Shown: positions 1 to 48,879 of the stretch, in pieces
Numbering within the stretch: position 1 is the first letter of the stretch
Layout of the letters: each line of letters starts with the position of its first letter
Assembly (NCBI GenBank): GCA_020725525.1
Contig: DYEX01000015.1
Location: forward strand, 1-48,879
Length of the DNA: 48,879 nucleotides
Source of the DNA: Desulfovirgula sp.
GTDB taxonomy: Bacteria > Bacillota > Desulfotomaculia > Desulfotomaculales > Desulfovirgulaceae
Direction: 5' to 3'
Notes under the pieces: model-generated
Database searches by the model: none
What the model saw: the letters and a program-made list of their open reading frames with translations, nothing else
What the model was told of the DNA's origin: nothing
Position numbers and translations under genes: made by a program

Positions 1-135
1 CTGGGTATTGCCCTGCTTACCTGGACGCCGGCTTACTTTAAATCACCTCTTACCTTGCTGGCAGTCGTACTGGCCCTCGATCCAGCCATATTCATCGTGG
101 CCTTAACAAATCCCCGGCTTTTTCAGTTAATGTGA
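1..135 (+). CDS. C-terminal fragment of a membrane protein (cut by window edge)
   Basis: An open frame runs from base 1 to TGA at 133-135 and encodes the last 44 residues of a protein. Two hydrophobic stretches (around LTLLAVVLALD and AIFIVAL) suggest membrane helices near the C terminus. The start lies outside the window and no family can be named. It ends 21 bases before the acyl-CoA synthetase start, so the two may be cotranscribed. Confidence 0.5.
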   Translation: MGIALLTWTPAYFKSPLTLLAVVLALDPAIFIVALTNPRLFQLM

Positions 136-156
136 GAAAGGGAGGATTCAAAAGAC

Positions 157-1767
157 ATGACCCAGCGCACGGTTTACTATGAACCGCTCAGTCCTTTAAG
201 TTTTTTGCGTCGCAGCGCCTTTGTTTTCCGCGATAAAACGGCAGTAGTATACAATGACAAACGTTATACCTACAGCGAATTTTACGAACGGGTTAACCGG
301 CTGGCCAGCGCCTTAAAAAAGATTGGCATCGGGAAAGGGGATAAGGTGGCTTTCCTGTGCCCCAACATTCCACCCATGCTGGAGGCCCATTACGGAGTAC
401 CCATGCTGGGAGCAGCCCTGGTGAGCATTAACATACGGCTGTCTCCCCGGGAAATAGCCTACATTCTCAATCATTCCGACAGCAAAGCCCTCTTTGTGGA
501 CAATGAATTTGCCCATCTCATTACCGCCATCAAAGAGGATCTCCCCAATATCAAAACTTTTGTCAACATCTGTGATGTTAATGACAGCCGCCCGTTGGAC
601 GGACCCGAGTATGAAGAATTCCTGGCCGGCGGTTCCCCGGATCCCCTGCCCAACGTGATTGAGGATGAGATGGAGGTCATTACCATCAATTACACCAGCG
701 GGACCACCGGCCTGCCCAAGGGTGTCATGTATCACCACCGGGGGGCGTACCTGAATGCCCTTGGGGAAGCCCTGGAACATAAAATGAGTTCTAATTCGGT
801 CTACCTGTGGACGTTACCCATGTTCCACTGCAACGGGTGGTGTTTTACCTGGGGTGTCACTGCGGTAGGTGGGACCCATGTTTGCCTGCGCAAAGTGGTG
901 CCGGAAGACATTTACCACCTCATCGAAAGGGAAGGAGTTACCCACCTTTGTGCCGCCCCAACGGTGCTGGTGTCCATGGCCAATTATCCAAAAGCGAAAG
1001 AATGCAGGATGAAAGCAAAACTAAATGTAATCACGGCGGGTGCTCCTCCATCTCCGGCTGTGATCAGGAACATGGAGGAGGTTGGGGCGGAGGTAACCCA
1101 CGTTTACGGCCTGACGGAAGTATACGGGCCACACACCATTTGTGAATGGCAAACCCCGTGGAATGAACTGGATGTAAGTGAAAGGGCGAAAATTAAGGCC
1201 CGCCAGGGAGTGGCCTACATTCACTCCGAGTTTGTGCGTGTCGTAGATCCGGTAGATATGACCGATGTCCCGGCAGACGGTCAGACCGTGGGGGAAATCG
1301 TCATGCGGGGTAACAACGTCATGCTGGGCTACTACAAACAACCGGAAGAAACGGATAAAGCCTTCCGCGGCGGCTGGTTCCACAGCGGGGACCTGGCCGT
1401 GATGCACCCTGACGGTTACATTGAAATTAAGGACCGCCTGAAGGATATTATCATCAGCGGCGGGGAAAACATTTCCACGGTGGAAGTGGAGAACTGCATT
1501 TACGAACATCCCGATGTGCTGGAGGTAGCGGTGATCGGCATTCCCGATCCCAAGTGGGGGGAAGTACCCAAGGCCTTTGTGGTTCCCAAACCGGGCACCA
1601 ATCCCACGGCGGAAGACATCATTAACTTCTGCCGCGAACGCATCGCCCGCTTTAAAGTGCCCAAGGCCGTGGAATTTGGCGAGCTGCCCAAGACCTCCAC
1701 GGGTAAAGTTATGAAGTACCGGTTGAGGGAAAAGGAATGGCAGGGCTATGAGAAACGGGTCAACTAA
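157..1767 (+). CDS. AMP-dependent acyl-CoA synthetase (fatty/carboxylic acid--CoA ligase)
   Basis: A 536-residue member of the ANL adenylating superfamily, which activates a carboxylic acid with ATP and joins it to CoA in the cytoplasm. The P-loop-like motif YTSGTTGLPKGV lies at about residues 179-190. The hinge region around GWFHSGDLAVMHPDGY and the C-terminal catalytic lysine in PKTSTGKVMKYR are present, so the enzyme looks full length and active. The start is fixed by GGAGG at 141-145, 11 bases before the ATG. The overall pattern, including the HxxNGW-type motif (FHCNGW), resembles medium- and long-chain acyl-CoA synthetases, but the acid substrate cannot be read from sequence. In related anaerobes such genes serve fatty acid or aromatic acid use. 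It converges with the UPF0280 gene across a shared terminator. Confidence 0.9.
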   Translation: MTQRTVYYEPLSPLSFLRRSAFVFRDKTAVVYNDKRYTYSEFYERVNRLASALKKIGIGKGDKVAFLCPNIPPMLEAHYGVPMLGAALVSINIRLSPREIAYILNHSDSKALFVDNEFAHLITAIKEDLPNIKTFVNICDVNDSRPLDGPEYEEFLAGGSPDPLPNVIEDEMEVITINYTSGTTGLPKGVMYHHRGAYLNALGEALEHKMSSNSVYLWTLPMFHCNGWCFTWGVTAVGGTHVCLRKVVPEDIYHLIEREGVTHLCAAPTVLVSMANYPKAKECRMKAKLNVITAGAPPSPAVIRNMEEVGAEVTHVYGLTEVYGPHTICEWQTPWNELDVSERAKIKARQGVAYIHSEFVRVVDPVDMTDVPADGQTVGEIVMRGNNVMLGYYKQPEETDKAFRGGWFHSGDLAVMHPDGYIEIKDRLKDIIISGGENISTVEVENCIYEHPDVLEVAVIGIPDPKWGEVPKAFVVPKPGTNPTAEDIINFCRERIARFKVPKAVEFGELPKTSTGKVMKYRLREKEWQGYEKRVN

Positions 1768-1773
1768 AACAAA

Positions 1774-1801
1774 AAGGGGCGGGTAAACCCCCTCCTTATT
1801 T
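1774..1801. terminator. Terminator between convergent genes
   Basis: A GC-rich stem (AAGGGGCGGG, loop TAAA, CCCCCTCCTT; one mismatch and one GU pair) is followed by an ATTTTC run on the plus strand and preceded by A5 (a T-run on the minus strand). It can end both the acyl-CoA synthetase and the UPF0280 unit. Confidence 0.6.
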
Positions 1802-1808
1802 TCTCGCC

Positions 1809-2540
1809 TTAGGCCGGTACCAGTTTTATGCGGCCCCAGGCGGCCATTTTGTCCCGGCAAATAATCAGTGCCCCGTTAACCCCGGGGATGCTGGCGGCAA
1901 AATCGACTGCCTGCCGGACCTGATTGAGGTCCTTTACCAGATTTCCCGCCGCCGTGGCCACTGCATCGGCCAGGGCCGTATTGGGCGAAAGAATAACCAC
2001 CGCATCGGCTATACCAAAACTCAAAGAGTGTCCTACCGTGCCTGAGGAAGTACAAATGCCTAAAGGGGTATCCTGGGGGCGGACCTCCAGGGCCAGGCGA
2101 TGGGAAAAAGGGGAGCTCCCGGCATAAATACCAATCCGCCGGATCCGGGCACTGCGCAGGAAAATGTCCCCGCCATTTTCCACAATAACATCGCGGCTGA
2201 AGCGGACCAGAGCCCGTCCCACCCTTTCGGCAATGGCCCCGGCCACGGCAGCCATGGGGCCAACGCCGGCCAACCTGGCCGCTTCGGCCATCTCCCGCAC
2301 AATGGGGGGGGCGTCGGGCGGCACATCGTAGGGTGTATGGGCTTTCAAGAATGCCGGGTTCCTTTTAATATATTCTTCCAGGGGGGCCCGGCATTCCCGC
2401 ACTACTTGCGTTGCCCGCTCTACCAGTTCCGGGGAAAAGCGCTCCCTGCGCACACCAATATCCAGGTCCGTTTCCCCCACCACTACCTGAAAGTGTACCA
2501 GATCCTCCTGCCGGTGGCGGTAACGATAGGTGCGTTCCAA
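1809..2540 (-). CDS. UPF0280 family protein (ApbE-like), third gene of the SAM-riboswitch unit
   Basis: A 243-residue protein matching the UPF0280 family, whose fold is related to the flavin transferase ApbE but whose reaction is not established. The start is a TTG at 2538-2540, chosen because a GGAGG lies about 10 bases upstream. The family-typical glycine-rich stretches (VENGGDIFLR, GICTSSGTVGHSLSFG) and the D/N-containing nucleotide-site-like segment ADAVVILSPNTALADAVATA are present. It is the last gene of a unit with the NIL-ferredoxin and DUF39 genes, so it is probably under the same SAM-I riboswitch. I infer a role in sulfur transfer or homocysteine formation from this context only. UPF0280 genes commonly neighbour this pair in anaerobes and methanogens. 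Confidence 0.8.
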   Translation of the reverse strand: MERTYRYRHRQEDLVHFQVVVGETDLDIGVRRERFSPELVERATQVVRECRAPLEEYIKRNPAFLKAHTPYDVPPDAPPIVREMAEAARLAGVGPMAAVAGAIAERVGRALVRFSRDVIVENGGDIFLRSARIRRIGIYAGSSPFSHRLALEVRPQDTPLGICTSSGTVGHSLSFGIADAVVILSPNTALADAVATAAGNLVKDLNQVRQAVDFAASIPGVNGALIICRDKMAAWGRIKLVPA

Positions 2541-2602
2541 CTAAAGTCTAACCTCCATTATCCTGCTCCCGGCGGCTAATGAAGCGTTTCTCCGGTAAGC
2601 TC

Positions 2603-3004
2603 CTACAGCTTAACCTCCATCGCTCGTACTGGACAGGCCTTCACGCATAGCTGGCAGATCACGCAGCTATCCCCGTCAAAATGCACTTCCATGCCCGGCC
2701 GGTCCAGGTACAGGGCACCGGTGGGGCAGATGGCGGTACAGGCGCCGCAGTGGGTGCAGCGTTGTTCATTGCGCACCACCTCGTGGGTGAGGGCCTGGAC
2801 CGTTACCCCCTGTTCCCGCAGGTACTTCAGACCCTGCTCGTAGTTATCCCCCGTTAACTCCAGTACCATGATGCCTTCTTTTTGGGGGTTAACATTGGCC
2901 TTTACTATGTTCATCACCAGGTCGTAATCCTTGACCAGGCGGTAAATAATAGGTTTATCAGAAATCTCGGGTCCAAAGCGAAGGACTATTTTCCTGGGCG
3001 ACAT
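2603..3004 (-). CDS. NIL-domain 2x[4Fe-4S] ferredoxin, homocysteine biosynthesis partner
   Basis: A 133-residue protein with two parts: an N-terminal NIL domain (about residues 1-75), a ligand-binding fold also found at the end of methionine ABC transporter ATPases, and a C-terminal dicluster ferredoxin with motifs CTHCGACTAICP and CVICQLCVKACP. Family knowledge: proteins of this type (MA1822-like) act with DUF39 proteins in forming homocysteine from aspartate semialdehyde and sulfide in methanogens and other anaerobes. AGGAGGG precedes the ATG. It starts 20 bases after the DUF39 stop, so the two are surely cotranscribed. All eight cluster cysteines are present. Confidence 0.88.
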   Translation of the reverse strand: MSPRKIVLRFGPEISDKPIIYRLVKDYDLVMNIVKANVNPQKEGIMVLELTGDNYEQGLKYLREQGVTVQALTHEVVRNEQRCTHCGACTAICPTGALYLDRPGMEVHFDGDSCVICQLCVKACPVRAMEVKL

Positions 3005-3024
3005 GGTTGTTTGCCCTCCTTAAC

Positions 3025-4218
3025 TTAACCTTTTAAAACTTTTCCGGTCAAACCATCGGCCGGAGAGGGTAGGAGCTGCACTGGTTCGGAAAGGAAAAAC
3101 TCACCCTTTTGAATCCATTCCTTCAAGATGCCGGCAATTTCCCGGGCCCGAGGGTAACTGGACAACGGTGCCGTGGGCACTTCCTTACCCTGGACCACGA
3201 TCCTCCCCGACTTCAACTGGGCGTAACTGACATAACCCAGGTTCCCCGGCTTCCGGTTGGGATAAGCCTCACCATAATCCACAATGGGGGCGTAAAGATC
3301 CGCATCGGTGGCGGCGGCATAACGGGCAATTTCTTCATTTAAAATGGGAATGGGTACGCCAATACCGACGCTCAAGGTGGCCCCGTAGCCCAGGTAACTG
3401 GTGCCCATGAGCCAGCGGGGACTCATTTGCTTTAAGTCTCCAATAACCGCCAGGGTACCGCCGGCAGGTCCCAGTTCCTTGCCGCTGGCATCGGTTTGTA
3501 TGGCCGGGAAGTGCTGGGTGCCGTGCCAGGCCACATACCCGATACCGCCGCCCAGGAAAATGCGGGTACCGATGCCAATAGTTTTAAAGTGGGGATCTTT
3601 AAGCAAAGGACTTAATTGACCGGAAGTGGAATAATGGGCGTTACCCAGATTGGGCTTCAAGATCCCCATGTAGGTATATATGGTCCGGTTGGAAAGGTTG
3701 ACGGCACAGTTGTAATTCTGGTAAGCGTTCCGCGGGTTAAACAAAATGGCCTCGTTAAGATCATGAATGGTGATGGTGGTTTCAATTTCCCGCCGCGGGT
3801 AGCAATCGGTGCCGTAACCCACTGCTTTCAAACGGACAGGCCTTCCGGCTACCAGGTCTTCAATTACATGGCCGCCGCCGTAGCGGAATTCTCCTGGATG
3901 ATTGCTGTTTAAGGGATCATCTTCAGGAAGCTCGGTAGCTCCAATATAGGCATCTACCGCCGCGATGCCCGTATAGGCCGGTACGTTGTTGAGCCACACC
4001 CGGTGCATTTTGATGCGCGGGGCCGGGTGGCCGAAATTGAGAAAGGCGCCGGAGGAGCACATGGGGGCAAAGGTGCCGGTGGTCACCACATCCACTTCCC
4101 GGTATGCATGGGCAAGCCCCTTCTCTCGCACGATGTCGATAAATTCTTCCGCCGTTACCACCACTGCTTTGCCGCTTCTAATCCGGGCATTGATCTCTTG
4201 ATAGGTTTTTTCGCTCAT
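3025..4218 (-). CDS. DUF39 homocysteine biosynthesis protein
   Basis: A 397-residue protein of the DUF39 (HcyBio) family, first gene of the minus-strand unit. Family knowledge: the methanogen homologue MA1821 works with a NIL-ferredoxin to make homocysteine from aspartate semialdehyde and a sulfur source, replacing the O-acylhomoserine route. The N-terminal MSEKTYQEINARI and conserved TGTFAPMCSSGAFLNFGH, with the family cysteine, are seen, and the length is usual. The SD choice is awkward: GAGGTGA abuts the ATG, so AAAGGG slightly further upstream may be the true site. Expression is predicted to be turned off by SAM through the riboswitch at 4302-4450. Confidence 0.9.
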   Translation of the reverse strand: MSEKTYQEINARIRSGKAVVVTAEEFIDIVREKGLAHAYREVDVVTTGTFAPMCSSGAFLNFGHPAPRIKMHRVWLNNVPAYTGIAAVDAYIGATELPEDDPLNSNHPGEFRYGGGHVIEDLVAGRPVRLKAVGYGTDCYPRREIETTITIHDLNEAILFNPRNAYQNYNCAVNLSNRTIYTYMGILKPNLGNAHYSTSGQLSPLLKDPHFKTIGIGTRIFLGGGIGYVAWHGTQHFPAIQTDASGKELGPAGGTLAVIGDLKQMSPRWLMGTSYLGYGATLSVGIGVPIPILNEEIARYAAATDADLYAPIVDYGEAYPNRKPGNLGYVSYAQLKSGRIVVQGKEVPTAPLSSYPRAREIAGILKEWIQKGEFFLSEPVQLLPSPADGLTGKVLKG

Positions 4219-4259
4219 TCACCTCATCCCTTTCGTCGTGTGCTCTACTCCAGACGTCA

Positions 4260-4289
4260 GGAGGCCTCTTCTAAACAGAAGAGGCCTCC
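4260..4289 (-). terminator. Attenuator hairpin of the SAM-I riboswitch (no U-tract)
   Basis: A perfect 11-bp stem GAGGCCTCTTC / GAAGAGGCCTC with a 6-base loop lies between the riboswitch and DUF39. The CCTCTT of its 5' arm can also pair with the AAGAGG at the 3' end of the riboswitch P1 helix, the usual antiterminator switch. No run of T follows the stem on the minus strand, which is unusual for an intrinsic terminator. Confidence 0.6.
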
Positions 4290-4301
4290 ATAATACGAAC
4301 C

Positions 4302-4450
4302 CTCTTATCTGTCAGAAGATAAACTTCTGCAGGAATTAGCACCATTCCCCGGGTAAAGGTAAGAGCCGCCGGCGGTTTGCGGGTTCACCTTCACCCCAGG
4401 GCGGTTGCCGGGTTTCATCGGGCCAGTCCCTCCACCACTCTGGATAAGAG
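4302..4450 (-). ncRNA. SAM-I (S-box) riboswitch
   Basis: Read on the minus strand, P1 begins CTCTTATCC and closes with GATAAGAG. Between them are the hallmark elements GGTGGAGGGACTGGCCC, GATGAAACCCGGCAACC, and GGTGCTAATTCCTGCAG followed by AGAAGTTTATCTTCTG. These match the SAM-I consensus core, including the kink-turn and P3/P4 segments. It regulates sulfur-amino-acid genes by binding S-adenosylmethionine. It sits about 25 bases after the predicted transcription start and just ahead of the DUF39 unit. Confidence 0.95.
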
Positions 4451-4482
4451 CACCCTGGTATTTATTTTTAAATTCGATAGTT

Positions 4483-4511
4483 ATTCTAACAACTGGTTCA
4501 GGAAAAGTCAA
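4483..4511 (-). promoter_or_regulatory. Sigma-A promoter of the riboswitch-DUF39 unit
   Basis: On the minus strand TTGACT (4506-4511) and TAGAAT (4483-4488) are separated by exactly 17 bases. The inferred start, near 4476, is just upstream of riboswitch P1. Confidence 0.8.
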
Positions 4512-4570
4512 CGGCTTATACTAATTATTTATATACCAGCATTTTCCGGACTCTCCCACTCTGAAGGGGT

Positions 4571-5278
4571 TCACCGTCCGGCCTCACAGGCGAAATGCTG
4601 GGTTAACCGGCTGAGCGCCCGCTTCTCAATGCGGGAAACGTAAGAACGGGAGATGCCCAGGCGCCGGGCTATTTCCCTCTGGGTGCGGCGGGCACCGTCC
4701 TTCAAACCGAAACGCAATACCAGCACCTTGCGTTCCTGGGGTGACAGCTGCTCCAGTTGCTTCCACAGACAGTCCTGTTCCATCTGTCCGGCCACGATAT
4801 CGCTGACAATTTCGGGATCGGTGCCCAGTACATCGATAAAACTAATCTCATTGCCTTCTTTATCCACGCCAATGGGATCATAAAGGGAAAGCTCTGCCCG
4901 TATCTTTTTGCGCGCCCGCAAATGCATGAGTATTTCATTCTCGATACAACGGGAAGCATAAGTGGCCAGGCGGGTAGCTCTTTCGGGATTATAGGTATCC
5001 ACGGCCTTGATTAAACCAATGGTACCTATGGAAATCAGATCGTCAAAATCTTCACCGGTGTGATCGAACTTCTTGATGATGTGGGCTACCAGGCGCAGGT
5101 TGCGCTCAATGAGCACCCGCCGGGCCGACTCATCCCCGGCCAGCATTTTTTCCAGGTATAGGGCTTCCTCCTCCTCGCTTAATGGTTTGGGAAAGCTGCT
5201 CCCGGCTACATGGCAGATCAGGATCACCAGACCGTTAAGCATCGACAATACTGCCAGCGCCAATAGACCAGGCCCCAT
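4571..5278 (-). CDS. sigK: RNA polymerase sporulation sigma factor sigma-K (pro-sigma-K)
   Basis: A 235-residue sigma-70 family protein that directs late mother-cell transcription in sporulation. The hydrophobic N terminus (MGPGLLALAVLSMLNGL..) followed by FPKPLS fits the pro-sequence removed on activation in Bacillus pro-sigma-K. Region 2 (NLRLVAHIIKKF, DLISIGTIGLIKAVDTYN, YASRCIENEILMHLR) and the region 4 helix-turn-helix (TQREIARRLGISRSYVSRIE) are complete. The start is ATG at 5276-5278 with GGGAGGG upstream; the frame continues 29 codons further but without a ribosome site. The gene is intact, with no skin element interrupting it. Its upstream region faces the AT-rich island. Confidence 0.95.
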   Translation of the reverse strand: MGPGLLALAVLSMLNGLVILICHVAGSSFPKPLSEEEEALYLEKMLAGDESARRVLIERNLRLVAHIIKKFDHTGEDFDDLISIGTIGLIKAVDTYNPERATRLATYASRCIENEILMHLRARKKIRAELSLYDPIGVDKEGNEISFIDVLGTDPEIVSDIVAGQMEQDCLWKQLEQLSPQERKVLVLRFGLKDGARRTQREIARRLGISRSYVSRIEKRALSRLTQHFACEAGR

Positions 5279-5347
5279 GGTATCCCTCCCCCAAAAGAGT
5301 AGGACTGTATATCTTATGGAATGATGGAAAAAAAGGTGCCTGGCATG

Positions 5348-5489
5348 AAAAAATTTTTTTGCCATTTAAAAATCCAGGCCTCCGGTTGATTGCTTAATGA
5401 ACATAAGAGTAATATCAACAAGCTGTGGTATACTTTACCGTACTCCCAGAAAAGAGATTTGCTATTTTTTACATGGCAAAAAATTTTTT
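5348..5489. repeat. Inverted A6T6 repeat pair between sigK and the island
   Basis: AAAAAATTTTTTTGCCAT at 5348-5365 is repeated in inverted orientation as ATGGCAAAAAATTTTTT at 5473-5489, differing by one T. The spacer is about 107 bases and contains no gene. It could be a remnant of a small mobile element, a bidirectional terminator pair or a bent-DNA site. Confidence 0.5.
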
Positions 5490-5534
5490 GAGTTAATAAA
5501 AGTTCTGAAGGAATTTTTAAATTTATGCCGAAAA
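5477..5534 (+). repeat. Upstream promoter block, copy 1 (copy 2 at 10880-10934)
   Basis: This AT-rich block aligns along its whole length with 10880-10934. Shared parts include AGTTAAT, GAAGGAATTTTTAAA and ATG(C/T)CGAAA. The TGYCGAA part resembles a Spo0A box (TGNCGAA). In both copies it lies upstream of an extended -10 and the proposed IclR operators. Confidence 0.65.
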
Positions 5535-5543
5535 GTAGTTTTG

Positions 5544-5620
5544 TGTTATAATACATGATTTCACTTTATGAAACAATCTTTTGTTTTTTACTGCTTAACA
5601 AAAACAGTGTTTCACATTGT
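5544..5620 (+). promoter_or_regulatory. Extended -10 promoter with two predicted IclR operators, ahead of the SDR/TRAP-1 genes
   Basis: TGTTATAAT (5544-5552) is an extended -10 with no convincing -35, suggesting activator dependence. Two copies of the proposed 13-bp operator follow: ACTTTATGAAACA at 5563-5575 and, inverted, TGTTTCACATTGT at 5608-5620. The same motif recurs at 10958-10970, 17182-17194 and 17202-17214, each just downstream of a TGN-extended -10. A position downstream of the start site suggests repression. Confidence 0.6.
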
Positions 5621-5668
5621 GCAACCAGCCAACAGTGTTAACGATCATATAAGCTTTAACTTAAACTT

Positions 5669-5800
5669 GACTTTGACACCCAAAATTTAGAAAGCCTTGA
5701 GTCTGTAGGAATGAGGTTACTTCCAATTCCTGGATCCCTTAAATTGTGCCACGCGAAAAGCCGAGTAATGACAAGGGTTCCAGGGATCGCTGTCAAAGTC
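5669..5800 (+). other. Nested inverted repeats in the leader of the SDR gene
   Basis: GACTTTGACA (5669-5678) pairs with TGTCAAAGTC (5791-5800). Inside it CCTGGATCCCTT (5729-5740) pairs with AAGGGTTCCAGG (5773-5784) with one mismatch. It lies in the transcribed leader, ending 24 bases before the SDR start. It may be a structured RNA leader or a small palindromic insertion. Confidence 0.5.
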
Positions 5801-5824
5801 CAGTTAAAAAAGGGGGGGTTGTTT

Positions 5825-6595
5825 ATGAGCTTAGACCTTTTCGACTTATCTGGAAAAGTAGCTCTGTTTATAGGTGGTGGTGGCGGACTGGGGAAGGTGG
5901 TTAGTTTGGGACTAGCCAGGGCTGGAGCGAATGTAATTCCGGTTAGTCGCAATAAGGAGCGTAATGCAGATCTGGTCGAAGAAATTATGGCTTTAGGCCG
6001 CAAGTCTTTCCTCACCTCGGTAGACATCACTGACAGGTTGGACATCAAGAGACTGGTCGATGAGGTTATTGAAAAGTTTGGTAAAATTGATATTTTGATT
6101 AATGCAGCGGGTAAAAATTACAAAAAACCGGCCCTGGAACTCACAGAAAAGGAATGGGACGATGTTTTAGAGGTTAACGCCAAGGGCGTATTTCTGGTCA
6201 GTCAAATAGTTGGGGAGAAAATGATTGCCCAAGGCGGTGGAAAAATTATTAACTTTGCTTCTCTAGGTTCCCATCTTGGTATTACCCGGTCAGTTGCATA
6301 CTGTTCCAGCAAGGGTGCCGTAATGCAGATGACTAAAGTCCTTGCTGCTGAATGGGCACCTTACGGCATCAATGTCAACTGCATCTCGCCGGGCTATTTC
6401 AAAACCCCGCTTACCGAAAAAGTCCTTTCGGAAAAGGAGACCTGCGAGAAAATAATCAACCGCACACCGATGAGGCGGTTAGGTATACCGGAGGATTTGG
6501 TCGGAGCAGTCATCTTCCTGGCTTCGGACGCTTCAAATTTTGTCACCGGCACCACCATTGCTGTTGATGGCGGTTTTCTCTCGCTGGCTATCTAA
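5825..6595 (+). CDS. SDR family NAD(P)-dependent sugar-acid/polyol dehydrogenase
   Basis: A 256-residue classical short-chain dehydrogenase. The cofactor motif GGGGGLGK near residue 14, NAAG, the catalytic Ser and YxxxK (YCSSKGA), and ISPGYFKTPL after the active site are all present. It resembles gluconate 5-dehydrogenase and 2-keto-3-deoxygluconate 5-dehydrogenase (KduD) types, so oxidation or reduction of a sugar acid is likely, but the exact substrate is not shown. The start is ATG 5825 after a GGGGGGG ribosome site; the frame is open further upstream across the structured leader, which I treat as untranslated. It is the first gene of the island and is followed 35 bases later by a zinc dehydrogenase. 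Confidence 0.85.
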   Translation: MSLDLFDLSGKVALFIGGGGGLGKVVSLGLARAGANVIPVSRNKERNADLVEEIMALGRKSFLTSVDITDRLDIKRLVDEVIEKFGKIDILINAAGKNYKKPALELTEKEWDDVLEVNAKGVFLVSQIVGEKMIAQGGGKIINFASLGSHLGITRSVAYCSSKGAVMQMTKVLAAEWAPYGINVNCISPGYFKTPLTEKVLSEKETCEKIINRTPMRRLGIPEDLVGAVIFLASDASNFVTGTTIAVDGGFLSLAI

Positions 6596-6630
6596 GCAGG
6601 GAGGCAGCAATCAACTCAGGAGGGTTGTTA

Positions 6631-7653
6631 ATGAATGCCAAAATGAAAGCAGCTGTCTGGGTGGGAAAAGAAAAGATAGCCCTGCAGGAAGTAGATGTTC
6701 CAAAACTAAAGCCGGGGGAGGTGATGATCAAGATAGCATATGCCGGTATCTGCGGTTCAGACCTGGGTATTTACGCCGGCAAGCACCCCAGGGCGAAAGC
6801 CCCCCTAATTATGGGTCATGAGTTTGCCGGGGAAATTGTTGAAACCGCGCTACCTCAAGGGAGTGATTTGAAAGTAGGTGACAGGGTAACGGTAAATCCT
6901 TTAATCAGTTGCGGCATATGTCAGCCCTGCCAAACAGGTCATTCTCATGTATGTCGAAACCTTGGGCTGGTGGGTATTGACTGCGATGGTGGTTTTGCAG
7001 AGTATGTAGCAGTAGATGCTGACAGGGTGGTGAAGGTACCACCCGGAATGCCTTTGGATATAGCTACCCTGGTAGAACCGGTCGCAGTGACGGTACATGC
7101 CTTACGCCGGTCGAACTTCAAGGCAGGGGATACCGTTGTGGTGTTAGGGGGTGGACCGATTGGCCTGCTGACCGCATTCAGTGCACGGTATGCCGGAGCT
7201 TCTCAGGTAATACTCAGTGAAATAAGTGAACAGCGTCTAAAACTGGCTTCTGATCTGGGATTTACCGTAGTTGATGCCAAACAGAACCCCGGGCAGAAAA
7301 TATTAGCCATAACCGGTGGCGATGGCGCTGACGTGGTGTTTGAGGCGGCCGGCGTGCCGGAAACCGCTGCGCTGGCAACCCGAATAACAAAAATCACCGG
7401 GCAAATAGTTATTGTCGGGGTATTTAAGGAACCCGTCTCGCTTGACCTGCAAGCAGTGAATTTCTGCGAGCTGACAATAACTGGAGCCCGGGTCTATACC
7501 CAAAAAGATTTCCAAATTGCCATTACCATGCTCGAGCGGGAACCGGGTATTGCCAGCGTAATTTCTCACCATTTGCCGCTGGAAAAGGCCGAAGAAGGCA
7601 TCAGGCTAATACTCTCAGGTGGGGACTCAATGAAGGTTTTGTTGCACCCTTAA
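6631..7653 (+). CDS. Zinc-dependent medium-chain alcohol/polyol dehydrogenase
   Basis: A 340-residue MDR enzyme related to threonine, sorbitol and L-idonate 5-dehydrogenases. Catalytic zinc ligands are in GICGSD and GHEFAGE. The four structural-zinc cysteines appear in CGICQPCQTGHSHVC. The NAD-binding motif VLGGGPIGLL lies near residue 170. Start ATG 6631 follows AGGAGGG by seven bases. In this context it probably oxidises a sugar alcohol or aldonate carbon, complementing the SDR. The next gene is the first TRAP receptor, 48 bases on, so the enzymes and transporter are likely cotranscribed. Confidence 0.88.
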   Translation: MNAKMKAAVWVGKEKIALQEVDVPKLKPGEVMIKIAYAGICGSDLGIYAGKHPRAKAPLIMGHEFAGEIVETALPQGSDLKVGDRVTVNPLISCGICQPCQTGHSHVCRNLGLVGIDCDGGFAEYVAVDADRVVKVPPGMPLDIATLVEPVAVTVHALRRSNFKAGDTVVVLGGGPIGLLTAFSARYAGASQVILSEISEQRLKLASDLGFTVVDAKQNPGQKILAITGGDGADVVFEAAGVPETAALATRITKITGQIVIVGVFKEPVSLDLQAVNFCELTITGARVYTQKDFQIAITMLEREPGIASVISHHLPLEKAEEGIRLILSGGDSMKVLLHP

Positions 7654-7701
7654 TTCCAGAAGTTCCGTCTATCTCTCGTTTTTTGGAGGAGGATAAAAAC
7701 T

Positions 7702-8748
7702 ATGAGAGTAAAACGTTTGCTGTTACTTTTCACAATCTTTAGCTTGTTGATTGGTTTGGTCGGCTGTAGCACATCGCAGAGTAAAAAAGAAGGTGAAGAA
7801 AAAAATAAAGATCAGGCGCAACAGATTGTTCTAAAGGCGGGCATTGGGTCCAGTTTGCAAAACAGCTCCCATGGAAAAGGATTGGTAAAATTTCAAGAAA
7901 TCGTTGAAAAAGAAAGTAACGGCAGGATTAGTTTGCAAATGTTTCCTGACGGCCAACTTGGCAACGATAAGTCCATGATGGAAGCGCTACAGATGGGCAC
8001 CCTGGATATTACCATTCCGTCTACAGCACCTATTGCCAACTTTACCAAATCCTTTATGGTTTTCGATCTTCCTTATCTATTCCCGAACGAAGAAGTAGCT
8101 GACAGGGTTTTAGACGGCCCGGCAGGACAAGAAATTTTAAAAACTCTGGAAGACGTGGGTATGGTAGGGTTAGCCTATTGGGAAAATGGTTTCCGGAATA
8201 TTACCAACAGCAAAAGACCCATTAACTCCATCGATGATTTGAAAGGGTTAAAAATTAGAACAATGCAAAATCCAATTCACCTGGAAACTTTTAAGGCCTG
8301 GGGAGCCAATCCCGTACCCATGCCCTTTAATGAAGTATTTACTGCCCTGGAACAGAAAGTTATTGATGGCCAGGAGAATCCTAATACCCTTATTTACGAT
8401 GCAGGATTTTATGAGGCGCAAAAGTATCTGACTTTATCCAGACATTTCTATACTCCTTTTGTATTCATGATCAGTAAAAAGACATGGGATAAGCTGTCTC
8501 CTGCTGATCAGGAGTTGCTTAAAAAAGCGGCTGTTGAAGCCGGAAAATATCAGAGACAGGTAAATCGGGAACTGAGCGAAAAGTATTTGGAAGAAATGAA
8601 AAAGAAAGGCATTGCAGTAAACGAACTCTCTGCCGAAGAGAAGCAAAAGTTTATCGAAAAGTCCAGGGCAATTTATGCGAAATTTGAAAACGAAATCGGA
8701 AAAGATCGACTCAAAAAAGTTTTAGACGAAATAGCGAAAGTACAGTAA
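7702..8748 (+). CDS. dctP: TRAP transporter substrate-binding lipoprotein DctP (system 1)
   Basis: A 348-residue extracytoplasmic receptor. The N terminus is a lipoprotein signal (basic MRVKR, hydrophobic core, LVGC lipobox with Cys at about residue 22), anchoring it outside the membrane. The DctP fold is recognised from LKIRTMQNPIH, which includes the conserved arginine that binds a carboxylate, and FTALEQKVIDGQENP. It captures an organic or sugar acid and delivers it to DctQ/DctM, coupled to an ion gradient. GGAGGAGG precedes the ATG. It is paralogous to the receptor at 11121-12149. Confidence 0.93.
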   Translation: MRVKRLLLLFTIFSLLIGLVGCSTSQSKKEGEEKNKDQAQQIVLKAGIGSSLQNSSHGKGLVKFQEIVEKESNGRISLQMFPDGQLGNDKSMMEALQMGTLDITIPSTAPIANFTKSFMVFDLPYLFPNEEVADRVLDGPAGQEILKTLEDVGMVGLAYWENGFRNITNSKRPINSIDDLKGLKIRTMQNPIHLETFKAWGANPVPMPFNEVFTALEQKVIDGQENPNTLIYDAGFYEAQKYLTLSRHFYTPFVFMISKKTWDKLSPADQELLKKAAVEAGKYQRQVNRELSEKYLEEMKKKGIAVNELSAEEKQKFIEKSRAIYAKFENEIGKDRLKKVLDEIAKVQ

Positions 8749-8771
8749 CAATCTGGCAAACTGATTGGTAA

Positions 8772-8814
8772 GGCTGGATCCAGGCTACGGATGTACCCCA
8801 GCCTGGATCCAGTC
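8772..8814 (+). other. Stable hairpin between dctP-1 and dctQ-1
   Basis: CTGGATCCAGGCT (8774-8786) pairs perfectly with AGCCTGGATCCAG (8800-8812), extended by a GU and a GC pair. No T-run follows, so it is better read as an mRNA stabiliser or processing site that lets the receptor be made in excess over the permease. System 2 has the same arrangement. Confidence 0.6.
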
Positions 8815-8880
8815 AAAAAGGTTAAGCAGATTTCTCACAGAGAGTTCGTCTTTTTGACATTATAGCCCGGAGGTGGGGAA

Positions 8881-9342
8881 ATGAAAAAATCAGGGCACTT
8901 GTTGGGAATCATAGTTAATTTTTTAACTGCAATAGCTTTGGCCAGTATAGTCGTACTGGTATTTATTAATGTTATTTTACGCTATTTCTTCAATAGCGGC
9001 CTTACCTGGAGCGAAGAAGTAGCAGTGAATCTCTTCGTCTGGGTGATCTTCCTTGGTGCTATCATGGCCGCCAGGGACGGGTTGCACATCAGAGTAGATG
9101 TATTTGTTAGTAGACTTCCAAAAGGCCTTCAAAAAATATTTTTGCTTCTTGCTAATTTTTTAGTGTTAATAGGATTGGCAGTACTTATGCACGGAGGAAT
9201 CAAAGTTGTCAAGGTAACTCACGCCAGCATTAGCCCGGCGACTGGTATTCCTTTTTCCTACATTACCATATCCCTTGTTGTTTCTGCTATAGGCATAGGG
9301 CTTATTACAATGTACCAGACCTATAAAACTTTGCAGCGGTAA
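8881..9342 (+). CDS. dctQ: TRAP transporter small permease DctQ (system 1)
   Basis: A 153-residue membrane protein with four hydrophobic segments, typical of the DctQ small subunit. Family signatures include the helix 2 region NVILRYFFNSGLTWSEEVA, VWVIFLGAIMAARDGLHI, and ATGIPFSYI near the C terminus. It partners DctM and stabilises the permease complex. GGAGG lies just upstream of ATG 8881. It aligns along its length with the second DctQ at 12216-12698. Confidence 0.9.
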   Translation: MKKSGHLLGIIVNFLTAIALASIVVLVFINVILRYFFNSGLTWSEEVAVNLFVWVIFLGAIMAARDGLHIRVDVFVSRLPKGLQKIFLLLANFLVLIGLAVLMHGGIKVVKVTHASISPATGIPFSYITISLVVSAIGIGLITMYQTYKTLQR

Positions 9343-9368
9343 GTCTGAGAAAAAGGGGGGCAGGTAGA

Positions 9369-10661
9369 ATGTCAGGAAATGAATTGATTCTTCTATTTTT
9401 AGGGGTATTATTTCTTCTGTTGTTTATTGGTGTACCCATAGCCTTTACGTTGCTGCTCGTAGCTGTAGCCTTGTTGATTGCCATCGGAAATTTCGATACG
9501 CAGTTAATAGCCCAATCTGTTATTTTTGGCGCAAATAGCTATACTTTGTTAGCGATACCCTTCTTCATTCTTGCAGGGGAAATAATGAGCTATGGTGGTA
9601 TATCACGCAGAATAGTAGATTTTGTTGCAAGTCTGGTTGGACATGTTAGAGGTGGCTTGGGGTACGTAGTAATTATAGCCAGTACCATATTTGCCGGTTT
9701 ATCGGGGTCAGCGGTCGCCGATGCTGCTGCTTTAGGAGCTATATTAATACCCATGATGGTCCAGATGGGATATGATAAGGCAACTTCCGTAGCTCTTGTC
9801 TGTGCCTCGGCAATTATTGCCCCTATCATTCCTCCCAGTATCCCCATGATTTTATTCGGAGTTGCGGGACAAGTATCCATTAGTCGCCTTTTCATGTCTG
9901 GAATTGTTCCAGGCCTCATTCTGGCTCTTTCTCTGATGACTATCTGGTATTTCATAGCCAGGAAAAACAACTATCCGGTTGGGCAGAAGGCTTCTCCAGA
10001 GCAAGTGCTTAAAGCTTTTAAAGGTGCCATATTCGCTCTGGTCATGCCTCTGATTATCGTCGGAGGCATTCGTTTTGGTATTTTCACGCCCACTGAGGCC
10101 GGTGCCATTGCCGTGGTATATGCTTTTATTATTTCTGTTTTAGTTTATAAGGAAATAAAGCTTAAGGAAATACCGCAAGTTCTAACGGCTGCAGCAAGGA
10201 CTACAGGACAGGTGTTACTGGTTGCCGCGACAGCAATGAGTGCCGCGTGGGTAATTACAACTGCCGGCCTTCCTCAAAAAATTGTTACAACATTATCCGG
10301 CCTGGCGGAAACAAAGCTAATGCTTTTATTAGTTATTAACGTATTTCTCCTGTTCCTGGGAATGATAATGGATATCACCCCTGCTATTCTGATTTTTGCT
10401 CCCATCTTGGTACCACTTATAAAGCAGGCCGGGATAGATCCCATTTATTTTGGACTGATTATGACGCTCAACCTCGTAATAGGTCTTATTACACCCCCGG
10501 TTGGTACTGTTCTTTATGTAGGCTGTGGTGTAGGAAAGATAAACATGGCAGAACTTGTTAAGAAGATCTTACCGTTTGTTATGGTTGAGTTTATTGTGCT
10601 GTTACTGTTGATTTTCTTCCCCCACCTGGTTATTACACCGCTGGGTTGGCTGGTAAAGTAA
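9369..10661 (+). CDS. dctM: TRAP transporter large permease DctM (system 1)
   Basis: A 430-residue, roughly twelve-helix transport subunit that forms the translocation path. Signatures seen are GVPIAFTL, LLAIPFFILAGEIM, FAGLSGSAVADAAALG, APIIPPSIPMI, FTPTEAGA and LNLVIGLITPPVG. Length is normal. The ATG follows GGGGGG with short spacing, 26 bases after dctQ. It closes the first transporter; a 459-bp gap with a new promoter follows. Confidence 0.93.
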   Translation: MSGNELILLFLGVLFLLLFIGVPIAFTLLLVAVALLIAIGNFDTQLIAQSVIFGANSYTLLAIPFFILAGEIMSYGGISRRIVDFVASLVGHVRGGLGYVVIIASTIFAGLSGSAVADAAALGAILIPMMVQMGYDKATSVALVCASAIIAPIIPPSIPMILFGVAGQVSISRLFMSGIVPGLILALSLMTIWYFIARKNNYPVGQKASPEQVLKAFKGAIFALVMPLIIVGGIRFGIFTPTEAGAIAVVYAFIISVLVYKEIKLKEIPQVLTAAARTTGQVLLVAATAMSAAWVITTAGLPQKIVTTLSGLAETKLMLLLVINVFLLFLGMIMDITPAILIFAPILVPLIKQAGIDPIYFGLIMTLNLVIGLITPPVGTVLYVGCGVGKINMAELVKKILPFVMVEFIVLLLLIFFPHLVITPLGWLVK

Positions 10662-10879
10662 CCGGGAAGGCAACAGACCCTGGTTGAGTACCTCATCGTA
10701 AGGTAACTGCGCGGGATATTCGTACTGGTCAGCTCCGATGAATTTGCTTACCCATTTGCCGGGTTTTCTGTGAATTGTGGTAGGAAGTTTAATTGGTAAT
10801 TATGGCCACCAGTAGCTGTAACTCCCAGGAAAGGGGGGGACCGACCCCATATGCCAGGTTGTTCCTTCTGAGCCGGTGA
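10662..10879 (+). other. Gene-free stretch after dctM-1
   Basis: I see no convincing gene, RNA or terminator here. It is the first part of the 459-bp gap before the second TRAP system; the remainder holds the repeated promoter block, the operator and a short dehydrogenase-like remnant. Confidence 0.4.
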
Positions 10880-10934
10880 TAAAAAGTTTTCAAGTTAATG
10901 AAAGTTTGAAGGAATTTTTAAACCCATGTCGAAA
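10880..10934 (+). repeat. Upstream promoter block, copy 2
   Basis: Aligns with 5477-5534: AAAAAGTTTT, AAGTTAATGAAAGTT, GAAGGAATTTTTAAA and ATGTCGAAA occur in the same order. It contains TGTCGAA, an exact Spo0A-box core. The distance from CGAAA to the following TTTCA operator part is the same (30 bases between) in both copies. Confidence 0.65.
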
Positions 10935-10949
10935 TGTTGTATTATGATG

Positions 10950-10970
10950 TGGTACACTGTTTCATATTGT
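10950..10970 (+). promoter_or_regulatory. Extended -10 and predicted IclR operator ahead of TRAP system 2
   Basis: TGGTACACT (10950-10958) is an extended -10-like element. It runs directly into TGTTTCATATTGT (10958-10970), the best match to the proposed operator, so bound regulator would block the start region. Confidence 0.55.
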
Positions 10971-11120
10971 AAAATTTACAGATGACGGCGAAGAAAGAAT
11001 GCGGCCTGGGAGAGGCATAATACTTCAAAAATTGACCCAGGGGAGGTGATGTAAAGGCAGCTATACGCCGGTCGATCTTTAAAAATTTGAAAAAGAAATA
11101 CCAGAAAACAGGAGGGTTAA

Positions 11121-12149
11121 ATGGTGAAGAAACATTTTAAACTGGTTTTGAGTTTAATTATTACTTTACTTTTTGCATTTTTCTTAAGTGGGTGTGGCAG
11201 CAACCAGGCTGCCGACGGCTCTAAAGGAAAGACTTATACCATTAAAGTAGCTAACTACTTCGCTGCCGACCACCCCCAAAACATTGCCTTGAAAGAAAAG
11301 TTCAAGCCCATGGTTGAGAAGGAATCCGGTGGCAGGATTAAAGTGGAAATATATGACAATTCCACGCTGGGTTCTGAGGAGCAGTTTATTGACGGCGTAA
11401 AGAACGGCAGCATTGAAATGGCTGTTCCTGGTATGCTGGTTGCCAAGGACATGCCGATCATCGGATTAACTGAAATGCCATATTTGTTCCGTGATTACGA
11501 GCATGCCCAAAAGGTCTTGAATGGCGAGCTGGGCAAGGAACTTACTGAAGGTATGGTGGAAAAAATGGGCATTCGTCCGCTGGCGTGGACTGCCAATGGG
11601 TTTAGAGTTGTTTCTTCCAGCAAGCCAATTAACAAGTTTGAAGATTTTAAAGGATTCAGGTTAAGGGTTCCCAATAACCCTCGTTTTCTGGAAATGGCTA
11701 AGGGTTTTGGTGCAAACCCCATACCGATGCCAATTTCAGAGGTATTTACTGCTTTAGAACAAAAAGTGATTGATGGACAAGAAAACCCCTATGCAACTCT
11801 GCGGGCTTCTGGTTTCTACGAAGTGCAAAAATACGTAGTAGATACCCGGCACATATTTTCTCCCAACCTATATGTTATTAACGAGAAATTCTACCAAAGT
11901 CTGGATCCCGAGCTGCAAAAAGTAATTGAAAAAGCTGCTATCGAATCTGCGAACTACGAATGGAAACTGCTGCAGGAGTCTGAAGAAAAAGATATCCAAT
12001 TCTTAAAGGAAAAAGGCCTGACTGTCGTATTTCCGGATGATACATTTAAACAAAAGCTGATCGAATCTCAGAAACCCGTACAAGAATGGTTCTACCGGAC
12101 CTACCCCGGTACCAAAGAACTGGCCGAAAAGATCATGGCTGTAAAGTAA
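11121..12149 (+). CDS. dctP: TRAP transporter substrate-binding lipoprotein DctP (system 2)
   Basis: A 342-residue receptor with a lipoprotein signal (basic MVKKHFK, hydrophobic core, LSGCGS lipobox). The ligand region reads FRLRVPNNPRF and the shared FTALEQKVIDGQENP is intact. It is clearly paralogous to the first receptor but differs around the binding arginine (LRVPNNP against IRTMQNP), so a different acid is likely. AGGAGGG precedes the ATG. It heads the operon that carries the LarA-like protein, the aldolase and the IclR regulator. Confidence 0.93.
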   Translation: MVKKHFKLVLSLIITLLFAFFLSGCGSNQAADGSKGKTYTIKVANYFAADHPQNIALKEKFKPMVEKESGGRIKVEIYDNSTLGSEEQFIDGVKNGSIEMAVPGMLVAKDMPIIGLTEMPYLFRDYEHAQKVLNGELGKELTEGMVEKMGIRPLAWTANGFRVVSSSKPINKFEDFKGFRLRVPNNPRFLEMAKGFGANPIPMPISEVFTALEQKVIDGQENPYATLRASGFYEVQKYVVDTRHIFSPNLYVINEKFYQSLDPELQKVIEKAAIESANYEWKLLQESEEKDIQFLKEKGLTVVFPDDTFKQKLIESQKPVQEWFYRTYPGTKELAEKIMAVK

Positions 12150-12165
12150 ACTTCCAGGTAAATGG

Positions 12166-12196
12166 TTGCTGCCTCCCGCTGGACGGGAGGCAGCAA
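12166..12196 (+). other. Stable hairpin between dctP-2 and dctQ-2
   Basis: TTGCTGCCTCCCG (12166-12178) pairs perfectly with CGGGAGGCAGCAA (12184-12196) around a five-base loop. No T-run follows. It occupies the same place as the hairpin of system 1 but has a different sequence. Confidence 0.6.
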
Positions 12197-12215
12197 AATT
12201 AGAAAGAGGTGGACT

Positions 12216-12698
12216 ATGATTGAGATCATTCAAAAAATAGGTCGTGGCGCTGAGAAGCTGGTGGAATATTTGCTGTTTGCATCTCTGGGCGGAATGGTTT
12301 TTCTGGTTTTCGTTAACGCAGTCTTAAGATACATTTTTAACGAAGGTTTTGCTCCCAGTGAGGAGTTAGCTCGTTATCTCTTTGTTTGGGCTGTTTTTTT
12401 CGGCGCAATCACTGCTTACAAAGATAACCAGCATATCGCCGTAGATTTAATCACTGCTCGCTTAAAGGGCCTGCCGAAAAAAATAACGGAATTAGCGGGA
12501 CATATGCTGGTGCTAGCCGCAGTAGGGGTTATGTTCAAGGGAGGATTAGAGTTTACGCAGCAATCTATCTCCTCCTTAGGGCCTGCTACAGGAATTCCCT
12601 TTTCGTTTATTACTTTTTCTTATGTTTTAGCCACAGTGTTCATTGGAGCAATGACTTTAGGAAAAATCGTTAATGTAATTCGCAAAGGTGGGGTATAA
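12216..12698 (+). CDS. dctQ: TRAP transporter small permease DctQ (system 2)
   Basis: A 160-residue membrane protein with four hydrophobic segments and DctQ signatures (NAVLRYIFNEGFAPSEELA, FVWAVFFGAITAYKDNQHI, PATGIPFSFI). The ATG at 12216 follows AAAGAGGTGG; the longer open frame starting inside the hairpin has no ribosome site. It stops one base before the preferred DctM start, so the two are probably translationally coupled. Confidence 0.9.
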   Translation: MIEIIQKIGRGAEKLVEYLLFASLGGMVFLVFVNAVLRYIFNEGFAPSEELARYLFVWAVFFGAITAYKDNQHIAVDLITARLKGLPKKITELAGHMLVLAAVGVMFKGGLEFTQQSISSLGPATGIPFSFITFSYVLATVFIGAMTLGKIVNVIRKGGV

Positions 12699-12699
12699 G

Positions 12700-13980
12700 T
12701 TGGCCTTAGGAATATTTTTTGCTAGCCTGTTTGCATTGTTAGCCTTAGGTATTCCTATTGCTGTTGTTCTAGTGCTTTGTGCAGTTGCTTTAATGTTGTT
12801 CCTGGGTAATTTTGATGCACAAATTATTGCTCAAAACATGGTTTACGGTGCCAATAGCTTTCCCCTGATGGCAATTCCCTTCTTTATGCTGGCCGGGGAA
12901 ATTATGGCATATGGATCCCTCTCACAAAAGATTGTCGACTTTGCCACGATGCTGGTCGGTCGTATCAGAGGAGGATTGGGTTATGTTGTTGTCCTGGCCA
13001 GTATATTATTTGCCGGGCTTTCCGGAAGTGCAGTGGCTGATACGGCTGCCCTGGGAAGCATCTTGGTACCCTTGATGGCCCGGGAAGGTTACCGCAGGGA
13101 TGTTTCAACTGCCTTGGTAGCCAGTTCGGGGATTATTGCTCCGATTATCCCGCCCAGTATCCCCATGATTATTTTTGGGGTTACGTCTGGAGTTTCAATC
13201 ACAAAATTGTTTATGTCTGGTATTATTCCCGGCTTAATTTTAGGTTTAGTACTCATGGTGACCTGGACTTTTCTGGCCAGGAAGGGCAATTATCCACGAG
13301 GGAAAAAATATAACCGGGCAGAAAGTTTAAAAGTTGTTAAAGAGTCCGTCTGGGCTCTATTAATGCCGATCATCATTGTAGGTGGAATCAGATTCGGCGT
13401 TTTTACACCCACTGAAGCTGGTGCCGTCGCGGTTGTTTATGCGTTAATTGTTTCCATGTTTATCTATCGGGATGTGAATCTGAAGGATTTAAAACCCATT
13501 TTTATAGCAGCAGCTAAGTCAACATCAGTGGTCATGTTTGTTGCTTCAGCGGCCATGGCGGTGGCCTGGCTGTTGACGGTAGCGCAAATTCCGAATCAAA
13601 TGGCTCAACTTTTCGGGGGCTTAACAGAAAACAAATTAGTATTCCTTATCGCTGTTAATGTATTCCTTTTATTCCTTGGCATGATCATGGATCTAACTCC
13701 TGCTATTCTAATTTTTACCCCCGTTTTAATGCCATTAGTAGCAAAAGCAGGTATCGACCCGGTTTATTTCGGATTAATCATGGTCTTTAACCTGTGTATA
13801 GGTTTGATTACTCCTCCTATTGGAACTGTTTTGTATGTAGGATGCGGTGTCGGTCAAATTAATTTCATGGATTTGACAAAAAAGATCTGGCCTTTCCTGA
13901 TTGCGGAAATAATTGTGTTGATTTTATTGATTCTCTTTCCAGATCTGGTAATGGTGCCACTGAGATGGTTTGCTAATTAG
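12700..13980 (+). CDS. dctM: TRAP transporter large permease DctM (system 2)
   Basis: A 426-residue transport subunit closely paralogous to the first DctM, with the same signatures (LMAIPFFMLAGEIMAYG, FAGLSGSAVADTAALG, APIIPPSIPMIIFG, FTPTEAGA, GLITPPIGTVLYVG). I prefer TTG 12700 as start, because AAAGGTGGGG lies about eight bases before it and the N terminus then matches system 1; GTG 12688 is the alternative. A LarA-superfamily gene follows 16 bases later. Confidence 0.9.
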   Translation: MALGIFFASLFALLALGIPIAVVLVLCAVALMLFLGNFDAQIIAQNMVYGANSFPLMAIPFFMLAGEIMAYGSLSQKIVDFATMLVGRIRGGLGYVVVLASILFAGLSGSAVADTAALGSILVPLMAREGYRRDVSTALVASSGIIAPIIPPSIPMIIFGVTSGVSITKLFMSGIIPGLILGLVLMVTWTFLARKGNYPRGKKYNRAESLKVVKESVWALLMPIIIVGGIRFGVFTPTEAGAVAVVYALIVSMFIYRDVNLKDLKPIFIAAAKSTSVVMFVASAAMAVAWLLTVAQIPNQMAQLFGGLTENKLVFLIAVNVFLLFLGMIMDLTPAILIFTPVLMPLVAKAGIDPVYFGLIMVFNLCIGLITPPIGTVLYVGCGVGQINFMDLTKKIWPFLIAEIIVLILLILFPDLVMVPLRWFAN

Positions 13981-13996
13981 GAGAGGTGTATGGGTA

Positions 13997-15289
13997 ATGC
14001 CGGTACTTGGTGATTTCTCTATGATAGAGCGAATTCTGGACGAAGTTGGGATACCGAAATTTGCCAAAGCCAGACAGAACTTACCAGCGCCTGTACTGGA
14101 TAATGTCGAGGAAGCTGTTTTGACCGAATTAAATCGAGAGAAGATAAAACGTCTGCTCACGCCGGGAATGAAAGTCGCAGTGGCGGTGGGGAGTCGTGGT
14201 ATTACAAACATTTCTAAAATCGTTAAAACAACCATTGATTTTCTTAAGAGCCAATTTATAGAGCCTTTTATTATACCGGCAATGGGTAGTCATGGTGGGG
14301 CTACTGCGGAGGGACAAAAACAAGTTCTGGCGGAATTTGGCATTACTGAACAGATGATGGGGGTTCCAATTCTGTCTTCAATGGAAGTTGAGAAAATTGG
14401 GGAAGCAAGCGGGATGCCGGTCTATGTTGATAAGTATGCGCTCACTGCCGACGGGGTGATTATCATTAACAGGATTAAGCCCCATACCGCCTTTCGGGGG
14501 GTTATTGAAAGCGGTATTATCAAAATGAGTGTTATTGGATTAGGAAAACAGAAGGGCGCAGAATCCTGCCACCAGTTGAGTATGAATCGTTTCGACCGGC
14601 ATTTGATCGCCATGAGCAAGGTTGTGTTTGAAAAGGTTAACGTACTATTTGGATTGGCTATCCTGGAAAATGCTTATGATCAGACTGCAGAAATTCACGC
14701 CATCCCTGTTCCAGAAATATTTGAGAATGAACCCCGGCTGTTAGAAAAAGCCAAAAGTCTAATACCCAAAGTACTGCTCAATCCCTTGGACGTTCTGATT
14801 GTTGATGAGATCGGTAAGGATATCAGCGGGGACGGTATGGATCCAAATGTAACCGGGCGATTTTCTACTAAATTTGCCCATGGGGAATTAGAGGTTGAGC
14901 GTATCGTCGTTTTGGGTCTTACTGAAAAAACCGAGGGAAATGCCAATGGCCTGGGTGCGGCAGATATTACCACTGAACGGGTATTTAACAATTTTAATAT
15001 GGCAAAAACATATATTAATGCTATAACCGCTGCTTTCCCGCCCACTGTGCGTATTCCAATGGTGATGCGTAACGATAACTATGCCATCAGGTGTGCGATA
15101 AAAACTTCATATTGTTTACAGCCCGAACGGATCCGGATTGTGAGGATTAAAAATACCCTTCATGTAGATGAGATTTATATCTCTGAAGGCCTTCTGCCTG
15201 AGGCTATGACCAACCCGCAAATAGAAATTCTAAGTAAACCGGAACCATTTAAGTTTGATAAGTTTGGTAACCTGCTTACAAAAATTTAG
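13997..15289 (+). CDS. LarA-superfamily (DUF2088) nickel-pincer-type racemase/epimerase-like protein
   Basis: A 430-residue protein resembling the lactate racemase LarA superfamily. The motif GSHGGATAEGQ and the segment IKPHTAFRGVIESGIIKM..IGLGKQKGA carry histidines and lysines placed like the LarA residues that hold the nickel-pincer nucleotide, though this subgroup differs from true LarA. Family knowledge: LarA homologues racemise or epimerise 2-hydroxyacids, including D-gluconate and malate. Here an epimerase for the transported sugar acid is a reasonable inference. No cofactor genes larB, larC or larE lie in the window. The start is ATG 13997, with GGAGAGGTG eight bases upstream; an earlier ATG at 13990 is out of frame. 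Confidence 0.75.
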   Translation: MPVLGDFSMIERILDEVGIPKFAKARQNLPAPVLDNVEEAVLTELNREKIKRLLTPGMKVAVAVGSRGITNISKIVKTTIDFLKSQFIEPFIIPAMGSHGGATAEGQKQVLAEFGITEQMMGVPILSSMEVEKIGEASGMPVYVDKYALTADGVIIINRIKPHTAFRGVIESGIIKMSVIGLGKQKGAESCHQLSMNRFDRHLIAMSKVVFEKVNVLFGLAILENAYDQTAEIHAIPVPEIFENEPRLLEKAKSLIPKVLLNPLDVLIVDEIGKDISGDGMDPNVTGRFSTKFAHGELEVERIVVLGLTEKTEGNANGLGAADITTERVFNNFNMAKTYINAITAAFPPTVRIPMVMRNDNYAIRCAIKTSYCLQPERIRIVRIKNTLHVDEIYISEGLLPEAMTNPQIEILSKPEPFKFDKFGNLLTKI

Positions 15290-15409
15290 GGTTTTCATTT
15301 ACATTGCCGGGTTTGGAGTCAGCTCCATGGTAGCAACAGGATAGCTTATATCTAATTCTGGCTCGAGTTTATTCTTCATTTGTTAATTTCAACCCAGGGG
15401 GGTCTATCA

Positions 15410-16324
15410 GTGACTGTAGCTAAATTCCGGGGAGTTATTCCGCCCATGTTGACAATCTTTAAGGAAGATGGCTCCTTTGACTGGGAAGGCAACAAAGCCT
15501 TGATTGAACACCTGCTCAGGGGTGGAGTTCACGGCATCTTTGTGCTGGGCAGCAGCGGCGAATTTTCTCACCTGAGCGTGGATGAAAGAAAGGAATTTGC
15601 CGAGTTTGCCGTGAATTATATAGCTGGCCGCGTACCTGTAATGGTGGGTACTGCCAGTTGCAACACCCGCGAAGTAGTAGAACTTACCCAACATGCCAGG
15701 GAAATTGGTGCCGATGGCGCAGTTATCGTTACTCCGTACTACTGGGGCTTATCTGAAGAAAACCTTTATCGTCACTACGCTACTGTGGCCGAGACGGTGG
15801 ATATTCCAATCATTCTCTATCACTTTCCCGACAATACCGGCCAAAGTCTTTCCCCTGCGCTGGTGGCCCGTTTGGCTAAAGACTTTTCCAACATTGTGGG
15901 GATCAAAGACACCGTTGACAGCATTGCCCATATCCGGGAACTGATTTTGCAAGTGAAAGCAGTCAGGCCTGAGTTCAGCGTACTGGCCGGTTATGATGAC
16001 CATCTGCTCAACACTCTCGCCATGGGCGGTGATGGAGCTATTCCCGGCACTGCCAACTTCGCTCCCCAGGTGACCGTCAATATTTACAATAACTTTGTAA
16101 GAGGAGACCTGGAGGAAAGTATCAATTGGCACCGCCAGCTATTAAAGCTTCCCCGGATCTATACCCTCGACAAACCTGCCATTGGCGTACTGAAAGAAGC
16201 CTGCAGGCTCTGTGGTGTACCGGTAGGGACCACTGTTAAGCAACCTGCGGGTCGTCCAGACGAAACTGTCCTGACAAACCTGAAAATCATGCTAGACGAA
16301 GCCGGTTTGCTTAGAATTTATTAG
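15410..16324 (+). CDS. DapA/NanA-superfamily aldolase, probable 2-keto-3-deoxy sugar acid aldolase
   Basis: A 304-residue class I aldolase or lyase of the dihydrodipicolinate synthase superfamily. GSSGEFSHLS corresponds to the GTTGE loop. The catalytic Tyr is in ILYHFPDNTG, and the Schiff-base Lys is in NIVGIKDTVDS. The C terminus lacks features that would fix it as lysine-pathway DapA. In this sugar-acid setting cleavage of a 2-keto-3-deoxy acid to pyruvate and an aldehyde is most likely. The start is GTG 15410 after GGGGGG; the frame opens earlier without a ribosome site. The preceding 120 bases hold no clear promoter. Confidence 0.85.
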   Translation: MTVAKFRGVIPPMLTIFKEDGSFDWEGNKALIEHLLRGGVHGIFVLGSSGEFSHLSVDERKEFAEFAVNYIAGRVPVMVGTASCNTREVVELTQHAREIGADGAVIVTPYYWGLSEENLYRHYATVAETVDIPIILYHFPDNTGQSLSPALVARLAKDFSNIVGIKDTVDSIAHIRELILQVKAVRPEFSVLAGYDDHLLNTLAMGGDGAIPGTANFAPQVTVNIYNNFVRGDLEESINWHRQLLKLPRIYTLDKPAIGVLKEACRLCGVPVGTTVKQPAGRPDETVLTNLKIMLDEAGLLRIY

Positions 16325-16341
16325 TTAATAGGGTGATAAGG

Positions 16342-17115
16342 ATGTCCACGCGTAACGGACAAACTGTACAATCGCTGGACCGGGCTTTAAAAATTCTCGA
16401 AGTTTTAGGTAACAATCAAAAAGGCCTGGGGGTTACCGAACTGGCTCACGAAGTTGATCTCCATAAAAGCACCGTCCACCGCCTTCTTAATACACTGGCC
16501 CAGAGAGGTTATGTCGAGAAAGATCAGGAAACGGAAAAGTATAAATTGGGTTTAAAAATTGTTGAGTTAAGCAACAAAATTTTGACCAACATGGAATTGC
16601 GCGAAGAGGCCCGGTCTTACCTGGAAGAATTGATGAAATATGCCAATGAAGTGGTACACCTGTGTGTTTTGCGGGAGGGTGAAGTAGTCTACATTGATAA
16701 AGTTGAGTGCCCAAATACGATTCGAATGTATTCGCAAATTGGCCGGCGCGCACCCGTTCATTGTACAGGAGTAGGAAAAGCTATTCTAGCCTTTCTGCCT
16801 GAAGATGAGATCATAAGTATTTTGAAAACAAAAGGCATGCCGCAAAAAACGCCTAACACTATTACTGATCTCCAGGAGATGCTTAAACATTTGAAAGAAA
16901 TCCGGCATTTAGGTTATGCTGTAGATGAAATTGAGCACGAACCTGGTATCCGTTGTGTTGCCGCGCCTGTTTGGGATCACACAGGGCAGGTCGTAGCGTC
17001 TATAAGTGTCTCAGGACCGGCATATCGTTTAACCCGGGAAAGAGTACCTGAACTGGCGGTTAAAGTTAAGGAAACCGGACTGAAGATCTCTCGCCGTCTC
17101 GGCTATTGTCCTTAA
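16342..17115 (+). CDS. IclR family transcriptional regulator of the sugar-acid island
   Basis: A 257-residue regulator. An N-terminal winged helix (about residues 8-70; LGVTELAHEVDLHKSTVHRLL is the recognition part) is followed by the IclR effector domain, seen in GRRAPVHCTGVGKAILAFLP and DEIEHEPGIRCVAAPV. Members often sense pathway acids such as 2-keto-3-deoxygluconate (KdgR). The start is ATG 16342 with AGGGTG seven bases upstream. It sits 17 bases after the aldolase and directly ahead of a promoter with two copies of the proposed operator. I infer that it controls three promoters in the island. Confidence 0.92.
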   Translation: MSTRNGQTVQSLDRALKILEVLGNNQKGLGVTELAHEVDLHKSTVHRLLNTLAQRGYVEKDQETEKYKLGLKIVELSNKILTNMELREEARSYLEELMKYANEVVHLCVLREGEVVYIDKVECPNTIRMYSQIGRRAPVHCTGVGKAILAFLPEDEIISILKTKGMPQKTPNTITDLQEMLKHLKEIRHLGYAVDEIEHEPGIRCVAAPVWDHTGQVVASISVSGPAYRLTRERVPELAVKVKETGLKISRRLGYCP

Positions 17116-17143
17116 TTTTGTAGTGAGACCTGATGTTATATTG

Positions 17144-17214
17144 TGGTATAGTAGCTAGTTAATGGTTCTTTTCTTTTAAAAATAATATGAAACAAGATAT
17201 CATATTATGAAACA
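17144..17214 (+). promoter_or_regulatory. Promoter and paired predicted IclR operators ahead of the KDPG aldolase/kinase operon
   Basis: TGGTATAGT (17144-17152) is an extended -10. Two direct copies of the proposed operator, ATAATATGAAACA (17182-17194) and ATATTATGAAACA (17202-17214), lie 20 bp apart, two helical turns, so they face the same side of the DNA. Confidence 0.65.
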
Positions 17215-17260
17215 TCCAGGCGCTTTGGCCCCAGAGCAAAGAAAAGCCGAGGTGAATTTA

Positions 17261-17905
17261 ATGAGTTTGGATCTGATAACAGATACCGGTCTCGTCGTTA
17301 TTATTCGGGGAACGAAAAAAGAAGAATTGTTACCGGTAGTTGATGCTCTTCGGGAAGGAGGTGTTAAGGTAATAGAGGTAACCTGCAACACTCCGGGAGC
17401 CCTGGAAATGATCGGCGAACTAAGGAACAAATTTGGTAACGAATTATCAGTAGGAGCCGGTACGGTACTGGACCGGGAAACAGCCAGGCTGGCTATTTTA
17501 GCAGGGGCTCAATTTCTCATCTCACCGCACCTTTCCAGAGAGGTAGTGGAAGTGGGAAATTTCTACGGTAAGGCAGTGATACCGGGAATAATGACTCCCA
17601 CTGAAATTGCCCAGGCCCTCCAATGGGGCGTAAAGATGGTGAAGGTATTTCCGGCAGCGGCTCTCGGGGCGAAATATTTTACTGACGTTTTAGGTCCCCT
17701 TGCTCAAACACAGCTGATGGCAGTGGGTGGTGTAAATATTGCCAATGCCGGTGACTTTCTGCAGGCCGGGGCAACGGCTTTAGGCATTGGCAGCGATCTG
17801 GTAAACAAGGAGGTAGCACGAAGGGGTAGCTACCGGGAAATTACCGCTAAAGCAAGGCAATATTTAAAAATAATCACCGAGGTAAGACAAAAAAACGTCC
17901 AATGA
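17261..17905 (+). CDS. KDPG/KHG aldolase (first copy)
   Basis: A 214-residue class I aldolase of the Eda family, which splits 2-keto-3-deoxy-6-phosphogluconate (and often 4-hydroxy-2-oxoglutarate) to pyruvate plus an aldehyde. Catalytic positions are seen in VVIIRG (Arg), VIEVTCNTPGA (Glu) and MVKVFPAA (Schiff-base Lys). VGAGTVLDRETA is the phosphate-loop region. The start is ATG 17261 after GAGGTG; the earlier in-frame ATG 17207 lies inside a predicted operator. A second, divergent copy is at 18897-19538, on the other side of the kinase. Confidence 0.9.
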   Translation: MSLDLITDTGLVVIIRGTKKEELLPVVDALREGGVKVIEVTCNTPGALEMIGELRNKFGNELSVGAGTVLDRETARLAILAGAQFLISPHLSREVVEVGNFYGKAVIPGIMTPTEIAQALQWGVKMVKVFPAAALGAKYFTDVLGPLAQTQLMAVGGVNIANAGDFLQAGATALGIGSDLVNKEVARRGSYREITAKARQYLKIITEVRQKNVQ

Positions 17906-17946
17906 CTACTGACTTTACAACTTCGTTTTTAAGGGAGAGGACTAAG

Positions 17947-18897
17947 ATGCCGGAAGTAGTTACACTGGGAGAAACCATGGTTCTGATGAACCCGGATAGT
18001 TCCGGACCTTTAAAATATGTTACTCGCTTTACCAAACAGATTGGTGGCGCCGAATCCAACTTTGCCATTGGTGTTGTCCGGCTCGGACATGGTGCCGGCT
18101 GGATCAGCCGAGTGGGTAATGATGAATTTGGCAAGTATATAGTAGCTTTCATTCGGGGAGAAGGGGTTGATACGTCTCAGGTTAAGTTTGATCCCGATGC
18201 CCCTACCGGATTGTACTTCAAGGAACGGCGGGAGTACGGCGAAAGTAAAGTGTACTATTATCGCCGGGGCTCTGCTGCGAGCCGGCTTTCCCCGGAAGAT
18301 CTTGATCCTGACTATATTGGGTCAGCTAAGTTTTTGCATGTTACCGGAATCACGCCGGCACTGAGTGAATCATGCTACCGTACTGTCAAAGAGGCAATCA
18401 AAATTGCCAAAAGCCGGGGGGTAAAAGTCTCTCTGGATCCCAACATCCGGCTGAAGCTGTGGAGCAAGGAACGCGCCAGAGAGGTCATTATGGAGTTAGC
18501 CACCCAGGCTGATATTATTCTGCCCGGTCTCAGTGAAGGAGCCATTCTGGTCGGGGAATGGGAACCGGAGAAAATTGCCGCTAAATTTCTGAACCAGGGA
18601 ATAGAAACGGTTGTGGTTAAGTTGGGAAAAGAAGGTGCTTATTTTGCTTCAGGATCAGAGAGCAAATTTGTACCTGGTTATCCAATTGAAAGAGTGGTTG
18701 ACCCCATCGGAGCCGGGGATGGATTTGCCGCCGGCTTTATCGCCGGTTTGCTCAAGGGTTATAGCATTGAAGAATCAGTGAAGCTGGCCAACGCTGTGGG
18801 CGCGCTGGCTACTACCGTGACCGGTGATGTGGAAGGGCTGCCTACCATGGAAGAGGTTGCTGTCTTTCAAGGAAAAAAGGAGGGGGTTGATCGTTAA
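17947..18897 (+). CDS. kdgK: PfkB family carbohydrate kinase, probable 2-keto-3-deoxygluconate kinase
   Basis: A 316-residue ribokinase-family enzyme. The N-terminal GETMVLMNPDSSGPL and the substrate GG motif (QIGGAESNFA) fit KDG kinases. The anion-hole/catalytic motif DPIGAGDGFAAGF is near residue 258. It would phosphorylate 2-keto-3-deoxygluconate or a close analogue for the flanking aldolases. The start is ATG 17947 with GGGAGAGG upstream. An ATG at 17902 overlaps the previous stop but lacks a ribosome site. It overlaps the next aldolase by one base (TAATG). Confidence 0.87.
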   Translation: MPEVVTLGETMVLMNPDSSGPLKYVTRFTKQIGGAESNFAIGVVRLGHGAGWISRVGNDEFGKYIVAFIRGEGVDTSQVKFDPDAPTGLYFKERREYGESKVYYYRRGSAASRLSPEDLDPDYIGSAKFLHVTGITPALSESCYRTVKEAIKIAKSRGVKVSLDPNIRLKLWSKERAREVIMELATQADIILPGLSEGAILVGEWEPEKIAAKFLNQGIETVVVKLGKEGAYFASGSESKFVPGYPIERVVDPIGAGDGFAAGFIAGLLKGYSIEESVKLANAVGALATTVTGDVEGLPTMEEVAVFQGKKEGVDR

Positions 18898-19538
18898 TGA
18901 AAGGATTGGAGAAACTTACAGCCAGTGGTGTCGTGGCGGTAGTCCGGGGAGCCAAAGCCGAAAGTATCCTTAACATAGCACGGGCTTTAAAAGCCGGTGG
19001 TGTCACTGCCATTGAGATTACCGTGGATGCTCCCGGGGCGATGGAGATGATCAAGCAACTTACCTCCGGGCTGGGAGATGAGGTGTGGGTTGGAGCCGGA
19101 ACCGTCCTGGATGGGGAAACTGCCAGGCTGGCCATTCTGGCCGGAGCGGAGTTTATTGTCTCCCCCAGCCTCCACCCGGACGTCATTACCATCTGTAAGC
19201 GCTACGGAAAAATTATAATCCCCGGGGCGATGACTCCTACTGAAATTGTAAAAGCCTACGAACTGGGAGGAGACGTAATCAAGGTTTTCCCTGCCGGTGT
19301 TTTAGGGCCTCAATATATCAAGGATGTACGCGGACCTCTGGGGCACATTCCACTAATACCCACAGGGGGCGTCGACCTGCATAACGCCGCCGATTTCATC
19401 CGCGCCGGCTGTATAGCCATCGGGGTGGGCGGTTCCCTGATCTCTCGAAAGGATGTTGTGGAAGGAAACTGGGAGTCGATTACTGAAAAAGCCCGCCAGT
19501 TCGTAGAAACGGTCCGGCTAGCGAGGTCGGAACGATAA
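18897..19538 (+). CDS. KDPG/KHG aldolase (second copy)
   Basis: A 213-residue Eda-family aldolase clearly homologous to, but diverged from, the copy at 17261. Catalytic residues appear in VAVVRG, AIEITVDAPGA and VIKVFPAG; VGAGTVLDGETARLAILAGA is almost the same as in copy 1. The Thr/Val and Asp/Asn differences after the Glu suggest a different stereochemical preference, for example a phosphogalactonate-type substrate; this is inference. AAGGAGGGGG precedes ATG 18897. The next gene starts immediately after its stop. Confidence 0.9.
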   Translation: MKGLEKLTASGVVAVVRGAKAESILNIARALKAGGVTAIEITVDAPGAMEMIKQLTSGLGDEVWVGAGTVLDGETARLAILAGAEFIVSPSLHPDVITICKRYGKIIIPGAMTPTEIVKAYELGGDVIKVFPAGVLGPQYIKDVRGPLGHIPLIPTGGVDLHNAADFIRAGCIAIGVGGSLISRKDVVEGNWESITEKARQFVETVRLARSER

Positions 19539-20468
19539 ATGAAACCTACGGTTCTTATTTCCTCTGCTTCTTTTGGCAGGCTGTCCGGGGATGCTCTTGA
19601 GTTCCTGGCCAGGGCAAAGGTTAAAGTTGTGCATAACCCATTCGGCCGCACCCCAACCGAGGAGGAAATGGTAGGGCTGATCCAGGGGATAGACGGGGCA
19701 ATTGTCGGTACCGAACCCATAAGTGCCCGGGTTCTGGAACGAGCGGATCGGTTGAAGGTAATTGTTAGAAGAGGTACCGGGCTGGACAATATTGATCTGG
19801 TAATAGCCCGGCGAAAGGGTGTGCAGGTATTTAATACCCCGGGAACTGTTGAGGATTCAGTAGCCGAATTAACAATGGGGCTCATCCTTGCTTTGGCCCG
19901 ACAATTGACAGCACTGGATAAAGCCCTTAAAAATAACCGGTGGTGGAAGCTGCCAGGTATTGAACTGGCTGGAAAGGTTCTGGGTCTCGTGGGATTGGGG
20001 CAAATCGGCCAGGCAGTGGCCGAAAGGGCCAAAGCATTTAAGATGAGGGTTGTCTATTACAGCCGTACCAGGCGGTTTGATCTCGAGGAACGACTTGGGG
20101 TAACCTTTATGCGGTTGGACCAACTGTTGCAAGAGAGCGATTTTGTAACCCTCCATGTACCTTTAAGCAAGGAAACCACGGGTCTGATTGGAGAACGAGA
20201 ATTAGCCCTGATGAAGCCTGCGGCCTTTCTCATTAATACAGCCAGGGGTGCGGTGATTGACGAAGAGGCATTATATCGCTTTTTAGAGGAAGGGCGGATA
20301 GCCGGAGCAGCTTTGGACGTGTTCAAGCAAGAACCTCTCCGCGATAGCCGGCTTCAAAAACTGGATAATGTTATTCTCACCCCTCACGTTGGTACCTACA
20401 CGAAAGAAGCTGCCCAGAAAATGGATCTCAAGGCAGCCGAGTTAGTTTTGAAGGTTCTGCAATCCTAA
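19539..20468 (+). CDS. D-isomer 2-hydroxyacid dehydrogenase (phosphoglycerate dehydrogenase-like)
   Basis: A 309-residue NAD-dependent dehydrogenase. The dinucleotide motif GLGQIGQAVAERAKAF lies near residue 150. The catalytic Arg is in INTARGAVID, the Glu in FKQEPL and the His in LTPHVGTYT. It starts directly after the second aldolase, and the operon position suggests reduction of a 2-keto acid or oxidation of a 2-hydroxyacid from the pathway, regenerating NAD+. There is no ACT or other C-terminal regulatory domain, so a serine-pathway role is unlikely. Confidence 0.88.
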   Translation: MKPTVLISSASFGRLSGDALEFLARAKVKVVHNPFGRTPTEEEMVGLIQGIDGAIVGTEPISARVLERADRLKVIVRRGTGLDNIDLVIARRKGVQVFNTPGTVEDSVAELTMGLILALARQLTALDKALKNNRWWKLPGIELAGKVLGLVGLGQIGQAVAERAKAFKMRVVYYSRTRRFDLEERLGVTFMRLDQLLQESDFVTLHVPLSKETTGLIGERELALMKPAAFLINTARGAVIDEEALYRFLEEGRIAGAALDVFKQEPLRDSRLQKLDNVILTPHVGTYTKEAAQKMDLKAAELVLKVLQS

Positions 20469-20492
20469 ATATTTCCAAAAGAGGTGGAGAAA

Positions 20493-21488
20493 ATGAGTCA
20501 ATTCAAGGTTGTGGTAACCGATTACGAGTATGGAAACCTTAAGTATGAAGAGGAGATCCTGGCAAGGGCTGGTATTACCCTGGTCCCTGCCCAGTGCCGG
20601 ACTGAAGAAGAATTGATTGCCGCCTGTAAAGATGCCCACGGCCTGTTAAACCAGTATGCTCAAATTACAAGGCGCGTCATTGAGGCGCTGGATAACTGTA
20701 AAGTAATTGCCCGTTACGGGGTGGGAGTAAATACTATTGACCTTGCGGCGGCGACGGAAAAGGGGATTTGTGTGGTCAATGTGCCGGATTATTGCATGGA
20801 CGAAGTTTCCGATCACGCTCTTGCCCTGCTGCTGGCCTGTGCCCGGAAAGTAGTTCTGTTAAATAACAGCGTGAAAGCAGGGACATGGGATTACAAAATA
20901 AGCAGGCCTATTTCACGCCTACGGGGTCAAACCCTGGGAATTGTCGGATTTGGCCGTATACCCCGCACCCTGGCGGAAAAAGCAAAACCTTTTGGTTTTC
21001 ACCTGCTGGTATATGATCCCTATCTTACCCAGGCAGACGTAGAACCTTACGGAGCTACTCTGGTTGAGTTGGAGGAGCTGCTGGCTAAATCTGACTTTGT
21101 TTCTGTGCATGCTCCGTTGACCCCGGAAACTTATCACCTGATTGGTGAAAAAGAATTGGGGTTGATGAAGCCCAGCGCATTCATTATTAATACTTCAAGA
21201 GGTCCTGTTATCGATGAAAAGGCCCTTATTAAAACTTTGCAAGAGGGGCGCATTGCCGGAGCAGGGCTGGATGTCTTGGAAGAAGAGCCTGCTCCCCGGG
21301 ACAATCCTCTGCTGACCATGGATAATGTCATTATCAACCCCCATGTTGCATGGTACTCCGAGCAAGCTGAAATAGAGCTGCGGACAAAGGCGGCCCAGGG
21401 AGTGGTAGAAGTGTTGCAAGGTTATTATCCCAGAAACCTGGTAAACAAGGAAGTTAAAGAGAAAGTGCATTTAAAAAGGCTGCCATAG
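20493..21488 (+). CDS. C-terminal-binding-protein-type D-2-hydroxyacid dehydrogenase
   Basis: A 331-residue 2-hydroxyacid dehydrogenase of the CtBP-like bacterial branch (VVVTDYEYGNLKYEEEIL, VPDYCMDEVSDHALALLL). The nucleotide motif reads GFGRIPRTLAEKAKPFG, with Pro in the last Gly position as is common in that branch. Catalytic Arg (INTSRGPVID), Glu (LEEEPAP) and His (INPHVAWYS) are present. The ATG follows GAGGTGG. It is the last gene before a strong terminator. It is only distantly like the preceding dehydrogenase, so it is not a recent duplicate. Confidence 0.87.
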   Translation: MSQFKVVVTDYEYGNLKYEEEILARAGITLVPAQCRTEEELIAACKDAHGLLNQYAQITRRVIEALDNCKVIARYGVGVNTIDLAAATEKGICVVNVPDYCMDEVSDHALALLLACARKVVLLNNSVKAGTWDYKISRPISRLRGQTLGIVGFGRIPRTLAEKAKPFGFHLLVYDPYLTQADVEPYGATLVELEELLAKSDFVSVHAPLTPETYHLIGEKELGLMKPSAFIINTSRGPVIDEKALIKTLQEGRIAGAGLDVLEEEPAPRDNPLLTMDNVIINPHVAWYSEQAEIELRTKAAQGVVEVLQGYYPRNLVNKEVKEKVHLKRLP

Positions 21489-21492
21489 TATA

Positions 21493-21512
21493 GAAGCCTG
21501 GTTTCAGGCTTC
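21493..21512 (+). other. Short hairpin just after the hydroxyacid dehydrogenase
   Basis: GAAGCCTG, loop GTTT, CAGGCTTC, four bases past the stop, without a T-run. It may protect the 3' end ahead of the true terminator 43 bases further on. Confidence 0.4.
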
Positions 21513-21554
21513 CAGGCTGAATTCTGCATTGAAACAATATGAGATTTTTATAAT

Positions 21555-21586
21555 GCTGAAGCGTGATTATCACGCTTCAGCTTTTT
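21555..21586 (+). terminator. Rho-independent terminator of the aldolase/kinase/dehydrogenase operon
   Basis: Perfect 11-bp stem GCTGAAGCGTG / CACGCTTCAGC, loop ATTAT, then T5. Confidence 0.9.
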
Positions 21587-21630
21587 GGGTTGACAGACGA
21601 ATTTAACTTACTTTTAAGGCCGGTGAATAA

Positions 21631-22284
21631 ATGTTTAAAGGAATTCTTTTTGATCTTGACGGGACATTGATAGATACCCTACAGCTAATTGAAGAATGCT
21701 ACCGTTTCACCTTTCATAAAAAAATGGGCCTGGACGTACCTGTTCAAAAAATTATGAAGCACCTGGGACTTCCGTTGAAGGATATCTGTACCATTTTTGC
21801 TCCAGACAGGGTTGAAGAAGCCATAAGTTATTACTTAGAGGCTTATAACCGGCACCATGACCGGCTTATCAAGGTATATCCCGGGGTATGGGAAGTTTTA
21901 GACCATATAAAGGACAATGGTCTCAAACTGGGAGTTGTTACGTCCAAAAACCGGACTAATACCGGCAAGGCGTTAAAGCTGTTTGGAGTGGAGCAGTTTT
22001 TGGATGTAATAGTTAGTTCAGACGATTGTCGGCTTCATAAACCACATCCTGAGCCGGTATTAAAAGCATTAACATTTTTGCAGATTGATCCCGGGCAAGT
22101 CCTTTTGATAGGTGACAGCCCTTATGATATTAGGGCCGGAAAAGCCGCCGGTGTTAAAACAGGCGGCATAACGTGGGGGGTATCTACCAGTGAGGAACTG
22201 CTGGCTTATCAACCAGATTTTTTGCTAGGGGGTCTAAATGAAGTTTTGGACATCATTGGCCTGACCGGGAAGGTACGAAGGTAA
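21631..22284 (+). CDS. HAD-superfamily phosphatase (PpaX/phosphoglycolate phosphatase type)
   Basis: A 217-residue haloacid dehalogenase-like hydrolase. Motif I is FDLDGTLIDT, motif II is VVTSKNR, the Lys is in DDCRLHKPHPEP and motif III is LLIGDSPYDIRAGKAAG. The helical cap between motifs I and II fits the Gph/PpaX subgroup. It lies after the operon terminator and carries its own weak ribosome site. A house-cleaning or pathway sugar-phosphate phosphatase is plausible, but no substrate can be named. It is still within the AT-rich block. Confidence 0.85.
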   Translation: MFKGILFDLDGTLIDTLQLIEECYRFTFHKKMGLDVPVQKIMKHLGLPLKDICTIFAPDRVEEAISYYLEAYNRHHDRLIKVYPGVWEVLDHIKDNGLKLGVVTSKNRTNTGKALKLFGVEQFLDVIVSSDDCRLHKPHPEPVLKALTFLQIDPGQVLLIGDSPYDIRAGKAAGVKTGGITWGVSTSEELLAYQPDFLLGGLNEVLDIIGLTGKVRR

Positions 22285-22372
22285 ATGTTTACCGGAGTAG
22301 AGATTGTTCTTAGTTTCCCTGATTGGGCGTTTTGAAAAATTTAGTTAAGAGGTTTTTTCAGGAGGCAAAAAT

Positions 22373-22744
22373 ATGGAGATTGCCCTTATTGCCCATGATA
22401 AGAAGAAAGAAGAAATGGTTAAGTTAATTAAAGAGAACAAGGATTTTTTCAGCAGGCACAGCCTGATAGCAACTGGTACAACCGGGAAGATGATTAAGGA
22501 TAAAACAGGACTTCCTGTCGAGTGTCTTATGTCAAGACCATTGGGAGGAGACCAGCAGATTGGTAGTAGAATCGCTGCAGGTGAGGTGGACCTTGTGATT
22601 TTTTTGAGGGACCCGCTGACTGCCCAACCTCATGAACCGGATATTAGTGCCTTGATAAGAATTTGCGACGTCCATGACATACCTGTTGCGACTAATTTGG
22701 GAACAGTTAAGTTAGTGTTACAAGCATTGGCGACAATGGAGTAA
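22373..22744 (+). CDS. mgsA: Methylglyoxal synthase
   Basis: A 123-residue enzyme converting dihydroxyacetone phosphate to methylglyoxal and phosphate. Family motifs are [30 protein letters not shown] with the catalytic Asp, and [17 protein letters not shown] with the second Asp; HDIPVATN closes the domain. It is slightly short but complete. It would give a phosphate-releasing bypass when triose phosphates from the aldolases accumulate. It is the last intact AT-rich gene before the CO dehydrogenase remnant. Confidence 0.95.
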
Positions 22745-22807
22745 GAAGTATTGCCTTATTCCATTGATTTTTCTTTAGCTGCTGAGCTATTAAAAGGGGT
22801 TTTTTAG

Positions 22808-24082
22808 AGCCTGGAACCAGGCGCCGAGTATCGCTTAATAGCCAGTTTGCTGCTGGAAGGAACTGCCGGACACATTTATTTTTTCTCCCGGGGTACCCCC
22901 ATGCCCCATGAGGTGGAAGTGGACCTGGGCATCATGGATCCCGACTACGTGAACATTGTTTTCAACGGCCACGAACCGTGGGTGGGCGTGGCCACCATCC
23001 TGGCCGCCCGGGACCCCCAGGTGCAGGCCCAGGCCCGGGAGGCGGGCGCCAGGGGTGTGCGGGTAACCGGTTCCATCGAAAGCGGCCAGGAGGTACTCCA
23101 GCGGTTTGCCATCGATGAAGTCTTCCGGGGATTGACGGGAAACTGGCTGACCATTGAACCTCTACTGGCTACCGGCACGGTAGACGTTTTTGCCATGGAC
23201 GAAAACTGTTCTCCCCCCTGGCTGGCCCCTTACGCCGAAAAATACGGTGTCACCCTGGTATGCGTTTACGACCTGGTGCGCATGCCCGGGGTGGAAAAAC
23301 ACCTGGACTACAAGCCCACGGAAGTGGCCGGCCAGGCCCGGGAATTAATCCGCCTGGGAATTGAAAATTTTAAGGAGCGTCACTCCCGCATTATGCCCCG
23401 GGTGCCCCGGAGGATGCAAAAGGCCATTGCCGGGTTTTCCACCGAAGCGGTACTCAAAGCACTGGGTGGCAGGCTGGATTCCCTGGTGGATGTGCTTAAG
23501 GCCGGAAAAATAAAAGGTGTGGTAGGCCTGGTCAACTGCACCACCATTTCTACCGGTCTCCACGACTACATGACCGTGGGGTTGGCGAGAGAACTGAACC
23601 GGCGCAACATACTGATAGTCAGCGGCGGTTGCGGCAACCACGCCCTGGAAGTGGCCGGCTTGGCCAGCCTGGAAGCGGCAGAGCAGGCGTGGGAAGGCCT
23701 GCGGGAGATCTGCTGGTCTTTAAATATCCCTCCGGTGCTCAGTTTTGGTACTTGTACCGATACGGGGCGCATTTCCATGCTGGTCACCGCTGTGGCCAAC
23801 CACCTGGGGGAGGACACCAGTGCTTTGCCCGTGGCCGTAACCGCGCCGCAGTACCTGGAGCAAAAGGCCACCATTGACGGGCTTTTTGCCCTGGCCTTTG
23901 GGCTTTACACCCATCTTTCGCCCACTCCTCCGGTAACCGGGGGCCCCGACCTGGTCAAGCTGTTGACCGAAGATCTGGAAGGAATTACCGGTAAGAAGGT
24001 TGCCCTGGGAGACGACCCGGTGCAGGCGGCCAACGGCATTGAGGAACACATTAACAAAAAACGTGCCGCCCTGGGAATTTAA
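22808..24082 (+). pseudogene. 5'-truncated CO dehydrogenase catalytic subunit (CooS-like)
   Basis: The open frame encodes about the C-terminal two thirds of a CooS-type Ni-Fe-S CO dehydrogenase. Putative C-cluster ligands are seen as the His in FNGHEPWVG and Cys in DENCSPP, VNCTTIS, SGGCGNHA and GTCTDTGR, with the Lys in EQKATIDG. The segment where CooS normally has a ligand Cys (GICCTGNE-like) reads GVRVTGSIESG and lacks it. The N-terminal helical domain with the B and D cluster cysteines is absent: the frame is closed by a TAG at 22805-22807. The first usable start (TTG 22847) has no ribosome site. The GC-rich codon use matches the host and contrasts with the genes just before. I call it a remnant; an unusual stand-alone protein is the alternative. 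Confidence 0.7.
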
Positions 24083-24154
24083 GCGTTAGCTGAGCGGAAA
24101 AGGTTCAGTCAAAATCTTTTAGGAAAGCATCATTCGCCGACAACCCACGTCTAC

Positions 24155-24184
24155 GCGACCAAATACGGGGCGACCAAATACGGG
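24155..24184 (+). repeat. Perfect tandem duplication of 15 bp
   Basis: GCGACCAAATACGGG occurs twice back to back (24155-24169 and 24170-24184) downstream of the CO dehydrogenase remnant, in otherwise gene-free DNA. Confidence 0.8.
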
Positions 24185-24218
24185 CGCAGTAACGAAAAAG
24201 TGCGCCGGAAACCAGGTT

Positions 24219-24254
24219 AAACCCCTTGCCATGTTCCATGGCGAGGGGTTTCTT
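24219..24254. terminator. Bidirectional terminator between the CooS remnant and the DUF3795 gene
   Basis: A 15-bp stem from AAACCCCTTGCCATG to CATGGCGAGGGGTTT (one GU pair, loop TTC) is followed by CTT on the plus strand and by AA on the minus side. The DUF3795 stop at 24253-24255 directly adjoins it. Confidence 0.7.
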
Positions 24255-24540
24255 AATGCTGGGGACCGGATCGGCGCCTGTACATTTGCAAAAAACTCAG
24301 GCTCAACGGATAGGGACCACGCTCATAGCGGGAACAGGGAAACTCGGAACAATCCCGGGAGCAGTAATCGATGTTCCGGGTAATGGCGCAGGCCAGCACG
24401 GGGCAGCGAAAACCCAACTGTTCCTGAAAGTTGATTTTGGCCCGGGCTTCAATGCTGCTGCCGGGACCGCAGGACGCACATTTGCCCCGGTTGTACAGGC
24501 CACAGGCATTGCAGGCCAGCCCACAGGGACCGGTAGCCAT
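24253..24540 (-). CDS. DUF3795 family Cys-rich protein
   Basis: A 95-residue protein with the family's spaced cysteines: CGLACNACGLYNRGKCASC at the N terminus and CPVLACAITRNIDYCSRDC then FPCSRY in the middle, a probable zinc or iron-sulfur binder of unknown role. The start is ATG 24538-24540 with AAGGAGG upstream. It has its own promoter (24602-24630). DUF3795 genes are common in anaerobic Clostridia and methanogens. Confidence 0.8.
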   Translation of the reverse strand: MATGPCGLACNACGLYNRGKCASCGPGSSIEARAKINFQEQLGFRCPVLACAITRNIDYCSRDCSEFPCSRYERGPYPLSLSFLQMYRRRSGPQH

Positions 24541-24601
24541 AAAAAAACCTCCTTCAAAATTAGCAGAAATAGCATGGTACAAACACGGCATTCCAGGAAA
24601 T

Positions 24602-24630
24602 ATTTTATCTATCGCTTTTTGCCATTTCAA
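24602..24630 (-). promoter_or_regulatory. Promoter of the DUF3795 gene
   Basis: On the minus strand TTGAAA (24625-24630) and TAAAAT (24602-24607) are separated by 17 bases, about 60 bases ahead of the start codon. Confidence 0.65.
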
Positions 24631-24687
24631 TGACTTCTTGTTTTTCTTAGAGGGCGCGTCCACTCTGGCCCAGCAACACCTAACCCC

Positions 24688-24716
24688 TTGACATTGGGTT
24701 AAGGATACAGTAAAAT
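24688..24716 (+). promoter_or_regulatory. Promoter of tRNA-Pro
   Basis: TTGACA (24688-24693), 17-base spacer, TAAAAT (24711-24716), about 22 bases before the tRNA: a strong consensus promoter. Confidence 0.85.
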
Positions 24717-24738
24717 TAATATTGCCAGCAGGTAATGT

Positions 24739-24816
24739 CGGGGCGTAGCTCAGTTTGGCTAGAGCGCTACCTTGGGGTGGTAGAGGTCGCACGTTCGAGT
24801 CGTGTCGCTCCGACCA
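24739..24816 (+). tRNA. tRNA-Pro (anticodon GGG)
   Basis: A full cloverleaf can be drawn: acceptor CGGGGCG / CGCTCCG with one GU pair, D arm GCTC..GAGC, anticodon stem CTACC / GGTAG with loop TTGGGGT giving GGG, T arm with GTTCGAGT, and an encoded ACCA end. It stands alone with its own promoter and terminator. Confidence 0.95.
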
Positions 24817-24819
24817 GAG

Positions 24820-24868
24820 AAAAGCCCGTAAGGTCGCCTAAGCAAGGCTTTACGGGCTTTTAATTTTT
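24820..24868 (+). terminator. Terminator after tRNA-Pro
   Basis: A 12-bp stem AAAAGCCCGTAA / TTACGGGCTTTT with an 18-base loop, followed by AATTTTT. Confidence 0.85.
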
Positions 24869-24870
24869 AG

Positions 24871-25128
24871 TGTGACGCCGGGGGGGTCAATGTGGTGGCC
24901 GGCGAAATACGCAAGCTATCCCAGGATACCCAGCGTTCGGTTAAAGAAATCATGCAGACCCTACATGATGTACAGCAATCCATCATGGACTTAACTAACT
25001 CAATTAAGCAGGTGTCGGCGGCAGTCCAGCAGCAGGCTGCCTCGTCCCAGGAAATTAACGCCTCAATTAACGAACTGGGTGTCGTAGGCAGGCAATTGAA
25101 AAAATTGGCCGACGAAATGGTCGTTTAA
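24871..25128 (+). pseudogene. C-terminal remnant of a methyl-accepting chemotaxis protein
   Basis: About 80 residues match the end of the MCP signalling domain: VVAGEIRKLSQDTQRSVKEI, then a coiled coil with QQQAASSQEINASI typical of the second methylation helix. The frame is closed by a stop at 24868-24870, inside the tRNA terminator, and there is no proper ribosome site. The receptor's sensor, membrane part and hairpin tip are missing. Abutting the tRNA-Pro terminator, it looks like a deletion or integration scar. Confidence 0.75.
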
Positions 25129-25405
25129 GTATCTGGGAATTTGCCTAAAAAGATAAAAAATGCAACTTACTAAAGAAAAAGACGCTTTAGGCCGAGTATC
25201 AAGTGTGGCGAGCTGGGGTGTTTAAAACACCAAGAAACCTTGAACCCCGGATTATCCTTGACGCGTGCTAAATACACCAAAGATCTGTCCTCCCAGTTTA
25301 AAGTGTAACAGGCTGCCCTGGGGAACTGCCGGTCTTTGCCTGCGAGCTTGTAAATCGCCAGGCAGGATTTACTCAAAAAGTTAACCGGTTTATTGCATTA
25401 TCTTT
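25129..25405 (+). other. Gene-free stretch before the propeller/LysM gene
   Basis: I see no convincing gene. There are small hairpins, for example GGTGTTT / AAACACC near 25220, and a TGCCTG / CAGGCA pair near 25337-25366, but no known riboswitch fits. Confidence 0.4.
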
Positions 25406-25443
25406 AAAAGGCGAGTATTTCAATAGTGATGCTCGCCTTTTTT
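25406..25443 (+). terminator. Intrinsic terminator or attenuator ahead of the propeller/LysM gene
   Basis: Stem AAAAGGCGAG / CTCGCCTTTT with a 16-base loop and a T-run, 99 bases before the next start codon. With no intact gene before it, it either ends the receptor remnant transcript or attenuates the next gene. Confidence 0.75.
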
Positions 25444-25541
25444 ATGTCTTGAGTGTCACCACGTCCTTCAGTCAAAAACACCTGGTGGTCAACTGGCGCA
25501 TACTTTGTGGTTGAGGGATTTTACTGAGGGGGCTACGGACA

Positions 25542-26699
25542 ATGGTTAAAGGAAAGAATCTGCAGTGGGAAAGCCGGGTTAACCGGGGACCGGTGCTGGT
25601 GGGGAGCGGGAGAATCATCAGCGACCGGGGGGACGTGGTGGCGGCCACCGGGCGCCGTATAGCCGTTTTCGCACCAGAAAATAATATTTATCGCCTGCTG
25701 AGTACCATCGATGTACCGGTGGAAGTATTAAGCCTGGCAGTGGGAATGGGGAACTTCACGCCGGATCAGATTATTGCCGGCACCCTGGACCAGATCCTGA
25801 CCTGGGCGGTTCGCGGGGGGACCATTGTTCCTTTCTGGCGTACTCCGCCGGAACCTGAAGCCCGGTTCGTCAGTCTGGCCCTGGGAGACGTAAATGGGGA
25901 CGGGCGGTTGGAAATTGTAGCCGCCGCCGAGGGAGCAGGTGCTTTTTATGTTTATGAACAACCGGGAAGGCCGGAGGCGGAAATGAATCTCCAGTTGCTG
26001 TCCATCCGGTTGGTGCCCGGGGCACCGCAGAAAGTAACCGTAATTGAGCGGGCCGGGATGTTGCCCTTAATTGCAGTCGCTTTCCAGGAAGAAGGCAATT
26101 GGGGCATCGTTACTTTTTCCTACACGGAGAGGGGCTTTGTAAGCGGACCCTTGCTGGAACGACTGCCCGGCGGCTTGACGGCCATGGTATCCGGGAGATT
26201 AACAGGTGTCCCCGGGGAGGATCTGGCCTGGGGCGGCGATGATGGGCGGGTCCGGGTAGTAGCAGTAGGGGAAACCCTTTCTACCGTACTCACCACCGAT
26301 GACCTGGGAAGCGCCATATCAGCCCTGGCCGTGGGGAGGTTGGTCGACCGGGAGGTGCTGGTAGTGGGAACCCCCGAAGGGCATATCTTTATCTACCCCG
26401 TGCCAGTGGTCTCCCCGTCACCAGAGCGGGCTATAACGGTAGAAGTTCCGGTTAATGATCTGGCCTTAACCGCTAACGGTCGCCTGGTGGTAGGTAGCCG
26501 GGAGGGGCGGTTGCTGGTCATCTGGATGAGCGGCGGTTCTTCTTTTTTTCTTTACCGGGTACGCCCCGGGGACACTCTTTGGGAACTGGCCCGGCGGTAT
26601 GACACATCGCTAGAAGAAATCATCCGGATCAACGGGTTGACCAGCCCAGATCGGATATATCCAGGCGACATTTTGCAAATCCCCCTGCTGAAAACTTGA
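25542..26699 (+). CDS. Beta-propeller (FG-GAP/VCBS-like) protein with C-terminal LysM domain
   Basis: A 385-residue protein. Residues 10-330 form repeated beta blades, including the calcium-loop motif DVNGDGRLEI at about 116-125 and repeated GRL/GDD turns. Residues 338-381 are a clear LysM peptidoglycan-binding domain (YRVRPGDTLWELARRYDTS, then YPGDILQIP). There is no signal peptide and no membrane helix, so if it binds cell wall it would do so as a spore-coat or cortex protein made in the mother cell; that is inference. The ATG follows GAGGGGG. Neighbours give no further clue. Confidence 0.75.
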   Translation: MVKGKNLQWESRVNRGPVLVGSGRIISDRGDVVAATGRRIAVFAPENNIYRLLSTIDVPVEVLSLAVGMGNFTPDQIIAGTLDQILTWAVRGGTIVPFWRTPPEPEARFVSLALGDVNGDGRLEIVAAAEGAGAFYVYEQPGRPEAEMNLQLLSIRLVPGAPQKVTVIERAGMLPLIAVAFQEEGNWGIVTFSYTERGFVSGPLLERLPGGLTAMVSGRLTGVPGEDLAWGGDDGRVRVVAVGETLSTVLTTDDLGSAISALAVGRLVDREVLVVGTPEGHIFIYPVPVVSPSPERAITVEVPVNDLALTANGRLVVGSREGRLLVIWMSGGSSFFLYRVRPGDTLWELARRYDTSLEEIIRINGLTSPDRIYPGDILQIPLLKT

Positions 26700-26782
26700 G
26701 TCTTCAAAAAAAGCATAATTTTTCTATCCCCGGACAAAGAATAATATTGCTTCGGTAAAAACCAATAATGGAGGCGATGGTC

Positions 26783-26971
26783 ATGCGTGTTGAAGTGGAC
26801 CAGGATCTTTGTATCAGCTGTGGTGCCTGTGTGGATACCTGTCCCGAAGTATTTGACTGGAACGATGAAGATAAAGCCCACGCCATTGTGGACGAAGTCC
26901 CACCCGAACTGGAGGATCAGGCCCATGAGGCCGTGGAAAGCTGTCCCACAAACGCCATCTCAGAGCATTAA
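26783..26971 (+). CDS. Single-cluster [4Fe-4S] ferredoxin
   Basis: A 62-residue acidic ferredoxin, a small cytoplasmic electron carrier. The cluster cysteines are in CISCGACVDTCP and the distant CPTNAI near the C terminus, as in Thermotoga-type ferredoxins. The start is ATG 26783, with GGAGG eight bases before it; in-frame ATGs at 26768 and 26777 precede or crowd the ribosome site. It is followed by a terminator, so it is a single-gene unit. Confidence 0.92.
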   Translation: MRVEVDQDLCISCGACVDTCPEVFDWNDEDKAHAIVDEVPPELEDQAHEAVESCPTNAISEH

Positions 26972-27013
26972 TATTGTACCGACCGCGCATTTAAGAAAAT
27001 ATTTAGATCACTT

Positions 27014-27040
27014 AAGCACGGTTGAAAAGACCGTGCTTTA
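27014..27040 (+). terminator. Terminator after the ferredoxin
   Basis: Stem AAGCACGGT / ACCGTGCTT with a seven-base loop and a short T-rich tail. Confidence 0.7.
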
Positions 27041-27178
27041 TGATTCCTGGAAGGTAAACCCGTTTCAGTAGCGAATAAATAAAGAATGAGAATGATACTG
27101 GTTGAAGCTGGTAATATAACATTATAAAAATTATAAACGCATGGTTGTATATAAAACTTATCTAGGGGAGTAGAAGGA

Positions 27179-28381
27179 GTGCCCAAATTTAAGATTTTAC
27201 ATGTTATTCGTCCGGCCAGGGGCGGCATGAAAAACCACCTGCTCTCCCTTTTAAAATTGGGAGACAAAAATATTTTTGAACCCTCGGTAGCCTGTCCACC
27301 GGGTGACATGGCTCGGGAAATAGCAGATCTGGGAGTAAGGGTAGTGCCCATACCCCTGGTGGGTGAACTTTCCCCCCGTTCCGACTGGCAATCTTTACGT
27401 ATTCTGGTGGATACCCTGCTCGCTGAGAACATCACCATTATGCATGCCCATAGCTCCAAGGCGGGGCTGGTGGCACGGTTGGCCGCCCGTATGGCCCGTA
27501 CGCCGGTGGTATTTATGACTGCTCACAACTCTATTTTTTATGAGTTCTGGCCTTCCTGGAAAAAAAACATTTTTGCCTATTGCGAGCGACTGTTGGCCCG
27601 CTACACCCACCGCATTTTAACTGTGTCGGAAACCCTGAGACAAGAATTGTTAATAAAGGAAAGACTGCATCCAGACCGGGTAGTAACCATACCCAACGGC
27701 ATAGACCCGACCCCCTTCTGCCGGGAAGTGGATCGTCGGGCCGTATTGCGCTTGCTGGGGTTGCCTCCTCTCGGGCAGCTGGTGGGGACCATTGCCCGCC
27801 TGGCGCCCCAGAAAGGGGTGTCTTATTTCCTTCAGGCTGCGGCCGTTCTGTGCCGGGATTGCCAGGTTAATTTCGTTGTCGTTGGGGATGGCCCTTTACG
27901 GCAGGCCCTGGAGGAGGAAAGCAGGACCTTAGGGCTTGACGGACGGCTGTTTTTCGTGGGAGAACGGGCGGACATTCCTCAAATTTTAGCTGCCATGGAT
28001 ATTTTTGTCCTGCCTTCCATTACTGAAGGTTTACCTCTGACCATCCTCGAGGCTATGGCCGCAGGAAAACCTGTGGTGGCTACAAGGGTGGGCGGGCTGC
28101 CGGAAGTGATATTAGACGGAGAAACCGGTCTGTTAGTACCCCCCCGGGATCCCCATGCCCTTGCCCAAGCTTTAGCCCGGTTGCTATCAGATCGCCGGCA
28201 GGCGGTAGAAATGGGCCAGAAGGGAAGGCAACGGGTGATGGAGCACTTTACCGTTACCGTCATGGTACGTCAAATTGAGGAGCAGTATAAAAGTGTGCTG
28301 TCCAGCCAGGGGCTTTTACCTTCGCGATCAGCAACGCCAATGGAAGAAATGAGCTCTTCAGAAATTAATCACGGCAAATGA
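27179..28381 (+). CDS. Glycosyltransferase family 4 protein
   Basis: A 400-residue GT-B glycosyltransferase. The N-terminal acceptor domain carries the glycine loop HVIRPARGGMKNHL. The C-terminal donor domain has VGDGPLR, and the EX7E region is SITEGLPLTILEAMAAGKPVV, followed by GGLPEVILDGETGLLVPP. It would add a sugar from a nucleotide-sugar to a lipid-linked or surface polymer at the membrane face. The start is GTG 27179 with GGGGAG eight bases before. The next gene, an alkaline-phosphatase-superfamily membrane protein, starts 36 bases later, so an envelope role for the pair is likely. Confidence 0.9.
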   Translation: MPKFKILHVIRPARGGMKNHLLSLLKLGDKNIFEPSVACPPGDMAREIADLGVRVVPIPLVGELSPRSDWQSLRILVDTLLAENITIMHAHSSKAGLVARLAARMARTPVVFMTAHNSIFYEFWPSWKKNIFAYCERLLARYTHRILTVSETLRQELLIKERLHPDRVVTIPNGIDPTPFCREVDRRAVLRLLGLPPLGQLVGTIARLAPQKGVSYFLQAAAVLCRDCQVNFVVVGDGPLRQALEEESRTLGLDGRLFFVGERADIPQILAAMDIFVLPSITEGLPLTILEAMAAGKPVVATRVGGLPEVILDGETGLLVPPRDPHALAQALARLLSDRRQAVEMGQKGRQRVMEHFTVTVMVRQIEEQYKSVLSSQGLLPSRSATPMEEMSSSEINHGK

Positions 28382-28416
28382 AAAGAAACCAGACTATAGA
28401 ACAAAGGTGATCCATT

Positions 28417-30684
28417 ATGAAAACCAGGCGGTCAATGCTCATCACCGCCCTCATCTTTTTCGTGGCCCTCCTTTTCCCGGTCCCCCTCCAGGCTGACTCC
28501 GCACCCGCACTACAAGCCGCCCTGCCTGCTGAAGGTAAACAGGGCAAAGCCATTAGCCCGGCATCCAGGGGAGGCAGGGTAATCATGGTTGTGGTCGACC
28601 GGCTGAGCCTTTCCGATTTAAAGCAAATGCCTCACCTGCAACAGTTGCTGCAGCAGGGTGCATTGGGCTTGATGAATGGCAATAATGCGGGGGCACTAAC
28701 TCCGGAAAATACCTATGCCACCATTGGGGCCGGTGTACATATTACTGCCACCGGTACCGCAGCCCTCGGTTTTAACGCCCGGGAGAGGTTGGAAAGGGGT
28801 ACCGCTGGCGAGGAGTTCCACCGGCGCACGGGCATGGATGTTAATCCCGATGCCTTGGTCCAACTGGGTATTGTCCGCATCCATAAACAAAACCAGCAAT
28901 TGCCCTACCCGGCCAGGCCGGGAGCTTTGGGCTCTGCCCTGCATAAAGCGGGCTTGAAAACCGCCGTCCTGGGCAATGCCGACGTTCCGCAGGGTTTGCG
29001 GCGGCAGGCGATAAGCATAGCCATGGATGAAGGTGGTGTGGTTGATTACGGCCATGTGGGTACGGCCATGCTGACCGATGATCCGTTTTTCCCGGGAGGT
29101 ATGCGTACCGACTACGAAAAGTTACTGCATGCTTTTGACCGGCTTCCACCAGGAGTATCCCTGGCAGTTGTTGAATTGGGAGATCTTTCGCGGCTGAACG
29201 AATTGCGCGGGGATGTTCTGGATAAAGTTGTGCACAATCAGCGCCGGCTAACTCTAAAAAGGGTGGATAATTTTATTGGGACAATCACTTCCCGGCTCGA
29301 TCCGCACCGGGATCTGTTGCTCATCGTTTCCCCTACACCCGGGAAAGGGGTTTCTAACGGCGATAATTACCTCACACCAATCATGGCGGTAGGTGCGGGG
29401 GTAACTCCTGGTTTGTTATCTTCTCCCACCACCAAGAGGGCCGGCGTGGTGATGAATACTGATATTGCTCCCACAATTCTGCACTATCTGGGGATAGGGA
29501 CACCCGGGGAAGTAACGGGCCAACCCATGCGGGTAACTGCTCCCCAAAAGGGTCAAATCGAGACTCTGGAACGTATGCTAAACCAGCTCAGTCTTACCTA
29601 TAACATCCGGCCAACCATACAAAAAGGGTACATCTTTTACCAGCTTGTTCTCCTGTTGGTATCCCTTTACTGCATTTTCTGGCGGCGCACCCGGTTGGGC
29701 CGGGTGCTGGAACCATTTTTGCTTTCGGTTATGGTGGTACCCCTGGTCTATTTGTTGCTTCCTTTACTACCCCAGCCGACACCCTGGGTGGTTCTTCTAG
29801 AAATGTTAATCATGGCTGTTCTCCTTACCCTGCTGACGGTTTTTATGCACCGCAGGTGGCACCTGGACCCCTTTATTTTTCTTTGCTTTGCCAATGGGGG
29901 GCTGATTTTGCTGGATGCCGTGCTGGGATGCCCTCTGCAAAAAACAGCTATCATGGGATACGACCCCATTGTTGGCGCACGGTTTTACGGCATTGGCAAT
30001 GAATATATGGGCATTCTCATCGGCTCGACGATCATCGGCTCCACAACCCTGCTCACCCGGCTATCCCAGTGGCGGAGACCCCTTTTATTTTTGACAGGGG
30101 TTATTTATCTGGTAACCATTTATATCCTGGCCGCCCCCCAACTGGGTACCAACGTCGGAGGTACCATTGCCGCGACAGGAGCCTTCTTTACCACCTTTTT
30201 ATTGCTCACGGACAGGCCCCTGAACCTGCGGAACATTTTGTGCATTGGCCTGGGGCTGGTGGCCGTGTTGCTGGCCTTTATGATTTACGATCTGCACCGC
30301 CCGCCCTGGTTGCAGTCCCACATTGGACGTAATACTGCCCTGGTATTGCAGGGCGGATGGCCGGTAGTGCTGGATATTATCCAGCGCAAGTCGGAGTTGA
30401 ACATCAAGCTGGTACGTTACACTATCTGGAGCCGGATTTTCCTGGCTAGCCTGGGTAGTCTGGTACTTTTGTTTCACCGCCCGATAGGGGTGATGGCGTC
30501 CATCCGGAACAAATATCCCGATCTGTTTCGCGGCTTTATTGGCGTTACTATGGGAAGCATCCTGGCTCTGATCTTCAACGATTCAGGAATCGTGGCTGCC
30601 GCCACCACCATGGTTTTTGGCGCGCCGCCCATGGTTTATCTGGTACTTAAAGAAATTGACGAAAACCCCCATAACTGTAAATAA
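28417..30684 (+). CDS. Alkaline-phosphatase-superfamily domain fused to a polytopic membrane domain
   Basis: A 755-residue protein. Residues 1-27 are a signal peptide (MKTRRS, hydrophobic core, PLQADS). Residues about 53-390 resemble the AlkP/phosphopentomutase superfamily, with a metal-site-like Asp in [11 protein letters not shown], the probable nucleophile region [12 protein letters not shown], and [14 protein letters not shown] near its end. From about residue 405 there are some ten membrane helices, with the striking loop [13 protein letters not shown] near residue 523. It probably modifies an envelope polymer or lipid carrier outside the membrane. I do not recognise a characterised member. 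It follows the glycosyltransferase closely. Confidence 0.75.
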
Positions 30685-30713
30685 AATGTCTGGTTGGGCG
30701 TTTAAAATTATAT

Positions 30714-30741
30714 TTGACAACCACAAATCTTATGCTACAAT
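30714..30741 (+). promoter_or_regulatory. Promoter of speD
   Basis: TTGACA (30714-30719), 16-base spacer ending in TGC, TACAAT (30736-30741). The TGC just before the -10 gives an extended -10. Confidence 0.8.
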
Positions 30742-30749
30742 TGAACTTG

Positions 30750-30805
30750 ATTGGAATTGGCCAATCCTGACAAATGTCGCGTTTGTCAGGCGGCTTGATT
30801 CCAAT
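30750..30805 (+). other. Structured leader of speD
   Basis: In the predicted 5' leader ATTGGAAT (30750-30757) pairs with ATTCCAAT (30798-30805), enclosing CCTGACAAA (30766-30774) paired with TTTGTCAGG (30782-30790). The start codon is 34 bases further on. It could be a regulatory RNA; it matches no riboswitch class I can recognise. Confidence 0.5.
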
Positions 30806-30838
30806 AATATTTTGATCAAAAGGGGGAAGATAACAAAG

Positions 30839-31231
30839 ATGAAACACTTGGGCCGCCATGTCTTGGCTGAAATTTATGGCTGCGAATTCGACATCCTCAA
30901 CGATATTGAAAAAGTCGAAGAAATCATGGTTAATGCAGCCCTCGAAGCAGGAGCAGAAGTACGGGAATGCGTGTTCCATAAGTTCAGCCCGCAGGGAGTC
31001 AGCGGCGTGGTGGTTATCTCCGAGTCCCATCTGGCTATCCATACCTGGCCGGAACTGGGTTATGCAGCGGTGGATGTTTTCACATGTGGTGAGAAGGTTG
31101 ATCCCTGGGATGCTTGCAACTACCTGACCAGCCAATTTCGTGCCAAGCACATGTCGGCCAGAGAAACCAAACGTGGTATCTTTCCCGTCGCTGAACAACT
31201 GGCTGATCATCAGGTAGCTGTCAATCTTTAG
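30839..31231 (+). CDS. speD: S-adenosylmethionine decarboxylase proenzyme
   Basis: A 130-residue prokaryotic SpeD that decarboxylates AdoMet for spermidine synthesis. The self-cleavage site lies in [14 protein letters not shown], where the Ser after Glu becomes the pyruvoyl group. The catalytic [11 protein letters not shown] segment and the C-terminal TKRGIFP are present. Length is normal for the Thermotoga/Bacillus class. The start is ATG 30839 after AGGGGGAAG; the frame is open upstream but would cross the promoter. speE is not in the window. A terminator follows. Confidence 0.95.
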
Positions 31232-31270
31232 GAGGGGGATTTTTATTAGTACCCGGTTAAGTAAGGGCTA

Positions 31271-31316
31271 GTGAGCCTTGCGATCTGAAAAAGATTGCAG
31301 GGCTTACTGCATTTTT
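31271..31316 (+). terminator. Terminator after speD
   Basis: A 16-bp stem with wobble pairs (GTGAGCCTTGCGATCT / AGATTGCAGGGCTTAC), then a T5 run at 31312-31316. Confidence 0.8.
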
Positions 31317-31395
31317 CGGGCATTTTTCACACCGGGAAGGAAATTTTTTAGCTGTAACGAATCAATACTAAGTTAGGGTAAGAAGGAGGTCTAAT

Positions 31396-32148
31396 ATGTT
31401 CGACCGGGTACTCGCCCCCATTCAAGCCGAATTACAGGAAACCAAAAACATACTGGCCAAATCGTTTCAAATCCGGGCAGGGCACCTGGCCAGCTTTGCC
31501 CGTCTGGTACCCGGCTGTTTGCACGACGTGATTCGCCCCGCCCTGGTACTTTTATCAGCCCGGATTTTTGCGCCCCTAAATACACAGGCTGTTGCCCTGG
31601 CAGCCGTGGTGCAGTTTATATACCTGGCTGCCCAACTACACAGGAGTGTCAGGGAGTGGCCCGGACCGGGGGACCCGAAAGACGGCTATCAGTTTCCCAT
31701 ACTGGTGGGGGACTATTTTTACAGCCGCTTTTTTACCTGCTTGTGTGATCACGGTGTGGTAAAATACTTGAAACCTCTCTCGAAAATAATCTGTAAAATG
31801 AGTGAGGGTGGCATCCTGCGTGTCCAAAGTGGAGATGAGCCGAAAAATCCCGACCTGCTCAAACAAATTGTTTATAAGGAAACGGCGGTCCTTTTTGGCG
31901 GGGGCTGCAGGCTTGCCGGACACCTGGCCGGTGCCCCGGAACGGGAACAGGAAATTCTGGAGCGGTTTGGCATAAACTTTGGTATGGCCGTGGGGCTGAA
32001 CGACTATGCCCAGGAAAATAACAGCTACCTTGAGGAAGCCTTCCGGGAATTAACTTATCTCCCCCCCGGGGAAAGCCGGGATACCTTAGAACAACTAATC
32101 CGGCTTTTACAGCAGGATAACGCGGGACTGGCCGCCCAGGTAGGTTGA
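31396..32148 (+). CDS. Polyprenyl synthetase-like protein lacking both Asp-rich motifs
   Basis: A 250-residue protein recognisable as the all-helical prenyl diphosphate synthase fold (HDVIRPALVLLSARIF; FIYLAAQLH; ILVGDYFYSRFF). The first Asp motif, normally HDDVID, reads HRSVRE. The second, normally QIVDDILD, reads GLNDYAQEN. Both magnesium-binding sites are therefore lost. It stands first in the menaquinone operon, where an active heptaprenyl diphosphate synthase (HepT) would normally be. It is also shorter than the usual 320 residues. It may be a non-catalytic partner subunit, as in heterodimeric prenyl synthases, or a decaying gene; the intact frame and AGGAGG site favour the former. Confidence 0.75.
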   Translation: MFDRVLAPIQAELQETKNILAKSFQIRAGHLASFARLVPGCLHDVIRPALVLLSARIFAPLNTQAVALAAVVQFIYLAAQLHRSVREWPGPGDPKDGYQFPILVGDYFYSRFFTCLCDHGVVKYLKPLSKIICKMSEGGILRVQSGDEPKNPDLLKQIVYKETAVLFGGGCRLAGHLAGAPEREQEILERFGINFGMAVGLNDYAQENNSYLEEAFRELTYLPPGESRDTLEQLIRLLQQDNAGLAAQVG

Positions 32149-32168
32149 ACGAAAAGGAGCAAAGGTTT

Positions 32169-32894
32169 ATGGTCTTCATTCCACCACCCTATCGCAGCAA
32201 AGAAGAATATGTTCATGCTATTTTTTCTTCCATTGCCCACCGCTATGATCTGCTGAACACAGCCCTTAGCTTTAACCGTGACAAATACTGGCGCCGTTTT
32301 GCCGCTGCCCAGACCGGTTTGCAACCGGGCGGTTATGGTTTGGATGTCTGTTGCGGTACGGGTATGCTGACCATTGAGCAGGCGCGTCTGGTTGGTGTCC
32401 GGGGCCGGGTGGTGGGGTTGGACTTTTGTGAAAACATGCTGGCCAAAGCCAGGGAAAACATCAAAAAAACTCCCTTTGCTGAACAAATTCAGTTTGTTCA
32501 AGGAAATGCCGTGAATTTACCTTTCCCGGATAACACTTTTGACTGTGCTACCATTGGTTTTGCCCTGCGCAATGTACCGGACATCCGCAAAACGATCAGT
32601 GAAATGGCCCGGGTGGTCCGACCGGGAGGCAAAGTGGTTTCCCTGGAATTGTCCAAGCCCAGCGCCCCTTTTTTTAAGCAGCTCTATTACCTTTACTTCA
32701 ACCATGTGGTACCCCTTTTAGGGCGGCTGGGTATCGGTTTCGACGGCCCGTACAGTTACCTGCCCAATTCGTTAAAGGACTTTCCCCATCAAAGGGAAAT
32801 AAAAGAGCTTTTTTGCGATGTGGGCCTTGCGGATGCCCGCTACTACGAACTAACCGGGGGCATTGTGACCGTACACGTGGGTACCGTGGTTTAA
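32169..32894 (+). CDS. ubiE: Demethylmenaquinone methyltransferase-like protein (UbiE/MenG)
   Basis: A 241-residue class I SAM methyltransferase for the last ring methylation of menaquinone. YDLLNTALSFNRDKYWRR and LDVCCGTGMLT (SAM motif I) are UbiE hallmarks, with DNTFDCATIGFALRNVPD and LELSKPSAPFFK downstream. The start is ATG 32169 with AAGGAG nine bases before; TTG 32145, overlapping the previous stop, is possible. It is adjacent to UbiD and UbiA in the same operon. Confidence 0.92.
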   Translation: MVFIPPPYRSKEEYVHAIFSSIAHRYDLLNTALSFNRDKYWRRFAAAQTGLQPGGYGLDVCCGTGMLTIEQARLVGVRGRVVGLDFCENMLAKARENIKKTPFAEQIQFVQGNAVNLPFPDNTFDCATIGFALRNVPDIRKTISEMARVVRPGGKVVSLELSKPSAPFFKQLYYLYFNHVVPLLGRLGIGFDGPYSYLPNSLKDFPHQREIKELFCDVGLADARYYELTGGIVTVHVGTVV

Positions 32895-32909
32895 AGCGGA
32901 GGTAGTGCT

Positions 32910-34355
32910 ATGGCTTATAAGGATTTGCGGGCCTTCCTTTCAGTACTGGAAAGGCGGGGTCTGCTCAAAAGAATCACCACTGAAGTGGATGCGGAACTGG
33001 AAATTACCGAAATTACCGACCGGGTTTGCAAAGCCGGCGGACCGGCACTGCTTTTTGAAAATGTGCGGGGCTGCAACATACCGGTGCTGACCAACGCCTT
33101 TGGTTCTCTCGAACGGATGTGCCTGGCCCTGGAGGTAGACAATCTGGACCAAATTGGGGCAGAATTGATCAGCATTTTACAACCGGAAGCACTGCCCTTA
33201 ACTTTCCTGGACAAGCTCAAAGCCATACCCAGGTTGGCCCAGTTGTCCTCTTTCATACCCAGGATAGTAAAGTCCGGTCCCTGCAAGGAAGTGATCATCC
33301 GGGACAATCCTTCCCTGAAAGAACTGCCCGTGCTCAAATGCTGGCCCAAGGATGGCGGTCCATTTATCACCCTGCCCCTGGTTTTCACCCGGGACCCCGT
33401 TACGGGCCGGCGCAATGTGGGCATGTACCGCATGCAGGTTTTTGACGAACGCACCACGGGGATGCACTGGCACATACACAAGGGGGGAGCAGAACATGTG
33501 CGAAACTACGACGGACCTATGCCCGTAGCGGTGGCCATCGGGGCCGACCCGGCGGTCATTTATGCGGCCACGGCGCCCTTACCTCCCGGAATCGACGAAA
33601 TGCTTTTTGCCGGTTTTTTACGCAAGGAACCGGTGGAGCTGGTACGCTGTGAAACGGTGGACCTGGAGGTTCCGGCCAATGCCGAAATTATTCTGGAAGG
33701 GTATGTGGACCCGCGGGAAACCCGCCTGGAGGGACCCTTTGGAGACCACACGGGATATTATTCCTTGCCGGATTATTATCCTGTTTTCCATTTGACCTGT
33801 ATTACCAGGCGCAAAAACCCCATTTATGCAGCCACCGTTGTGGGCAAACCTCCGATGGAGGATGCCTATATCGGTAAGGCCACCGAACGCATCTTTTTAC
33901 CACTCATGCGGCTACAGCTTCCGGAAATTGTGGACATAAACATGCCTTTTGAGGGAGTATTTCATAATTGTGTTATTGTGTCAATTAAAAAACGTTACCC
34001 CGGCCAGGCCAAAAAGGTAATGTGTGCCCTGTGGGGTATGGGGCTGATGATGCTGGCCAAACTGATTATTGTGGTGGATGAAAATGTGGACGTCCAAAAC
34101 CTTTCTGAAGTAATGTGGCGGGTATTTAATAACGTAGACCCGCGCCGGGACACCCTTATTGTAGACGGCCCCCTGGACGCCCTGGATCACTCCTCGCCCT
34201 TACCCCACTATGGCAGCAAAATGGGCATTGACGCCACCCAAAAAGGCCCCGGCGAAGGGCACATGAGGGAATGGCCCGAAGATATCGAGATGAGTGCCGA
34301 CATCAAGGAACTTGTAGACAGGAAGTGGAAGAGTTATGGTTTCCATGGTAATTAA
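32910..34355 (+). CDS. UbiD family prenylated-FMN decarboxylase (menaquinone, futalosine route)
   Basis: A 481-residue UbiD-family enzyme, probably MqnL, which decarboxylates the prenylated naphthoate ring intermediate. It shows GMHWHIHKGGAEH, PVAVAIGADPAVIYAA and the active-site LEGPFGDHTGYYSLPDYYPV with Glu and nearby Arg. Length is usual. GGAGG precedes the ATG at 32910. Such enzymes need prenylated FMN from a UbiX, not found in the window; an LpdD-like chaperone candidate lies at 44061. It overlaps the UbiA gene by 20 bases. Confidence 0.9.
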   Translation: MAYKDLRAFLSVLERRGLLKRITTEVDAELEITEITDRVCKAGGPALLFENVRGCNIPVLTNAFGSLERMCLALEVDNLDQIGAELISILQPEALPLTFLDKLKAIPRLAQLSSFIPRIVKSGPCKEVIIRDNPSLKELPVLKCWPKDGGPFITLPLVFTRDPVTGRRNVGMYRMQVFDERTTGMHWHIHKGGAEHVRNYDGPMPVAVAIGADPAVIYAATAPLPPGIDEMLFAGFLRKEPVELVRCETVDLEVPANAEIILEGYVDPRETRLEGPFGDHTGYYSLPDYYPVFHLTCITRRKNPIYAATVVGKPPMEDAYIGKATERIFLPLMRLQLPEIVDINMPFEGVFHNCVIVSIKKRYPGQAKKVMCALWGMGLMMLAKLIIVVDENVDVQNLSEVMWRVFNNVDPRRDTLIVDGPLDALDHSSPLPHYGSKMGIDATQKGPGEGHMREWPEDIEMSADIKELVDRKWKSYGFHGN

Positions 34356-35214
34356 TAAAACAAAAATTTTCCTGGAAATGATTAAATTTGAACACACCAT
34401 TTTTGCCCTGCCCTTTGCTTATGTAGGCGCCCTTCTGGTACAAAAGAAAATACCCAGCATCCACGATTTGTTTTGGATTACCCTGGCCATGGTGGGGGCT
34501 CGTACTGCTGCCATGTGTCTTAACCGGTTAATTGACCGGCAAATTGATGCCCTTAATCCCCGTACTGCCAACCGGGCCCTGCCCAGGGGGCTGCTCAACG
34601 TAAAGGAGGTATGGCTTTCAGTTATTTTTTCCTTTGCCCTGTTGCTGTTGTCGGCCTACCAGTTGAGTCCCCTGGCCTTTCAGTTATCCCCGGTGGCAGT
34701 GGTGGTTCTCTCCTTTTACTCTTTTACCAAGCGTTTTTCGTGGACCTGCCATCTTTTTTTGGGGCTGGCCCTGGGGCTGGCTCCGGTGGGTGCCTGGATT
34801 GCCATTGCCAATCGTTTTGATCTGGCCCCTGTACTCATCGGGCTGGGTGTTCTTTTCTGGGTAGGAGGTTTTGATATTATTTATGCCTGCGATGACTATG
34901 ACTTTGACCGTAAATACGGCCTTCACTCCATTCCGGCCCGTTTTGGCCTGGAGCGGGCTTTAATGATTTCCATCTTTTTTCACATTGTGGCAGCGTTATT
35001 GTTCATCTCCGTGGCCTTTGTCTTAAAGCTGGGGATATTTTACCTGGTGGGGGTGCTGATTGCCGCCGCGCTTTTATTTAAACAGCACGTCATGGTTTCC
35101 CCCCGGGACCTTTCCCGTACGGGAGTAGCTTTCTTCAATCTCAACGGAACTTTAAGCGTAGTCATGTTTGTTTTTACCCTTTTGGACGTGCTCTTTCCCC
35201 TGCACCTTTTTTAA
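34336..35214 (+). CDS. UbiA family prenyltransferase (menaquinone, futalosine route)
   Basis: A 292-residue polytopic membrane prenyltransferase, probably MqnP, which attaches the polyprenyl tail to the naphthoate ring. The two Asp-rich motifs are NRLIDRQIDALNPRTANR and DDYDFDRKYGLHSIPARFG. Eight or nine membrane helices are expected. The start is ATG 34336 inside the end of the UbiD gene, with GGAAG upstream; ATG 34345 is an alternative. Position between UbiD and MqnE places it in the futalosine pathway. Confidence 0.9.
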   Translation: MVSMVINKTKIFLEMIKFEHTIFALPFAYVGALLVQKKIPSIHDLFWITLAMVGARTAAMCLNRLIDRQIDALNPRTANRALPRGLLNVKEVWLSVIFSFALLLLSAYQLSPLAFQLSPVAVVVLSFYSFTKRFSWTCHLFLGLALGLAPVGAWIAIANRFDLAPVLIGLGVLFWVGGFDIIYACDDYDFDRKYGLHSIPARFGLERALMISIFFHIVAALLFISVAFVLKLGIFYLVGVLIAAALLFKQHVMVSPRDLSRTGVAFFNLNGTLSVVMFVFTLLDVLFPLHLF

Positions 35215-35257
35215 TCAGGGGAGGCACCTAAATATTCTTAAGGGAGAAGAGGAGAAA

Positions 35258-36364
35258 ATGTACAGACTTTTTTCTTCCACAGAACTAAAGGACATCGCGG
35301 AAAAAGTGCAGGCGGGAGAACGCCTCAGTTTTGATGATGGGGTGCGCTTATTCAGGTCGGGGGACCTTCTAACCATCGGTTATCTGGCCGACATGATCCG
35401 TCAGCGAAAAAACGGCAACCGGGCGTACTTCATTGTTAACCGGCATATCAACCATACCAACATCTGTATCAATCGCTGCCTCCTGTGTGCCTTCGGGCGG
35501 GATCCCGGTGACCCGGGGGCCTATACCATGACCCTGGATGAAATTGAAGCCCGGGCGCTGGAATGCCGGGGCCAGGGTGTATCGGAAATTCATATTGTGG
35601 GTGGATTAAATGATGCCCTGGATCTGGAATACTACCTGGAAATGCTGCACCGGGTGCGCCGGGCCCTGCCGGGGGTGGTCATTCAAGCCTTTACTGCCGT
35701 AGAGGTGGATTACCTGGCCCGCACCAGCGGATTGTCCCTTGAGAAAACCCTGGAACTGCTTAAAGAAGCTGGGCTGGACTCCTTACCCGGCGGAGGAGCG
35801 GAAATATTTGCTCCCCGGGTGCGGGAGCGGATTTGCCCGCGCAAGATCAGTGGTGACCGCTGGCTGGAAGTACACGAAACAGCCCACCGCCTGGGCATGC
35901 GCACCAACGCCACCATGCTTTACGGCCACATTGAAACCATTGAGGAGAGGGTAGAGCACCTAGTCCGGTTACGGGAGTTGCAAGACCGTACGGGGGGCTT
36001 TCTGGCCTTTATCCCCCTGGCCTTCCATCCCAAAAATACGGGGCTGGAATCCCTGGGACTGGCCGGCCCTACCGGCTACGACGATTTAAAAGTACTGGCC
36101 ATTGCCCGCCTGATGCTGGATAATTTCGACCATATCAAAGCCTTCTGGATTATGATTGGCCCCAAACTGGCCCAGGTAGCCCTCTCCTTCGGGGTGGACG
36201 ATCTGGACGGCACGGTGGTGGAAGAAAAAATTGCCCATGATGCAGGGGCCGAAACGGATCAGTATATGCCCAAACAAAAACTCATTAAAATGATCCAGGC
36301 AGCGGGGCGGATACCGGTAGAGCGGGACACCCTGTATAATGTACTCTGGGAGGGGTTGCAGTGA
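35258..36364 (+). CDS. mqnE: Aminofutalosine synthase (radical SAM)
   Basis: A 368-residue radical SAM enzyme that joins the MqnA product to SAM's adenosyl group to give aminofutalosine. The cluster motif is CINRCLLC near residue 70, in NHTNICINRCLLCAFGRD. The HIVGGLNDALDLEYYLEML and LDSLPGGGAEIFAPRVR segments are shared with MqnC. The start is ATG 35258 with GAGGAG upstream. It overlaps mqnA by four bases (GTGA). Confidence 0.94.
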   Translation: MYRLFSSTELKDIAEKVQAGERLSFDDGVRLFRSGDLLTIGYLADMIRQRKNGNRAYFIVNRHINHTNICINRCLLCAFGRDPGDPGAYTMTLDEIEARALECRGQGVSEIHIVGGLNDALDLEYYLEMLHRVRRALPGVVIQAFTAVEVDYLARTSGLSLEKTLELLKEAGLDSLPGGGAEIFAPRVRERICPRKISGDRWLEVHETAHRLGMRTNATMLYGHIETIEERVEHLVRLRELQDRTGGFLAFIPLAFHPKNTGLESLGLAGPTGYDDLKVLAIARLMLDNFDHIKAFWIMIGPKLAQVALSFGVDDLDGTVVEEKIAHDAGAETDQYMPKQKLIKMIQAAGRIPVERDTLYNVLWEGLQ

Positions 36365-37206
36365 CCAGGTTGCGCCTGGGGCAGGTAGAATACCTGAACT
36401 GTCTGCCGGTCTACCATGCCCTGGAGGAGGGGTTACTTCCATTGGACGGGGAACTGGTAAAGGGACCCCCAACCAGGTTAAACCGCATGTTTCTGGAGGG
36501 AGATCTCCACTGCACCCCTCTTTCGTCCATTGAATACGCCCGCCACGCCGGGGATTGTTTCATTTTACCCCGCCTATCCATAGCCAGCGACGGCAGGGTG
36601 GCCAGCATCCTTTTCTTCAGCCACCTCCCGGTTACCGAGCTGGAGGGAAAAAGGGCTTGTGTGACCACTGCTTCCGCCACCTCCGTAGTTTTACTGCGAA
36701 TTCTCTTTGAACATTACTACCATGTGGAGGTAGAACTCTGCCCTGTGGAAGCAGATTTAAGAACCATGCTGAAAATGGGGGACGGGGCGTTGCTCATTGG
36801 TGACGACGCCATGCTGGCCCACCAGCAGGTAATCCGGGAGAATATGCCGGTGTTCATCACCGACCTCGGCCAGGCCTGGAAGGATTTTACCGGGGAAAGG
36901 ATGGTCTACGCCTTGTGGGTGATCCGGCGGGAATTTGCCGAAGCTCATCCGGAAGAAACTACCGCCCTGGCTGAACTGCTCTCCCGTTCCCGCGAAGTAG
37001 GCATGGGGGAACTGCCCACGCTAATTGAAAAAGCACACCGGCGCACCGGCCTACCCCAACCGGTACTGGAAGATTACTTCAATAACGTTATCCGCTACGA
37101 CTTTGACGAGGACTACCGCCGGGCATTACTTACTTTTTACGACTATGCCTATAAAAGCGGCATAATTGAAGAAAGAGTCAGGCTTACGATCTGGGGTGAG
37201 GAGTAG
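36361..37206 (+). CDS. mqnA: Chorismate dehydratase
   Basis: A 281-residue periplasmic-binding-protein-like enzyme that dehydrates chorismate to 3-enolpyruvylbenzoate, the first step of the futalosine route. LRLGQVEYLNCLPVYHAL, GPPTRLNRMFLEGDLHCTPLSS and LIGDDAML are family signatures. The GTG start overlaps the mqnE stop and is preceded by GGGAGGGG. It overlaps mqnC by one base. Confidence 0.93.
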   Translation: MTRLRLGQVEYLNCLPVYHALEEGLLPLDGELVKGPPTRLNRMFLEGDLHCTPLSSIEYARHAGDCFILPRLSIASDGRVASILFFSHLPVTELEGKRACVTTASATSVVLLRILFEHYYHVEVELCPVEADLRTMLKMGDGALLIGDDAMLAHQQVIRENMPVFITDLGQAWKDFTGERMVYALWVIRREFAEAHPEETTALAELLSRSREVGMGELPTLIEKAHRRTGLPQPVLEDYFNNVIRYDFDEDYRRALLTFYDYAYKSGIIEERVRLTIWGEE

Positions 37207-38273
37207 TGCCAAAGGTAACGGTTCTATTAGAAAAGGTCGTAGCGGGGGAGAGGCTCTCCCTGGAAGAAGGGGTGGAACTCCTCACTCGGGCCGACCTTTT
37301 GGCTCTGGGAAAGGCAGCCGACCAGGTACGCCGCCGCCTGCACCCGGAAAACCGGGTGACTTTTATTATTGACCGCAACATCAATTATACCAATATCTGC
37401 CAATGCTGCTGCCGTTTCTGTGCCTTTTATCGCCACCCACAGGATCCCGATGCCTACGTAATTGAGAAAAAAGAACTTTTTCAAAAAATCGAGGAAACCA
37501 TCCGGGCAGGAGGTACGGAGTTGCTCATCCAGGGCGGGCTGCATCCAGCTCTGGGACTGGAATACTATCTGGATATGCTCCGATCCATAAAGGAACGTTA
37601 CGATATCCACATTCACTCCTTTTCGCCACCGGAAATAATGCACATGGCCAGGAAATCCGGTCTGCCGGTTAAGGAAGTGCTGGCCCGGCTAAAAGAAGCC
37701 GGCCTGGATTCTCTACCCGGAGGAGGTGCAGAGATACTGGTAGACCGCGTGCGTCGGGTCATCAGCCCGCACAAGATTTCCTGGACCGAGTGGATGGAAG
37801 TAATGCGCTCCGCCCACAGCCTGGGGATGAAAACTACCGCCACCATGATGTTTGGACATGTGGAAACGCCCGAAGATCGCGTACTGCACATGGTGCGGGT
37901 ACGGGAACTACAGGATGAAACCGGAGGGTTTACCGCCTTTATTCCCTGGAGCTTCCAGCCCCAAAACACTGCCCTGGGAGGAGAAACAGCTACCGGAGTG
38001 GATTATTTGCGCACTCTGGCCGTGGCCAGGTTGATGCTGGATAATGTGCCCAACCTCCAGGCTTCCTGGGTCACCCAGGGGGCCAAAATAGCCCAGGTAG
38101 CTCTGTTTTTTGGAGCTAATGATTTCGGCAGTACCATGCTGGAAGAAAATGTGGTTCGGGCAGCGGGAGTTAACTACCGGGTACCCTTACCGGAAATAAT
38201 CCGTTGCATCAGGGAGGCAGGTTTCACCCCGGCCCAGCGCACCACTTTTTATGAGATCATCCGGGAATATTGA
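37206..38273 (+). CDS. mqnC: Cyclic dehypoxanthinyl futalosine synthase (radical SAM)
   Basis: A 355-residue radical SAM enzyme that cyclises dehypoxanthine futalosine. The cluster motif is CQCCCRFC in NYTNICQCCCRFCAFYRHP; the extra cysteine within the triad is noted. LLIQGGLHPALGLEYYLDML and SLPGGGAEILVDRVRR are typical. It is paralogous to MqnE. The GTG start overlaps the mqnA stop. It is the last gene of the operon; mqnB and mqnD are not in the window. Confidence 0.94.
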   Translation: MPKVTVLLEKVVAGERLSLEEGVELLTRADLLALGKAADQVRRRLHPENRVTFIIDRNINYTNICQCCCRFCAFYRHPQDPDAYVIEKKELFQKIEETIRAGGTELLIQGGLHPALGLEYYLDMLRSIKERYDIHIHSFSPPEIMHMARKSGLPVKEVLARLKEAGLDSLPGGGAEILVDRVRRVISPHKISWTEWMEVMRSAHSLGMKTTATMMFGHVETPEDRVLHMVRVRELQDETGGFTAFIPWSFQPQNTALGGETATGVDYLRTLAVARLMLDNVPNLQASWVTQGAKIAQVALFFGANDFGSTMLEENVVRAAGVNYRVPLPEIIRCIREAGFTPAQRTTFYEIIREY

Positions 38274-38309
38274 TGGGGGGTAAATTTCAGTGAACCCGGT
38301 TGGATGCGG

Positions 38310-38405
38310 CCCAGCACTCACCTAAATATGACTCTGCTCCCGCTGTTTCAGGTTTAATTGACACATCAGGTTTTGGGAAGAGTTGGTATTTCAGTGAGTG
38401 CTGGG
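38310..38405. repeat. 12-bp perfect inverted repeat between mqnC and selA
   Basis: CCCAGCACTCAC (38310-38321) and GTGAGTGCTGGG (38394-38405) enclose 72 bases with a short direct repeat TCAGGTTT. It may be a long-range RNA stem ending the operon or a small mobile remnant. No selC-like tRNA can be folded here. Confidence 0.55.
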
Positions 38406-38497
38406 TCCTCGCTCACTCCAGTGCTTCGTGTAAGACGTGCACCCATCCTCGTCATACCGGTTTTACTGAAGATTTACGATGGATGAGTGATATGCCC

Positions 38498-38533
38498 GCA
38501 CACTTGCTAAAAACGGTGTGCTTGCCCTATAAT
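38498..38533 (+). promoter_or_regulatory. selA promoter with an inverted repeat over the -35
   Basis: TTGCTA (38504-38509), 18-base spacer, TATAAT (38528-38533). GCACAC (38498-38503) and GTGTGC (38516-38521) form an inverted repeat flanking the -35, a possible operator. Confidence 0.6.
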
Positions 38534-38567
38534 GTTGGGGACAATGGTAGCGGAGGCATACAGGATC

Positions 38568-39995
38568 ATGGCCAATAGGGAAGCTTTACGCAAATTACCG
38601 GCAGTGGACGAAGTATTGCGTTCACCGGAAATGACCGCCCTGCTGGCGGAAAAGCCCCGCAACCTGGTTGTAGAAACGGTCAGGCAGGTTTTGGATCGCT
38701 GGCGCCAGGCCATTTTAACGGATGGGGCAAAGGATGAGATAGGGCGCGAAGAAATAACCAGCCGGGTAGTGAAGGAAGTGATCCGGGAAACCGCCCGCCG
38801 CTCCCGGCCGAAGTTGCGCCGGGTTATCAACGCCACGGGCGTGGTGCTGCACACCAACCTGGGCCGGGCCGTACTTTCTCCTGCCGCCCGGGCTGCAGTA
38901 GAAATGGTAGCCTCCGGCTACTCCAACCTGGAACTGGACCTGGAAAGCGGGCGCCGGGGCTCCCGTTATGCACCCCTGGAAGGACTACTGACCAATCTGA
39001 CCGGGGCAGAAGCGGCCTTGGTGGTAAATAATAATGCCGCGGCAGTTTTGCTGGCCCTGAGCACCCTCGCCCGTGGCCGGGAAGTGATTGTCTCCCGGGG
39101 GCAGCTGGTAGAAATTGGCGGTTCTTTTCGCATTCCTGAAGTGATGGCCCAAAGTGGAGCGAAACTGGTGGAGGTGGGGGCAACCAACAAGACCTATCCC
39201 GACGATTACCGCCGGGTTATTACCGACCAGACTGCCCTTCTTTTGCATGTGCATACCAGCAACTACCGCCTGGTCGGTTTCGTGCGGGAAATTACCGTTG
39301 CCGAACTGGTCTCGCTGGGTAAAGAATATGGTTTGCCGGTGATGAGCGACCTGGGCAGTGGTTTTCTGGTTGATTTAAGCCACTTTGGACTACCTGCAGA
39401 ACCAACGGTACAGGAGGTCGTGGCCTCTGGCGCCGATGTAGTAACCTTTTCCGGCGACAAACTTTTAGGTGGCCCCCAGGCAGGGATTATTGTCGGCCGG
39501 CGTCAGTACATCGAAAAAATGAAGAAAAATCCCCTGACCCGGGCCGTACGCATTGATAAACTTACCGTAGCAGCCCTGGAAGCTACCTTGCGCACATACC
39601 TGGAACCCGACCGGGCTCTTCACGAGATCCCCGTCCTGCGTATGCTTACGGCTGGCGCCACGGACCTGGAAGAACAGGCCCGTACACTGGCGGAGCAATT
39701 ACGTTACGTGGTCGGGGAACTAGCCGCCATTGAAGTGGAAGCCACTATTTCCCGGGTAGGGGGAGGAGCCATGCCTACAGCCGACCTGCCCTCCATGGCC
39801 GTAACAATACGGCCCCGGCAGATGGATAGCGAGAAGCTGGCCAAACTATTGCGGGCCGGGGAACCGGCGGTAATGGGGCGGGTGCAGGACGACCGGTTAC
39901 TCCTGGACATGCGCACCGTCTCGCCCGGGGAAGGAGAGCTTCTGGTAAAGGCAGTGGCGGCAGCGTTGAAGCCCGGAGAGGAGGAAGAAAGGTGA
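38568..39995 (+). CDS. selA: L-seryl-tRNA(Sec) selenium transferase
   Basis: A 475-residue PLP enzyme that converts seryl-tRNA(Sec) to selenocysteyl-tRNA(Sec) with selenophosphate. The N-terminal helical domain ([11 protein letters not shown]), [18 protein letters not shown] and the PLP lysine motif [16 protein letters not shown] are intact. The start is ATG 38568 with CGGAGG upstream; the frame is open to 38532, where the -10 lies. It overlaps selB by four bases. The pair implies selenoproteins elsewhere in the genome. Confidence 0.95.
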
Positions 39996-41920
39996 CCCAT
40001 TTGATCATTGGTACCGCCGGTCATGTGGATCACGGTAAGACCATGCTGGTCAAGGCTCTAACCGGAGTGGATACGGATCGCTTGAAGGAAGAGAAGGAAC
40101 GGGGCATTTCCATTGAACTGGGCTTTGCTTCCTTAAAATTGCCCAGCGGCCGGCAGGCCGGCATTGTGGATGTCCCCGGCCACGAAAGATTTATTAAAAA
40201 CATGCTGGCCGGGGTAGGCGGGATTGATCTGGTGCTCCTGGTTATTGCCGCCGACGAAGGAATCATGCCCCAAACAAAAGAACACATGGATATCATCCAG
40301 CTCCTGCAAATCGAACGGGGAGTAGTGGTGCTAAGCAAGGTGGACCTGGTGGATCAGGAATGGCTGGCCCTGGTGCGGGAAGAGGTGGTGGAGTTCCTGA
40401 AGGGCACCACCCTGGAAGACGCGCCAGTGGTGGAGGTATCCAGTGTTACCGGTCAGGGGCTGGATGAGCTTCTGCGCACCATTGATCTGGTAGCAGAAGA
40501 GGTAAAGGAAAAACCCGCTACCGGTCACGTACGCCTCCCGGTCGACCGGATTTTTTCGATCACCGGCTTTGGTACCGTAGCTACCGGTACATTGTGGAGC
40601 GGTATACTGCATACCGGGGATGCACTGGAAATTATGCCTTACAAAATAGCCACCCGGGTGCGTTCACTGCAGGTACACGGCCGGAAGGTGGAAGAAGCCC
40701 GGGCCGGACAGCGAGTAGCGGTGAACCTCACCGGAGTGGAGGTGGAAGAAGTACCCCGGGGCAGTGTCCTGGCCACCCCCGGCAGCCTTATCCCCTCCTA
40801 TCGTCTGGATGTACGCTTTGTCCTTCTGGGAACGGCGAAACCTTTAAAAAACAGAAGCCGGGTGCGCCTGCATCTGGGAACGGCGGAAATTATGTGCCGG
40901 GTGATCCTCCTGGACCGGGATGAACTGGCCCCGCAGGAGACAGCCCTGGCCCAGCTGGAGCTGGAGGAACCGGCAGTGGGTGTGCGGGGTGACCGGTTTG
41001 TCGTCCGTTCTTATTCCCCCATACGCACCATCGGTGGAGGCAAGATCATCGATCCGGTAGCACCAAAACACCGTCGCCTGCGCCGGGAAGTAATCGAGAG
41101 TCTTTTAACCCGGGAAAAGGGTACACCTGAAGAACTGCTGCTTCAGCAACTCCATAGCCGCCGGACTATCTTTACGGCAGAAGAACTGGTTAAGTGGAGT
41201 GGTCTCGATGAGAGCACGGTAAAGGATACCCTGCACTCTCTGGTGGAGAAAAAGCAGGTTCGCTCCATACTCTCAGAAAACCAGGTTTATTATCTTCTCC
41301 AGGAAGTTTATCTGCAGTGGGCGGAAAATATGCGCTCAATGCTGCAAGAATACCACCGGGACTTCCCGCTGCGGGAAGGTTTCCCCAAAGAAGAAATGCG
41401 TTCCCGCCTGTTTGCGGGGTTGAACAGCAAACAGTTTCAGTCTCTTCTCCAGGTTATGGAAGAGGATGGTCTGGTGAGGCTATACACCCAGGATATAGCC
41501 CTGCCCGAATTTACCCCGAGGCCCAACCCGAAACAGCAAAAACAGATAGAACAGTTGATCGAGATTTACAGGGAGGGGAATTGCCAGCCACCTGCCTGGG
41601 GTGAAGCAACCCGCCGGGTGGGACTGGAGGGGCATACGGCGCAGGAAATTTTACAGTACCTGCTCAAAAAAGGCATGCTTGTCCGGGTTGCCGATGATCT
41701 CTATTTCCATCCGGTTTGTTTGGCCAGTGCCCGGCAGGCCCTGGTTGACTATTTGCTGGAAAAAGGGGAAATTACCGTGGGAGAAACCCGGGACCTGTTG
41801 CAAACGTCCCGGAAATATGCTCTGCCCCTTCTAGAGTATTTCGATCGGGAGAAAACTACCCGGCGGGTAGAAGATAAGCGAGTACTCACCCGGGCAGAGA
41901 AGCAAAAAAACCGGTCATAA
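39992..41920 (+). CDS. selB: Selenocysteine-specific elongation factor
   Basis: A 642-residue GTPase that delivers Sec-tRNA to UGA codons marked by a SECIS hairpin. G motifs: [24 protein letters not shown] and LSKVDL. The EF-Tu-like domains run to about residue 350, followed by tandem winged-helix domains that bind SECIS RNA. The GTG start overlaps the selA stop (GTGA) with GGAGAGGAGG upstream. Neither selD nor selC lies in the window. Confidence 0.95.
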
Positions 41921-41973
41921 CCGTGCATACGGTTACAGCCGGCTATGGACCCTGGCCCTTTTTCAGGTAAAAA

Positions 41974-42420
41974 CTAGTCCTTTATCAGGGGCCAGAGGTA
42001 CAGCCCCGTAGCCTCATCAAAAAACCGTTCAAAAGTGCGGTTCCGTTCAGGAAGCAGTTCGGTAATCACATATTCACAGGCAAAGATCTCCGTCCCTTCC
42101 GCCAGGTGGCCGCCGACCATACGACCGTCTTCAGCCATCAGGGCAATATGGGCATGGACGAAGGGTTGCCCGTCCTTAAGAGAAATATTTCCCTCGAGGT
42201 TAATGATTTCGTGGGGGCCATCGAATTCTAAGTAACTGTAAGTACGCCGGTCCTGGTGGTAATAGCCCACCCGGGCTCGGGTAACCGCGCCAATGGCCCG
42301 CACGACGCCCAGTTGAACATTTTCATTCAGACAAAGCTGGGTAAGGGAAGCCAGTAAATCGGCCCCCTTGCTTAGACGCCCCATAATAATCCGTCCACGG
42401 CTTACCGGTCGTGCAAGCAT
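41974..42420 (-). CDS. PCC/DUF296 domain protein
   Basis: A 148-residue protein of the PPC (DUF296) fold, recognised from LGVVRAIGAVTRARVGYY, PHEIINLEGNISLKDGQPFVHAHI and MVGGHLAEG; the histidine cluster HAH..GGH is a likely metal site. Plant relatives bind DNA through AT hooks, absent here, so the bacterial function is unknown. The start at 42418-42420 is preceded by CAGGAT, with AGGAGG further up. It converges with selB without a clear terminator. Confidence 0.8.
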   Translation of the reverse strand: MLARPVSRGRIIMGRLSKGADLLASLTQLCLNENVQLGVVRAIGAVTRARVGYYHQDRRTYSYLEFDGPHEIINLEGNISLKDGQPFVHAHIALMAEDGRMVGGHLAEGTEIFACEYVITELLPERNRTFERFFDEATGLYLWPLIKD

Positions 42421-42469
42421 ATAAATCCTGACCAATCCTCCTGTGCAAAAATATTTTTCCCGACCTGTG

Positions 42470-42510
42470 GTAAAAAGACAGGGAGGACCCGGGAAAACCC
42501 CGCGTCCTCC
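42470..42510 (-). terminator. Terminator after the DUF1657 gene
   Basis: A GC-rich stem (GGAGGAC..CCGCGTCCTCC in plus-strand reading, A4 loop) is followed on the minus strand by CTGTCTTTTT. Confidence 0.75.
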
Positions 42511-42533
42511 GGATATGTTATGCTTACAGGGGG

Positions 42534-42767
42534 TTACTGTTTTTGCTGCTGTTGCTGTGGCTGCATCACTTTGTACTGCGGTTCCTGCTGCTCGATATAA
42601 TTTACCCTTCCCCGCAGGCCATGACAAATATCTTCCAGCTGCCGTGAATAACTGGCAAACATTTGTTTGGCTGTCTGATCCTGGGTATCCAGGGAGAAGG
42701 TTTTTAAATTGGCGGCTGCACTTTCTAAAGAGGCCAGGGTTTGATGCATCTTTTCGCCAATGGTCAT
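42534..42767 (-). CDS. DUF1657 family protein
   Basis: A 77-residue protein matching DUF1657, a small helical family found with sporulation and spoVA-type genes in Clostridia and Bacilli. IGEKMHQTLASLESA, LDTQDQTAKQMF and GRVNYIEQQEPQYK are hallmark stretches. It ends in a polyglutamine tail. The start at 42765-42767 follows AGGAGG. It is transcribed alone, divergently from the methyltransferase gene. Confidence 0.85.
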   Translation of the reverse strand: MTIGEKMHQTLASLESAAANLKTFSLDTQDQTAKQMFASYSRQLEDICHGLRGRVNYIEQQEPQYKVMQPQQQQQKQ

Positions 42768-42913
42768 AGATTTACCTCCTTTAATTTTTAGAAAAAAATT
42801 TCTTGAGTACAATTTTAGTGTGAGCGATTTAAAGGCAACATATCACTGGATTATTATAGAAGATAAGGTAAATAATATCGCCAGACAGGCGCAATTAGTT
42901 AAAGGTGATCACC

Positions 42914-44068
42914 TTGAACCTCTTAGTGCAAAAGATTCGTGAATTAATCAATGCCCGGGGACCAATTACTTTCAAGGATTTTATGCAAATGGCTCTTTAT
43001 GATCCCGGATTGGGTTATTATACCAGCCCCGGAGAAAAAATCGGACCCCGGGGTGATTTCTATACCAGCGCCGACGTGCACCCCCTTTTTGGAACCATGC
43101 TGGCCAAACAGTTTTCCCAAATGTGGGAATGCCTGGGGCGGCCGCAAAACTGGGTGCTGGTAGAATACGGCGCCGGTAAAGGGCTTTTAGCCCGGGATAT
43201 ATTAAGCGCGCTGGGTACATCTTTCCGGCCGGCGTGGGAAAGTGTGCGCTATTATATCATTGAAATCAGCCCGGAACTGGCCCGGCGACAAAAAGAGCTT
43301 TTGACCGCATTCCCAGCGGAAAAAGTATGCTGGGTAAATGCGCTATCAGACGTGGGAAATCCCGGTTACATTAACGGGGTTATTTTTGGCAATGAGCTTG
43401 TGGATTCCTTTCCAGTGCACCGGGTACGCCAGACCAGAGCTGGACTGAAAGAAATCTATATCAACTGGCGTGATGGGCGACTGGTGGAAGAGGAGGGGGA
43501 ACTTTCCACACCCCTGTTAGAAGAGTACTTTACCAGCATGGACATAACCCTTGTCCCGGGCCAGGTGGCAGAAGTGAACCTGGCCGCTCGGGAATGGTTG
43601 CGGCAAGCGGCTGCCGGGCTGGACCGGGGGTTTGTGCTGATCATTGACTATGGTATGGAGTCCAGGGAGCTTTATCATCCTTCCCGCTTCGAAGGTACAC
43701 TGCGCTGCTACAGACAACATCGTTTGAACACTTGCCCCCTGGACCATGTGGGGCGGCAGGACATCACCACCCACGTCAATTTTTCCGCTCTGATCCGCTG
43801 GGGCCAGGAAGCTGGCCTGCATCTGGCCGGATACACCACCCAAATGGAATTTTTACTGAACCTGGGTATAGTAGAAGCCATTCCTCGGCCCAGCGCCGAC
43901 TATGTTTTTGACGAAAGGTCCATGCGTACCACCATGGCTGTAAAAAAACTGATTCTTCCGGAAGGAATGGGGGGCATCTTTAAGGTTTTAGCCCTCTATA
44001 AAGGGCTTGCGCAACCGTACCTGACCGGTTTTCAAAAAGGGCAGAAGGGCGGGGTCAGCCATGATTAA
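42914..44068 (+). CDS. MidA/NDUFAF7-type SAM-dependent methyltransferase (DUF185)
   Basis: A 384-residue class I methyltransferase. The N-terminal FMQMALYDPGLGYYTSP and DFYTSADVHPLFG are DUF185 signatures; EYGAGKGLLARDIL is SAM motif I; IFGNELVDSFPVH and IDYGMESRELYHP follow. The mitochondrial homologue dimethylates an arginine of complex I, so a protein-methylating role is possible here. I prefer TTG 42914, with AAAGGTGA just upstream, over GTG 42905. It overlaps the next gene by eight bases. Confidence 0.85.
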   Translation: MNLLVQKIRELINARGPITFKDFMQMALYDPGLGYYTSPGEKIGPRGDFYTSADVHPLFGTMLAKQFSQMWECLGRPQNWVLVEYGAGKGLLARDILSALGTSFRPAWESVRYYIIEISPELARRQKELLTAFPAEKVCWVNALSDVGNPGYINGVIFGNELVDSFPVHRVRQTRAGLKEIYINWRDGRLVEEEGELSTPLLEEYFTSMDITLVPGQVAEVNLAAREWLRQAAAGLDRGFVLIIDYGMESRELYHPSRFEGTLRCYRQHRLNTCPLDHVGRQDITTHVNFSALIRWGQEAGLHLAGYTTQMEFLLNLGIVEAIPRPSADYVFDERSMRTTMAVKKLILPEGMGGIFKVLALYKGLAQPYLTGFQKGQKGGVSHD

Positions 44069-44444
44069 AAACCTTTTTATTACCGCAGGAGAAGGAAAAC
44101 ACCGGGTTCAGCTGCAGGCAACCATCACGGGCGAAGGAGTAATCATCGCCCTTTTCGGTGGTGAAAAGCCCCATATAGGTGCTGTGGTATTAAGCATTCC
44201 CCGTCCCAGCCTGGCCGATCCTGCTCGGATAAGCTGTACCTCTACAGTGGTACCCAGACTGGGACACAAGGACGAGGAAATAGCCAAACCTCTAGCCGAA
44301 GAACTGGCCAAAGCCTGCGCTCAGCCGGTAGTGGCGGTGGCCGGACTCCACATAGAAAGGGCGCAAGCGGAAGACATAAACCTTCTGGTTAAAAATTCGT
44401 GGCAGGCAATGCAACAATTGCTAAAAAGTCTGGACTTAGATTAA
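44061..44444 (+). CDS. LpdD-like protein (prenylated flavin chaperone family)
   Basis: A 127-residue protein resembling the LpdD domain, linked to handling of prenylated FMN for UbiD-type decarboxylases. Recognisable stretches are GGEKPHIGAVVLSIPRPSL, TVVPRLGHKDEEIAKPLAE and VVAVAGLHIERA. I recognise the family but cannot check it. The window contains a UbiD decarboxylase at 32910, which is a candidate client. It is translationally coupled to the methyltransferase through an eight-base overlap. Confidence 0.65.
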   Translation: MIKNLFITAGEGKHRVQLQATITGEGVIIALFGGEKPHIGAVVLSIPRPSLADPARISCTSTVVPRLGHKDEEIAKPLAEELAKACAQPVVAVAGLHIERAQAEDINLLVKNSWQAMQQLLKSLDLD

Positions 44445-44517
44445 AAAACATACCATTTTTCGTTAGCTTTTTTTTGTCCCTCCGAGGACAAACTATGTCC
44501 AGGAGGTGATTAAAATC

Positions 44518-44670
44518 ATGTTTAGTGACGACAAATCCACTCGTGCGGCGGAACGCAGAAATGATGCTGCCAAATGCCCGGCCATGGAAAGTACAGGTGC
44601 CTGCCCGGCAGAAAGCGACCTTTCCTCAGATAGTTGCGCTGAATGTCCGGCAGCGGATGATGATTTGTAA
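44518..44670 (+). CDS. 50-residue Cys-Pro miniprotein
   Basis: A short open frame with an excellent ribosome site (AGGAGGTGAT, seven bases before the ATG) and its own terminator. The product is acidic and carries four cysteines spaced as KCPAM, ACPAE, SCAECPA. The CP and CxxCP pattern suggests a metal or iron-sulfur site. I recognise no family. It lies between the LpdD-like gene and the Fur-controlled feo operon. Confidence 0.65.
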   Translation: MFSDDKSTRAAERRNDAAKCPAMESTGACPAESDLSSDSCAECPAADDDL

Positions 44671-44681
44671 AAACGCAACCA

Positions 44682-44710
44682 AACGGGGTGTTATACCCCG
44701 TTATTTCTTT
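44682..44710 (+). terminator. Terminator after the Cys-Pro miniprotein
   Basis: Stem AACGGGGT / ACCCCGTT with a five-base loop, then ATTTCTTT. Confidence 0.85.
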
Positions 44711-44721
44711 ATAAATATATC

Positions 44722-44839
44722 TTGACAGGAGCCGGTGGGAGGATTAAACTGTACCTAGATTGAAATTCATTCTCATGTGTAATTTATTCAAGTGCTACGC
44801 GTGAGGTTTTCTGTAACCAGGCAGCGATAATGATTTTCA
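44722..44839 (+). promoter_or_regulatory. feo promoter with two Fur boxes
   Basis: TTGACA (44722-44727), 17-base spacer, TAAACT (44745-44750). TGAAATTCATTCTCA (44761-44775) matches the 15-bp Fur core TGATAATNATTATCA at 12 positions, and CGATAATGATTTTCA (44825-44839) at 13. Both lie downstream of the start, which fits iron-dependent repression. Confidence 0.8.
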
Positions 44840-44874
44840 TCTCCATAATGGGGTTACATAAAGGAGGATTTTCC

Positions 44875-45096
44875 ATGACCCTGGATCGCATGAAAAGAGG
44901 CCAGCGTTGCCGCATTTTATCCATACCCTCGGAACTGGTCCGGGCGCAGGCCCTGCGTTTTGGTATCGCCGAAGGGGAAGTTGTGACCTGCTGTGAAGTA
45001 ATACCTGCGGGACCGGTAGTGATTAGTAAAAACCGTCAGGAAATCGCTATCGGCCGCGGCCTGGCCCGGCAGATCGAAGTGGAAGGGAGTTTTTAA
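44875..45096 (+). CDS. feoA: Ferrous iron transport protein A
   Basis: A 73-residue SH3-like protein that works with FeoB. MKRGQRCRIL, LRFGIAEGEVVTCCEV and GRGLARQIEVE match the FeoA fold. The start is ATG 44875 with AAGGAGG. An upstream in-frame codon at 44830 lies inside the second Fur box and is rejected. The stop is two bases before feoB. Confidence 0.93.
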   Translation: MTLDRMKRGQRCRILSIPSELVRAQALRFGIAEGEVVTCCEVIPAGPVVISKNRQEIAIGRGLARQIEVEGSF

Positions 45097-45098
45097 CC

Positions 45099-47075
45099 AT
45101 GGCCCACTGCCACTGCCCCGGGCTGAAAATAGAAATACCCGCCGGAGCCCGGCGCATCGTGCTGGCCGGTAACCCCAATACGGGAAAATCAGTATTTTTC
45201 AATCACTTTACCGGGATGTATGTGGATGTTTCCAACTACCCGGGAACAACCCTGGATATTTCCTACGGTCGTTACGGTTCCGACGTAGTTATCGATACAC
45301 CAGGTGTTTACGGTATTTCTTCTTTTAACGACGAAGAACGCATTGCCCGGGATATTATCCTTTCCGCCGATCTGGTGCTCAATGTTGTCTCGGCCGCTCA
45401 TCTGGAAAGGGACCTTTTTCTCACCCAGCAAATCATCGACACCGGGGTACCGGTGATCGTTGCCCTGAACATGATGGACGATGCTAAACGGCTGGGCATT
45501 GAAGTGGATGTGGATCGGTTAAGCCAGTTGCTGGGAGTGCCGGTCATCCCTACGGTGGCCGTGAAGAAGGAAGGGTTTGACCGCCTGAAAGCAGAGCTTT
45601 TTACCGCCAGGCCGGGACACACCATACCGGGTCTGGAAGAGGAGCTCAACCAACTGCTTAACCGGGTAGGTAGCCGGGGAGAAGCACTGCTGGTACTGGA
45701 AGGAGACCCGGTAATTGCCGCTCGCCACGGCTGCAAGCCGGGCACCCGGCGGGAGGAAATTTACCGCCGCCGGAGGGAAAGGGTTAACGAAATTTGTCAG
45801 CAGGTGGTGCGGGAAATCTCCCGGGGTGCCGGTTTGGGCACCATTTTAGGACGCTGGATGATCAAACCGCTGACGGGAATCCCCATACTGTTCGTGGCCC
45901 TCTGGGCGATGTACAAAACCATCGGTGTTTTTATTGCCGGTACCGTGGTGGGTATTACCGAGGAGACCATTATGCAGGGGATATATGAACCTGCAGTGCG
46001 CAAATTTGTAGAGCAATTTATACCACATTCTTCCGTGCCGGGCACCATTTTGATTGGCGAGTTCGGTTTGCTTACCATGACGGTGACCTACCTGTTAGGA
46101 TTGTTGATGCCTCTGGTGGTAGGGTTCTATTTCTTCCTGTCTTTATTCGAGGACTCGGGTTATTTACCCCGGATTGCCACCCTGGTCGACCGTTTGTTAA
46201 CCTCCATTGGGTTAAATGGCCGGGGAGTAATCCCCATTATTCTGGGTTTTGGCTGCGTAACCATGGCTACCATCACCACCCGGCTCTTATCTTCGGACCG
46301 GGAGAGAAAGATCGCCATCTTTCTGCTGGGGTTAACCATTCCCTGCTCGGCCCAACTGGGCGTCATCGCCGGCATGCTGGCCACACTGGGACCGCAGTAC
46401 CTGGCCCTGTATGCCCTGGTGATCTTCAGCGTGCTGGTGATGGCCGGCACATTGCTGTCCACCCTTTTGCCGGGTAAGTCGGCAGACCTGTTCATCGATT
46501 TACCTCCCCTGAGGCTGCCCCGGCTGGATAATGTGTTAAAGAAGACCGGTACCAAGTCCTACCATTTCCTTAAGGAAGCCGCACCGCTCTTTGTTCTGGG
46601 AGCCCTGATTATCAGTGTCTTTCAAATAACGGGGATCCTGGAGTTTTTGCAAAACTTACTGGCGCCCCTTACCGTAGGCTGGTTGAATCTGCCTCCCGAG
46701 GCGTCTACGGCCTTCATTATGGGGATTGTGCGGCGTGATTTCGGCGCTGCCGGATTAACAGCCCTGGCATTAAACGCGTTGCAAACCATTGTAGCTTTGA
46801 TCACCATTACCCTGTTCGTACCCTGTATAGCTTCCATATTGGTTATTTTCAAGGAACGGACCAGGAAGGAAGCAGTATTAATCTGGGGGAGCAGCTGGGT
46901 AGCGGCATTCCTCATTGGCGGCCTGGTAGCCCAGCTGGCCCGGCTCTTCAACCCTGCCGGCGATCATATACAGGTTATACCTGTAATACTGTCGTTTGTT
47001 GTGCTTACCCTGGTGATTGTTGGGATGTGCCTATTTATCCGCCGGGCCAAACCGACAACCAATGTCCCGGAATAG
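45099..47075 (+). CDS. feoB: Ferrous iron transporter B
   Basis: A 658-residue Fe(II) transporter. A short cysteine-rich start (MAHCHCPG) leads to a GTPase domain with GNPNTGKS, DTPGVYG and NMMD. The membrane domain follows from about residue 265, with two FeoB core repeats (FGCVTMATITTRLL; MGIVRRDFGAAGLTALAL), where the Cys and Asp residues are expected at the pore. It depends on feoA translation and probably on iron through the Fur boxes. Confidence 0.95.
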   Translation: MAHCHCPGLKIEIPAGARRIVLAGNPNTGKSVFFNHFTGMYVDVSNYPGTTLDISYGRYGSDVVIDTPGVYGISSFNDEERIARDIILSADLVLNVVSAAHLERDLFLTQQIIDTGVPVIVALNMMDDAKRLGIEVDVDRLSQLLGVPVIPTVAVKKEGFDRLKAELFTARPGHTIPGLEEELNQLLNRVGSRGEALLVLEGDPVIAARHGCKPGTRREEIYRRRRERVNEICQQVVREISRGAGLGTILGRWMIKPLTGIPILFVALWAMYKTIGVFIAGTVVGITEETIMQGIYEPAVRKFVEQFIPHSSVPGTILIGEFGLLTMTVTYLLGLLMPLVVGFYFFLSLFEDSGYLPRIATLVDRLLTSIGLNGRGVIPIILGFGCVTMATITTRLLSSDRERKIAIFLLGLTIPCSAQLGVIAGMLATLGPQYLALYALVIFSVLVMAGTLLSTLLPGKSADLFIDLPPLRLPRLDNVLKKTGTKSYHFLKEAAPLFVLGALIISVFQITGILEFLQNLLAPLTVGWLNLPPEASTAFIMGIVRRDFGAAGLTALALNALQTIVALITITLFVPCIASILVIFKERTRKEAVLIWGSSWVAAFLIGGLVAQLARLFNPAGDHIQVIPVILSFVVLTLVIVGMCLFIRRAKPTTNVPE

Positions 47076-47131
47076 GAAGGCAAACCCCCTGGCCGGTGGT
47101 TCTCACTTTGCTTTTGGGGAGGGGATAGAGC

Positions 47132-47281
47132 ATGCAGTGGTTAAAAGGCACGTGCCCTTGTTGCGGTTATAAAGTAACTGACCAAAACACCGCCCGTTGT
47201 CCCCGCTGCAACCACCTGGTATGGACATTTCCATGCTGCCAGGGCAGTTGTAAAAAATGCACTAAAGGGTGCAAAGTCTAA
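47132..47281 (+). CDS. 49-residue Cys-rich miniprotein downstream of feoB
   Basis: A short open frame with GGGGAGGGG upstream. It carries ten cysteines: CPCCG and CPRC form a zinc-ribbon-like pair, and FPCCQGSC, KKC and KGC follow. Placed directly after feoB and ahead of a terminator, it may take the place of the small cysteine-rich FeoB partner (FeoC-like) seen in other bacteria, but there is no membrane helix and I recognise no family. Confidence 0.7.
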   Translation: MQWLKGTCPCCGYKVTDQNTARCPRCNHLVWTFPCCQGSCKKCTKGCKV

Positions 47282-47316
47282 AACAATCCTTTAGGGGACC
47301 ATACAAAATAGCGATT

Positions 47317-47345
47317 GGGGCCGGTGGAAAAAACCGGCCCCTTCA
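47317..47345 (+). terminator. Terminator of the feo operon
   Basis: Stem GGGGCCGGT / ACCGGCCCC with a seven-base A-rich loop, then a moderately T-rich tail. Confidence 0.75.
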
Positions 47346-47419
47346 CTTAGCTTTTTTAAGGAATGCATCATAGGTTGTCGAATGGTGCATATAATCAGAA
47401 AAGGGGAGGTAAAGTGGAA

Positions 47420-47899
47420 ATGTCCCTCCTGGGCCTTGTGCTGGCGTGCCTGTTTTTTGCTGCCGGCCTGGCCGGGACGGTAGTACCGGCTCTACCCGGT
47501 GCACCGCTCATCTGGCTGGGAATGCTGGTTTACGGCCTCCTGACCGGCTTCTCTTCCCTGGGATGGAGCTTTTACCTCGGTCAGGCGCTGGCCATGGTCC
47601 TGGTGCTGGTTCTGGATTACCTGGCCGGAGCCTGGGCGGTACGCCGCTACGGCGGTTCCGGTTACGCCATTTGTGGCAGCATGGCCGGCATGGTTCTGGG
47701 GATATTGGTATTAGGACCCATGGGTATTGTCTTCGGCCCGCTGGCCGGGGCGGTGATTGGGGAACTACTCGCCCGCAAGTCTTTACCACAGGCCATTCTG
47801 GCCGGCTGGGGTTCGCTGGTCGGTTTGGTCGGAGGAACGGCCATCAAACTGGTGCTGGAAGCGGGTATGATTATCTGGTTCTTTTCGACCATCTGGTGA
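47420..47899 (+). CDS. DUF456 family membrane protein
   Basis: A 159-residue hydrophobic protein with about five membrane segments. The glycine-rich repeats GTVVPALPGAPLIWLGML and LGPMGIVFGPLAGAVIGELL are typical of DUF456, whose function is unknown. The start is ATG 47420, ten bases after GGGGAGG; GTG 47414 would be too close. It stands alone after the feo terminator. Confidence 0.85.
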   Translation: MSLLGLVLACLFFAAGLAGTVVPALPGAPLIWLGMLVYGLLTGFSSLGWSFYLGQALAMVLVLVLDYLAGAWAVRRYGGSGYAICGSMAGMVLGILVLGPMGIVFGPLAGAVIGELLARKSLPQAILAGWGSLVGLVGGTAIKLVLEAGMIIWFFSTIW

Positions 47900-47913
47900 T
47901 TAAAACCGTACGT

Positions 47914-48099
47914 TCAATCCCGGCGGGTGCCTTTCTCACGGAATTCCTCATCCAGGGGCCCGCCTGCGGTGTTCAGCTGGAAGCGCGTTACCTCCTGATT
48001 GGGACCAGGCATGTTTACCCTGGTCTCCTCTCCCGGATTATCCCCACCAGGCATGGTTTGCACTCTGCCCATCTGTCCTTTGCGTTTGACACGGTGCAA
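47914..48099 (-). CDS. Small hypothetical protein (61 residues)
   Basis: A minus-strand frame from TTG 48097-48099 with GGAGGT about 11 bases upstream. The product is hydrophilic and glycine/proline rich (TMPGGDNPGEETRVNMPG), probably unstructured. I recognise no family. It converges with the DUF456 gene. Confidence 0.4.
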   Translation of the reverse strand: MHRVKRKGQMGRVQTMPGGDNPGEETRVNMPGPNQEVTRFQLNTAGGPLDEEFREKGTRRD

Positions 48100-48178
48100 T
48101 AGTAAAAAGCACCTCCGCTGGAATAGTTTTGTTTTCCAATGCAGTGTAACTTATATACGAAGGCCCCCTGGCCTGATT

Positions 48179-48658
48179 TTAATGACTTGCTTGAAAGCCC
48201 GGATCCATGGGTAAAAAAGCCCGGCGGCTGGCTTCCACTGCCAGCTGATCGCAGCGGTTGTTGTAGATGTTGTCCGCGTGGCCCTTTACCCAGACCCAGG
48301 AAATACGGTGCCTGCTGGCCAGGGAGAGGATTTGCTGCCAGAGGTCCACATTTTTGGCCGGTTCGCCATTATCCCGGCGCCAGCCGTTGGCCCGCCAGCG
48401 CCTGACCCAACCCCGGGTCATGGCATCGACGATGTACCGGCTGTCCGTATATAAGGTAACCCGGCAGGGCCGCTTCAGCGCTTTCAACCCTTCAATTACG
48501 GCCATTAATTCCATGCGATTGTTGGTGGTCTGCGCGTATCCACCGGATAATTCCTTAATGTGGTTGCCGCAACGCAGCACGACCCCATAACCACCCGGTC
48601 CGGGGTTGCCGCTGCAGGCACCATCGGTATATATTTCCACTTCCGGCAGATTAACCAT
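48179..48658 (-). CDS. rnhA: Ribonuclease HI
   Basis: A 159-residue enzyme that cuts RNA in RNA-DNA hybrids. The four acidic catalytic residues are in EIYTDGACSGNPGPGG, NNRMELMA, LYTDSRYIV and NRCDQLA; WVKGHADN is the flexible loop. Length and order are those of E. coli RNase HI. The start codon at 48656-48658 has only a weak ribosome site. Confidence 0.95.
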   Translation of the reverse strand: MVNLPEVEIYTDGACSGNPGPGGYGVVLRCGNHIKELSGGYAQTTNNRMELMAVIEGLKALKRPCRVTLYTDSRYIVDAMTRGWVRRWRANGWRRDNGEPAKNVDLWQQILSLASRHRISWVWVKGHADNIYNNRCDQLAVEASRRAFLPMDPGFQASH

Positions 48659-48785
48659 TAATATTTTCCCCCGTCTAATGATAAATTACTCCTCTATTGT
48701 AACACCGCCGTATCTCCGGTACCAGTAATAATTTGGCCTGGTCCGTGTCAAGATCTAGTAGGTATCTCTACAAAAAATTTTCCCG

Positions 48786-48879
48786 TTATGAGACCTCACC
48801 GCTCAAAAACACTAGCTTCAAGGCAGCGGCCTTGACATCCACCCCGCAGGTGGTCAGACAAACCCACCGACGGGGCGGC
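48786..48879 (-). pseudogene. Possible C-terminal end of an IS605-type TnpB (window edge)
   Basis: A minus-strand frame ending in TAA at 48786-48788 gives about 30 residues, including TCGVDVKAAALKL, which recalls the CGxxVRP tail of TnpB/OrfB proteins. It is too short to be sure and the rest lies outside the window. Confidence 0.3.

Follow-up and report, generated by a model that had tools for sequence, protein, structure and literature searches.

A gene of the futalosine-pathway menaquinone operon in Desulfovirgula sp. (GCA_020725525.1) most likely encodes a counterpart of HepS of Bacillus, namely the small subunit, itself non-catalytic, in a two-part long-chain trans-prenyl diphosphate synthase that probably makes a C35 (heptaprenyl) product. 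The gene, here given the working name X, lies at positions 31396-32148 (+) of contig DYEX01000015.1 in the window, i.e. the whole 48,879-nt stretch of DNA that was analysed (positions 1 to 48,879, forward strand). A non-catalytic subunit had already been proposed by the sequence-only reading, and this proposal is well supported by the loss of the catalytic motifs, the conservation of the gene, and the presence of an intact HepT-type partner gene. The same reading had set the protein apart from the known HepS/HepT pair; the size of X, its adjacency to menG, the proximity of hepT in other lineages, profile comparisons, and the tree instead point to a HepS counterpart.

Loss of the active site

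The X frame encodes 250 aa, has an ATG start and an AAGGAGG ribosome site, and contains no internal stop, in keeping with the earlier description of a frame that is intact and well placed for translation. PF00348 matches residues 100-198 with 49.7 bits (cut-off 27), and Pfam names the gene only as a polyprenyl synthetase. Profile alignment places X 1-203 against HepT 1-207, after which X resumes at HepT position ~279 and covers the last ~42 HepT residues. HRSVRE of X occupies the position of the first Asp-rich motif (FARM), where HepT has HDDVVD, while the second motif (SARM) is mostly deleted, so that the loss of both motifs noted earlier is real. The suggested replacement of the second motif by GLNDYAQEN is correct in part, but the rest of the motif and the following helices (~70 residues) are deleted rather than substituted.

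These changes are shared by the X-like ORFs (n = 122), a set picked by best profile match, under which a short ORF with intact motifs might be classed as HepT. A full FARM or SARM is found in 0/122 of them, and D82/D83/D86 and D209/D210/D213 are intact in 49/49 HepT-class sequences. The remnant of the first motif keeps its His in 114 X-like ORFs and ends in Glu or Asp in 93, HepT K223 falls in a gap in 122/122 and HepT D228 in 120/122, and the catalytic Lys (HepT K168) is replaced by Glu in 94/122 and also in 7/13 HepS. Essentially no member retains the GKPxGxD region or the RR that follows FARM. Polar positions that are strongly conserved in X include H82, D106, and E162. Judged by these positions, X has no active site and is non-catalytic.

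An AF2 model of X (45 sequences; pLDDT 93.1, pTM 0.91) has the all-helical prenyl-synthase fold. Among the best 50 structures, the top VIA Z score is 27.4 (3oyr; rmsd 2.6 over 235 residues), and 3qkc, the small subunit of plant GPPS, scores Z 24.7. The HepS structure 9kp1_A is not among these best 50 listed structures, which is uninformative either way.

Conservation and selection

X is present in 58 of 60 relatives (genomes of the order); completeness is 57% and 91% in the two that lack it. The conservation of X spans about 18 families of this order and reaches outside it, at a fixed operon position, and pairwise dN/dS within the genus is 0.11-0.29. X is not decaying and is under purifying selection. 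Intact orthologues in close relatives, named earlier as the sign of local decay, were not what we found, as the orthologues lack the motifs too; local decay was ruled out by these orthologues and by dN/dS. In a Desulforamulus aquiferis record, X is split into two overlapping ORFs (L093:5989-6695), which is likely a sequencing error because mqnA and mqnC are also split on the same contig.

Genomic context of X

The presence of menG, UbiD, UbiA/MqnP, mqnE, mqnA, and mqnC genes downstream of X (Table 1) identifies X-menG-ubiD-ubiA-mqnE-mqnA-mqnC as a futalosine-pathway menaquinone operon, and the earlier statement that the operon is otherwise complete holds for menG to mqnC. The longest menG ORF has a TTG start at 32145 and overlaps the X stop. 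The ORF upstream of X, presumably a speD-type AdoMet decarboxylase gene, has its own promoter-like site (TTGACA-16-TACAAT at 30714) and is probably a separate transcription unit. Since a strong terminator-like hairpin separates speD from X, the operon probably begins at X itself.

Table 1. Positions of X, its motifs, and neighbouring features in the window, and of X-MenG fusions in other genomes
Feature	Position	Strand	Remark
Presumed speD-type AdoMet decarboxylase	30840..31231	+	upstream of X
Intrinsic-terminator-like hairpin	31269..31309	+	between speD and X; stem of 18 pairs, -30.8 kcal/mol, z -5.9
Candidate sigma-H-type promoter	31336..31362	+	GAAGGAAAT-N11-AACGAAT, after hairpin; sole strict match in window, both strands
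X, probable HepS-like non-catalytic subunit	31396..32148	+	trans-prenyl-synthase fold without both Asp-rich motifs
HRSVRE codons	31639..31656	+	X residues 82-87; first Asp-rich motif remnant
QFPILVGDYFYSRFFTCLCD codons	31690..31749	+	X residues 99-118; most conserved family stretch
menG/ubiE demethylmenaquinone methyltransferase	32169..32894	+	
UbiD-family menaquinone decarboxylase	32910..34355	+	TIGR03701
UbiA-family prenyltransferase (MqnP-like)	34336..35214	+	step that would use polyprenyl diphosphate
mqnE aminofutalosine synthase	35258..36364	+	TIGR03700
mqnA	36361..37206	+	PF02621
mqnC	37206..38273	+	TIGR03699
X-MenG fusions	L062:5983-7554, L075:5986-7554, L082:5998-7569, L130:3391-4983		some contigs titled Thermincola

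A menaquinone gene lies within 6 kb of X on the same strand at 90 of 99 X loci, and speD is seen at 86 of the 99, almost always just upstream of X. The gene directly precedes menG in the window and in many relatives, and single-protein X-MenG fusions of 523-532 aa occur in Thermincola-type genomes (about ten genomes, two families in the draw). In other Clostridia, hepT is on the X strand in all 19 loci with hepT in view, at a distance of 16 and 27 nt in two lineages; several lineages have hepT near X and no adjoining menG, and in Acididesulfobacillus X-ubiA-mqnE-mqnC and hepT fall inside one 7-kb stretch. No natural single-chain fusion of X and HepT was met among the X loci; a 548-aa ORF (L207:3222-4865) with a C-terminal X-like domain instead carries an N-terminal cysteine-rich CCG domain of the heterodisulfide-reductase type. 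The hepT gene is regularly followed by an apparent precorrin-2 dehydrogenase (siroheme/heme) gene (L001:1417-3044, L181-L192, L198-L200), and this pair joins the X cluster in some lineages (L086, L087, L124).

Probable catalytic partner and menaquinone length

The genome of the window encodes two other PF00348 proteins elsewhere than X, a HepT-type (L001) and an IspA-type (L002) synthase. The search for a catalytic HepT elsewhere in the genome, as the sequence-only reading had suggested, thus yielded one intact HepT-type gene, which is on a different contig (C59) and not near X. Its 320-aa product has intact HDDVVD and DDILD motifs, and its best equivalog is HepT, yet with 369 bits vs. a cut-off of 457. 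A catalytic long-chain-type PF00348 synthase of this kind is present in 60/60 relatives. The genome of D. ruminis (taken as G040), for which mainly MK-7 has been reported (PMC3569383), encodes only X, one HepT, and one IspA, and for Acididesulfobacillus MK-7 alone has been reported (PMC8982180). The presence of MK-7 in relatives that carry both genes would agree with an X-HepT complex that gives a C35 product.

Relation to HepS and HepT

The HepS genes used for comparison come from Bacilli-type genomes with the gene order hepS-menG-hepT; in window-type loci, X-menG takes this slot. The Pfam HepS model PF07307 reaches 11.1 bits on X (E 0.29; cut-off 30) and thus fails the gathering score. In the 60 relatives, all PF07307 matches fall on X, with three above the cut-off, one of them from the same genus. 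The model also weakly matches some catalytic HepT in other orders of the phylum, which weakens a PF07307 match as proof of HepS identity, and profile-profile comparison was used for this reason. With hhalign, X aligns to HepS with a probability of 97.4% (E 1.2e-11) and to HepT with 99.9% (E 2.4e-31), compared with 22% for HepS and HepT. The X profile matches each of the five HepS loci shown (34-44 bits), none of which was reported for the HepT profile at the threshold used.

When 11 outgroup synthases are included in the tree, X and HepS fall on one side of a branch, with HepT and the IspA-type outgroups on the other (support 99/95). AU tests did not reject alternative groupings (p 0.107 and 0.065), with HepS and X both on long branches. 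X is named HepS-like rather than a PF07307 member because it fails the cut-off of that model, and it is probably sister to HepS. As its profile matches both HepS and HepT, while HepS barely matches HepT, X appears from these comparisons to be a less eroded relative that bridges the two and is nearer to the catalytic ancestor.

A candidate sigma-H-type promoter

The consensus of sigma-H promoters is RnAGGAwWW-N11-12-RnnGAAT. The window contains a match directly upstream of X (Table 1), and its genome encodes sigma-H (TIGR02859 above cut-off). Among the upstream regions of X orthologues, 62/123 contain a strict and 82/123 a relaxed match, whereas the remainder of these loci predicts 0.004 and 0.009 per region, respectively. 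The 123 regions share descent and are not independent draws, but the two boxes are kept while the spacers vary. For each of the other cluster genes, scanned in 20-86 regions, the number of strict matches is 0 or 1, and no strict match was found upstream of the scanned Bacilli HepS genes. Genome-wide, the N11 form has 49 matches vs. 7 for the reversed pattern, including sites upstream of a MinC gene and a MraZ gene. Individual C. difficile SigH promoters resemble the consensus, and minC is a listed SigH target in that organism (PMC7438776). The recurrence of this motif suggests that the menaquinone operon may belong to the sigma-H regulon of many Clostridia. A search of the literature for menaquinone genes under sigma-H control surfaced no paper.

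Proposed function and alternatives

X retains the all-helical fold in its model and has the conserved GDYLYGRFF helix, whereas the two Asp-rich metal sites, the catalytic Lys (usually Glu), and the helices that follow the second motif are lost. Its partner would be the HepT-type protein from contig C59, which would do the chemistry (FPP + 4 IPP), while X would shape the far end of the product tunnel such that elongation stops at about seven units. UbiA/MqnP would then use the polyprenyl product, and MenG would methylate the demethylmenaquinone. We infer the pairing of X with HepT, the control of chain length, and the C35 product; that X pairs with HepT and sets the tunnel end is most likely by analogy with HexA/HexB and HepS/HepT (PMC7839719). 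A literature search on the X family in Desulfotomaculum found nothing.

The alternatives differ in what they make of the motif loss and of the gene neighbourhood. That X is a decaying prenyl-synthase duplicate can practically be dismissed, since the loss of catalytic motifs alone would look alike but retention over ~18 families of the order and outside it, purifying selection, and a fixed operon position speak against decay. It is very improbable that X is catalytically active through an unorthodox site, in which H..V.E and E162 replace the Asp motifs and the Lys: the conservation of H82, D106, and E162 would fit such a site, but essentially all members of the family have lost the GKPxGxD region and the RR that follows FARM along with both metal sites and the catalytic Lys. 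X might also mainly serve MenG (or UbiA) as a scaffold that binds the prenyl chain and so holds the lipid substrate in late menaquinone synthesis, rather than being a synthase subunit. The natural X-MenG fusions and the position of menG directly after X in many relatives agree with this role, which we nevertheless regard as improbable because several lineages have no menG beside X but hepT near it (16-27 nt in two), and because the precedent of HepS in Bacilli is that of a HepT partner, as stated in the passage of PMC7839719 that cites Zhang et al. 1998.

Compatible with the assignment of X as a HepT partner is an origin independent of HepS, by convergent loss from a HepT-like ancestor, as in PDSS2 or the small subunit of plant GPPS. 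The similarity to HepT is far greater for X than for HepS, and the AU tests leave alternatives standing; the support of the X-HepS branch, the Glu at the Lys position and the gene slot beside menG that both have in common, and a single-sequence BLAST match (E 2e-6, one X/HepS pair) count against separate origins, which makes this history unlikely, if still worth considering. Also on the unlikely side is a wider role of X, tentatively that of a bridging subunit which would complete the HepT synthase and tie it to MenG in a menaquinone assembly unit, encoded in an operon that sigma-H, a transition-phase factor, would switch on across spore-forming Clostridia.

Two-part prenyl synthases with a silent subunit are already known from Bacillus and Micrococcus. 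HepS has diverged so far that it barely resembles the catalytic subunit, whereas the clostridial X family keeps similarity to both and shows how HepS could arise, from a synthase losing its metal sites and the helices after the second motif. Our findings suggest that sulfate reducers and many other Clostridia set menaquinone length with a heteromeric enzyme. The MenG fusion and the candidate sigma-H-type promoter offer direct ways to test how tail synthesis is tied to ring methylation and to the control of sporulation.

Comparison with known systems

HepS (GerCA), component I of the Bacillus heptaprenyl diphosphate synthase (PF07307, structure 9kp1_A), has about 250-290 aa, as does X. Both lack the Asp-rich motifs and have H..V, a GDYxxG[RL][FY][FY] helix (QFPILVGDYFYSRFFTCLCD in X residues 99-118 vs. 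QLTVLAGDYFSGLYYQILAD in a HepS, L159/L195), and often Glu for the catalytic Lys; both genes directly precede menG, and hepT lies in the hepS region. Unlike HepS, X is still clearly similar to catalytic synthases over its full length and has a PF00348 match. Its gene belongs to a futalosine-pathway operon, HepT is encoded elsewhere in the window genome, and a candidate sigma-H-type promoter upstream of X sets it apart from the scanned HepS genes. With HepT (component II, TIGR02748), X has the fold and a full-length profile alignment in common, but its catalytic Lys and both metal sites are missing, as are about 70 residues starting at the second motif.

Hexaprenyl synthase HexA/HexB of Micrococcus luteus likewise combines a motif-less small and a catalytic large subunit, as proposed for X and HepT, and its small subunit has been proposed to control product length together with the large one (PMC7839719). 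HexB appeared in the X comparison solely as a catalytic homologue. The plant GPPS small subunit, with 3qkc among the close folds to X, is a partner subunit with a prenyl-synthase fold lacking DDxxD. PDSS2/Dlp1 of human and yeast is also a partner subunit with this fold and without DDxxD, and, unlike X, both it and the plant protein are eukaryotic and act in a different pathway.
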